Shown piece after piece: positions 1-42,918 of a DNA stretch of 42,918 bases. The translations under genes and the position numbers were made by a program. How positions within the stretch are numbered: the stretch's first letter is position 1; each line of letters opens with the position of its first letter. The stretch comes from Chloroflexota bacterium. Its GTDB lineage: Bacteria > Chloroflexota > Limnocylindria > P2-11E. The stretch spans positions 1 through 42,918 of the forward strand of contig VBFI01000060.1 of the NCBI GenBank assembly GCA_005889275.1, written 5' to 3'. Under the pieces are notes generated by a model that was given only the letters and a program-made list of their open reading frames with translations, was not told the origin of the DNA and searched no databases.

Positions 1-69
1 CGCCAGTGGGCGACGGACAACAAGACGCGGATCCAGCAGCTCTGGCAGAAGACCGTAGGCATCTCCTAA
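1..69 (+). CDS. C-terminal end of a protein upstream of the ABC permease, probably the extracellular solute-binding protein (partial)
   Basis: Frame 1 reads RQWATDNKTRIQQLWQKTVGIS* and stops 11 nt before the permease; position suggests a periplasmic binding protein tail. Confidence 0.6.
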   Translation, partial: RQWATDNKTRIQQLWQKTVGIS

Positions 70-80
70 CACCGAGCTAG

Positions 81-1703
81 ATGCGCAGCCTGCGGCGCGA
101 GCCGGTACTCCTGCTCGCGCTGCTGGCTGTCGTCGCGCTCGTCCTCACGTTCATCGTCTACCCGCAGGTACAGGTCGTCATCGCGCCGGGGCCGAGCGGC
201 TACGTGGACTTCCTGCAAGGTGGGACCTGGATCGGTCCGCTGCGGAACTCGGTCGAGGTCACCCTGCTCTCCACCACGACCGCGGTGCTGCTCGGCTTCG
301 TCTACGCGTACGCGATGGTCTACTCGCACATGCCGTGGAAGCCCTTCTTCCGCGTCATCGGGATCCTGCCGCTGCTCTCGCCGCCATTCGTCGTCGCCGC
401 GTCCTATCTCCTGCTGTTCGGCCCGCGCGGCATCGTGACGTACGGCGTGTTCGGGCAGAGCCCGATCATCTTCGGGCTCTTCGGCATCTGGGGTGTCCAG
501 ACGATCGCGTACTTCCCGTTCGCGTATCAGCTCATCGCGGACGTCCTCTCACGCAGCGACGCGCGGATGGAGCAGGCGGCACGCAACCTCGGCGCCGGGC
601 CATGGCGCGTCTTCTGGACCGTGACGCTTCCGCTCTCGCGACCGGGCCTCGGCGCGGCGATCCTGACGACGGCGATCTACGTCCTCGAGGACTTCGGCAA
701 CCCGCAGATCATCGGCGGCATCTTCACCGTCCTCCCGACGCAGGCGTACAGCCTCATCTCGGGCTTCGGCGATTTCACCAGCGCCGCCGCCGTGAGCACG
801 ATCCTGCTCCTGCTGGCGCTCGGTCTCTACGTCGCGAAGATCCGCCTCGACGGCGGTCGGGCGTTCGTGACGGTGTCCGGCCGTGCGTCCTCGATGCCGC
901 GTCCGCCGGTGCCGCTCGGGCTCTCCGCGGCCTGTTTTGTCGCGTGCCTCGCGCTCGCGGCGCTCCTCGTCCTGGTCTACGGGACGCTCGTCGTGAGCGC
1001 CTTCACCGCGGTGTTCCCGACCAACCTCACGTTCACCGTGCGGCATTTCGAGTTCGTCGCGACCGGGACCAACGGCGATGCGCTCCGCAACACGCTGACC
1101 TTCAGCGTCGTCGCGGCCGCGTTCTCGGCGGTGTTCGCGCTCTTCGCGGGCTGGCTCGTCCAGCGCGGGACCTGGCCGGGCCGCGGCGCGCTCGACTTCC
1201 TGCTGATCATGCCGGCGGCGATTCCAGGGATCTTCTTCGGGATCGGTTACCTCACAGCGTTCAACCAGGCATGGCTCGATTGGGTCAACCGCGGGTGGCT
1301 GATCATCATCGCGATGATCTTCTGGAACATTCCGGTCGGGTACCAGGCCGCCGTTGCCGGCCTCCGGCAGGTCGATCGCTCCCTCGACGAGGCCGCCACG
1401 AGTCTCGGCGCGTCGAAGCTGCGCGGTTTTCGCGACGTGCTGGTGCCGATGCTCGGCGGCTCCCTGCGGGTCGGATTCGTGACCACGTTCGTGCGCGCCG
1501 TCACCACGCTGTCGGTCGTCATCTTCCTGTTCACGCCCGCCACGACCGTCGCGACCATCCGCATCTACCAGCTCGTGAACGACCTGAACTGGGGCGGCGC
1601 GACCGCGTTCACCGTGGCGGACATCGGCATGGCGATCGTCGCGCTCGTCATCTTCGCGGCCCTCGCGCGCGGACGCATCGCCTTGGGAGCAGCCCGTGCC
1701 TGA
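81..1703 (+). CDS. Iron(III)-type ABC transporter permease (two fused BPD_transp_1 halves)
   Basis: 540 aa, multi-TM, two EAA-like loops (EQAARNLGAGPWRVFWTVTLPLSRPG; DEAATSLGASKLRGFRDVLVPML), followed by overlapping ATPase. Confidence 0.85.
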   Translation: MRSLRREPVLLLALLAVVALVLTFIVYPQVQVVIAPGPSGYVDFLQGGTWIGPLRNSVEVTLLSTTTAVLLGFVYAYAMVYSHMPWKPFFRVIGILPLLSPPFVVAASYLLLFGPRGIVTYGVFGQSPIIFGLFGIWGVQTIAYFPFAYQLIADVLSRSDARMEQAARNLGAGPWRVFWTVTLPLSRPGLGAAILTTAIYVLEDFGNPQIIGGIFTVLPTQAYSLISGFGDFTSAAAVSTILLLLALGLYVAKIRLDGGRAFVTVSGRASSMPRPPVPLGLSAACFVACLALAALLVLVYGTLVVSAFTAVFPTNLTFTVRHFEFVATGTNGDALRNTLTFSVVAAAFSAVFALFAGWLVQRGTWPGRGALDFLLIMPAAIPGIFFGIGYLTAFNQAWLDWVNRGWLIIIAMIFWNIPVGYQAAVAGLRQVDRSLDEAATSLGASKLRGFRDVLVPMLGGSLRVGFVTTFVRAVTTLSVVIFLFTPATTVATIRIYQLVNDLNWGGATAFTVADIGMAIVALVIFAALARGRIALGAARA

Positions 1704-2778
1704 GACCGCTCACCTGAGGGTCTCGCACGTGACGAAGCGCTTCGGCGGGGTCACCGCCGTCGACGACGTCTCCTTCGACGTCCCCAAGGGCGCCTTCGCC
1801 ACCCTGCTCGGCCCGTCCGGGTGCGGGAAGACGACGACGCTGCGAACGATCGCCGGCTTCTACGACCCGGATGCCGGCGACATCCAGATCGGCGGCCGGC
1901 GCGTCAACGAGCTGCCCGCCCACCGGCGCGGCACCGCGATGGTCTTCCAGGACTACGCGCTCTTCCCGCACATGACCGTCCGCGACAACGTCGCCTACGG
2001 CCTGCGGGTCGCGCACACCGGCGCGGCGGAGCGGACGCGGCGCGTGCGCGAGACACTCGCGTTCGTCGGCCTCACAGGCCTCGAGGACCGCTGGCCGAGT
2101 CAGCTCTCCGGCGGCCAGCAGCAGCGCGTCGCCGTCGCCCGCGCGCTCGTGATCGAGCCGCAGGTCCTCCTGCTGGACGAGCCGCTCTCCAATTTGGATG
2201 CGAAGCTGCGCGAGCAGCTGCGCGTCGAGCTGCGAACGCTCCAGCGGCGCCTCGGCATGACCTTCGTGTACGTCACTCATGACCAGGGCGAAGCGCTCTC
2301 GCTCTCGGACTGGATCGCCGTGATGAACGCAGGCAAGGTGGAGCAGGCCGGGGAGCCCTGGGAGATCTACTACCACCCGAGGACCGCCTTCCTCGCCGAC
2401 TTCGTGGGAGCCGTCAACCTCGTGCCCGCGCGCGTCTCGGAGCTCGCCGAAACGACGGTCACCGTCACGTTCGGGACGCATCGTGCGCAGGTGCGACGCC
2501 CACCCGACGTGACCGTCACCGCGGGACACGATGTGCTGCTCTGCGTGCGCCCCGAGAGCTTCTCGATCACGCCCGCGGCGCCCGCGGATCGGAACGGCAT
2601 CGCGCTCGAGGGGACCGTCGCGCGGCGGGCGTTCCTCGGCGACACGATGCGCTACTGGGTGCGCGTGGACGACCGAGAGTGGATCGTGGACCAGCCCGAT
2701 CCGGGCGCCGCGTCTCCGCTCGACGGCGCGGTCTCACTGTCGGTCCGGCCCGAGCGTGTCCACGTCATCGCCGAATAG
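1696..2778 (+). CDS. ABC transporter ATPase with C-terminal TOBE-like domain (iron/spermidine/putrescine class)
   Basis: Walker A GPSGCGKTT, signature LSGGQQQRVAVARAL, Walker B VLLLDEPLSNLD; overlaps permease by 8 nt. Confidence 0.9.
   Translation: MPETAHLRVSHVTKRFGGVTAVDDVSFDVPKGAFATLLGPSGCGKTTTLRTIAGFYDPDAGDIQIGGRRVNELPAHRRGTAMVFQDYALFPHMTVRDNVAYGLRVAHTGAAERTRRVRETLAFVGLTGLEDRWPSQLSGGQQQRVAVARALVIEPQVLLLDEPLSNLDAKLREQLRVELRTLQRRLGMTFVYVTHDQGEALSLSDWIAVMNAGKVEQAGEPWEIYYHPRTAFLADFVGAVNLVPARVSELAETTVTVTFGTHRAQVRRPPDVTVTAGHDVLLCVRPESFSITPAAPADRNGIALEGTVARRAFLGDTMRYWVRVDDREWIVDQPDPGAASPLDGAVSLSVRPERVHVIAE
2377..2695 (+). repeat. 319-bp direct repeat, copy 1 (3' part of the ABC ATPase gene)
   Basis: Matches 3552-3870 (offset 1175) with a single difference, A2496 vs G3671. 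Confidence 0.97.
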
Positions 2779-2791
2779 CCCGGATCTTCTG

Positions 2792-3190
2792 GTGATCCGT
2801 GCCGCCGCGCTCACCGTGGTTCTGCTCGCGGCGGCGTGCGCACCCGAGCAGACCGACAACGCCGCCGTCAGTCGCGACTTCGCCGAGCACCGATCGAACG
2901 TCGAGGTGACGGCCTCTGGCGCGGTGACGCGGGTTCTCGCGGATGCGCCGGGGCCGGACGGGACGCACCAGCGGTTCATCGTCCAGCTCTCCGGGCTGAG
3001 CCAGACCCTGCTGGTCGACAACAACGTCGATATCGGGCGCCGGGTGCCCCTCGGTCAGGGCGATCTGGTGACCGTTCACGGTGAATACGTCTGGAACGAC
3101 CAGGGTGGCCTCGTGCACTTCACGCATCACGATCCGGTCCACACCCACGAAGGCGGCTGGATAGAGGTCCGCGGTGTCCGCTACGAGTGA
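2792..3190 (+). CDS. Small predicted lipoprotein, DUF3465-like (OB-fold-like)
   Basis: GTG start; signal peptide with lipobox VLLAAACAP; QRFIVQLSG...DLVTVHGEYVWNDQGGLVHFTHHDP motif. Confidence 0.6.
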   Translation: MIRAAALTVVLLAAACAPEQTDNAAVSRDFAEHRSNVEVTASGAVTRVLADAPGPDGTHQRFIVQLSGLSQTLLVDNNVDIGRRVPLGQGDLVTVHGEYVWNDQGGLVHFTHHDPVHTHEGGWIEVRGVRYE

Positions 3191-3551
3191 CTAGACCTCG
3201 AGCGAGGTCCCATCCACCGCATGTTCAAGCTCGACCTCGGCAAGATGGGCCAGTGTTTCGGCGCCGAGATGGGTGAGCACGATCCGTCGCGCTCCGAGCT
3301 CGTGCCGATGCGCCATGAGCTGGCGGTACGAGATGTGCGCCGGGTCATCGCGATCGAAGTACGACGCTTCGCAGATGAAGAGGTCGGCGCCGTCCGCGAT
3401 CGGGATGAGCTCCTCGCTCCAGCGCGCGTCGCCGGAGTAGGCGATCACCTTTCCGTCGACCTCGACGCGCAGGCCATGGGGCTCGGCGAGCCGGATGTGG
3501 CGGACGGGAAGCGCGCGGACGCGCGCCCCACCGAGCTCTCTCGGCTCGTTT
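3191..3551 (-). pseudogene. C-terminal part of a metallo-beta-lactamase-fold hydrolase (RNase Z/MBL-like), 5' end replaced by the repeat
   Basis: Minus-strand RVEVDGKVIAYSGDARWSEELIPIADGADLFICEASYFDRDD...ARRIVLTHLGAETLAHL; homology ends where the repeat begins. Confidence 0.75.
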
Positions 3552-3870
3552 CCGAGGACCGCCTTCCTCGCCGACTTCGTGGGAGCCGTCAACCTCGTGC
3601 CCGCGCGCGTCTCGGAGCTCGCCGAAACGACGGTCACCGTCACGTTCGGGACGCATCGTGCGCAGGTGCGGCGCCCACCCGACGTGACCGTCACCGCGGG
3701 ACACGATGTGCTGCTCTGCGTGCGCCCCGAGAGCTTCTCGATCACGCCCGCGGCGCCCGCGGATCGGAACGGCATCGCGCTCGAGGGGACCGTCGCGCGG
3801 CGGGCGTTCCTCGGCGACACGATGCGCTACTGGGTGCGCGTGGACGACCGAGAGTGGATCGTGGACCAGC
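3552..3870 (+). repeat. 319-bp direct repeat, copy 2, lying between two truncated unrelated genes
   Basis: Same sequence as 2377-2695; flanks switch abruptly to an MBL-fold gene (left) and a Gfo/Idh gene (right). Confidence 0.97.
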
Positions 3871-4745
3871 GCGTACTTCAGGAAGTGCGCGAGCTCCGCG
3901 CGGTATGCCTCTCCGAAGCGGTCGAAGAACGTCGGGTAGGCGGGCCGCTTGAACTCTGGCGCGTCGCGCTCGACGGAGACGAGCGGCGTTCGCGGATCGA
4001 GCCCCACGGCGATGGTGTCCTTCGCGCCGAAGACCTCGACGCGGATGTCGTACCCGGCCTCGTTGTGCCGAGCCGCTTGTAGCAGGCCGATCGCGCCCCC
4101 GCGGAGCTTCAGCACGACCCCCGACGTCGCGACGTCTCCCCAGCGCTCGTACTGCGGGAATCCGAGCGTGGACCCGCTCGCGTAGAGCTCCGCGACCTCG
4201 TCGCCGAACATCCACCGGGTGACGTCGAAGTCGTGGATGAGCTGGTCGACGAACTGCCCGCCGGAGGTCTCGACGTACGCGTCCGGAGGAGGCAGAGCAT
4301 CACGGCTGGTCATGTGAAAGCTGTAGATGGTGCCGAGCTCGCCGGCGCGAACCCGCCTCCGCGCCTCGCGGAAGCCAGCGTCGAACCGGCGCTGAAAGCC
4401 GATCTGCACGCGGCCGTTCGCCCGCTCCACGTGCTCGACCACGCTCTTCGTCGCGTCCAGGTCGAGCGCGATCGGCTTCTCGCAGAAGATCGGAATGCCC
4501 GCGTCGAGCCCGCGGTGGATGAGCTCCGCGTGCGTGCCGGTCGGCGTCACGATCACCATCGCGTCCGCCCCACGGAGCGCGTCTTCGACCGTCGCGGCGT
4601 GGACGGCGCGGAGCTCCTTCGCCAACACGGCCGCCCGCGCGGTGTCGGCGTCGTTGATCCGAAGCTCGTCGACGCCGGGAGTCTCGCGGAGGATCTTCGC
4701 GTGGAACGCGCCGAGGCGCCCCACGCCGAGGATGGCGACCTTCAC
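3871..4745 (-). pseudogene. iolG: Gfo/Idh/MocA-family oxidoreductase, probable inositol 2-dehydrogenase, C-terminus replaced by the repeat
   Basis: MKVAILGVGRLGAFHAKILRETPGVDELRINDAD...CEKPIALDLDATKSVVEHVERANGRVQIGFQRRFD; adjacent to iolC/D/B; reading runs into the 319-bp repeat. Confidence 0.75.
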
Positions 4746-4920
4746 TCGGGGGCGACTCTAGACCGCGGCGCTCCCCGGCGCAGACGACGCGCGCGGCGAC
4801 GCTGGTCTCCTGCGTCTGTGCCGATTGGTGCCTCGTCCGGCGGCGCGTCATGCTGGACCAGCTACCGGGAGGAGGCGACGCCGTCATGGATCGTGCGCAG
4901 CGCTGACAACGCGAGGCGCC

Positions 4921-5871
4921 ATGCCTGATCTCGAGGTCATCACGATGGGCCGGGTCGGCGTGGATCTTTACCCGGAGCAGATCGGCGTCCACCTCGCGGA
5001 CGTGCGCACGTTCGCGAAGTCCCTCGGCGGGAGTCCGACGAACGTCGCCGTGGCGGCCGCCCGTCTCGGCCGGCGCGCCGCGGTCATCACGAAGGTCGGT
5101 CGGGACGGCTTCGGCGACTACGTTCGGGCGGCGCTCGCGGGTTTTGGCGTCGACACTCGTTGGGTGGGCACCGACGCAAAGCTGCGCACGCCGATCGTCT
5201 TCTGCGAGATCTTTCCGCCTGACAATTTCCCGGTGCTCTTCTACCGCGAGCCGAAGGCGCCCGACATGAACATCACGCGCGACGAGCTCGACCTCGGTGC
5301 GATCGCGGCGGCGCCGGTCTTCTGGACCAGCGGCACGGGCCTGTCCGACGAGCCGAGCCGCACGGCGACCCTCGCCGCGCTGGACGCGCGAACGCGCCGC
5401 GACTTCACAATCCACGACCTCGACTACCGCCACCACCTCTGGCCGAACGTCGAGGACGCCCGGCGCTGGACGGGTCATGCGGTGCGGCGAGCGAGCATCG
5501 TCGTCGGCAACGTGGAAGAGGTCGAGATGGCGACCGGACTGCGCGACGCGAAGTCGGCGGCGGCGGCCCTCCTCCAGCTCGGCGCGACCCTCGCGATCGT
5601 GAAGCGCGGGCACGAAGGCGTGTACGCGCGTAGCGCGCGGGACGAGGTGAGCGTGCCGCCCGTCGAGATCGAGGTCCTGAACGGGCTCGGCGCCGGCGAC
5701 GCCTTCGGCGGGGCCCTGTGCCACGGGCTGCTGTCGGGCTGGCCGCTCGCGCGGACTCTCGAGACCGCGAACGCCGCGGGGGCGATCGTGGCGTCGCGGC
5801 TCGCGGCCGCCGACGCCATGCCGACGATGGATGAGATCGAGGCGCTGCTGGCGCGCGAGGTGGCGTCGTGA
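4921..5871 (+). CDS. iolC: PfkB-family 5-dehydro-2-deoxygluconokinase
   Basis: PfkB motifs GGSPTNVAVAAARLG and NGLGAGDAFGGALCHGLL; upstream of iolD. Confidence 0.85.
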   Translation: MPDLEVITMGRVGVDLYPEQIGVHLADVRTFAKSLGGSPTNVAVAAARLGRRAAVITKVGRDGFGDYVRAALAGFGVDTRWVGTDAKLRTPIVFCEIFPPDNFPVLFYREPKAPDMNITRDELDLGAIAAAPVFWTSGTGLSDEPSRTATLAALDARTRRDFTIHDLDYRHHLWPNVEDARRWTGHAVRRASIVVGNVEEVEMATGLRDAKSAAAALLQLGATLAIVKRGHEGVYARSARDEVSVPPVEIEVLNGLGAGDAFGGALCHGLLSGWPLARTLETANAAGAIVASRLAAADAMPTMDEIEALLAREVAS

Positions 5872-7736
5872 CCCGTCTCACGATGGCGCAAGCGCTGCTG
5901 CGGTTCCTCGCGTCGCAGTACACGGAGCGTGATGGGACCGAGCGCGCTTTCTTCGCCGGCATCTGGGGGATCTTCGGGCACGGCAACGTCGCCGGCGTCG
6001 GCGAGGCGATCTTCGAGCGGCCGGACCTGCTCCCGTATCACATGGCGCGCAACGAGCAGTCGATGGTCCACACGGCCGTGGGGTACGCGCGGATGCACGA
6101 TCGCCTGCGGACCTTCGCGTGCACGAGCTCGATCGGCCCCGGCGCCACGAACATGATCACCGGGGCGGCGCTCGCGACCGTGAACCGGCTTCCGGTGTTG
6201 CTTTTGCCGGGCGACACCTTCGCGTCGCGTCTGCCCGAGCCGGTCCTCCAGCAGCTCGAGTCCCCCTCGCGCGGAGACGTCTCGGTGAACGACGCGTTCC
6301 AGCCCGTCTCGCGCTACTGGGACCGGATCACCCGACCCGAGCAGCTCATCCCGGCGGCGCTCGCCGCGATGCGCGTGCTCACGAGTCCATCGGACACCGG
6401 CGCGGTGACGCTCGCGTTGCCCCAGGACGTGCAGGCCGAGGCGTACGACTATCCCGACGCGTTCCTGGCGAAACGGGTCTGGCACGTCGACCGGCGTCCC
6501 CCGGATCCCGCGGCGCTGGAGCGCGCCGTGGCCGCCATTCGCGGCGCGAAGCGGCCGCTCATCGTCGCGGGCGGGGGCGTCATCTACTCGTGCGCCTCAT
6601 CCGCGCTGCGCGCGTTCGTCGAGCGGACGGGGATACCGGTCGCCGAGACGCAGGCTGGAAAGGGCGCGCTGCCCTATGACCATCCGTCGGCCCTCGGCGC
6701 GGTCGGCGCGACCGGAACCTCGGCCGCGAATCGGATCGCCGCGCGAGCCGACGTCGTTATCGGCATCGGCACTCGCTGGACCGACTTCACCACCGCGTCG
6801 AAGACGGCGTTCGCGAACGCGGAGGTGCGCTTCGTCAACGTGAACGTCGCGGAGTTCGACGCCGCGAAAAACGGTGCCGTGATGGTCGTCGCGGACGCGC
6901 GCGCGACACTGGAGGCGCTCGCCGAGGTCACCTATCGCGTCGACCAGGCGTACCGCGACGAGTGCGCGACGCTCGGACGCGAGTGGGATGCCGAGGTGAC
7001 ACGGCTCTACGCCCTCCGCCACGAGCCGCTCCCGGCGCAGAGCGAGGTCATCGGCGCGGTCAACGAGCTCTCCGCGGCGACGGACGTGGTGGTGTGCGCC
7101 GCGGGCTCGCTGCCGGGAGATCTCCACAAGCTCTGGCGGACGCGCGACCGCAAGCAGTACCACGTCGAATACGGCTATTCGTGCATGGGATACGAGATCG
7201 CGGGGGCGCTCGGCGTGAAGCTCGCCGCGCCGGAGCGCGAGGTCTACTCCCTCGTCGGCGACGGGTCCTACCTCATGTTGAGCGAGGCGATCGTCACCTC
7301 CCTCCAGGAGCATGCGAAGCTCGTCGTGGTCCTCATCGACAACCATGGCTTCGCGTCGATCGGTGGGCTCTCGCGGTCGCTTGGCACCGCTGGGTTCGGT
7401 ACCCAGTTCCGCTACCCGAAGGAGGGACACCTCGGCACCGACACGGAGCGCGAGCCGGCGCCCTATCTCCCGACCGATCTCGCCAAGAACGCCGAGAGCC
7501 TCGGGGCGCACGTCATCCGCGCGCGGTCGATCGCCGAGCTCCGCGACGCTCTGGCCGCGGCCAAGAAGATCGACCGGACGGTCGTGATCTACATCGAGGT
7601 CGACCGCCAGATCGCGGTCGGCGGGTACGGCGCGTGGTGGGACGTGCCCGTCGCGGAGGTCTCCAGCGCGGCCGCGGTGCGGACGGCGCGGGAGGGTTAC
7701 GAGAAGGCGAAGCCAAAACAGCGGCGTTATCTGTGA
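5868..7736 (+). CDS. iolD: 3D-(3,5/4)-trihydroxycyclohexane-1,2-dione hydrolase (ThDP-dependent)
   Basis: 622 aa; GIWGIFGHGNVAGVGEA, ARNEQSMVHTAVGYAR, ThDP motif GDGSYLML...VVLIDNHGFASIGGLSRS; overlaps iolC by 4 nt. Confidence 0.93.
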   Translation: MTRLTMAQALLRFLASQYTERDGTERAFFAGIWGIFGHGNVAGVGEAIFERPDLLPYHMARNEQSMVHTAVGYARMHDRLRTFACTSSIGPGATNMITGAALATVNRLPVLLLPGDTFASRLPEPVLQQLESPSRGDVSVNDAFQPVSRYWDRITRPEQLIPAALAAMRVLTSPSDTGAVTLALPQDVQAEAYDYPDAFLAKRVWHVDRRPPDPAALERAVAAIRGAKRPLIVAGGGVIYSCASSALRAFVERTGIPVAETQAGKGALPYDHPSALGAVGATGTSAANRIAARADVVIGIGTRWTDFTTASKTAFANAEVRFVNVNVAEFDAAKNGAVMVVADARATLEALAEVTYRVDQAYRDECATLGREWDAEVTRLYALRHEPLPAQSEVIGAVNELSAATDVVVCAAGSLPGDLHKLWRTRDRKQYHVEYGYSCMGYEIAGALGVKLAAPEREVYSLVGDGSYLMLSEAIVTSLQEHAKLVVVLIDNHGFASIGGLSRSLGTAGFGTQFRYPKEGHLGTDTEREPAPYLPTDLAKNAESLGAHVIRARSIAELRDALAAAKKIDRTVVIYIEVDRQIAVGGYGAWWDVPVAEVSSAAAVRTAREGYEKAKPKQRRYL

Positions 7737-8518
7737 GCTCGCTCCTCGTCCGTGGCGAGGGCGGTCGCGTCGCGATCACGCCCGCATCCGCCGGGTGGCG
7801 CTACGTGAGCTTCTCGACCGCCCGCGTCGGCAAGGGGGCACGCTTCGTCGTCGCGACCGAGGAGTCCGAGGTCTGCATCGTCATCCTCGGCGGCCGGTGC
7901 TCGGTCCGGATCGGCGTCGTGAACTGGCCGGAGGTGGGGGAGCGCGAGACTCCGTTCGACGGTCCGCCGCACGCGGTGTACGCGCCGCCCAACACAAACC
8001 TCGAGCTGCGCGCTGGCCGCGGCGAGGTCCAGCTCGCGATCGCGTCGGCTCCCGCGACGAAGGGCGCCAAGCTCCGGCATATCCGCCCGGCCGACGCGCG
8101 CCGCGAGGTGCGCGGCAGCGGGGTCATGGAGCGGACGATCCACCACATCCTCATGGAGGACGCCCCCGCGGAGTCACTGCTCGTGACCGAGGTGGTGACG
8201 CCCGCGGGCCACTGGTCCAGCTATCCGCCCCATAAGCACGACACCGATGACCCGCCGAACGAGACGCAGCTCGAGGAGACCTACTACCACCGGCTCCGCG
8301 ACCCGCGTGGCTTCGCGGTGCAGCGCGTGTACACGGCGGATCGGTCGCTGGACGAGACGGTCGCGGTGCGCGACGGCGACCTGGTGCTGGTCCCGCGCGG
8401 CTTCCACACCGTGTCGGCGGCGCCGGGGTACGAGCTGTACTACCTGAACGCGATGGCGGGGCCCGTTCGCCAGTGGTGCGTGACGTTCGATCCAGAGCAC
8501 GAGTGGCTTCGCAGGTAA
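7733..8518 (+). CDS. iolB: 5-deoxy-glucuronate isomerase
   Basis: GTG start overlapping iolD stop; cupin motif HWSSYPPHKHD...LEETYYHRLRDPRGFAVQRVYTADRSLDE...VLVPRGFHTVSAAPGYELYYLNAMAG. Confidence 0.92.
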   Translation: MSSLLVRGEGGRVAITPASAGWRYVSFSTARVGKGARFVVATEESEVCIVILGGRCSVRIGVVNWPEVGERETPFDGPPHAVYAPPNTNLELRAGRGEVQLAIASAPATKGAKLRHIRPADARREVRGSGVMERTIHHILMEDAPAESLLVTEVVTPAGHWSSYPPHKHDTDDPPNETQLEETYYHRLRDPRGFAVQRVYTADRSLDETVAVRDGDLVLVPRGFHTVSAAPGYELYYLNAMAGPVRQWCVTFDPEHEWLRR

Positions 8519-9174
8519 GACCGCGCGTCCGCGCGGTGCTCTTCGATTGGGGCGACACGCTGTTCCACGCGCCGCACGCGCCGGAGGTGATCTCGTCGTA
8601 CGCGGCCGAGCGTGGCGTGAAGGTTACCGACGCCGAGGCGCGCGGTCTCTGGGACGAGCTCTGGGCCGCGGGGAAGACACCCGAGGAGATCGCGAAAGGC
8701 CGCGACCTCTCACCGGATGCACATCGCCGTGTGTGGACGGCGCTGTTCGCGCGCGCCGACCGAGTGGCGCCGGGGCTGTCGCGCGCGCTTTACGAACGCG
8801 TGATGGATCCAAACTCCTGGGTCCCGTTCGCCGACACGCCTCGCGTGCTCCGCGCGCTGCGAGAGCGCGGTCTGCGGATCGGCGTCGTGAGCAACGTGCC
8901 CGCGGTGCTGCGGCCGGTGTTCGCGAAGCACGGGCTCGAGCGCTTCGTCGACTCGTTCACCCACTCGTTCGAAGTCGGCGCGGAGAAGCCGGATCCGGCG
9001 ATCTTCCTCGCAGCCGCGCGGTCACTGCGTCTGCGGCCGGAGGAGATCCTGATGGTCGGCGATCACGCGGTCGACGCTGGAGCCGAGCGCGCGGGGATGC
9101 GCGTGTTCATCCTGCCAGAGCGATTCGAAGACGACGTGCGGGGCCTGGACCAGGTTGTTGGAATGACCGAGTGA
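8503..9174 (+). CDS. HAD-superfamily hydrolase
   Basis: Motif I VLFDWGDTL, motif II VVSNV, motif III/IV KPDPAIF...MVGDHAVDAGAERAGM. Confidence 0.85.
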   Translation: MASQVRPRVRAVLFDWGDTLFHAPHAPEVISSYAAERGVKVTDAEARGLWDELWAAGKTPEEIAKGRDLSPDAHRRVWTALFARADRVAPGLSRALYERVMDPNSWVPFADTPRVLRALRERGLRIGVVSNVPAVLRPVFAKHGLERFVDSFTHSFEVGAEKPDPAIFLAAARSLRLRPEEILMVGDHAVDAGAERAGMRVFILPERFEDDVRGLDQVVGMTE

Positions 9175-9188
9175 GTCAACGCTACGGC

Positions 9189-9260
9189 GACCCCGGCGCG
9201 ACTCGAACGCGCGACTTCTTCCTTCGTAGGGAAGCGCTCTATCCACTGAGCTACGGGGTC
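9189..9260 (-). tRNA. tRNA-Arg (anticodon ACG)
   Basis: 72-nt cloverleaf read by hand: 7-bp acceptor gaccccg/cggggtc, anticodon loop CTACGAA, T-loop TTCGAGT; no encoded CCA. Confidence 0.95.
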
Positions 9261-10210
9261 TGTGGCTCGATTCTAGCGAGTGCGGCGACCGCTCGGTAGT
9301 AACCCGCGTTCGCCGCTGTCCGCCGACGATGGCAGTTGGCGCAACGAACCTCGCACTTCGCGATCTCATTTTCCAGGGCCCGCAACGAAACGCCGTACTG
9401 CACGAGCGTGCTGATGTCTTCACGCTTATCCCTGAGGTGATCGAAGTCGAGCACGGCGATGTCCGATTCGCCGCAGTCGACGCAAGGATGACTGAGCAGG
9501 TACTGCCGGACATGGATCCTCAGCACGGCGGTCGCCTCGACGTTCCGCGTCCGCGTTTGCGCTTTGTGGCGCGCCCGGTTTCGCGCGTACCAGGCATTTG
9601 TGTATTCGCGCTGGCAGAGCAGACAGATCGATTGGCGCGCTTGGCGTTCGAGCGAGCGGTACGGGAATTCGCTCAGCGGCTTCGTCAGGCCGCAGACTCG
9701 ACAGGTCCGGATTCCAAGCGCGCTCTCGAGGCTGAGCTGGATCGGCCGACGCGGGAACGATGTCGGCCTCGCGGGGTCAGGTGTTGACCGCGTCTGGCCG
9801 CGGGATCGACCGAGCGTTTTTCGCCGGTGGCAGTTGGCGCAGCGGACCTCGCACTTTTCGATCTCCGCTTTGACCCGCGCCCAGGTGCGACTACCGCCCG
9901 CGTAGGCCGAAACGTCGGCGACCTTGTCCGCGAGGTGGTCGAATTCGAGGACCACGATGTCGCTCTCTCCGCAATCGACGCACGGGTGGACGCGAAGATA
10001 TGCGACGATTTGTCGACGCACCTCGGCGCGCCGCTCCGCGAGCTGCCGTAGGAGTCGCGTCTTCTCCCGTTCGTGGTTCTTCCGGTAATTCCGCGCGTTC
10101 GCCGCGGCAAAACAGTCACGACACCACGTCTGCAGCTTCTCCTCGCCACGTCGCACCGGAGGGAACGCCTCGAGCGGCTTCGTCTCGCCGCACTTCGTGC
10201 ACGCTCGCAT
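9251..10210 (-). CDS. Zinc-finger/HNH protein with two tandem copies of the same module; stop codon lies inside the adjacent tRNA gene
   Basis: CTKCGETKPLEAF...HPCVDCGESDIVVLEFDHL...CEVRCANCHRRKT and CRVCGLTKPLSEF...HPCVDCGESDIAVLDFDHL...CEVRCANCHRRRT. Confidence 0.88.
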   Translation of the reverse strand: MRACTKCGETKPLEAFPPVRRGEEKLQTWCRDCFAAANARNYRKNHEREKTRLLRQLAERRAEVRRQIVAYLRVHPCVDCGESDIVVLEFDHLADKVADVSAYAGGSRTWARVKAEIEKCEVRCANCHRRKTLGRSRGQTRSTPDPARPTSFPRRPIQLSLESALGIRTCRVCGLTKPLSEFPYRSLERQARQSICLLCQREYTNAWYARNRARHKAQTRTRNVEATAVLRIHVRQYLLSHPCVDCGESDIAVLDFDHLRDKREDISTLVQYGVSLRALENEIAKCEVRCANCHRRRTAANAGYYRAVAALARIEPQTP

Positions 10211-10309
10211 GAAGGCGAGCGTGCCGGTCTCGTGATGTCGCGCGAATGGGACTTCGGGTCGGTACTCGGGTACCAGTCCTGGGCGTTAGGCTTTCACGTG
10301 AAACAAATC

Positions 10310-10380
10310 GACCCCGTAGCTCAGCGGATAGAGCAGCGGACTTCGAATCCGTGTGCGAGAGTTCGATTCTCTCCGGGGTC
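10310..10380 (+). tRNA. tRNA-Arg (anticodon TCG)
   Basis: 71-nt cloverleaf: gaccccg/cggggtc acceptor, anticodon loop CTTCGAA, T-arm gagagTTCGATTctctc. Confidence 0.94.
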
Positions 10381-10385
10381 GCCGG

Positions 10386-10943
10386 TCAGCGTCTGGTCAG
10401 GGTGTACCAGGCGGACGGCCGCCCGCGCGGTCCGGTCCCCATCTCCGCACCGGCGAGGTCGAATGAGCGGCCGAACGTCGCGCTGACATCCTCGCGCGTC
10501 AGCCCGTAGGCCGGTCCATCCGGCGCGAACGTGTAGAGCAGGTACGTGCCCCCGTGGCGCACGAGTCGCTCGAGCTCGCCGGCGTAGGCCGGCCGATCGG
10601 CCGGCGGGAGCGAGTGGAGGCAGCCGATGTCGAGCGCGAGATCGAAGGGGCCCGAGAGAAAACCGAGACGCGTCACGTCGGCGACGTGGAACGCGCCGCG
10701 CACGCCTGCCCGCCGTGCGCGATCTCGGGCCTTCGCGATGGCCCGTCCGGCGAAGTCGACGCCGACGGCCTCCCAGCCGTGTTTCGCCAGGTAGACGACG
10801 TTCGTGCCGGTCCCGCAGCCAAGGTCGAGCGCGCGCCCCGGCGAGTGCGTCGACACGAAGCGCACGAGCTCCGGTGGCGTGACGCCGGTGTCCCACGGAG
10901 GCCGCCGCAGCCAGTACCAGATGCTGAAGAGCAGCCGCCGCAC
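10386..10943 (-). CDS. Class I SAM-dependent methyltransferase
   Basis: Motif I ALDLGCGTGTNVVYLAKHGW, GVDFAGRAIAKAR, DLALDIGCLHSLPP. Confidence 0.87.
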   Translation of the reverse strand: MRRLLFSIWYWLRRPPWDTGVTPPELVRFVSTHSPGRALDLGCGTGTNVVYLAKHGWEAVGVDFAGRAIAKARDRARRAGVRGAFHVADVTRLGFLSGPFDLALDIGCLHSLPPADRPAYAGELERLVRHGGTYLLYTFAPDGPAYGLTREDVSATFGRSFDLAGAEMGTGPRGRPSAWYTLTRR

Positions 10944-11012
10944 GCGGGCGAGCCTAGCGGACGCTCAGTTCCGCCTCGCGACCGACTCGAACCCGCGTCC
11001 TCGCGCCGCGCC

Positions 11013-11576
11013 CTACGGAACGGCGACCGGCGGCGTCGCGCGATCGCTCGGATCCGCCGAGAAGAATGGCTCGGCGCCGAATCCAACGAGCGCCGCGACG
11101 AGCGCCGCCGGAAACGATTGGACACGCCGGTTGTAGTCGCGAACGTTCGCGTTGTAGAAGCGCCGCGCCGCCTGGAGCCGATCTTCTGTGTTCGCGAGCT
11201 CCCGCGCGAGGTCGCCGAAGGTCGCGCTCGCCTTGAGCTCGGGATACGCCTCGGCGACGGCGACGAGCCGCCGCGCCGCCGACCCGAGCTCGTCCTCGGC
11301 CGCCGCACGCCCCGGTGTGATCTCGCCGGCGCCGGTCGCCTCCGTGCGGAGGCGTGTGACCCGCTCCAGCGTGTCGCGTTCGTGGCCCGCGTAACCGCGG
11401 ACGTTCGCCACGAGGTTCGGGACGAGCTCGTGACGGCGCCGCAGCTCGGCGTCGACATCCGCCCAGGACTCGCGGACGAGGGTGCGCGAGGCGACGAGAT
11501 TGTTGAACGCGAGGAACGCCGCGGCGACGAGCAGCAGGACGACGAAGGACACGCCGGCGAGGAGCGGATCGTTCAC
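11013..11576 (-). CDS. LemA family protein
   Basis: N-terminal TM, then FNNLVASRTLVRESWADVDAELRRRHELVPNLVANVRGYAGHE...LANTEDRLQAARRFYNANVRDYNRRVQSFPAALVA. Confidence 0.92.
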   Translation of the reverse strand: MNDPLLAGVSFVVLLLVAAAFLAFNNLVASRTLVRESWADVDAELRRRHELVPNLVANVRGYAGHERDTLERVTRLRTEATGAGEITPGRAAAEDELGSAARRLVAVAEAYPELKASATFGDLARELANTEDRLQAARRFYNANVRDYNRRVQSFPAALVAALVGFGAEPFFSADPSDRATPPVAVP

Positions 11577-12334
11577 GCCGCGGATCCGTACAGCGCGAAG
11601 ACCGCGCGCGGGATCCGCTCCTGAACGCCCGCCAGCGCGTCGAGCATCCCCGCGACCCGGGACGCGCGAAGAAGCGGGCCCGAGCAGAGGATGTAGCCGC
11701 GCTGGATCTCCCAGTCCCAGCCGCGGCCGGTGTCCAAGAGCCACTGCATCATCCGCGGGTCGAGGAAATCGCTCGCGAACTTCCGGTCCGACGCCGCGAC
11801 GTGGAAGACCGCGTTGAAGTCCGCCGATTCGAGCTCGATGTCGCGGACGCCGGCGTCCGCGAGCGCGCGCGTCACCGTGCCCTCCCGGGTGATCGCGAGA
11901 TGCGGGCAGTCCGCGGCGAACGTGGCCACCGCGCAGCTCCGGCCGACGACGGCGCGGCCCGCCGCCGCGGTGAGCACACCGCCACGGGTCCGCGGCGTCT
12001 CCTCCGAGGCCGCCACCGAGTACCAGAAGTCGAAGGCGACGACCTCGCACCGGCCGTCGGTCCCGCGGAGCAGGTTCTCGCAGCGCTGGTCGAGCCCTCG
12101 CGAGAAGAGCTCGAACGGAAAGCGCGCGGCGACCGTGGAGGGGTACGTCAGGTCGAGCCGCTCGTAGGCGAGGCCTCGCTCGCGCGCGAACTCCTCGAGC
12201 TCTGCTGAACGATCGAGCTCCGCGCGAAGGGCGCGGAGGTAACGAGGCGCGACCACCCATGCGACCGCGACGACAACTCCGATCACCATCGCGAGGACGA
12301 CCAATTGCATCGCGGCAGAAGTATCGGCGGGCAT
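11573..12334 (-). CDS. Membrane-anchored hypothetical protein (DUF3137-like arrangement)
   Basis: N-terminal TM followed by soluble domain; overlaps LemA start by 4 nt; exact start uncertain (TTG at 12346 possible). Confidence 0.6.
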   Translation of the reverse strand: MPADTSAAMQLVVLAMVIGVVVAVAWVVAPRYLRALRAELDRSAELEEFARERGLAYERLDLTYPSTVAARFPFELFSRGLDQRCENLLRGTDGRCEVVAFDFWYSVAASEETPRTRGGVLTAAAGRAVVGRSCAVATFAADCPHLAITREGTVTRALADAGVRDIELESADFNAVFHVAASDRKFASDFLDPRMMQWLLDTGRGWDWEIQRGYILCSGPLLRASRVAGMLDALAGVQERIPRAVFALYGSAA

Positions 12335-12487
12335 CGTTTCTTTCAACCGCTCGAGCGTGCGACCGTCAGCCGATCGTCACGGGTTTGTTGCCGCCGACGA
12401 TCGCCAAATCGACGCACCGTGGGACCGGCGCCGGGAAATCGCACCTTCGGCGCGGGGGATGGCACCCGTCGTGCGCACGCGTGGCGG

Positions 12488-13282
12488 ATGGCGGCTCTGT
12501 CACGGCGTGCTCGCTGGCCGGTGAGCGCGGCTCTCCTGTTCGTGACGGCACTCGCGTGCGATCCGGGCGCCGTGTCTAGCCCAAGCGGCACCAGCCGGCC
12601 GAGCGGGGCGAGCCCGACGGTGGCCGCGGCCACCACGACGCCCAAGTCCGACCAGGACGCCGGGGTCATCCTCGAGGAGTTTCCGCCCGGCGGGCCGCGC
12701 AACGAAGTGGGTCTCAAGAACAGCGACAAGATGCGCTTCAAGGCGCGCGCCTCGATCCGGCTGCACCGCATCACGACCGACGAGGTGAAGCCCGTGAACG
12801 TCGCCTCGGCGGTCGGCAGCTGCACCGATTGCCAGACGATCGCGGTCGCGTTCCAGGTCGTCTTCTACAAGCGCGGCACGACCAACATCGGCCCCGAGAA
12901 CGTCGCGCTCGCCGAGAACATCGATTGCACTCGCTGCGTGACCGTCGCGCGCGCGATCCAATACGTCATCCCGGTTGACGACCCGCAGTCCGACGTCCCG
13001 CCTGACGTCGATCGCCTCGTGAAGGCCATGGACAAGGAGCTGCGGTTCCTCTCGTCGGTAAAGACGTGGGATCAAATCACGAGCGACGAGGCCATGGCGC
13101 GGATCCAGCGCGTCCTCGGTCAGTACGATGAACTGAGCGCGTATCTGGGCGACGCCATGCAGACGCAGCGCGCGGACAACGCGACGCCGGGCCCGTCGGC
13201 CTTTCCGAGCTCGTCCGGGTACCCGCCGGCGAGCCCCGACGCGACCACGCGCCCCTCGCCCTCGCCGACCAGCACGCCCTGA
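12488..13282 (+). CDS. Secreted lipoprotein-like hypothetical with two CxxC-containing repeats
   Basis: Signal peptide ALLFVTALACDPG; CTDCQTIAVAFQVVFYKRG and CTRCVTVARAIQYV; Pro/Ser-rich C-terminus. Confidence 0.6.
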   Translation: MAALSRRARWPVSAALLFVTALACDPGAVSSPSGTSRPSGASPTVAAATTTPKSDQDAGVILEEFPPGGPRNEVGLKNSDKMRFKARASIRLHRITTDEVKPVNVASAVGSCTDCQTIAVAFQVVFYKRGTTNIGPENVALAENIDCTRCVTVARAIQYVIPVDDPQSDVPPDVDRLVKAMDKELRFLSSVKTWDQITSDEAMARIQRVLGQYDELSAYLGDAMQTQRADNATPGPSAFPSSSGYPPASPDATTRPSPSPTSTP

Positions 13283-13291
13283 GGGAAACCC

Positions 13292-13309
13292 GGAGCGCCC
13301 GGGCGCTCC
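13292..13309. terminator. 18-bp perfect palindrome GGAGCGCCCGGGCGCTCC, candidate terminator or processing hairpin
   Basis: Lies just after the lipoprotein stop and before moxR; no T-tract. Confidence 0.45.
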
Positions 13310-13366
13310 AACGCAGAGCCGCGGACCTCGCAGCCGCGAAGTCACGAGGACTACTCTGTTGCAAAG

Positions 13367-14362
13367 GTGGCGACGGCCTTCCGCGCCCCGGTTCCCAACG
13401 ATTCCGTGCTGCGGCGCGGCGACTTCATCGCGCCGGTCCTTCACGAGATCCACCGGGTGATCGTCGGGCAGGACTACCTGGTGAACCGGCTCCTCATGGG
13501 CATGCTCTGCGGCGGTCACCTACTCGTCGAGGGCGTCCCCGGCCTCGCGAAATCGCTCGCCGTGAAGACCCTCGCCGACACGGTGGACGCGTCGTTCAGG
13601 CGCATCCAGTTCACGCCGGACCTGCTGCCGGCGGACCTCAACGGCACGATGATCTACAACCCGTCGGACCAGTCCTTCAAGCCTCGCCTCGGTCCGATCT
13701 TCACCGACCTGCTGCTCGCCGACGAGATCAACCGCGCGCCGCCGAAGGTGCAGAGCGCGCTTCTCGAGGCGATGCAGGAGCGCCAGGTGACGATCGGCGG
13801 CCAGACGCACCCGCTCTCGGAGCTCTTCACCGTGCTCGCGACGCAGAACCCGATCGAGCACGAGGGCACGTACCGTCTGCCCGAGGCGCAGGTCGACCGC
13901 TTCATGATGAAGGTGGTCATCGGGTACCCCACGCCCGATCAGGAGCGGGTGATCATGGACCGGCAAACGATCGAGGAGTCGGTCATCCCGCGAAAGCTCG
14001 CGACGCCCGCCGCGATCCTCGACGGCCGCGCCGCCGTCCGCCAGGTCCACATGGACGACGCGGTGAAGGACTATGTGGTCCGGATCGTCTTCGCGACGCG
14101 CGATCCGTCGGGGCCCAAGCTCGCGGACCTCCGGCCACTGATCGCGTACGGCGTCTCCCCTCGCGCGACGATCTTCGTCTCGCTGGCGGCGCGCGCCCAT
14201 GCCTTCCTCGACGGCCGTGACTATGTTCTGCCGGACGACGTGAAAGCCGTCGCGCTCGACGTGATGCGCCATCGCCTGATCGTCACCTACGAGGCCGAGG
14301 CGGAGGAGATCACGCCTGAGGTCGTCATCGCGCGCGTCCTCGACAACGTCGCGGTCCCCTAG
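13367..14362 (+). CDS. MoxR-family AAA ATPase
   Basis: VEGVPGLAKSLAVKTLA, LLLADEINRAPPKVQSALLEAMQERQVTIGG, LATQNPIEHEGTYRLPEAQVDRF. Confidence 0.95.
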   Translation: MATAFRAPVPNDSVLRRGDFIAPVLHEIHRVIVGQDYLVNRLLMGMLCGGHLLVEGVPGLAKSLAVKTLADTVDASFRRIQFTPDLLPADLNGTMIYNPSDQSFKPRLGPIFTDLLLADEINRAPPKVQSALLEAMQERQVTIGGQTHPLSELFTVLATQNPIEHEGTYRLPEAQVDRFMMKVVIGYPTPDQERVIMDRQTIEESVIPRKLATPAAILDGRAAVRQVHMDDAVKDYVVRIVFATRDPSGPKLADLRPLIAYGVSPRATIFVSLAARAHAFLDGRDYVLPDDVKAVALDVMRHRLIVTYEAEAEEITPEVVIARVLDNVAVP

Positions 14363-14365
14363 CCG

Positions 14366-15274
14366 TTGGTCGCCCGAATCCCGCGGCCGCACGCCGAGCC
14401 CGTGCCGCCGGAGGTGCTGCGGCTCGTGAAGCAGGTCGAGATCAAGGCCCGCATCCTCGCCGACGAAGCGCTCGTGGGGACCTACCGGAGCGTGTTCCGC
14501 GGCTCGGGCCTCGACTTCGAAGAGGTCCGCGAATACGAGCCCGGCGACGACATACGCACGATCGACTGGAACGTCACCGCGCGCATGAGCGTTCCGTACA
14601 TCAAGAAATACCGCGAGGAGCGCGAGCTCAACATCTTCCTCGCGGTCGACGTCTCGTCCAGCTCCTGGTTCGGGACCACCGCCGTGTCCAAGCGCGATCT
14701 CGCCGCCAACGTGGCCGCGCTGCTTGCGGTCACGGCCTTGCACAACAACGACCGTGTCGGGCTGGTGCTCTTCGCCGACGGCGTGCGCGAATTCCTGCCG
14801 CCCCGCGAAGGCCGCTACCACCTCCTCCGGGTCATCCGCGAGCTCCTGTTCGCCGAGCCTCGTCGCTCGCGGACCGAGATGGCGAGCGTCGCCGACCTCC
14901 TCGCGAACGTGACGAAGAAGCGAAATGTCGTGTTCGTCCTGAGTGACTTCCTGGACGTCGAGTTCGAGGCGCCCCTTCGCGCACTCGGACACCGGCACGA
15001 CGTCATCGCTCTCATGCTGAACGACCCGCGCGAGGTCGAGCTCCCCGCGGTCGGACTCGTCGCGCTCGAGGACGCCGAGACTGGCCAGGTCGGGTACGTC
15101 GATACCGCCGTCGCCAGCGTGCGCGAGACCTACGCGCGCGCCGCGCGCGAGCGGCGCGCTCAGCGCCTGCGGACGTTCAGCCGGATGGGGATCGACCGCG
15201 TCGATCTCTCGACCGACCGGCCGTACGTCCCGGCCCTCCTCGCGCTGTTCAACGCGCGCTCGAGGCGAAACTGA
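14366..15274 (+). CDS. DUF58 domain protein
   Basis: TTG start; GSGLDFEEVREYEPGDDIRTIDWNVTARM and VWA-like LAVDVSSSSWFG. Confidence 0.92.
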   Translation: MVARIPRPHAEPVPPEVLRLVKQVEIKARILADEALVGTYRSVFRGSGLDFEEVREYEPGDDIRTIDWNVTARMSVPYIKKYREERELNIFLAVDVSSSSWFGTTAVSKRDLAANVAALLAVTALHNNDRVGLVLFADGVREFLPPREGRYHLLRVIRELLFAEPRRSRTEMASVADLLANVTKKRNVVFVLSDFLDVEFEAPLRALGHRHDVIALMLNDPREVELPAVGLVALEDAETGQVGYVDTAVASVRETYARAARERRAQRLRTFSRMGIDRVDLSTDRPYVPALLALFNARSRRN

Positions 15275-16239
15275 TGCGTGTCCTCGCCTTCGTGACGCTC
15301 GCGTCGCTCGCGATCGGTTCGGTCGCTCTGGCTGACGGCCCGGTGTCGGCGGCGGCCTCGTTCGACAAGCGCGGGATCACGATCGGCGATCCCATCCAGC
15401 TCACCCTGGTCGTCGAGGCCGACGCGGGTTACCAGATCGCCGACAACGGCGTGAGCCGGATGATGGGGGAGTTCGAGGTCCTCGACGCGCAGACGCCGCA
15501 GGTCACGCGGAGCGCCGACGGGCACACCCGCTACACCTTCCGCTATCGGATCACCGCGTTCCGTGTCGGTGATCTGGTCTTCGCCCCGATCCACGTGACG
15601 TTTCAGGGACCCGGGGGCGTGACCGGTATCGCGCCGACCGCAGAGGTTCCCGTCGTGGTGACGAGCGTCATCCAACCGGGCGAGAACGCGGACGACATCA
15701 AGCCGCTGAAGCCGCAGCTCCGTCTGCCCGGCGCCACGCCCCAGCTTCCCGCGATCGTGATCCAGGCCGCCCTGGCCCTCGTCGTTCTGCTCATGCTCGG
15801 GCTCCTCGTCAAGCAGACCCGCCGTGGGCGGCGGGCCATCGCCGTCGACCAGACGGAGGCGCAGCTCAGCCCGGCGCAACAAGCGATGGCTGAGCTCAAC
15901 CGGGTCGCCTCGCTGGGTCTCCCCGAGAAAGGCCGGTATGGCGAGCACTACGCGCTCGTCTCCCGCGCGCTTCGCGCGTACGTCCGCGACCGGTTCGGCC
16001 TCGCGGCGACCGAACGAACCCCGAGGGAGCTGCGCGAAGACATGCTTCGCGCGCGGATCGATCGCAGCGAGATCGCGACGATCTACGAGATCCTCCACGA
16101 GGGTGAGACCGCGCGATTCCACCGCTCAGTCTGGTATCCGGCGCGAGCACATCACGCGCTGCGCTCCGCGCTCGAGGCGATGCGGCGTGCCGCCGTCGCC
16201 GAACAGTACGAGCTCATGCGCCAGGGCGAGGCTTCGTGA
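15274..16239 (+). CDS. BatD-like membrane protein (signal peptide, beta-rich domain, TM, DUF4381-like tail)
   Basis: Operon position and ASFDKRGITIGDPIQLTLVVEADAG...; single TM near residue 165. Confidence 0.7.
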   Translation: MRVLAFVTLASLAIGSVALADGPVSAAASFDKRGITIGDPIQLTLVVEADAGYQIADNGVSRMMGEFEVLDAQTPQVTRSADGHTRYTFRYRITAFRVGDLVFAPIHVTFQGPGGVTGIAPTAEVPVVVTSVIQPGENADDIKPLKPQLRLPGATPQLPAIVIQAALALVVLLMLGLLVKQTRRGRRAIAVDQTEAQLSPAQQAMAELNRVASLGLPEKGRYGEHYALVSRALRAYVRDRFGLAATERTPRELREDMLRARIDRSEIATIYEILHEGETARFHRSVWYPARAHHALRSALEAMRRAAVAEQYELMRQGEAS

Positions 16240-17219
16240 CCGATCTGGGGCTGACCTCGTTCCGCTTCGAGGACCCGTGGCTGCTGGTCCTCCTCGCGGT
16301 CGTCCTGGCCGGCCTTTCGCTCAGCATGATCCGTGGGCGGCGGCCCGCCGGTGGCCTGCTGTTCCCCTCGCTCGGCCTCCTGCCGGCGACGCGGCCCGGT
16401 TGGCGGATCCGCCTCCGCTGGGTGCTCGTCGCGCTTCGCGGTGCCGCGCTCGTCATGTTCGTCGTCGCGCTGGCGCGTCCGCAGATCGTTCGCGCGTCGG
16501 TCGAGTCCGTGTCGGAAGGCATCGACGTGGTCCTCGCGATCGACGTGTCCGGGTCGATGTCCGAGGCGGGTTTCGCAGGGAGCACCAAGATCGACGCGGT
16601 CAAGCGCGTGGTGCACGATTTTCTCGGCGGCCTCAAGAACGACCGCGTCGGGATCGTCATCTTCAGCGGCGAGGCCGTCGTCCTGGGACCGCCGACCCTC
16701 GACTACGCCGCCTCACAGAAGCTCGTCGCGCCGATAGACACCGGAACGCTCGCCGGGGGCACGGCGATCGGGACCGGCCTCGCCACGGCGATCAACGTGC
16801 TTCGCGACTCGGATGCGAAGTCGAGGCTCGTCATCCTGCTCACCGATGGGGAGAACAACAGCGGGGACATCTCGCCGATAGACGCGAGCAACATGGCGAA
16901 GCTGCTCGACGTGAAGGTCTACACGATCGGCGCGGTGACCGTGGCCGCCAATCCCGACAAGGACGTCGCGACCGACAGCGTCGACGAGCAGCTCATGCGG
17001 AAGATCGCCGAGCAGACGGGCGGCCATTACTACAGCGTCACGGACGAGAACTCCCTTGCCGAGGTCTACCGGGAGATCGAATCGCTCGAGAAATCGCGGG
17101 TCGGTGCGCGTGATTTCACCGATTACCAGGAAGCGCATCTCGGGTTCCTCGCCCTCGGTGCCGCGCTCCTCTTCGTGGAGGTCGCCCTCGCGGCGACGCT
17201 CTTCCGGAGGACGCCGTGA
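16236..17219 (+). CDS. VWA-domain protein, BatA-like
   Basis: VLAIDVSGSMSEAGFAGSTKIDAVKRVV, MIDAS-like motif, terminal TM helices. Confidence 0.9.
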   Translation: MTDLGLTSFRFEDPWLLVLLAVVLAGLSLSMIRGRRPAGGLLFPSLGLLPATRPGWRIRLRWVLVALRGAALVMFVVALARPQIVRASVESVSEGIDVVLAIDVSGSMSEAGFAGSTKIDAVKRVVHDFLGGLKNDRVGIVIFSGEAVVLGPPTLDYAASQKLVAPIDTGTLAGGTAIGTGLATAINVLRDSDAKSRLVILLTDGENNSGDISPIDASNMAKLLDVKVYTIGAVTVAANPDKDVATDSVDEQLMRKIAEQTGGHYYSVTDENSLAEVYREIESLEKSRVGARDFTDYQEAHLGFLALGAALLFVEVALAATLFRRTP

Positions 17220-19006
17220 GGGTCTCGCTCGCGCACCCGGAGCTCGCGGGTCTCATCCCCGCGGCGCTCGCGCTCGTCGCGCTCGTCGTCCTCGCTCTGC
17301 TTCGCCGCCGGCGCGCGCTCGCCGCCTTCGGTGGAGCGGGGGCCGGTCTGGTGTCGGCCAGCCCCGCGCGCCAGGTGGCGAAGCTCGTGTTCCTCGCGGT
17401 CGCCCTCGTCGCCCTCGTCGGCGCGCTCGTCGGCCCGCAGATCGGCGAAGCCCCGCGTCGCGGGACCACCTCGACCGTCGATACCGTGATCGCGCTGGAC
17501 GTGTCGCAGAGCATGGCCACCCGCGACGTCACGCCCGACCGCCTCCACGTCGCGCAGGAGGCGATCGTGGCGCTCGGGCAAGAGCTCGCCGGGGGACGCG
17601 TCGGGCTCACGCTCTTCGCCGGATCGAGCGTCGTCCGCTATCCGCTCTCGGCCGACACGAGAGTGCTCGGTCCCGCGCTCGATTTCTCCGGCCGTGGCTT
17701 CAAGATCAACCCGGGCTCGTCGCTCAAGGCCGCGCTACAGGGCGCGGCGGCGCTCTTTCCGACCGACGCCGCCAGCGCCGCGCGGGCGAAGGCGATCGTG
17801 CTCATCTCCGACGGCGAGGACCTCACGCCGGACCTCCCGCTGCTCGATCCGCTCCGGCAGCGGAACATCACGGTGTTCACGCTCGGCGTGGGCACGCCCG
17901 AAGGCGGGCCGGTCCCGATCTACGACGACAAGGGTCGGCTGATCCAGATGCTGGTCAACGCGAACGGAACGCAGGTCACCAGTCGCATGGACGAAGGCCG
18001 GCTCGGAGGCCTCGCGGAGCAGGGCGGCGGGCGGTACTGGCGCTATCAGGGGGACGCGACCACCCGCGAGCTGGCCGACGCGCTGCGCGGGATCGCGGTC
18101 GCGGAGCCGGCGGCGAGCGAGGGTGGAGTGAGCCCCGAGGATCGTTATCAGCTCTTTGTGGCGATCGCCGTCTTCGCGCTGCTCCTCGAGTGGCTCTTGG
18201 ACGAGCGGCGCCCGATGCCCCGGCCGCAGGCGCCGCGCGTCCGCGCCTCGCCGCGGCGGCGCCTTCTGGCGCTCCTCGGCGCGACGGTCCTGGCCCTCGT
18301 GGCGTGCGGCTCGAGCGATCCGCTCGCCGACGGGCTCGATGCGACGAACGCCGTCTTCCAGCGTGACCCCGTGGGCGCGGTCACGCGCTATCGCGACCTC
18401 GCGGTGCAGCGCCCGAGCTCGCCGGAGATCGCGATCGACCTGGCGAACACGTACGCGACCCTCGGCGACTTCGATCACGCGCTCGTCGAGTACGGCCACG
18501 CCCTGGACAGCGCCAAGGGCACGACGCGGGCGATCGCCTTCTATGACCGCGGGAACGCGCTCTTCCGGCTGGGCCGTGTCGCGGAGGCCCGCGCCTCCTA
18601 CGTCGAGGCGCTGCGCCTCGACGCGACCGACCGCGACGCGAAGTTCAACATCGAGGTGATCGACCGCATCCTCGGTGCGCGTCAGACCCCTCAGAACGTC
18701 CCTGGGAGCCAGCCTCCGAACGCGTCGCCCTCGCCGGGGCCGGAGCAGCCGGCCGGGAGTCCCGGCGCGTCGGGTCCGACCGGACCGGGCAGCCCGAACG
18801 GGACGCCGCCCCCCGGCGCGAGTGGATCGCCGAGCGGGTCGCCACCGCCGACGGTTCAGGGAGCGCTCACGGACTTCCGCAAGGACCTGACCGTCGACGA
18901 GGCCCTTCGCCTTCTCGACGCGCTCAAGGGCGAGCAACGCGGCGTCGAAGGCCTCGTCGAGGGGACCGGGGTCCGCCGCGGCGGAAACGTGGACGTCCCG
19001 TACTAG
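17216..19006 (+). CDS. BatB-BatC fusion: VWA domain + TM + internal lipoprotein-type signal + TPR repeats
   Basis: VIALDVSQSMATRDVTPDRL; later RRRLLALLGATVLALVACGSSD and TPR-like ANTYATLGDFDHALVEYGHAL...GNALFRLGRVAEARASYVEALRLD. Confidence 0.85.
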   Translation: MRVSLAHPELAGLIPAALALVALVVLALLRRRRALAAFGGAGAGLVSASPARQVAKLVFLAVALVALVGALVGPQIGEAPRRGTTSTVDTVIALDVSQSMATRDVTPDRLHVAQEAIVALGQELAGGRVGLTLFAGSSVVRYPLSADTRVLGPALDFSGRGFKINPGSSLKAALQGAAALFPTDAASAARAKAIVLISDGEDLTPDLPLLDPLRQRNITVFTLGVGTPEGGPVPIYDDKGRLIQMLVNANGTQVTSRMDEGRLGGLAEQGGGRYWRYQGDATTRELADALRGIAVAEPAASEGGVSPEDRYQLFVAIAVFALLLEWLLDERRPMPRPQAPRVRASPRRRLLALLGATVLALVACGSSDPLADGLDATNAVFQRDPVGAVTRYRDLAVQRPSSPEIAIDLANTYATLGDFDHALVEYGHALDSAKGTTRAIAFYDRGNALFRLGRVAEARASYVEALRLDATDRDAKFNIEVIDRILGARQTPQNVPGSQPPNASPSPGPEQPAGSPGASGPTGPGSPNGTPPPGASGSPSGSPPPTVQGALTDFRKDLTVDEALRLLDALKGEQRGVEGLVEGTGVRRGGNVDVPY

Positions 19007-19066
19007 CGGCGGGCTGGAACGCGTCCTGCTGAGTCCGCGCCGGGCAACTCCCGCGGGAGGACTCGG

Positions 19067-19711
19067 ATGCAGATAGAGCTGGACGCGAAGGTACGGACAA
19101 GTGATGGCCACGACGCGGGAAAGCTCCGGCGGGTGCTCGTCGATCCGGCGACCCTGCGCATCACCGGCTTCGTGGTGAGCACCGGCGGCCTTCTCGGCCG
19201 CGAGGTCATCGTCGGCGAGCACGACTTCGTCGAGGGCCGCGAGGGCGAGCTCATGCTTCGGCTTTCCAAGGCCGAGCTCGCGCAGCAGCCGACGTTCGAC
19301 GAGGCCGGCTTCACCGCGCCTCCGGCGGGCCTCGCGGCGACGATGGGGTACGGCTTCGCGTCGAACGCGTACCTCGTCCCCGTAGTCGCCGGCGACGAGC
19401 CGGTCACCGAGTCTTCGCGACCGACGATCAAGAAGGGCGACGTCGTGAAGGACCGCGACGGCGACGTCGTCGGTGACCGCGACGGCGACGTCGTCGGTGT
19501 CGTGGAAGAGGTCCGCTTCGACGAGAAGACGGCGCAGCTCAGCGGGTTCGTGGTGAAGGCCGGCGCCGGTCGGCGGCTCGTGGGTGGTGGCGACACCGCG
19601 GAGATCTCCGCCGACGACGTCCTCCGGATCTTCGAGGGCGAGGTCCGTGTCGGGGTCGATCGCGAGGAGATCGTTCCGTCGGAACGGGAGAGCGGTACGC
19701 GCGAGGGCTAG
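19067..19711 (+). CDS. PRC-barrel-like domain protein (two PRC-like halves)
   Basis: AKVRTSDGHDAGKLRRVLVDPATLRITGFVV and KGDVVKDRDGDVVG...VGVVEEVRFDEKTAQLSGFVVKAG. Confidence 0.7.
   Translation: MQIELDAKVRTSDGHDAGKLRRVLVDPATLRITGFVVSTGGLLGREVIVGEHDFVEGREGELMLRLSKAELAQQPTFDEAGFTAPPAGLAATMGYGFASNAYLVPVVAGDEPVTESSRPTIKKGDVVKDRDGDVVGDRDGDVVGVVEEVRFDEKTAQLSGFVVKAGAGRRLVGGGDTAEISADDVLRIFEGEVRVGVDREEIVPSERESGTREG
19451..19498 (+). repeat. Perfect 24-bp x 2 tandem repeat (GACCGCGACGGCGACGTCGTCGGT) encoding DRDGDVVG twice
   Basis: Read directly from sequence. Confidence 0.97.
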
Positions 19712-19935
19712 CGCCTTCGTCGCTTCGGCGGTCTCAGGATCTCGCGCGCCGCATCGGCCTCCAGCTCCGGGACGAGGACGATCGCAGGCCCCCGCGCGAG
19801 CCCACCCGCGTACGCCAGGTGCGGCGACGCCGGGTCGGTGGCCACGCGCGGATGGAGCCTGTTCGCGCGAAGCGCGCCCGCCGCTGTTTCCGCCTCGATC
19901 TCATTCGCCGCCCACGCCACGACGATCTCGCTCAC
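19708..19935 (-). CDS. Small hypothetical protein, DUF2007-like fold suspected
   Basis: GTG start; SEIVVAWAANEIEAETAAGALRANRLHPRVATDPASPHL...AIVLVPELEADAAREIL. Confidence 0.55.
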   Translation of the reverse strand: MSEIVVAWAANEIEAETAAGALRANRLHPRVATDPASPHLAYAGGLARGPAIVLVPELEADAAREILRPPKRRRR

Positions 19936-20552
19936 GTCTCCTCCGTCTTCGCCGGCGACCGGCTCTCGCTCCAGTGAGCGGACACGCGGCGCAGCATGCC
20001 CGCATCTTCGAGGAGTGATCGGAGCGGCTGCGTCGCGGGGCCGCGATAGCCGTCGCGCTCGAGGGTGTGGAGCGCGTCGGTCGCGGTGATCTCGAGGCGG
20101 GCAAGCGGCCCGCGAATCTTCTCGGTCCACACGCGCAGGACCTCGTCGCGGACGGCGACGGCGAACCCGAGCTCGCGACGCGCGGCGTCGGCACTCGCGC
20201 TCGCCTCCTTCGCGCGGCGAAGGGCGTCCTTCAGGGCAACGGTGATCGCGACGACGATCACGGCCTCGATCACCACCACGGTCAGCGCGATGACGTCGCC
20301 GGTGTCGTCGAACAAGCTTCGTCCCACGAACGTCACCCCGGCGATGGCGACGAGGGCGGTCGCCATCAGGCCGGGACCGCGGCCGCCGTACCAGGCGGCG
20401 ATCACGACCGGTACCGGAAGCAGCACGAAGGGATGATCGTTACCGAGCCCGTCGACGAGGAGCTTGATGACCACGGTGACCGCGACGGCGACGACCGCGG
20501 TGCCGTACCGGCGCGCGGCCGCGACCAACCCGTCCGTGCGAGCCGTCCTCAT
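19932..20552 (-). CDS. DUF4118-like membrane protein with a degenerate HisKA-like helix and no ATPase domain
   Basis: Several TM helices (VVIAAWYGGRGPGLMATALVAIAGV), then RDEVLRVWTEKIRGPLARLE; ends without HATPase_c. Confidence 0.65.
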   Translation of the reverse strand: MRTARTDGLVAAARRYGTAVVAVAVTVVIKLLVDGLGNDHPFVLLPVPVVIAAWYGGRGPGLMATALVAIAGVTFVGRSLFDDTGDVIALTVVVIEAVIVVAITVALKDALRRAKEASASADAARRELGFAVAVRDEVLRVWTEKIRGPLARLEITATDALHTLERDGYRGPATQPLRSLLEDAGMLRRVSAHWSESRSPAKTEET

Positions 20553-20589
20553 GTGCGCGATGGTAAGTCGGCGCCGAAGGCGCGGGCGG

Positions 20590-21366
20590 TCAAGTCCCGG
20601 TGATCGCGGTGAGCGCGATACGGATCGCCGAGAGGGCGACGACGACCGAGAGGCTCACGAGAAGCACACGCGGCTGCGTGCGCACGCTCACAGTCGCGCC
20701 CACCGGAGAGGCCACGAGCGCGGCGACGAAGACGATCGCGGCGAGGGGCGGATCGATCTGCGCGGTCGCGGCCTTCCCGATGAAGGCGGCGGTCGCCGCG
20801 AAGAGCCCGACCGCGAGCGAGGTGCCGATCGCGACACGCGGGGGGACGTGCATGAGGTACACGAGCGCCGCGATGATGAACGCGATCCCGCCGATCCCCA
20901 CCATCCCGCCGAAGAACCCGAGGATGACCGCGATGACGATCGCGAGGCGGCGGTCGTAGCGCCGCTCGTCCCACTCGCTTGCCTCGGCCGCGACCGGACT
21001 CAGCAGCATCAGCGACCCCGCGAGCGCGAGCACGGCGAAGATCAGCAAGATGGCGCGGTCCGGGAGGCCGCGTGAGACGAGCGCCCCGGCGAGCGACGCG
21101 ACCGAGATGGGCGGAGCCATCGTGCGGACGAGGGACATCGCCACGTTGCCGTAAGCCCGATGCCGGAGCGCTCCGAGGAGGCCGCCAGAGATCGCCTGGA
21201 CGATCGTCAGCCCGGTGATGATCTTCACCGGGATGACGCTGCCGCCGACGAGCACGGGCAGGTAGAGGAGGAGCGGCGTGAGCACGAGCCCGCCGCCGAT
21301 CCCGAGGAGTCCCGAAAGGAAGGATGCGACGAGTCCCGCGAGCGCGGTGATCGCCTCGTCCGGCAT
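20590..21366 (-). CDS. TauE/SafE family sulfite exporter-like permease
   Basis: SFLSGLLGIGGGLVLTPLLLYL and GFFGGMVGIGGIAFIIAALVYLMHVPPRVAIGTSL. Confidence 0.92.
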   Translation of the reverse strand: MPDEAITALAGLVASFLSGLLGIGGGLVLTPLLLYLPVLVGGSVIPVKIITGLTIVQAISGGLLGALRHRAYGNVAMSLVRTMAPPISVASLAGALVSRGLPDRAILLIFAVLALAGSLMLLSPVAAEASEWDERRYDRRLAIVIAVILGFFGGMVGIGGIAFIIAALVYLMHVPPRVAIGTSLAVGLFAATAAFIGKAATAQIDPPLAAIVFVAALVASPVGATVSVRTQPRVLLVSLSVVVALSAIRIALTAITGT

Positions 21367-21370
21367 CGAC

Positions 21371-21382
21371 CCTATATATAGG
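21371..21382. promoter_or_regulatory. Palindromic CCTATATATAGG between divergent start codons, candidate bidirectional -10 element
   Basis: Twelve-base palindrome in a very GC-rich context, 5 nt from the start codon at 21366 (minus) and 4 nt from that at 21387 (plus). Confidence 0.6.
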
Positions 21383-21386
21383 AGTG

Positions 21387-22364
21387 ATGCGTCTGCCGCT
21401 CGCCCTCGTTCTCTTCGTCATCGCGTGTGCGCCGCCGCAACCCGCCCCCGCCGCGCGAGGCGGACCTGCGAGTCCCGCACCGACGATCGCGGCGACGCCG
21501 AGCATCACCGCGTTGGCCTGGCGCAGGATCGCCGACCTTCCGACTCCCCGGAGCGAGATCGCTGCCGCGGTGCTGCGCGGCGTCATCTACGTCGTCGGCG
21601 GCCTGGGAGGAGGCAACCTCGTCGAGACCTACGCGAACGAGCGCTGGTCCGCGGGCCCGCGCTACCCGCTGACGGTCGATCACGCGATGGCCGCCGCGGT
21701 CGACACGCAGGCGGGGGCAGGCATCTATGTGTTCGGGGGGAACACGAACGGCGTTGCGACGGCCCGCTCCTTCCGTCTCCTCGGCGATCAGGGATGGCGC
21801 GAGGTGGCGGCGATGCCCGCCCCGCGCGCGCAGGGCGCCGCGGTCGCGATCGGCGAGAAGATCTACGTCGTCGGCGGCGCCGCCACGGATCGCCTCGTCA
21901 GCCCGACGTACGTCTACGACTCCGCGGCGGACCGTTGGACTACGGCCGCCCCCATACCGACCCCGCGGGATCATCTCGGTGCCGCCGCGCTCGGCGGGCG
22001 CGTGTGCGCGGTCGGCGGCCGGCGTCTCTCGCTCCTTCAGAACCTCGCGGCGTTCGAGTGCTACGACCCGTCGACCGATGGCTGGACGGCCATGGCCGAT
22101 GCGCCCACGGCGCGCGGCGGGATCGGGGCCGCGTCCGCCGGCGGGCGCCTGATCGTCGCGGGCGGAGAGCAACCCGCCGGAACCTTTCGCGAGGTCGAGG
22201 TGTTCGATCCCGCCACAGGACGGTGGTCTCGCCTTCCGGATCTGGTGAATCCGCGGCACGGGCTCGGAGTCGTGGCCGTCGGCAGCACGCTCTTCGTGAT
22301 CGGCGGCGGGCCCGTCCCCGGTGCGAGCCAGACGGCCGTGTGCGAAGCCCTCGACCTTCGCTAG
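21387..22364 (+). CDS. Kelch-repeat beta-propeller, probable secreted lipoprotein
   Basis: Signal LALVLFVIACAPP; repeated motifs IYVVGGLGGG, IYVFGGNTNG, IYVVGGAATD, CAVGGRR, IVAGGEQPAG, FVIGGGPVPG. Confidence 0.9.
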   Translation: MRLPLALVLFVIACAPPQPAPAARGGPASPAPTIAATPSITALAWRRIADLPTPRSEIAAAVLRGVIYVVGGLGGGNLVETYANERWSAGPRYPLTVDHAMAAAVDTQAGAGIYVFGGNTNGVATARSFRLLGDQGWREVAAMPAPRAQGAAVAIGEKIYVVGGAATDRLVSPTYVYDSAADRWTTAAPIPTPRDHLGAAALGGRVCAVGGRRLSLLQNLAAFECYDPSTDGWTAMADAPTARGGIGAASAGGRLIVAGGEQPAGTFREVEVFDPATGRWSRLPDLVNPRHGLGVVAVGSTLFVIGGGPVPGASQTAVCEALDLR

Positions 22365-22391
22365 GATGCGCTGCGCGGGGGAGGTTTCCGA

Positions 22392-23573
22392 ATGAAAGCT
22401 CGACGTCTCGCCGCGTTGGCGGTCACTCTGGCGATGGCCATCGGTGCCTGCGGGGGGACCGGCGGAACCGCCGCCTCGAGCGCGCCGAGCGCGTCGGGAA
22501 GCCTCGGTCCCTTGCCCGACGTGAAGATCGGTCTCGCGACGTCGAAGACCGGCGCCGCGAACTTCTACAACCCGCAGCAGACGAACGGCGCGCAGCTCGC
22601 GGTCGACCAGTTCAACGCGACCGGCGGGTTCCAGGGCGGGCGCCAGAAGATCCAGCTGATCATCGAGGACGACGGCTCGACGCGGGACCAGGGCATCACC
22701 GTCTTCAAGAAGTTCATCGACCAGGACAAGGTCGCGGCGATCCTCGGCCCGACGCTCTCCGCGGTCGCGGCCGGCGCGCATCCGGTCGCGCAGGCGTCGG
22801 GTACTCCGGTCATCGCGATCTCCAACACCGGCCTCGGGATCGTCGGGAAGTGCGACTACGGCCCGTGCGATTGGATCTTTCGCGCGTCGCTCGGCGAGCA
22901 GAGCGCCGTCCCGGAAACGGTGAAGGCCGCGACGCAGAAGCTCGGCCTCAAGAAGGTCGTGATCATCTACGGTGACGGCAAGTTCGAGCTCGACGACCTG
23001 CAGATCTTCAGGGACGCGTTCAAGGCGAACGGCGTCGCCGTCGCCAAGGAGATCCCGTACCGCGCGACCGACGTCGACTTCGCGCCGTTCGTGACGGCGG
23101 CGAAGGCCGAGAGCCCCGACGCGATCGTCGCGTCGTCGCTCGCCGGGCCCGCGGGAAAGATCCTCGACGAGGTCGCCAAGCAGATGCCCGGAAAACGGGT
23201 GATCGGCGGCAACGGCCTGAACTCGTCGGCGCTGCTCGCGAACGCGAACGCTCCGTTGATGATCGTCGGCACCGCATGGTCGAAGGCGAGCACCGACAAG
23301 ACGAACACGGACTTCATCGCGGCGTACAAGCAGAAGTTCGGCAACGATCCCGACCAGTTCGCCGCGCAGTCGTACACGGCGATGCAGGCGCTCATCGACG
23401 CGATGAAGCGGACGAGCCGGATGACCGACAAGGAGCAGGTGCGCAAGCAGCTCGAGGCGGTCAGCAGCCTGCCGACTCCCCTGGGCGCCTTCTCGTTCAC
23501 GCCCGAGCACGACGTGAAGCAGCCGACCTTCGTCATGACCGTGAAGGACGGCCAGTTCACTCCTTTCCAGTGA
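22392..23573 (+). CDS. livK: Branched-chain amino-acid-type ABC transporter substrate-binding protein
   Basis: Lipobox MAIGACGG; VKIGLATSKTGAANFYNPQQTNGAQLAVDQFNATGG..., Periplas_BP_6-like. Confidence 0.9.
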   Translation: MKARRLAALAVTLAMAIGACGGTGGTAASSAPSASGSLGPLPDVKIGLATSKTGAANFYNPQQTNGAQLAVDQFNATGGFQGGRQKIQLIIEDDGSTRDQGITVFKKFIDQDKVAAILGPTLSAVAAGAHPVAQASGTPVIAISNTGLGIVGKCDYGPCDWIFRASLGEQSAVPETVKAATQKLGLKKVVIIYGDGKFELDDLQIFRDAFKANGVAVAKEIPYRATDVDFAPFVTAAKAESPDAIVASSLAGPAGKILDEVAKQMPGKRVIGGNGLNSSALLANANAPLMIVGTAWSKASTDKTNTDFIAAYKQKFGNDPDQFAAQSYTAMQALIDAMKRTSRMTDKEQVRKQLEAVSSLPTPLGAFSFTPEHDVKQPTFVMTVKDGQFTPFQ

Positions 23574-23603
23574 TTTCCGGGGCGTAGAGCAGGCCGTCCG
23601 TGC

Positions 23604-23783
23604 CGCGGGTTCTGTCCCGGGGTCGGGGGCGCACGCACGCAGCTGCGCGGGTGGCACGGGCGAGCGGGTTGTGCGCGAGCCGCGGGCCCTGGGACCCGCC
23701 GCGGTAGGACGAGGGTCGTAGCGCGATTGCGCGGCGGGAGGGTGCGGCGAGCGCACGGCCCCGAGCCCGGGACAGGACCCGCG
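23604..23783. other. Structured intergenic element with 25-nt imperfect inverted-repeat arms (23604-23628 / 23759-23783)
   Basis: 24 of 25 positions pair (one G-U, one mismatch); internal small hairpins, e.g. GCGCgattGCGC at 23721-23732. Confidence 0.6.
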
Positions 23784-23811
23784 CAGCGTCCGCGCGGCGG
23801 GATCTAAAAGG

Positions 23812-24690
23812 ATGCTCGAACAGGTCTACAACGCGATCTTCATCGGCAGCATCTACGCGCTCTTCGCGGTCGGCTTCGCGCTCGTGTTCAGTGTCCTGGA
23901 CATCCTGAACCTCGCCCATCCGACGGTCTTCATGCTCGGCGCATTCGTCGCGCTCTTCGCGATCGCGACTCTCGGCCTCCCCTGGTACGTCGCGATCGTG
24001 TTGGCGTTCGTCGCGACGGGACTCTTCGGGATCCTTCTCGACCGCATCGCGTTCGCGCCGCTGCGACGACGCGGCGCGCCACAGCTCTCGACGATGATCT
24101 CGAGCATCGCCGTGACCCTGGTCGTGGTCCGGCTCGTCGAGCTTCGCTACGGCGGTGACTTCATCACGTTCCCCCGCGGGACGGTCCCGTCCTTCCTGAT
24201 TCAGATCGGCGACGCCACCCTCGAAGGGATTCGCGTCGTGATCATCGCGACCGCCCTCGTGCTCATGGCGGGCCTCACGTACCTCATCCGCTCGACCTCG
24301 ATCGGTCGGGACATTCGCGCGCTCGCCGAGAACCCGCGCGCGGCGCGGATCCTGGGAGTCGACATCGAGCGGGCGGTCGCGGCTACGTTCTTCGTCTCGT
24401 CGGGTCTCGGCGGCCTGGCGGGAGCGCTCCTCGCGTTCGCTTACGACTCGCTCGACTCAAAGATGGGCCTCTCGCTCGAGCTCCGCGCGTTCACGGTCAT
24501 GGTCGTCGGCGGCATGGGCAGCCTCCCGGGCGCGGTGATCGGCGCGTACGTGCTCGCGTTCGGTGAGGTCGGCAGCCTCGTCTATCTCCCGGCCGAGCTG
24601 CGCGACGCGTTCGCCTTCGGTCTCCTCTTCCTCGTGCTCATCGCGCGGCCGACCGGGCTTCTCGGTCAGCGGAACGCGGACCGCGTCTGA
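23812..24690 (+). CDS. livH: Branched-chain amino-acid-type ABC transporter permease
   Basis: IFIGSIYALFAVGFALVFSVLDILNLAHPTVFMLGAFVA...NPRAARILGVDIERAVAATFFVSSGLGGLAGALLA. Confidence 0.92.
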   Translation: MLEQVYNAIFIGSIYALFAVGFALVFSVLDILNLAHPTVFMLGAFVALFAIATLGLPWYVAIVLAFVATGLFGILLDRIAFAPLRRRGAPQLSTMISSIAVTLVVVRLVELRYGGDFITFPRGTVPSFLIQIGDATLEGIRVVIIATALVLMAGLTYLIRSTSIGRDIRALAENPRAARILGVDIERAVAATFFVSSGLGGLAGALLAFAYDSLDSKMGLSLELRAFTVMVVGGMGSLPGAVIGAYVLAFGEVGSLVYLPAELRDAFAFGLLFLVLIARPTGLLGQRNADRV

Positions 24691-24692
24691 AC

Positions 24693-25393
24693 GTGGACGC
24701 GATCGCGGACTTCCTCTCGGCCTATTCGACGCTCATCGCGCTCGTCGGCGTGAACGCGCTCCTCGCGCTCTCCGTGTGGATCACGCTCTACGCGGGCCAG
24801 CTCACGCTCGGCAACGCCGCGTTCATGGGGATCGGCGCGTATGTCTCCGCCCTGCTCGGCCGGCACCTCGGGATGCCGTTCCCGCTCGCGCTCGGCCTCG
24901 GCGCTCTCGCGGCGGGGGTGCTGGCGGTCCCGCTCGGCCTCACCGTGTTCCGGCTGCGCGGTGTGTACCTGGCCATCGCCACGCTCGCGTTCGGAGAGAG
25001 GACGAGAGCGCCGCGGCGAGCCAGGGGATCGCGATCCGCCGCTACAAGCTGGGGGCGTTCGTCGCCGGGGCGCTCATCGCGGCGTGGGCCGGCGGCCTCT
25101 CGGCCCATGTCACCTTCTCGATCGACCCGAACGACTTCGCGTTCTCGAAGGCGGTGCAGATCCTGGTGTTCGCCGTCGTCGGCGGTCTTCCGAACGTGGC
25201 CGGCCCGATCCTCGGGGCGGCGCTCCTCACGGCGCTCCCCGAGATCCTGCGGCCGCTCAAGGATTACCGCGACATCTTCCAGGGCGCGATCCTGCTGTTC
25301 GTGATCATCTTCCTGCCCCGCGGGCTCGTCACCGTCGCGCAGCTGCGGCGCACGCGACGTCTGCAGAAGATCGGGGCCGCCGATGTTGCTTGA
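24693..25393 (+). pseudogene. livM: LivM-type permease, interrupted by a frame change and apparent internal deletion near 24995-25003
   Basis: Frame A gives ...RGVYLAIATLAFGE; frame B gives REDESAAASQGIAIRRYKLGAFVAGALIAAWAGGLSAHVTF...; the normally intervening segment is absent. Confidence 0.85.
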
Positions 25394-26138
25394 GACTCTG
25401 GGCCTCTCGCGATCGTTCGGTGGAGTCCGAGCGGTCGCGGGCGTCGATCTCGTGATCGCGCCGGCGCAGGTCTTCGGGCTGATCGGCCCCAACGGTGCGG
25501 GCAAGACGACGTTCGTCAACATCGTCTCCGGCCACCTCCGCCCGGACGCCGGAACGGTCCACTTCGCGCAGGGCGACGTCACGGGGCTCGCCCCGCACGT
25601 CCTCGCCCGCCTTGGCATCGCGAGGACCTTCCAGGGCGTGCGTCTTTTCAAAGGACTCACCGTCCTCGAGAACGTCCTCGTCGGCCGGCACGCGCGGATG
25701 CGCCCCGACGCGCTCCGGCGCCTCTGGCCCCGAGGCGCTCCCGATCTCGCCGACCGCGAGATCGCCCGGTCGCTGCTCGATCGCATGGGGCTCGCCGCCC
25801 GCGCCGGCGCGCTCGCCGGCGAGCTCGCGTACGGCGACCAGCGGCGCCTGGAGATCGCGCGGGCCCTTGCCTCCGAGCCAAGGCTCCTCATCCTCGACGA
25901 GCCCGCGGCGGGGATGAACCCGGCCGAAAGCAGCGGGCTGCGCGGGCTCATGCGCGACCTCGCCCTAAACGGCCTCACGATCCTGCTCATCGAGCACGAC
26001 GTACGGCTCGTGATGGGGGCCTGCGACCGCGTCGCGGTGCTCAATTTCGGTCGCAAGATCGCCGAGGGTACGCCGGCCGAGGTGCAGCGAAATCCCGCGG
26101 TGCGCGAGGCCTACCTCGGCGCCGAGGACGTCGCGTGA
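25383..26138 (+). CDS. livG: Branched-chain amino-acid-type ABC transporter ATPase
   Basis: GPNGAGKTTFVNIVSG, GIARTFQGVRLFKGLTVLENVLVGRH, LLILDEPAAGMNPAE. Confidence 0.93.
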   Translation: MLLETLGLSRSFGGVRAVAGVDLVIAPAQVFGLIGPNGAGKTTFVNIVSGHLRPDAGTVHFAQGDVTGLAPHVLARLGIARTFQGVRLFKGLTVLENVLVGRHARMRPDALRRLWPRGAPDLADREIARSLLDRMGLAARAGALAGELAYGDQRRLEIARALASEPRLLILDEPAAGMNPAESSGLRGLMRDLALNGLTILLIEHDVRLVMGACDRVAVLNFGRKIAEGTPAEVQRNPAVREAYLGAEDVA

Positions 26139-26833
26139 CCACGATGCTCGAGATCGCGGACCTGTATATCCGTTACGGCGCGGTCGAGGCCGTGCATGGG
26201 ATCTCCTTCGCGGTCGCGCAGGGCGAGGTCACCGCGCTCATCGGTGCGAACGGTGCGGGCAAGTCCAGCACCCTCGCGGCGATCAGCGGCCTCGTCGCCG
26301 CCGCCGGGAGCATTCGCTTCGTCGGGCGTGACATCCGGGGAATGCCGCCGCACGAGATCGTCCGTGCCGGGATCGTTCAGGTGCCGGAGGGTCGCGAGAT
26401 CCTCGCGCGGATGACCGTCGAGGAGAACCTGCTCCTGGGCGCGCGGGGACGGGACGCCCGCGGGCTGCGATCGGCGTACGAGCGCTTCCCGATACTCGCC
26501 GAGCGGCGCTCGCTCCTCGCGGGCATGCTCTCGGGCGGCGAGCAGCAGATGCTCGCCATCGCGCGCGCGCTGCTCGCCGCGCCGCGGCTGCTCCTCCTCG
26601 ACGAACCGTCCCTCGGGCTCGCGCCGATCGTGGTCGCGCGCGTCTTCGAGACGCTCGCCGATCTGCGGCGGCAGGGGACCACCATGCTCCTCGTGGAACA
26701 GAACGCCCTTCGCGCGCTCCGCCTCGCCGACCACGCCCACGTCATGGAGCTCGGGCGAATCGTGATGTCCGGCACGGGCGCGGCGCTGCTTCGCGACGAA
26801 GCGGTGGCGCGGACCTACCTCGGCGTCGCCTAG
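26135..26833 (+). CDS. livF: Branched-chain amino-acid-type ABC transporter ATPase
   Basis: GANGAGKSSTLAAISG, VPEGREILARMTVEENLLLGA, LLLLDEPSLGLAPIVV. Confidence 0.93.
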   Translation: MTTMLEIADLYIRYGAVEAVHGISFAVAQGEVTALIGANGAGKSSTLAAISGLVAAAGSIRFVGRDIRGMPPHEIVRAGIVQVPEGREILARMTVEENLLLGARGRDARGLRSAYERFPILAERRSLLAGMLSGGEQQMLAIARALLAAPRLLLLDEPSLGLAPIVVARVFETLADLRRQGTTMLLVEQNALRALRLADHAHVMELGRIVMSGTGAALLRDEAVARTYLGVA

Positions 26834-27714
26834 TCGGGCTCGAGCACCTCGGTCGCGGCCGGGTACGTTCCGAGCTGCTGGATCCACTCGCAGCACGTGC
26901 GCATGAGCGCGAGCGCCTCGCGGGCCGGCCACTTGTTCGGGTCGCCCTCGAAGTCGAGATAGAAAACGTAGTCCCAGGGAGCCGCGCGGCTGGGGCGCGA
27001 CTCGATCTTGCTCAGCTGGATCCACGCCGTGGCGAACGGCTGGAGCGAACGGACGAGGCTGCCCGGAAGGTTCGCGGCCTTGTACACCAGACTCGTCTTG
27101 AGAGAGCCCTTGCGGAGCGACGCCGGGATCTGCTCCGCGACCCTCGCGTCCCCATCCCGGGCGAGGGCGAAGAACCTCGTGAAGTTGTCGCGCGAGGTCT
27201 CGATCGACTCGGCGAGGATGTCCAAGCCGTACCGCGCCGCCGCGCGGCGGCTCGCGACCGCGGCGACCTCCGGGTCCGCCGCCGCGGCCACCTCCGCCGC
27301 GGCGCCGGCCGTGTCGAAGGCGACGTCTGGCCGGATCGCGTGCGTGCTCAGGAATTCCTCGACCTGCGCGAGCGCCTGAGGGTGGGATCGCGCGATGCGA
27401 ACCCCCTCGAGTCGCGCTCCGGTTACCCCGAGCAGCGAGTGGCGCACTCGCAGGATGAGCTCGCCGATGACCTTCGCGCGCTCGTGATGGCGGAGCAGGT
27501 CGTAGACGTCGGCGACCGAACCAGCGTGGGTGTTTTCGACCGGAACCACGGCCGCGCTCACTTCGTCGGCCTCGAGAGCCGCGAATACCTCGGCGAACGT
27601 CCGTCGCGGGATGAGCGCGGCGCCCGGAAAGAGCGCGGCCGCGGCGGCCTCGGAGAACGCGCCGGCGAGACCCTGGTAGGCGACCTGGCTCAGCGGTACA
27701 CCGCCGTGCGCCAC
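26830..27714 (-). CDS. pheA: Prephenate dehydratase with C-terminal ACT domain
   Basis: VAYQGLAGAFSEAAAAALF..., VPVENTHAGSVADVYDLL, ETSRDNFTRFFALAR, ACT: KTSLVYKAANLPGSLVRSLQPFATAWIQLSKIESRPSRAAPWDYVFYLDFEG. Confidence 0.93.
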   Translation of the reverse strand: MAHGGVPLSQVAYQGLAGAFSEAAAAALFPGAALIPRRTFAEVFAALEADEVSAAVVPVENTHAGSVADVYDLLRHHERAKVIGELILRVRHSLLGVTGARLEGVRIARSHPQALAQVEEFLSTHAIRPDVAFDTAGAAAEVAAAADPEVAAVASRRAAARYGLDILAESIETSRDNFTRFFALARDGDARVAEQIPASLRKGSLKTSLVYKAANLPGSLVRSLQPFATAWIQLSKIESRPSRAAPWDYVFYLDFEGDPNKWPAREALALMRTCCEWIQQLGTYPAATEVLEPD

Positions 27715-28661
27715 TCCGCGTGGCTCTTGTCGTCCCCGCGCGCGATCGCGAAGTAGAGGTCGCCGATCCGCTTGGCGATCGGGCCGATCGCCCCGTCGCC
27801 AACCGGTCGCCGGTCGATCTCGACGCACGGCGCGACCTGCGCGCCCGTTCCACAGAAGAACACCTCGTCCGCGACGTAGAGCTCGGTCCGGTCGATGACT
27901 CGCTCCTCTGTGGGGATCCCAAGCTCCTTTGCGAGCGTGAGGATCGATTCGCGCGTCACGCCTTCGAGGATGTCCGCGGTGACCGGCGGAGTCGTGAGGA
28001 CACCCTCGCGGACCATGAAGACGTTGGCACCGCCGCCCTCCGACACATGACCGTCGGCCGTGAGGAAGATCGCCTCGTCGGCTTCGTAGTCGTGCGCCTC
28101 GTCGACCGCGAGGGCGGTGTTGATGTACGCCCCGGTGAGCTTGCCGCGCGCCGGGATCGCGTCGTCGGCCGTTCGCCGCCAGCTGGAAGTCCGCGCCGCG
28201 AGGCCGCCGGTCGGGAGATACGCGCCCAGCGGAAACGCGTAGATGCCGAAGCCGTCGCGCAGACCTCGAAGCGCGACCTTCACGGACCGCGCGGCCTTGA
28301 ACGCGAGCGGTCGAACGTAGACGTCATTTCTGAAGCCGTTCTTTCGCAGAAGCTCGAGGGTCAGCTTCACGAGGCCCTCCGCATCGGCCGGGAGCGTGAC
28401 TCGGAGGATCCGGACGGAGCGCCCCATGCGCTCGTAGTGCTCGCGCAGCCTGAACACGTAGAGCTGCTCCTGCGCCGGATTCCAGTACGCGCGGATTCCT
28501 TCGAACACGCCGGTGCCGTACTGGAGCGCGTGGGTCGCGAGGGACACCTTCGCTTCCGCCATGGGGACGAAGGCGCCGTCGAGGTATGCGATGCCGGTCT
28601 CGGCGATCTCCTGACCGACCGCCGCCACTTCCTTGAGCCGTTGCTCGACCGTGCTCGCCAT
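27690..28661 (-). CDS. ilvE: Branched-chain amino acid aminotransferase
   Basis: AYLDGAFVPMAEAKVSLATHALQYGTGVFEGIRAYW, GKLTGAYINTALAVDEAHDYEADEAIFLTADGHVSEGGGANVF. Confidence 0.93.
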   Translation of the reverse strand: MASTVEQRLKEVAAVGQEIAETGIAYLDGAFVPMAEAKVSLATHALQYGTGVFEGIRAYWNPAQEQLYVFRLREHYERMGRSVRILRVTLPADAEGLVKLTLELLRKNGFRNDVYVRPLAFKAARSVKVALRGLRDGFGIYAFPLGAYLPTGGLAARTSSWRRTADDAIPARGKLTGAYINTALAVDEAHDYEADEAIFLTADGHVSEGGGANVFMVREGVLTTPPVTADILEGVTRESILTLAKELGIPTEERVIDRTELYVADEVFFCGTGAQVAPCVEIDRRPVGDGAIGPIAKRIGDLYFAIARGDDKSHAEWRTAVYR

Positions 28662-28678
28662 CGCGCACCTCCAACAAA

Positions 28679-28702
28679 GAAGCCTCCCATCCGGGAGGCT
28701 TC
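28679..28702 (-). terminator. Intrinsic terminator (attenuator) in the ilvE leader
   Basis: Minus strand GAAGCCTCCC-ggat-GGGAGGCTTC-tttgtt: 10-bp perfect stem with U-rich tail. Confidence 0.8.
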
Positions 28703-28725
28703 GCGCCGCTGGTCGTCAGTTCGTG

Positions 28726-28800
28726 TTAGCCGCGCACGCCTCCGTCGCGAGCTCCCGCAAGGAGCTCGCTGAAAATGACGACGACGATCGAGCGCCGCAT
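28726..28800 (-). CDS. 24-aa leader peptide MRRSIVVVIFSELLAGARDGGVRG
   Basis: ATG...TAA ORF with an Ile-Val-Val-Val-Ile-Phe run and Leu-Leu, between promoter and terminator upstream of ilvE. Confidence 0.78.
   Translation of the reverse strand: MRRSIVVVIFSELLAGARDGGVRG
28747..28769 (-). promoter_or_regulatory. Leader hairpin (attenuator arms 1:2) overlapping leader-peptide codons
   Basis: Minus strand GCGAGCTCC-ttgcg-GGAGCTCGC, 9-bp perfect stem. Confidence 0.75.
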
Positions 28801-28810
28801 GCAACGACGA

Positions 28811-28839
28811 ACGGTACGGGCTGCGCCGCGGCCGGTCAA
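28811..28839 (-). promoter_or_regulatory. Promoter for the ilvE leader: TTGACC - 17 nt - TACCGT
   Basis: Minus strand -35-like hexamer 28834-28839 and -10-like hexamer 28811-28816, 17-bp spacer, 10 nt before the leader ATG. Confidence 0.65.
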
Positions 28840-28841
28840 GG

Positions 28842-29549
28842 TCAGATGCGGCCGATCACTTCGCCGCGCTGCCACACCCGTCGCGCGATCTCGAGCGCGC
28901 CGACGTCGAAGAACACAAGGAGCACGCCCACCGCGACGAGCGCCCACCCATCCGCGAGCTGGGACGCGACGACACCGAGACCGCCGAAGACCGCCGCGGA
29001 TATCGCGATGACCAGCCCGGCGAGCTGCTGCGCCGCGCGACTGGACCGCACGCGCGCCGCGACGATCATGGTGACGCTCCCGGTCGTGACGAGGTAGAGA
29101 AGCGACAACACGAGCAGCGCGTAGATGAGCTGCGGCGTGAGCGTATGCGCGATGCGCTCCGCGCCGTACCGGTAGCTCGCGAGGGCGTACGCGGCGGCGA
29201 GGGTGACGGCGCACGCGGCCAGTACCGGCGCGACCATGCCGATGAGCTTACCGAGGACGATGTCGAAGTCACGGATCGGCGCCGCGAGCAGCGGCACGAG
29301 CGTCCCGTTCTCCTTCTCCGCGGTGAACGTGGCGGCGATGAGCGACACACCGGCGAGGGACGGGAAGAAGACGCTCTGCAGCGCGAGTGCGACGATCGTG
29401 GCTTCCCCCGCCTGTCCGCCAGGGAGGCCGCGGTTCCCGAACACGAAAAAGATCGGGATGACCACGAAGATCGCGGTCCGCAGGAGCGACGCCCGGTCGA
29501 GGAAGACCTCCCAGCGGATCTCCCGCCAGGCGATGAGCCACCATTTCAC
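28842..29549 (-). CDS. ABC-2-type transporter permease
   Basis: Six-TM-like, AWREIRWEVFLDRASLLRTAIFVVIPIFFVFG, FTAEKENGTLVPLLAAPIRDFDIVLGKLIG; overlaps ATPase. Confidence 0.85.
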   Translation of the reverse strand: MKWWLIAWREIRWEVFLDRASLLRTAIFVVIPIFFVFGNRGLPGGQAGEATIVALALQSVFFPSLAGVSLIAATFTAEKENGTLVPLLAAPIRDFDIVLGKLIGMVAPVLAACAVTLAAAYALASYRYGAERIAHTLTPQLIYALLVLSLLYLVTTGSVTMIVAARVRSSRAAQQLAGLVIAISAAVFGGLGVVASQLADGWALVAVGVLLVFFDVGALEIARRVWQRGEVIGRI

Positions 29550-30469
29550 TGGCGGGCCTCCGCGAGGATCGCGAGGTACGCGTCCTCCAGCGAACGCTCC
29601 TCGGCCGCGAGCGTCACGACCTCGATGCCAGCGTCGAGGAGGGCGCGGAGCGCGGCGCCGTTCGTCCGTCGCGGGTCATCGGTCGCGAAACGAAGAGCGG
29701 CGAGGCCGTCCTCGCTCGCGGCCGGTTGCGCCTCGATCCCGATCCGTGAGAGGGCGTCGCGCGCCGCGCTCGCCTCGCCGGCGAACGCGAGGAGGTAGCT
29801 TGGCTTGCCGCCGGCGCGGATCTCGCTCGTCGCTCCGATCCGAATGACCCGGCCCTTGTACAGGACGACGACCCGATCGGCGATCCGCTGCGCCTCGTCG
29901 AGATCGTGCGTCGTGAGCAGGATCGCGCGATGCCGCGCGCGCAGGGAAACGATGAACGAGCGGAGCGTTTGCGCCATCTCGGGGTCGAGAGCCGTCGCCG
30001 GCTCGTCGAGGAGCAACACCGGCGGGTCGTGCACCAGCGCGCGGGCGATGGCGACTTTCTGGCGCATGCCGCGGGAAAACGCGCCCAGCCTCTTCGCGAG
30101 GACGTCATCGAGGCCGAGCAGCTTCGCGAGCTCGACCGCGCGGTGGTCCGGCGAGCTGACGTCGTACAGGCGCGCGAAGAAGGCCAGGTACTCGAGGAGC
30201 GGCATGCGGTCGTAGAGCGAGGGCTGATCGGTCACGAAGCCGCACCGCGCGCGCACACCGTTCGGGTCCACACGCACGGAGATCCCATCGACCAGGACGT
30301 CGCCTTCGCTCGGCGCCAGGATGCCGCCGATGATCCGGCTCGCCGTGGTCTTGCCGGCCCCGTTCGGGCCGAGCAGGGCGACGATCTCGCCCGGCCTGAC
30401 CTCGAACGAGGCGTCGGCGAGCGCGACGACGCCGTCGAAACGGCGCGTGACGTTCCGGACCTCGATCAC
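29546..30469 (-). CDS. ABC transporter ATPase (ABC-2 exporter partner)
   Basis: GPNGAGKTTASRIIGG, FSRGMRQKVAIARALVHDPPVLLLDEPATALDPE. Confidence 0.93.
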   Translation of the reverse strand: MIEVRNVTRRFDGVVALADASFEVRPGEIVALLGPNGAGKTTASRIIGGILAPSEGDVLVDGISVRVDPNGVRARCGFVTDQPSLYDRMPLLEYLAFFARLYDVSSPDHRAVELAKLLGLDDVLAKRLGAFSRGMRQKVAIARALVHDPPVLLLDEPATALDPEMAQTLRSFIVSLRARHRAILLTTHDLDEAQRIADRVVVLYKGRVIRIGATSEIRAGGKPSYLLAFAGEASAARDALSRIGIEAQPAASEDGLAALRFATDDPRRTNGAALRALLDAGIEVVTLAAEERSLEDAYLAILAEARQ

Positions 30470-30475
30470 AGAACG

Positions 30476-30492
30476 AGGATATGGGCTAGGTT
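30476..30492. promoter_or_regulatory. Divergent leaderless promoter pair (TATCCT on minus, TAGGTT on plus)
   Basis: TATCCT (30481-30476) sits 6 nt before GTG at 30469; TAGGTT (30487-30492) sits 7 nt before ATG at 30500. Confidence 0.6.
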
Positions 30493-30499
30493 CTCGAAC

Positions 30500-30865
30500 A
30501 TGGATGCCGTTCTGTCGCTTCACGGGAGGGTGGCGTACGCCCTGGTCCTCTACTACGTAGCGGTCGGTATCTGGGGCCTGTTCCTCGGGATCCGCGGCAG
30601 CGGACCGTCGCCGGGCTTTCGGGGCGCCATCGCCGTCGCGGTGATCGCGTCGCTCGCGCAGGGCGGGCTGGGGCTCCTCGTGATGCTCTTCTTGCGTCCG
30701 CTCGCCGACGCGCTGCACGCTCTCTATGGCGTGGCGATCGTGCTCGCCATGCCCTTCGCGGTCTCGCTCGTGCGTGACCGTGCCCCGCGGGGTCAGTCGG
30801 TCGCGCTCGGATTCGCCGCCCTCTTCACCGCGGGCCTCGCGATACGCGGCATCATCACGGCATGA
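30500..30865 (+). CDS. Small 4-TM hypothetical membrane protein
   Basis: 121 aa hydrophobic helices, e.g. VAYALVLYYVAVGIWGLFLGIRG. Confidence 0.7.
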   Translation: MDAVLSLHGRVAYALVLYYVAVGIWGLFLGIRGSGPSPGFRGAIAVAVIASLAQGGLGLLVMLFLRPLADALHALYGVAIVLAMPFAVSLVRDRAPRGQSVALGFAALFTAGLAIRGIITA

Positions 30866-32052
30866 CCGACGCCGACCAGCCTCCCGGCATCGACGAACGG
30901 CCGGATACGTCGCCACGCGCGCTGCAGGCGCTGCGCGATGACTTCCTTTACTTCAACGTGGCCGGCTCGGGGCCGACGTTCCCGGTGGCGCAGCGCGCGG
31001 CCGAACGGTTCCGCGGGTGGCTCAACGAGGTCGGCATGTTCGGACACGTGGGATACGCCGCCTACAACGCGGCCCTCGATGCCGCGAGGGCCGACATGGC
31101 GACGGCGCTCGGGGTTCCCGACCAGGCGTCGAACGTCGCGCTCGCGCAGTCGGCCACCGACGGCCTGAACACCCTCGTCGCGGGGCTCGCGATCGCGCCC
31201 GGCTCGCTCATGCTCACGACGGCCGAGGAGCACGGCAGCGCGCTCTACCCCCTCCGGCTGCGCGCCGAGCATGGCGACCAGCTCCGCGAGATCACTTGGC
31301 ACCGCGACGGGGACCGTTTCCTCGAGGAAGTGCGCCGCGGCATGCGCGACGGCGCACGGGCGCTGCTGCTCTCGCTGGTGTCGTGCAAGACGGGCGACGT
31401 CCTCCCGGTCGCGCAGGCCTGCCGCATCGCGCGCGATGGCGGCGCGATCACGATCGTCGACGCGGCGCAGGCGCTTGGCCAGATCCGCGTCGACGTGAAC
31501 GAGCTCGGCGCCGATGCGGTCGTGACGCTCGGGCACAAATGGCTGCATGGGCCGCTCGCGACGGGCGCGTTCTGGGTCCGCGACATCGCTCTCTTCGCGC
31601 CGACGCGCCTGGGCTGGCGTTCGCGCCTGGACCTCGCGACCGGGAGCAAGGCTTACAACCCGAGCGCGACGCGGTTCGAGACGGGCACCGTCGACGCGGC
31701 CGCGTTCGTCGGGCTTCGCCAGACGCTTGCCGTGCACCGCGCGCTCGGCGGCTGGGTCCCCACGCGCGTCCGTGCGCTGCGAAGGCGCCTGCTCGAACGG
31801 CTCCGCGAGCTGCCGTTCGCACTCCGCTCGACTCCCGCCGCGCCGACCGGCATCGTGGTGGTCGAGCCGCCCGGTGAGGTCGGAGACCTGGTCGACCGGA
31901 TGTGGAAAGAGGAGCGGATCGTGGTGAAGCTCATCGACGAGCCGGGGATCGCGCAGGCGATCCGCATCTCCTTCTGGGCGCTCCACAGCGACGACGACAT
32001 CGACCGTCTCGCGGCCGCCTTCGCGCGACAGGCGGTGGTGGGCGTCCGCTGA
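30862..32052 (+). CDS. Class V aminotransferase / cysteine-desulfurase-like PLP enzyme
   Basis: GAITIVDAAQALGQIRVDVNELGADAVVTLGHKWLHGPLATGAFWV. Confidence 0.88.
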   Translation: MTDADQPPGIDERPDTSPRALQALRDDFLYFNVAGSGPTFPVAQRAAERFRGWLNEVGMFGHVGYAAYNAALDAARADMATALGVPDQASNVALAQSATDGLNTLVAGLAIAPGSLMLTTAEEHGSALYPLRLRAEHGDQLREITWHRDGDRFLEEVRRGMRDGARALLLSLVSCKTGDVLPVAQACRIARDGGAITIVDAAQALGQIRVDVNELGADAVVTLGHKWLHGPLATGAFWVRDIALFAPTRLGWRSRLDLATGSKAYNPSATRFETGTVDAAAFVGLRQTLAVHRALGGWVPTRVRALRRRLLERLRELPFALRSTPAAPTGIVVVEPPGEVGDLVDRMWKEERIVVKLIDEPGIAQAIRISFWALHSDDDIDRLAAAFARQAVVGVR

Positions 32053-32840
32053 TGGCCGAGCTTTCCGGACACGTCGCGATCGTCACCGGTGGCGCGCGCG
32101 GGCTCGGACGCGCCGCGGCGGAGCGGCTCGCGTCGCTCGGCGCGGCCGTCGTCGTCGCGTCACGCAACGCGCCGGAGCTCGACGAGGTCGTGAAGGAGAT
32201 CAAGCGCGCGGGTGGCCGCGCCCTCGCTCAGACCGCGGACATCGCGGACGAGCGTCAGGTCCAGGAGCTCGTGCTGGCCACGGAACGGTTCGTCGGACCG
32301 GCGACGATCCTCGTGAACAACGCGGGCATGGTCGATCCGATCACCCCGCTCGCGCGCTCCAACGCGGCGCTCTGGCTGCGCAACATCGCGATCAACGTGG
32401 GCGGCACGTACCTCGCGACACGGGCGATCCTGCCCGGGATGCTCGACCGAGGCTACGGCCGGATCGTCAACATCTCATCCGGGTCGGCGACGCGACCCAG
32501 CGCCGGTTGGACGGCCTACTCCGCGGGGAAGGCCGCGGTCGTCCAGATGACGCGAAGCCTCGCGCTCGAGCTCGATGGCACGGGGGTCACCGCGTGCGCG
32601 TTCAACCCCGGGCTCATGGATACGGAGATGCAGGAGCGGATACGGCGCACGTCCGCGACCGACTTCCCGCGGAGCGACGAATTCCGCGCGGCGCACCGCG
32701 AGGGACACCTGAACGACCCGAAGGTCCCCGCCCGCTCGATCGCGTACCTCGTGCTGCCATCGACGGACCTGAACGGCGCCGTGCTCGAGCAGGGTGACGA
32801 GGCGCTCGGCCGCGCCGTCGATGCCGCGATCCCGCCCTAG
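32052..32840 (+). CDS. Short-chain dehydrogenase/reductase
   Basis: VAIVTGGARGLGRAAAERLASLGA, NNAGMVDP, Ser-Tyr-Lys region NISSGSATRPSAGWTAYSAGKAAV. Confidence 0.92.
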   Translation: MAELSGHVAIVTGGARGLGRAAAERLASLGAAVVVASRNAPELDEVVKEIKRAGGRALAQTADIADERQVQELVLATERFVGPATILVNNAGMVDPITPLARSNAALWLRNIAINVGGTYLATRAILPGMLDRGYGRIVNISSGSATRPSAGWTAYSAGKAAVVQMTRSLALELDGTGVTACAFNPGLMDTEMQERIRRTSATDFPRSDEFRAAHREGHLNDPKVPARSIAYLVLPSTDLNGAVLEQGDEALGRAVDAAIPP

Positions 32841-32841
32841 A

Positions 32842-32855
32842 AGCCCGCGCGGGCT
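32842..32855. terminator. 14-bp palindrome AGCCCGCGCGGGCT between convergent genes
   Basis: Perfect palindrome 1 nt after the SDR stop and overlapping the end of the minus-strand gene. Confidence 0.4.
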
Positions 32856-33132
32856 ACCGCTCCTGCGCCTTCTCTCCGCGCGCGCCGACCGGCTTGAAGC
32901 TCTTTCGTTTGTCGATCGCCGTTCGAAGCAGCTTGGCGGTCCCGTCGGCGTCGGTCTGCGCACGGCGCTCGAGCTCGGACGCCGGCCGCCCGATCAGCCC
33001 GCACGTCGCGCAGTCACCGCGGGCGTCGAGACGCGCGTGGCAATACGAGCAGTGCACCTCGAACGCCCCTTGTGGCGTGAAGAGGTTCAGCGCCGCGGCT
33101 TCCGCGATGAGCGCGCGGACGTCCTCGGCCAT
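32854..33132 (-). CDS. Small zinc-ribbon hypothetical protein
   Basis: CSYCHARLDARGDCATCG, 92 aa, abuts ALDH stop. Confidence 0.6.
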   Translation of the reverse strand: MAEDVRALIAEAAALNLFTPQGAFEVHCSYCHARLDARGDCATCGLIGRPASELERRAQTDADGTAKLLRTAIDKRKSFKPVGARGEKAQER

Positions 33133-34568
33133 CAGTACGCGAGGACCACCGACTTCTTTTCGAGGTAGCCGTCGAGGCCCTCGATGCCGTGCTCCTTGCC
33201 GAAGCCCGATTGCTTCGTGCCGCCGAAGGGAAGCTGGTCGTACGCGACCTGGATGTCGTTGATCCAGGTGTAGCCCGCCTCGAGCTGTTCGGCCGCGCGA
33301 CGCGCCTTCGCGAGATCCTTCGTCCAGATCGACGACCCCAGGCCGTAGATGCTCGCGTTCGACTTGGCGATCGCCTCATCGAGGTCGTTCACGATGAAGA
33401 TCGGGAGGGCCGGACCGAAGACCTCTTCGGTGGCCATCCGCGAGTCGAGAGGCACGTCGGAAAGGACCGTCGCCTCCATGAACCAGCCATGCTCGAAGTC
33501 CTTGCCTTCGGGCCGCTTCCCGCCGGCGAGCACCTTCGCGCCGCGTTTCACCGCGTCGGCGACCTGCGCCTCCACCTCGGCGCGCTGTCGCTCGGTGTGG
33601 AGGGGCCCCATCTTCACGCCCTCCTTGAGGCCGTCTCCGACCGGCCACTCTTTGCGCGCGCGGTCGGCGATCTTCGCCATGAACTCCTCGGCGATGGCCG
33701 CGAAGAGGTACACGCGTTTCACGGCGAGGCAGGCCTGGCCAGCGTTGAAGAAGCGGCCGATCGCGGTCGCCGCGGTCGCGCGCCGAATGTCGGCGTCGTC
33801 GCACACGATCATCGGATCGCTGCCGCCGAGCTCGAGCGTCACGCGGGTCACGTTTTCGGCGGCCAGCTTCATGATCCGCTTGCCCGTCGCGGTCTGTCCG
33901 GTGAACGCGATCTTGCTCACCTTCGGGTGCGACACGAGCGCGTCACCGATCTCCGACCCCGGGCCGTGCACCGTGTTGAGCACCCCAGCCGGTATGCCGG
34001 CCGAGTTGATGAGCTCGATCGTCCGCTGCGTCGCGAGGGGCGTGGTCGAAGCCGGCTTCAGCACGACCGTGCATCCGGCGGCGAGGGCGGGGCAGACCTT
34101 GTTCGCCATCAGCGTGAGCGGGAAGTTCCAGGGCGTGATCGCCACGACGACTCCGACCGGCCGCCGCATCGTGAGCCCGAACTTGTTCTGCTCCTCGAGC
34201 GGGACGTAATCGCCCCGCAGCTTGTCCGCGAAGCCGGCGAAGAACTCGAGGTTCTCGGCGACGCGCGTCGCCTCGATGACGGCGTGGGGCAGGGGCTTCC
34301 CCTGCTCGAGGGTGAGGAGCTTCGCGATCTCGGGGACCGCCGCCTTCACCTTCTCGGCGGCCTTGTGCATGAGCGCGGCGCGCTTCGACCCCGAGAGCGA
34401 CGCCCACGCGGGCAGCGCCTTCGCCGCGGCTTCGACGGCGGCGTCGACGTCGGACACAGAGCCCTTCGGGATCGTGTCCACGACCTCGCCGTTCGCCGGG
34501 TTGCGGACCTCGAGCGTCTTGCCGGATTGTGCGGCCACCGTCTGGCCGTCGATAAGCATCGTTGCCAT
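33132..34568 (-). CDS. NAD(P)-dependent aldehyde dehydrogenase (succinate-semialdehyde dehydrogenase-like)
   Basis: WNFPLTLMANKVCPALAAGCTVVLKPASTTP, FTGQTATGKRIM, VTLELGGSDPMIV, FFNAGQACLAVKRVY. Confidence 0.92.
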   Translation of the reverse strand: MATMLIDGQTVAAQSGKTLEVRNPANGEVVDTIPKGSVSDVDAAVEAAAKALPAWASLSGSKRAALMHKAAEKVKAAVPEIAKLLTLEQGKPLPHAVIEATRVAENLEFFAGFADKLRGDYVPLEEQNKFGLTMRRPVGVVVAITPWNFPLTLMANKVCPALAAGCTVVLKPASTTPLATQRTIELINSAGIPAGVLNTVHGPGSEIGDALVSHPKVSKIAFTGQTATGKRIMKLAAENVTRVTLELGGSDPMIVCDDADIRRATAATAIGRFFNAGQACLAVKRVYLFAAIAEEFMAKIADRARKEWPVGDGLKEGVKMGPLHTERQRAEVEAQVADAVKRGAKVLAGGKRPEGKDFEHGWFMEATVLSDVPLDSRMATEEVFGPALPIFIVNDLDEAIAKSNASIYGLGSSIWTKDLAKARRAAEQLEAGYTWINDIQVAYDQLPFGGTKQSGFGKEHGIEGLDGYLEKKSVVLAY

Positions 34569-34672
34569 CAGAGAAACCTCCCGTGCGGTGGAGAGAACGC
34601 TGGCCCCGCGCCGTACGCGCGCCGTGCGTCGCTCACCTAGAGTCTAGGGACCTTCGGCGGTGGGGGTGCATC

Positions 34673-35446
34673 GTGTCCGTTCGTCTCGAGAAGCAGGACA
34701 GCGTCGGGCACATCGTGCTTGATCGGCCGCCCGCTAACTCATACGACCGTTCCTTCCTTGACGAGCTCGACTCGGCGATCGAGGACGCGCGCCGCGACGC
34801 CAGTGTGAAAGCGATCGTCGTCCGCAGCGCCAACGAGCGCTTCTTCTCCGCAGGTGCCGACATCTCCGTGTTCGCCAAAGGCAACCTCGACGCGCAGAGC
34901 GCGTTCGTCGTCTGCGCGAACGACGCAATGGGCAAGTTCGAGAGCACACCGAAGGTCGTCGTCGCCGCGATCAACGGGCACTGCCTCGGTGGCGGCCTCG
35001 AGATCGCGCTCTGCTGCGACTTCCGGATCGCCGCCGAGGGCTCGTATCGCATCGGTCTTCCCGAGGTGACCCTCGGACTGCTCCCGGGAACGGGCGGTAC
35101 GCAGCGGCTGCCGCGCCTCATCGGCCGCCAGAAGGCGCTCGACCTGATGCTCACGGGTCGCACCCTGACGCCGCCAGAGGCACTGGCGGCCGGCATCGTC
35201 GACGACGTTGTGCCCGCGGGAGAGCTCCTCGATCGCGTGATCACGCGGGCTCGTACGTACGCGACCGGCCCGACCTTCGCGATCGGTCGGATCAAGCAGG
35301 CCGCGGTCCAAGGTTTCGGCATGCGGCTGGACGAAGGGCTGAAGCTCGAGCGTCAGCTCCTGATCGACCTTTTCAAGAGCGCCGACGCGAAGGAAGGCGT
35401 GACCGCGTTCGTGGAGAAGCGGAAGCCAAGCTACACAGGGAAGTAG
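34673..35446 (+). CDS. Enoyl-CoA hydratase/isomerase family protein
   Basis: SAGADISVFAKG, INGHCLGGGLEIALCCDFRIAAEGSYRIGLPEVTLGLLPGTGGTQRLPRLIG. Confidence 0.93.
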   Translation: MSVRLEKQDSVGHIVLDRPPANSYDRSFLDELDSAIEDARRDASVKAIVVRSANERFFSAGADISVFAKGNLDAQSAFVVCANDAMGKFESTPKVVVAAINGHCLGGGLEIALCCDFRIAAEGSYRIGLPEVTLGLLPGTGGTQRLPRLIGRQKALDLMLTGRTLTPPEALAAGIVDDVVPAGELLDRVITRARTYATGPTFAIGRIKQAAVQGFGMRLDEGLKLERQLLIDLFKSADAKEGVTAFVEKRKPSYTGK

Positions 35447-36351
35447 TGACCTCGAAGGTCACCACGATGCGCGACGCGGTGACCAAGCACGTCCCCGACG
35501 GCGCCTCGGTCGCGCTCGGCTGCGCCCTCGAGCCCGCGATCCCGTTCGCGTTCGCGCACGAGCTCATCCGTCAGCGCCGGCGCGATCTCCATCTCATCGG
35601 CCCGATCTCGGATATCGCGTTCGATCAGCTCATCGGCGCCGGCTGCGTCGCGGTCGTGTCGGCCGCGTGGGTCGGCAACGTCTCCGCCGGGCTCGCGCAC
35701 GCGTACCGCCGCGCGATGGAGCAGGGAATACCGCGGCCAATCGAGGTTCGCGATCACTCGAACTTTTCGATCGCGCAGGCGCTGCTCGCCGGCGCGCTCG
35801 GCGCGCCGTACCTCCCGACGCGGTCGCTGCTCGGGAGCGACATCCCGCGCGCGAACGGAACGTTCCGCGAGGCGTCCGACCCGTTCTCCGGCGACGCGCT
35901 GCTGCTGATCCCCGCCATCACCCCGGACGTGACCGCGATCGCGGTGCAGCGCGCGGACGAGGACGGGAACGCCCACCTCTGGGGGCCGTGGGGCGTGTCG
36001 CAGGAGGCGGCGCTCGCGGCGCGCGCGACGATCGTCATCGCGGACGAGATCGTCGCCCGCTCGGTCATCGCGAGCGACCCGAACCGGACGATCGTCCCCG
36101 GAACGAAGGTGACGGCGGTCGTCCACGAGCCCGGCGCGTGCCACCCCTCACCGCTTCAGGGCCGCTACCGCCGCGATCACGAGTTCTTCCACCAATACCA
36201 CGCCGCGACGCGTACGCCGGAGGGCTTCGCTGCGTGGATCCGCGAGTGGGTGAGCGAGGTGTCCGATCGTCGGGCGTACCTCGCGAAGCTCGGCGCCCGC
36301 TGGGGCGCGCTGCGCGACGATGGCGTGCCTGCGGCGCTCGCCCTGTTCTGA
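35446..36351 (+). CDS. CoA-transferase family I, alpha-type subunit (glutaconate CoA-transferase subunit A-like)
   Basis: VPDGASVALGCALEPAIPFAFAHELIRQRRRDLHLIGPISDIAFDQLIGAGCV...DVTAIAVQRADEDGNAHLWGP. Confidence 0.87.
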   Translation: MTSKVTTMRDAVTKHVPDGASVALGCALEPAIPFAFAHELIRQRRRDLHLIGPISDIAFDQLIGAGCVAVVSAAWVGNVSAGLAHAYRRAMEQGIPRPIEVRDHSNFSIAQALLAGALGAPYLPTRSLLGSDIPRANGTFREASDPFSGDALLLIPAITPDVTAIAVQRADEDGNAHLWGPWGVSQEAALAARATIVIADEIVARSVIASDPNRTIVPGTKVTAVVHEPGACHPSPLQGRYRRDHEFFHQYHAATRTPEGFAAWIREWVSEVSDRRAYLAKLGARWGALRDDGVPAALALF

Positions 36352-37121
36352 TGCGGGTGCGCGCGCTCATGGCGGAGACCTCGACGTGGGACTTCGACTG
36401 GACGCCGCCCGGTTTCCGCTCGATCGACCGCCCCGATGTCCGGGCGTGGTGCTACCACGGCGGATGGGCGGGCTCGCGCGGCGTCGGACGAGTGCGGTGG
36501 ACGGACGGCGAGATCGAGCGCGGCCTCGACGAGATCAGGCGCTTCTTCGCCGAGTGCGGTCTTCCGGTCCGCTGGTACGTCGGGCCCTCGACGACGTCGG
36601 CTCGCCTCGCCGATGAGCTGCGGACCCGCGCGAGCGCGGTCCACGCGCCCCGGCTGATGACCGCGGACCTCGACGCCGTCAAGTTCCGGCGCAACGACGC
36701 GATCGAGATCAGGGACGTGACCACGGCGGCGCAGGTCGAGGAGATGATCGACGCTGCATTTCCCGAGTTCGGGCCGGCGGGGCGCGCCGCGGCGATCGCG
36801 GAGACGGCCGGATACATCGCGGGCCACCGACGCGGCGGGATCCACCTCGCGTACCTGGGTGAAGAGCTCGTCGGTTTCGCGAACTGGCGCGACGCGAGCG
36901 ACGACGCGTGCGTCCAGCTCGTCGGTGCGTGGACCAAGCCATCACAGCGCGGGCAAGGCGTCTATTCGACACTCACGACGTTCCGGTGCGACCGCGCCCG
37001 CGAGCGCGGGAGGCGCTACGCCGCGATCGTCGCCGACCCGACGACGTCCGGCCCCATCGTCGCGAAAGCCGGCTTCACCGATCACGGACCGCTCTGGATC
37101 TTCGTGGACGTCCGCTTGTGA
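36351..37121 (+). CDS. GNAT-family N-acetyltransferase inserted between CoA-transferase subunits
   Basis: GIHLAYLGEELVGFANWRDASDDACVQLVGAWTKPSQRGQGVYSTLTTFRCDRARERGRRYAAIVADPTTSGPIVAKAGF. Confidence 0.8.
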   Translation: MRVRALMAETSTWDFDWTPPGFRSIDRPDVRAWCYHGGWAGSRGVGRVRWTDGEIERGLDEIRRFFAECGLPVRWYVGPSTTSARLADELRTRASAVHAPRLMTADLDAVKFRRNDAIEIRDVTTAAQVEEMIDAAFPEFGPAGRAAAIAETAGYIAGHRRGGIHLAYLGEELVGFANWRDASDDACVQLVGAWTKPSQRGQGVYSTLTTFRCDRARERGRRYAAIVADPTTSGPIVAKAGFTDHGPLWIFVDVRL

Positions 37122-37882
37122 GCGGTCTGTCGCCTGGCGAGATCATGGTGGCGCAGGCCGCGCGCGAGATCCGCGATGGCGAGCGCGTGTTCGTCGGGAT
37201 GCGCCTTCCGCTCATCGCCTTCGTCGTCGCGAAGCGCACGCACGCGCCTAACGCGATCGGTCTCTTCGAGCTCGGCGTCGTGCGCGACGAGCCGGCCCCC
37301 GAGCTCCTCTACACGATGGGCGACAATGCCAACGTTGCCGGCGCCGTGTGGTGCGCGCGGACGATCGACCTCATGGGGATGCTGCAGCGCGGCGATGTCC
37401 ACGCCGGTTTCATCGGGGGCGCCGAGATCGACGTCCACGGGAACCTCAACACCACGGCGATCGGGGATCGCGGCCATCCGAAAGTGCAGCTCCCCGGCTC
37501 GGGAGGCGGAGCGGACATCGCGAGTCTCGCACATCGGCTCATCGTGATCATGCCGCACGACCGCCGGCGTCTCCGCGAGAAGGTCGACTTCGTCACCTCG
37601 CCCGGTCACGGCGACGGTCGAGGCTGGCGCAAGCGGGCGGGCCTCCCGCGTGGCGGCCCGAGCGTCCTCATCACGACCCTCGCGGTCTTCCGCTTCGTGG
37701 ACGGATCCGCGGTCCTGGAGTCGGCGCACCCCGGGGTGTCCGTCGAGCGCATTCGCAACGAGACCGGCTGGCCGCTCGCCGTCGCGGCCGCGCTGCGGGA
37801 GACCGAGCCGCCGAGCACAGAGGTCCTCTCGATCATCCGCGGCTACGACCCGCAGGGATTCTGGACGCGGCGTGGCGAGTGA
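37118..37882 (+). CDS. CoA-transferase family I, beta-type subunit (glutaconate CoA-transferase subunit B-like)
   Basis: NAIGLFELGVVRDEPAPELLYTMGDNANVAG (conserved Glu region), FIGGAEIDVHGNLNTTAIGD, LPGSGGGADIASLAHRLIVIMPHDRRRLREKVDFVTSPGH. Confidence 0.87.
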   Translation: MSGLSPGEIMVAQAAREIRDGERVFVGMRLPLIAFVVAKRTHAPNAIGLFELGVVRDEPAPELLYTMGDNANVAGAVWCARTIDLMGMLQRGDVHAGFIGGAEIDVHGNLNTTAIGDRGHPKVQLPGSGGGADIASLAHRLIVIMPHDRRRLREKVDFVTSPGHGDGRGWRKRAGLPRGGPSVLITTLAVFRFVDGSAVLESAHPGVSVERIRNETGWPLAVAAALRETEPPSTEVLSIIRGYDPQGFWTRRGE

Positions 37883-38114
37883 GGCGTGGGTCCTCTTTCA
37901 CAGGATCGATGACCCGGCGAGCGCAGCCGTCCGCCGCGAGATCGTCGCGCGCGGGCTGAAGACGCGCATCGACTTCCAGAACGTGAACGAGGACGAGGTG
38001 AGCGAGCTGTTCGCGCGGCTCGGTGGACGAGACCTACCCGCGGTGTGGGACGGCTCGCGGCTCGTCACCGGGCGTGAGGCGATCGCGGCGTGGCTAGAGC
38101 GCGTAGGCAGATAA
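37872..38114 (+). CDS. Small thioredoxin/glutaredoxin-like protein lacking the CxxC motif
   Basis: VLFHRIDDPASAAVRREIVARGLKTRIDFQNVNEDEVSELFARLGGRDLPAVWDGSRLVTGREAIAAWL. Confidence 0.55.
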   Translation: MASEAWVLFHRIDDPASAAVRREIVARGLKTRIDFQNVNEDEVSELFARLGGRDLPAVWDGSRLVTGREAIAAWLERVGR

Positions 38115-38123
38115 TCGCGAGCC

Positions 38124-39692
38124 GTGGGTGAGCCGCGTCTTGGGGAGCTGCCCGCCCGGTACAACGCGGCGGAGACGTTCATCGACGCGCACCGCGGCGT
38201 CCGCGACTCGCGCGTCGCGATTCGCTGTCAGGGCAAGACCGTCACGTACGGCGAGCTCGCGGGGAGCGTCGACCGGTTCGGGAACGCGCTGCGCGAGCTG
38301 GGCGTCGGGATGGAGCAGCGGATCGTCATCTTCTGCCTCGACTCTCCGGAGTTCGCCTACGCGTTCTTCGGCGCGATCAAGATCGGCGCGATCCCGGTCC
38401 CGGCGAACACCTTGCTCACGCCTCGCGACCTCGCCTACATCCTGAACGACAGCCGGGCGGTAGCCGTGCTCGCGTCGGCGCCGCTCCTTCCGAAGGTCCT
38501 CGAGGCGCGCAAGGATGCGTCGCGGCTTCGGCACGTGATCGTCACCGGCGGCGAGGCGCCAGCCGGCGTCCTCGCGCTGGAACAGCTCCTCGCGTCGGCG
38601 AAGACCGAGCTCTCCCCAGCCGACACCACACCGGACGACCCGTGCATGTGGCTCTACAGCTCGGGCACGACCGGCTTCCCAAAGGGCGCCGTCCACCTGC
38701 ACCACGACATGGTCTATTGCGCCGACACCTATGGCGCCCTCGTCCTGCGGACGACCGAGGAAGACCGCCACTTCACGGTGTCGCCGCTCTTCCACGCATA
38801 CGGTCTCGGCAACGGCGTGTTCTTCCCGTTCCGCGTGGGCGCCTCGACGGTCTACAAGCCCGAGCGCTCGACGCCCGATCTGGTGTACTCGCTCATCACC
38901 ACCGAGCGGCCGACGATCCTCTTCACCGCGCCCACCTTCTACGCCGCGCTCCTGGCACACCCCGAGGCCGATTTCGCGTACGACCTCTCATCGCTCCGCG
39001 CGTGCGTGAGCGCGGGCGAGGCGCTGCCGAAGGCCCTCTTCGACGGGTGGAAGCGGCGCTTCGGTCTCGAGATCCTCGACGGGATCGGCGCGACCGAGAT
39101 GCTCCACATCTTCATCTCGAACGTTCCGGGGAAGGCGAAAGGCGGCACGAGCGGGACGCCCGTGCCCGGCTACGTGTCCAAGATCGTCGACGACGACGGC
39201 AAGGATCTCGGCCCCGGGGAGACGGGCAACCTGTGGGTCTCCGGGGACTCGTGCGCCGCGTACTACTGGAACAAGCACGAGAAGTCGAAGGCCGCGTTCA
39301 AGGGCGAGTGGTACGTCACCGGCGACAAGTACCACGTCGACACCGACGGCTACTTCACCTACGAGGGTCGCAGCGACGACATGCTGAAGGTCTCCGGTCA
39401 GTGGGTCTCGCCGGCTGAGGTCGAGGCGGCGCTGATGGAGCATCCGGCGGTGCTCGAGTGCGGCGTCGTCGGCGTCAAGGACAAGGACGATCTCACCAAG
39501 CCGAAGGCCTTCGTCCTACTGAAGAACGGCCGCCAGCCGTCCGACGAGCTGGCCGACGAGCTGAAGGCATTCGTAAAGGGCCGGATCACGCCCTACAAGT
39601 ACCCACGCTGGATCGAGTTCGTCCCCGAGCTCCCCAAGACCGTGACCGGAAAGATCCAGCGCTTCAAGCTGCGGGAGCGAGCCTCGGGATGA
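38124..39692 (+). CDS. Benzoate-CoA ligase family AMP-forming acyl-CoA synthetase
   Basis: YSSGTTGFPKGAVHLHHDMVYCADTYG, LFHAYGLGNGVFFPFRVGA, ILDGIGATEMLHIFISNVPG, GRSDDMLKVSGQWVSPAEVEAAL. Confidence 0.88.
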   Translation: MGEPRLGELPARYNAAETFIDAHRGVRDSRVAIRCQGKTVTYGELAGSVDRFGNALRELGVGMEQRIVIFCLDSPEFAYAFFGAIKIGAIPVPANTLLTPRDLAYILNDSRAVAVLASAPLLPKVLEARKDASRLRHVIVTGGEAPAGVLALEQLLASAKTELSPADTTPDDPCMWLYSSGTTGFPKGAVHLHHDMVYCADTYGALVLRTTEEDRHFTVSPLFHAYGLGNGVFFPFRVGASTVYKPERSTPDLVYSLITTERPTILFTAPTFYAALLAHPEADFAYDLSSLRACVSAGEALPKALFDGWKRRFGLEILDGIGATEMLHIFISNVPGKAKGGTSGTPVPGYVSKIVDDDGKDLGPGETGNLWVSGDSCAAYYWNKHEKSKAAFKGEWYVTGDKYHVDTDGYFTYEGRSDDMLKVSGQWVSPAEVEAALMEHPAVLECGVVGVKDKDDLTKPKAFVLLKNGRQPSDELADELKAFVKGRITPYKYPRWIEFVPELPKTVTGKIQRFKLRERASG

Positions 39693-41602
39693 GCGAGCCC
39701 GATCCGCTCGAGACCGTTCGCGCGTGGCGCAAAGAGGCCACCGACGACCCCGAGAAGTTCTGGGGCCGCGCCGCCGAGCAGCTGCCGTGGTTCAAGAAGT
39801 GGGAGCGCGTCCTCGACTGGGAGCCGCCGACCTTCCGTTGGTACGCGGGCGGCATGTCGAACCTCGCGTACAACGCCGTCGACCATCACGTCGCGACCGG
39901 ACGTGGCGGCCACGTCGCTCTGATCACCGAGAACGAGCGTGGCGAACGCCGAACATTCACGTACGCCGACCTGCACCGGGAGACCAAGCGCGTGGGGGCG
40001 GCGCTTCGCGCGATGGGCCTCGTGAAGGGCGATCGCATCGCGATCTACATGCCGACCTCGGCCGAGGCGATCATCCTCATGCTCGGCGCGATCCGCATCG
40101 GGGTCGTCATCCTCGTCGTCTTCGCGGGCTTCGGCGCGGGCGCGCTCGGCGAGCGCGTGCGGCTCGCCGGCGCCCGGGCGCTCTTCGCGACGGACCTGAC
40201 CTACCGGAAGGGGAAGGACGTTCCGCTCCTGCCGATCGTCAATCAGGCCGTCGCGGCGACGCCGACGGTCGAGCACGTCGTCGTTCTCCGTCGCGCCCCC
40301 CGCACCGAGCACGTCCCCAAGGAGCTGTCCTGGGACGACTTCCTCGCGCGCGGTCGCGGCCACGACGATTCGCATGTCGCGCTCGAGGCGAACGAGCCCG
40401 CCTACATCCTCGCGACGAGCGGCACCACCGCGAAGCCGAAGCTCGCCGTGCACACGCACGGCGGCTATCAGGTCTACGTCTATTCGATGGCGAAGTGGAT
40501 GTTCGCCCTCCGCCCCGACGACGTGTGGTGGTCGACGAGCGACATCGGTTGGGTCGTCGGCCACAGCTACATCGTGTTCGCGCCCCTCCTCGTCGGCTGC
40601 ACGACGATCGCCTACGAGGGCGCGCTCGATCATCCGAGCGCGGAACGTCCCTACGAGCTCGTCGAGCAGAACAAGGTCACCGGCGTCTTCACCTCGCCGA
40701 CCGCGGCCCGCCTGCTGATGCGAAACGGGACCGTGCCCGCGCGGAAGCACGACCTGGGATCGCTCGAGCGGGTCTTCTGCGCCGGCGAGGTCCTGAACGC
40801 GCCGGCCTGGGAGTGGCTGCAGAACGAAGCGCTGCAGGGCAAGGTCCCGGTCATCGACCACTACTGGCAGACCGAGACCGGCGGCCCGGTCGTCGGGAAT
40901 CCCTACGGCATCGCGCTGCTTCCGATCAAGCCAGGCTCGGGCGGCGTCCCGCTCGCCGGGATCGAGGCCGCGGTCGTCGATCAGGATGGCAAGGAGCTCG
41001 GGCCCGGCGAGAAGGGCATCTTCGTGATCAAGCGACCGTTCCCGGGTCTCACCGCGCGGCTCTGGGCCGAGCCGGAGCGATACGCGCGGGACTACTGGGA
41101 GAAGGTGCCGGGGAAGAGCGTGTACTTCACCGGGGACGCGTCGTCGATCGACGCGGATGGATACGTGTGGTTTTCCGGACGCGCGGACGAGATCATCAAG
41201 ATCGCCGACCACCGCATCGGGACGATCGAGGTCGAGACCGCCTTCCTCCGGCACCCCGCCGTGGCCGAGGCCGGCGTCACCGGGCGTCCCGACGAGCTCC
41301 GCGGCCAGGTGATCTCCGCGTTCGTCGTGCTGAAGCAGGGGCGCACGCCGTCTGACGATCTGAAGAAGGAGCTGCTCGCCACCGTGCGATCCGACCTCGG
41401 GCCACTCGCGGTCATCGGCGAGCTGAACTTCGTCGACATGCTCCCAAAGACGCGGAGCGGCAAGATCATGCGTCGTGTCCTGAAGGCGGTCATCCTCGAC
41501 AAGGATCCCGGCGACATCTCGACGATCGAGGACGAGGGGTCGGTCGAAGACGCCCGCGAGGCGTGGGAGCAGATGAAGACGAGTGTCACGGCGGGAGATT
41601 AG
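39689..41602 (+). CDS. Acetyl-CoA synthetase-like acyl-CoA synthetase
   Basis: WYAGGMSNLAYNAVDHHVATGRGGHVALI, SGTTAKPKLAVHTHGGYQVY, DHYWQTETGGPVVGN, LPKTRSGKIMRRVLK. Confidence 0.92.
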   Translation: MSEPDPLETVRAWRKEATDDPEKFWGRAAEQLPWFKKWERVLDWEPPTFRWYAGGMSNLAYNAVDHHVATGRGGHVALITENERGERRTFTYADLHRETKRVGAALRAMGLVKGDRIAIYMPTSAEAIILMLGAIRIGVVILVVFAGFGAGALGERVRLAGARALFATDLTYRKGKDVPLLPIVNQAVAATPTVEHVVVLRRAPRTEHVPKELSWDDFLARGRGHDDSHVALEANEPAYILATSGTTAKPKLAVHTHGGYQVYVYSMAKWMFALRPDDVWWSTSDIGWVVGHSYIVFAPLLVGCTTIAYEGALDHPSAERPYELVEQNKVTGVFTSPTAARLLMRNGTVPARKHDLGSLERVFCAGEVLNAPAWEWLQNEALQGKVPVIDHYWQTETGGPVVGNPYGIALLPIKPGSGGVPLAGIEAAVVDQDGKELGPGEKGIFVIKRPFPGLTARLWAEPERYARDYWEKVPGKSVYFTGDASSIDADGYVWFSGRADEIIKIADHRIGTIEVETAFLRHPAVAEAGVTGRPDELRGQVISAFVVLKQGRTPSDDLKKELLATVRSDLGPLAVIGELNFVDMLPKTRSGKIMRRVLKAVILDKDPGDISTIEDEGSVEDAREAWEQMKTSVTAGD

Positions 41603-42584
41603 GCAGGAAGCGAAGCCGCCCTGGTCCGCGGTCCCGCGCGCGGTCAAGGATGAGATCGGACGGATCCTCGGGTCGCCGGTGCGCGCCGCGACCCGCGTCT
41701 ACGGTGGCTACGCCCCGTCCGCGACGTTCCGTTTGGTGCTTCGCGATCGCCGCAGGGCGTTCGTGAAGTCGACGTATCCACTGCCGCCGCGCAGTCCGGT
41801 CGTCTGGGGAATCGCCGATGAGGAGCGGGTGTATCGCGCCGCCGCCCGCCGGATCCGGCCGTGGGCGCCCCAGTGTTTCGGGTCGTTCGAGATCGGCGGC
41901 TGGCGCGGCCTCGTCCTCGAGGACGTTGGACCCGCGGATGTCCCGCCCTGGACCGCGCGATCGGTGGGCCGCGCCGCCCGCGACTACGCCGCGTTCCACG
42001 CGCGCAATCTCGGGATGGGGCCGACGGCCGTGATCACCGGGACGCTCTGGCACCTGTTCGTGGACCGCTGGCCGAAGGCATCGCTCGAACGCGTCGCCTC
42101 GCTCGCGCGCGGCCACGAGGACGAGGCGCTCGAGTGGCTCGACGTCGCCTATCCGCTGCTGCGCGAGGCCGGCCCACGGCTCGTGCGAGCGCGGTCGAGG
42201 CGGACGCTCTTGCACCTCGACACGCGATCGGACAACATCCGCGTCCGGCCAGGACTGCGGCTCTTCGATTGGAACTTCGCCTGCGTCGGCCCGCGCGAGC
42301 TCGACGTCGCCGCCTTCGCGCAGTCCATCACCGCCGAGGCGGGACCGGCCCCCGAGCGTTTCGTGGCCGCGTACCGCGAGCGCCTCGACCTCGACGATCG
42401 GCTCCTCGCCCTTGCGGCCGGCGCGATCGCCGGACTCTTCGCGCAGCGAGCCCCCGAGCCGCCCCTGCCGGAGCTCCCGCGTCTTCGGTCGGTGCAGCGG
42501 CGCCAGCTCAAGGCATCGCTCGCGTGGTTCGCGCGCATGGCCAGCCTCGCCGAGCCCCGCTGGCTACGCGCGGTGCCGGACTAA
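41583..42584 (+). CDS. Aminoglycoside phosphotransferase (APH)-family kinase-like protein
   Basis: VYGGYAPSATFRLVLRDRRRAFVKS, LLHLDTRSDNIRVRPGLRLFDWNFACVGPRELDVAAF. Confidence 0.82.
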   Translation: MSRREIRQEAKPPWSAVPRAVKDEIGRILGSPVRAATRVYGGYAPSATFRLVLRDRRRAFVKSTYPLPPRSPVVWGIADEERVYRAAARRIRPWAPQCFGSFEIGGWRGLVLEDVGPADVPPWTARSVGRAARDYAAFHARNLGMGPTAVITGTLWHLFVDRWPKASLERVASLARGHEDEALEWLDVAYPLLREAGPRLVRARSRRTLLHLDTRSDNIRVRPGLRLFDWNFACVGPRELDVAAFAQSITAEAGPAPERFVAAYRERLDLDDRLLALAAGAIAGLFAQRAPEPPLPELPRLRSVQRRQLKASLAWFARMASLAEPRWLRAVPD

Positions 42585-42918
42585 TGCCCGAGTGGCCGGA
42601 CCTTCATGTCGTGCGCTCCCGTCTCGAGAAGGCGCTCGTCGGACGGGAGATCGTCCTGGTGCGCGTCGGCGATCCGCTCGTGCTCCGCTCGACGCGACCC
42701 GTGGAGACATTTCTCGCGCACCAGCGATTCGTCTCAGTGCGGCACCGGGGCAAGTTCCTGATCTTCGATCTGGACCAAGGAAGGATCGTGGTCAATCCGA
42801 TGCTCGCCGGGATCTTCGAGCTCGCCGACGCCGAGGGCAAGCTCGCGCGCTCGACGGCACTTTCGCTGGTGCTCGACGACGGCAATGACCTCCGCTACCG
42901 CGACGACAAGCGCATGGG
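42584..42918 (+). CDS. Formamidopyrimidine-DNA glycosylase (Fpg/Nei) family, 3'-truncated by window end
   Basis: MPEWPDLHVVRSRLEKALVGREI...VRHRGKFLIFDLDQGRIVVNPMLAGIFEL...LVLDDGNDLRYRDDKRMG. Confidence 0.85.
   Translation, partial: MPEWPDLHVVRSRLEKALVGREIVLVRVGDPLVLRSTRPVETFLAHQRFVSVRHRGKFLIFDLDQGRIVVNPMLAGIFELADAEGKLARSTALSLVLDDGNDLRYRDDKRM

Follow-up and report, generated by a model that had tools for sequence, protein, structure and literature searches.

The enterobacterial ilv, leu, phe, his and thr leaders (Rfam families) each combine a short ORF, rich in codons for the amino acid produced by the operon and specific to it, with an antiterminator and an intrinsic terminator that are mutually exclusive. 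Leader peptides have been described in Proteobacteria, in Actinobacteria (PMC1262725, PMC10272879, PMC11857589) and in some Firmicutes (PMC2965389, PMC5794164, PMC5864092): a 2010 survey could list such systems for no phyla other than Proteobacteria and Actinobacteria, to which it added one Firmicutes case (PMC2965389), and further Firmicutes cases came later (PMC5794164, PMC5864092). Three of the described groups are close to the element presented here. The Corynebacterium ilvBNC leader (PMC10272879, PMC11857589) has an Ile/Leu/Val (ILV) leader peptide ahead of a branched-chain amino acid (BCAA) gene, together with hairpins and a terminator, and leaderless initiation has been discussed for the C. 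glutamicum ilv leader (PMC11857589). The actinobacterial trp, ilvB and cys leaders (PMC1262725) are attenuators outside Proteobacteria that were predicted comparatively, Cys leaders included. In bacilli, a leader with His codons lies upstream of hisZ and a hisS paralog (PMC2965389). We found in the open-access literature no report of the set of attenuators described below, nor of any described attenuator in Chloroflexi.

The window, i.e. the whole stretch of DNA analysed (contig VBFI01000060.1 of a Chloroflexota bacterium, 42,918 nt), carries on its minus strand, from 28839 to 28661, an arrangement of the same kind (Table 1). Judged from sequence analysis, it would be a ribosome-mediated transcription attenuator for ilvE-pheA, a reading to which we give a probability of about 0.9. 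The promoter, the 24-codon leader ORF, the hairpin, the GGAGGC segment, the terminator, the Shine-Dalgarno (SD) sequence and ilvE were all recovered from the sequence at exactly the coordinates of the original prediction. The two promoter hexamers are 17 nt apart and 10 nt separate TACCGT from the leader ATG (28800-28798); the leader ORF has no SD and its predicted 5' UTR is only a few nt long. The sides of the hairpin within the ORF are called A and B, the GGAGGC segment C, and the two sides of the terminator D and E. Folding gave -20.3 kcal/mol for the intrinsic terminator; the 142-nt minus-strand RNA, at -69.7 kcal/mol, was more stable than its dinucleotide shuffles (-59.5 ± 4.0 kcal/mol, z = -2.55), in keeping with the folded leader RNA first proposed. 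The ilvE start codon is an ATG at 28661, and pheA follows ilvE in 15 of the 16 loci checked. Upstream of the attenuator, and on the same strand, an ABC-2 type permease-like gene stops at 28842. Elsewhere in the window, ORFs whose translations resemble a branched-chain amino-acid ABC transporter (LivH/M/G/F-like) occupy 23812-26833 of the plus strand, convergent with ilvE-pheA, and two tRNA genes were detected with Rfam at 9188-9260 (-) and 10310-10381 (+).

Table 1. Features of the ilvE-pheA attenuator and its operon in the window
Feature	Position	Strand	Basis
-35 hexamer TTGACC	28834..28839	-	sequence; TTGAC kept with 17-nt spacer in ilvE orthologs
-10 hexamer TACCGT	28811..28816	-	sequence; conserved; TAGCGT in most relatives
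Leader peptide ORF, 24 codons, MRRSIVVVIFSELLAGARDGGVRG, stop TAA	28726..28800	-	sequence; frame-specific ILVFM enrichment
Hairpin A:B within leader ORF, GCGAGCTCC...GGGAGCTCGC	28747..28769	-	sequence, folding
Arm C GGAGGC, antiterminator 5' arm	28738..28743	-	invariant in 12 ilvE leaders; stalled-state folds; flank covariation
Arm D GAAGCCTCCCG, terminator 5' arm = antiterminator 3' arm	28692..28702	-	sequence, folding, conservation
Arm E GGGAGGCTTC and T-rich tail TTTGTT, intrinsic terminator	28673..28688	-	sequence, folding
Terminator stem, 10 bp, GC-rich, GAAGCCTCCC-GGAT-GGGAGGCTTC, then TTTGTT	28702-28679	-	sequence
Shine-Dalgarno GGAGG of ilvE	28668..28672	-	sequence
ilvE, branched-chain-amino-acid transaminase	27690..28661	-	TIGR01122, 313.9 bits (cut-off 245.55)
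pheA, prephenate dehydratase, adjacent to or overlapping ilvE	about 26830..27700	-	PRK11898, 220 bits (cut-off 219)

The original prediction depended on its upstream ORF and competing arms being conserved in related genomes. Among ilvE orthologs drawn from whole genomes of relatives, the arrangement is kept in eight of ten further members of the genus, whose sequences are not independent of each other, and in four genomes of a second genus (L011, L012, L013 and L016); since the layout is conserved in relatives, a chance origin is excluded. Seven genomes of the genus (L002, L003, L004, L005, L008, L009 and L031) have it complete and directly alignable, and L010 has it too, its leader carrying a GC-rich, repeat-like insertion without loss of frame. 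At this last locus (G007:C34, 1254-1503), the insertion GGGGGGCGGAGCCCCC and a second, similar unit lie ahead of the hairpin and replace part of the Ile/Val run. The leader peptides are MRRSIVVVIFSELLAGARDGGVRG in the window, MRASIVIIIFSGLLAGAR and MRVSLIVVIFSELLAGARSGGARR in relatives, and MARSVFFVIVIELPRGAGGGGALS in the second genus. All ilvE leaders lack an SD, and their ATG lies 8-10 nt (10 nt in most) from the -10 box; arms C (GGAGGC) and D (GCCTCCC) are invariant across 12 of them. The leader stop and the ilvE start are 64-86 nt apart, with a strong intrinsic terminator in between that is kept in every leader-bearing ortholog. The ilvE leader is not universal in the genus: L006 (G006:C298) keeps promoter and terminator with the leader between them deleted, possibly through an assembly error, and L007 (G008:C146) has lost promoter, leader and terminator, ilvE-pheA being retained in both. 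At two loci of other genera (L014 and L015) ilvE lies directly behind another gene, which in L014 is a PucR-like regulator with an attenuator of its own upstream. No such leader was seen at the paralogous ilvE copies L032-L036, nor at those ilvE copies from other families of the class that were inspected.

The original prediction had also pointed to a covariance search of related upstream regions, and this recovered a lineage-wide set. A covariance model built from 12 ilvE leaders (R1) gave many further matches in the family; a second one, built from 37 diverse elements (R2), matched, at E <= 1e-5, 27 of the order's 29 genomes and not one of 92 drawn from the rest of the class, these genomes being fragmentary assemblies and the relatives among them not independent. 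Both models include the leader region and so favour similar leaders, whereas a pattern made of arms C, D and E alone, with no leader content, does not. This arms-only pattern had 60 matches in 28 genomes of the family against three for the reversed pattern used as control, and 12 matches against 12 control matches in 122 genomes sampled from the other families of the class; the one genome representing a sister family in the order had two good matches. The covariance model and the arms-only pattern together yielded about 88 related attenuators of the same build in one order, the 88 distinct elements being those obtained when leader ORFs were picked solely by promoter score and a stop codon near C. 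Five weak model matches (L193, L195, L155, L156 and L207) were discarded as not being attenuators. Within the genome that the window comes from, ilvE, threonine synthase (C68) and a PucR-like regulator (C132) are clearly matched, and glutamate synthase (C24) is among the weaker matches.

According to NCBIfam and Pfam, the genes downstream of these elements code for acetolactate synthase, a TPP enzyme of that superfamily, threonine synthase, the regulatory subunit of ATP phosphoribosyltransferase, a class I/II aminotransferase, 2-isopropylmalate synthase, aspartokinase, PucR-type helix-turn-helix regulators and DAHP synthase (L088, a match of model R1); aspartate-semialdehyde dehydrogenase and glutamate synthase were assigned by their sequences alone. 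Two loci, L086 (G026:C212) and L083 (G020:C95), are amino-acid gene clusters with attenuators in a row, one per unit: a PucR-like gene with a Cys leader (in L086), thrC, a PucR-like gene with an ILV leader, and a TPP enzyme-ilvC-leuA operon. Behind the ILV attenuators of L069, L071, L073, L075, L076, L080, L083 and L086, which represent several species of two genera, the PucR-like gene apparently starts with ACG after a GGAGG-like site; it has an ATG in L085, and the ACG found elsewhere is a possible conserved rare start codon.

Across the 88 elements the leader start codon lies 6-12 nt (mostly 7-10 nt) from the -10 box, and an SD-like 4-mer precedes it in only two, which leaves 86 with an SD-less start. 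From the short distance and the lack of an SD we conclude that the leader is probably carried by a near-leaderless message, its ORF being probably translated from a putative 5' end a few nt before the ATG.

The original prediction saw in the window the classical 1:2 / 2:3 / 3:4 architecture, with two segments, CGGGAG in arm B and GGAGGC, complementary to the terminator arm. Pairing in the stalled state was examined by folding each of 13 ortholog RNAs, truncated after D, with the edge of the ribosome placed at codon 12. The probability of C:D pairing was 0.5-1.0 in 12 of the 13 (0.65-1.0 in 11) and about 0.8 in the window; it dropped to zero, with D free, once the ribosome was past C. L010, with its leader insertion, showed no C:D pairing. 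In L009 pairing was split between C:D and B:D, and in L002 and L013 B:D replaced C:D when the stall edge was moved to codon 14. The pairing of CGGGAG with CTCCCG was rejected as the main antiterminator: its probability in the window is 0.00-0.01 and the segment is missing from the divergent L016, where A:B is replaced by a hairpin of different sequence, unable to pair with D. The antiterminator arm is thus C, for which the folds, the invariance in 12 leaders and the covariation of the flanks (see below) agree with the complementarity to GCCTCC first noticed, and A:B is a separate hairpin. A:B is conserved (mean z of -2.15 in the ilvE leaders) yet excludes arm C, and on the MAFFT alignment its covariation is no higher than in shuffles; it is most likely a pause hairpin. 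Of the proposed architecture, the competition of antiterminator and terminator for arm D stands, but the first hairpin of the window does not hide GGAGGC.

How, then, is C withheld from D in the off-state? Measured from the start of C, the leader stop codon begins at positions from -2 to +21 in all 88 elements, within a range of -12 to +40 permitted by the search. Since the stop codon sits at arm C, a ribosome finishing the leader would cover C, and the off-state is best explained, by the simplest route, by such a ribosome masking C. Species may differ in the state adopted when the leader is not translated. In the window the free transcript up to arm D already favours C:D (0.83), so untranslated RNA may read through rather than terminate; in L003, L008, L011, L012 and L013 C is contested by upstream parts of the leader, and the folds of some orthologs pair it with the leader's 5' end.

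The C:D pairing was also looked at through covariation. At the positions just 5' of GGGAGG in C and just 3' of CCTCCC in D, the two bases form the combinations C:G (35 elements), T:A (20), T:G (15) and C:A (3). Their association is significant over the 88 elements (Fisher, 8e-6) and when each gene class is represented once per genus (median p of 0.006, 95th percentile 0.04), these p-values being indicative only because the elements are related by descent. The next two flanking positions are also above shuffles, 6 and 3 of 2000 reaching the observed value. No such covariation was found between the D and E flanks in the same set of elements. Since the D flank lies in the terminator loop, its covariation with the C flank is independent evidence for the C:D pairing. 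In some elements of L149, L150, L151, L084, L067 and L107 the terminator shows a compensatory change, D reading CCTCTC and E GAGAGG.

Leader codons follow the gene: Ile, Val and Leu for ilvB (MNGRGLLPLLIVVLLEGTGRRLGG), Leu for leuA (MRRNLLALGLALLETARMRPGG), His for hisZ (MRHLHHTHSSTAPVSGLAVRPGG, and MTKLALARTHRHAHHAHGHAMGGA in another genus), Thr for aspartokinase (VTLSTRITVGTTTTTTEVEAS) and asd (MYRATTTANTATTRTEGGAS), and Cys for one PucR-like regulator (MLYRCAAMVMPEAHCTCVCAMGDHALGGSS); the DAHP synthase leader, read from the sequence by eye, is MRQCNWSAFAFTWLPEGAGFGEARR. His makes up 18% of hisZ leaders against 0-4% elsewhere, Cys 16% of the Cys set against at most 2% elsewhere, and Thr 41-50% of the asd and lysC leaders, of which one each was counted. 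At codons 3-13 of the ILV leaders, I, L, V, F and M account for 67% in frame against 14% and 8% in the other two frames. Compared with a sample of genes, the leaders prefer CTT as Leu codon (36% versus 7%) and ATT as Ile codon (22% versus 3%). Phe is present in 12 of 12 leaders ahead of pheA-containing operons and in three of 41 other ILV leaders; the sole ilvE leader without pheA in its operon, that of G022 (where pheA is elsewhere in the genome), has no Phe codon. The frame-specific enrichment and the way Phe tracks pheA bear out the match first proposed between the stall codons and the products of the operon (Ile/Val/Leu for ilvE, Phe for pheA).

One class is an exception to this correspondence. 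The threonine synthase leaders (e.g. L123, 519-648 (-), G000:C68) have a conserved core, IPPMPIAPMPG, rich in Ile, Met and Pro and not in Thr; Pro-Pro stalling or the sensing of Ile/Met is possible there. At the glutamate synthase (gltB) loci L194 (G000:C24), L199, L200, L202, L206 and L208, arms C, D and E are present together with a short ORF rich in Ala, Thr and Ser, whose peptide gives no clear amino acid; a recurring TTCCGCAAC lies upstream. We see about an even chance that one module (GGGAGG at the leader stop, a CCTCCC/GGGAGG terminator, an SD-less leader) was duplicated across the amino-acid operons of one order and re-coded codon by codon for different amino acids, down to the omission of Phe codons in operons without pheA. 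If this is true, much of amino-acid synthesis would be run by one RNA design.

The conservation in two genera, the frame-specific codons, the link between Phe and pheA and the antiterminator covariation lend strong support to the attenuator sensing Ile, Val, Leu and Phe that was originally predicted. Transcription would start a few nt before the leader ATG, and the 24 codons would be translated from an essentially leaderless message. With ample charged Ile, Val, Leu and Phe tRNAs, the ribosome should pass Ile5-Val-Val-Val-Ile-Phe10 and Leu13-Leu14 and reach the stop codon, where its footprint would mask arm C; D would then be free for E and transcription would terminate. If one of these tRNAs were uncharged, the ribosome would stall on codons 5-14 with arm C downstream of the stall, C would pair with D (GCCTCC) as soon as D was made, and, no terminator being formed, the polymerase would read into ilvE-pheA. 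The A:B hairpin would probably act as a pause hairpin, synchronising ribosome and polymerase.

Other explanations of the locus have to be weighed. The terminator lies closely behind a same-strand gene and could constitutively end read-through from this upstream ABC-transporter gene, the small ORF being a by-product and ilvE-pheA simply having a low expression, as the promoter and terminator kept without a leader in L006 might suggest. This is unlikely, given that a conserved promoter stands between the upstream gene and the terminator and that the hydrophobic frame, arm C and the match between leader and gene are conserved across genera and operons. The same frame-specific conservation and amino-acid matching require translation, which makes it highly improbable that the terminator is controlled by a tRNA- or metabolite-binding RNA with the ORF untranslated, even if in other phyla the usual alternative ahead of amino-acid genes is a T-box or riboswitch (PMC2965389). 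No Rfam family reached its gathering score in the region and no T-box was among the matches at E<=10; the best sub-threshold match was to the full-length Phe_leader model (RF01859; 23.5 bits for a gathering cut-off of 55, E 0.11).

A sensed leader could also have another output than termination, namely translational coupling or reinitiation at ilvE, since leader genes close to structural genes can act in this way (PMC4833913). The 64-86 nt between leader stop and ilvE start, occupied by a strong intrinsic terminator which every leader-bearing ortholog conserves, make this very unlikely, and ribosome-mediated termination control is the reading we retain.

With attenuation so understood, such elements appear to serve as a main amino-acid control in a lineage known from assembled genomes, the same RNA module standing ahead of some 10 kinds of genes. 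Comparison can now address how leader peptides change their amino-acid specificity, and how attenuation works without an SD at the leader. The leaders name the amino acid sensed and can help to tell what the PucR-like regulators and TPP enzymes encoded downstream do; the approximately 88 small ORFs, of a kind usually left unannotated, are probably real genes.

The principle is already known: it is that of the enterobacterial ilv, leu, his, thr and phe leaders. With respect to these, the leader ORF here is SD-less and begins almost directly after the promoter, the first hairpin does not contain the antiterminator arm, which is found instead at the leader stop codon, and one shared GGGAGG/CCTCCC module, for which no Rfam model reaches threshold, serves many operons. 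The Corynebacterium ilvBNC leader differs in gene, sequence and lineage, and no module shared by many operons is described there. The actinobacterial leaders (PMC1262725) concern few operons, with no obvious terminator for cys, whereas here the terminator is part of both the element and the search. The hisZ leader of bacilli, comparable to ours in its His codons and its place upstream of hisZ, belongs to Firmicutes, while the hisZ leaders found here are part of a larger set. What is new is the lineage, the single RNA module shared by many amino-acid operons, the position of the arm at the leader stop throughout and the SD-less start in 86 of 88 elements.
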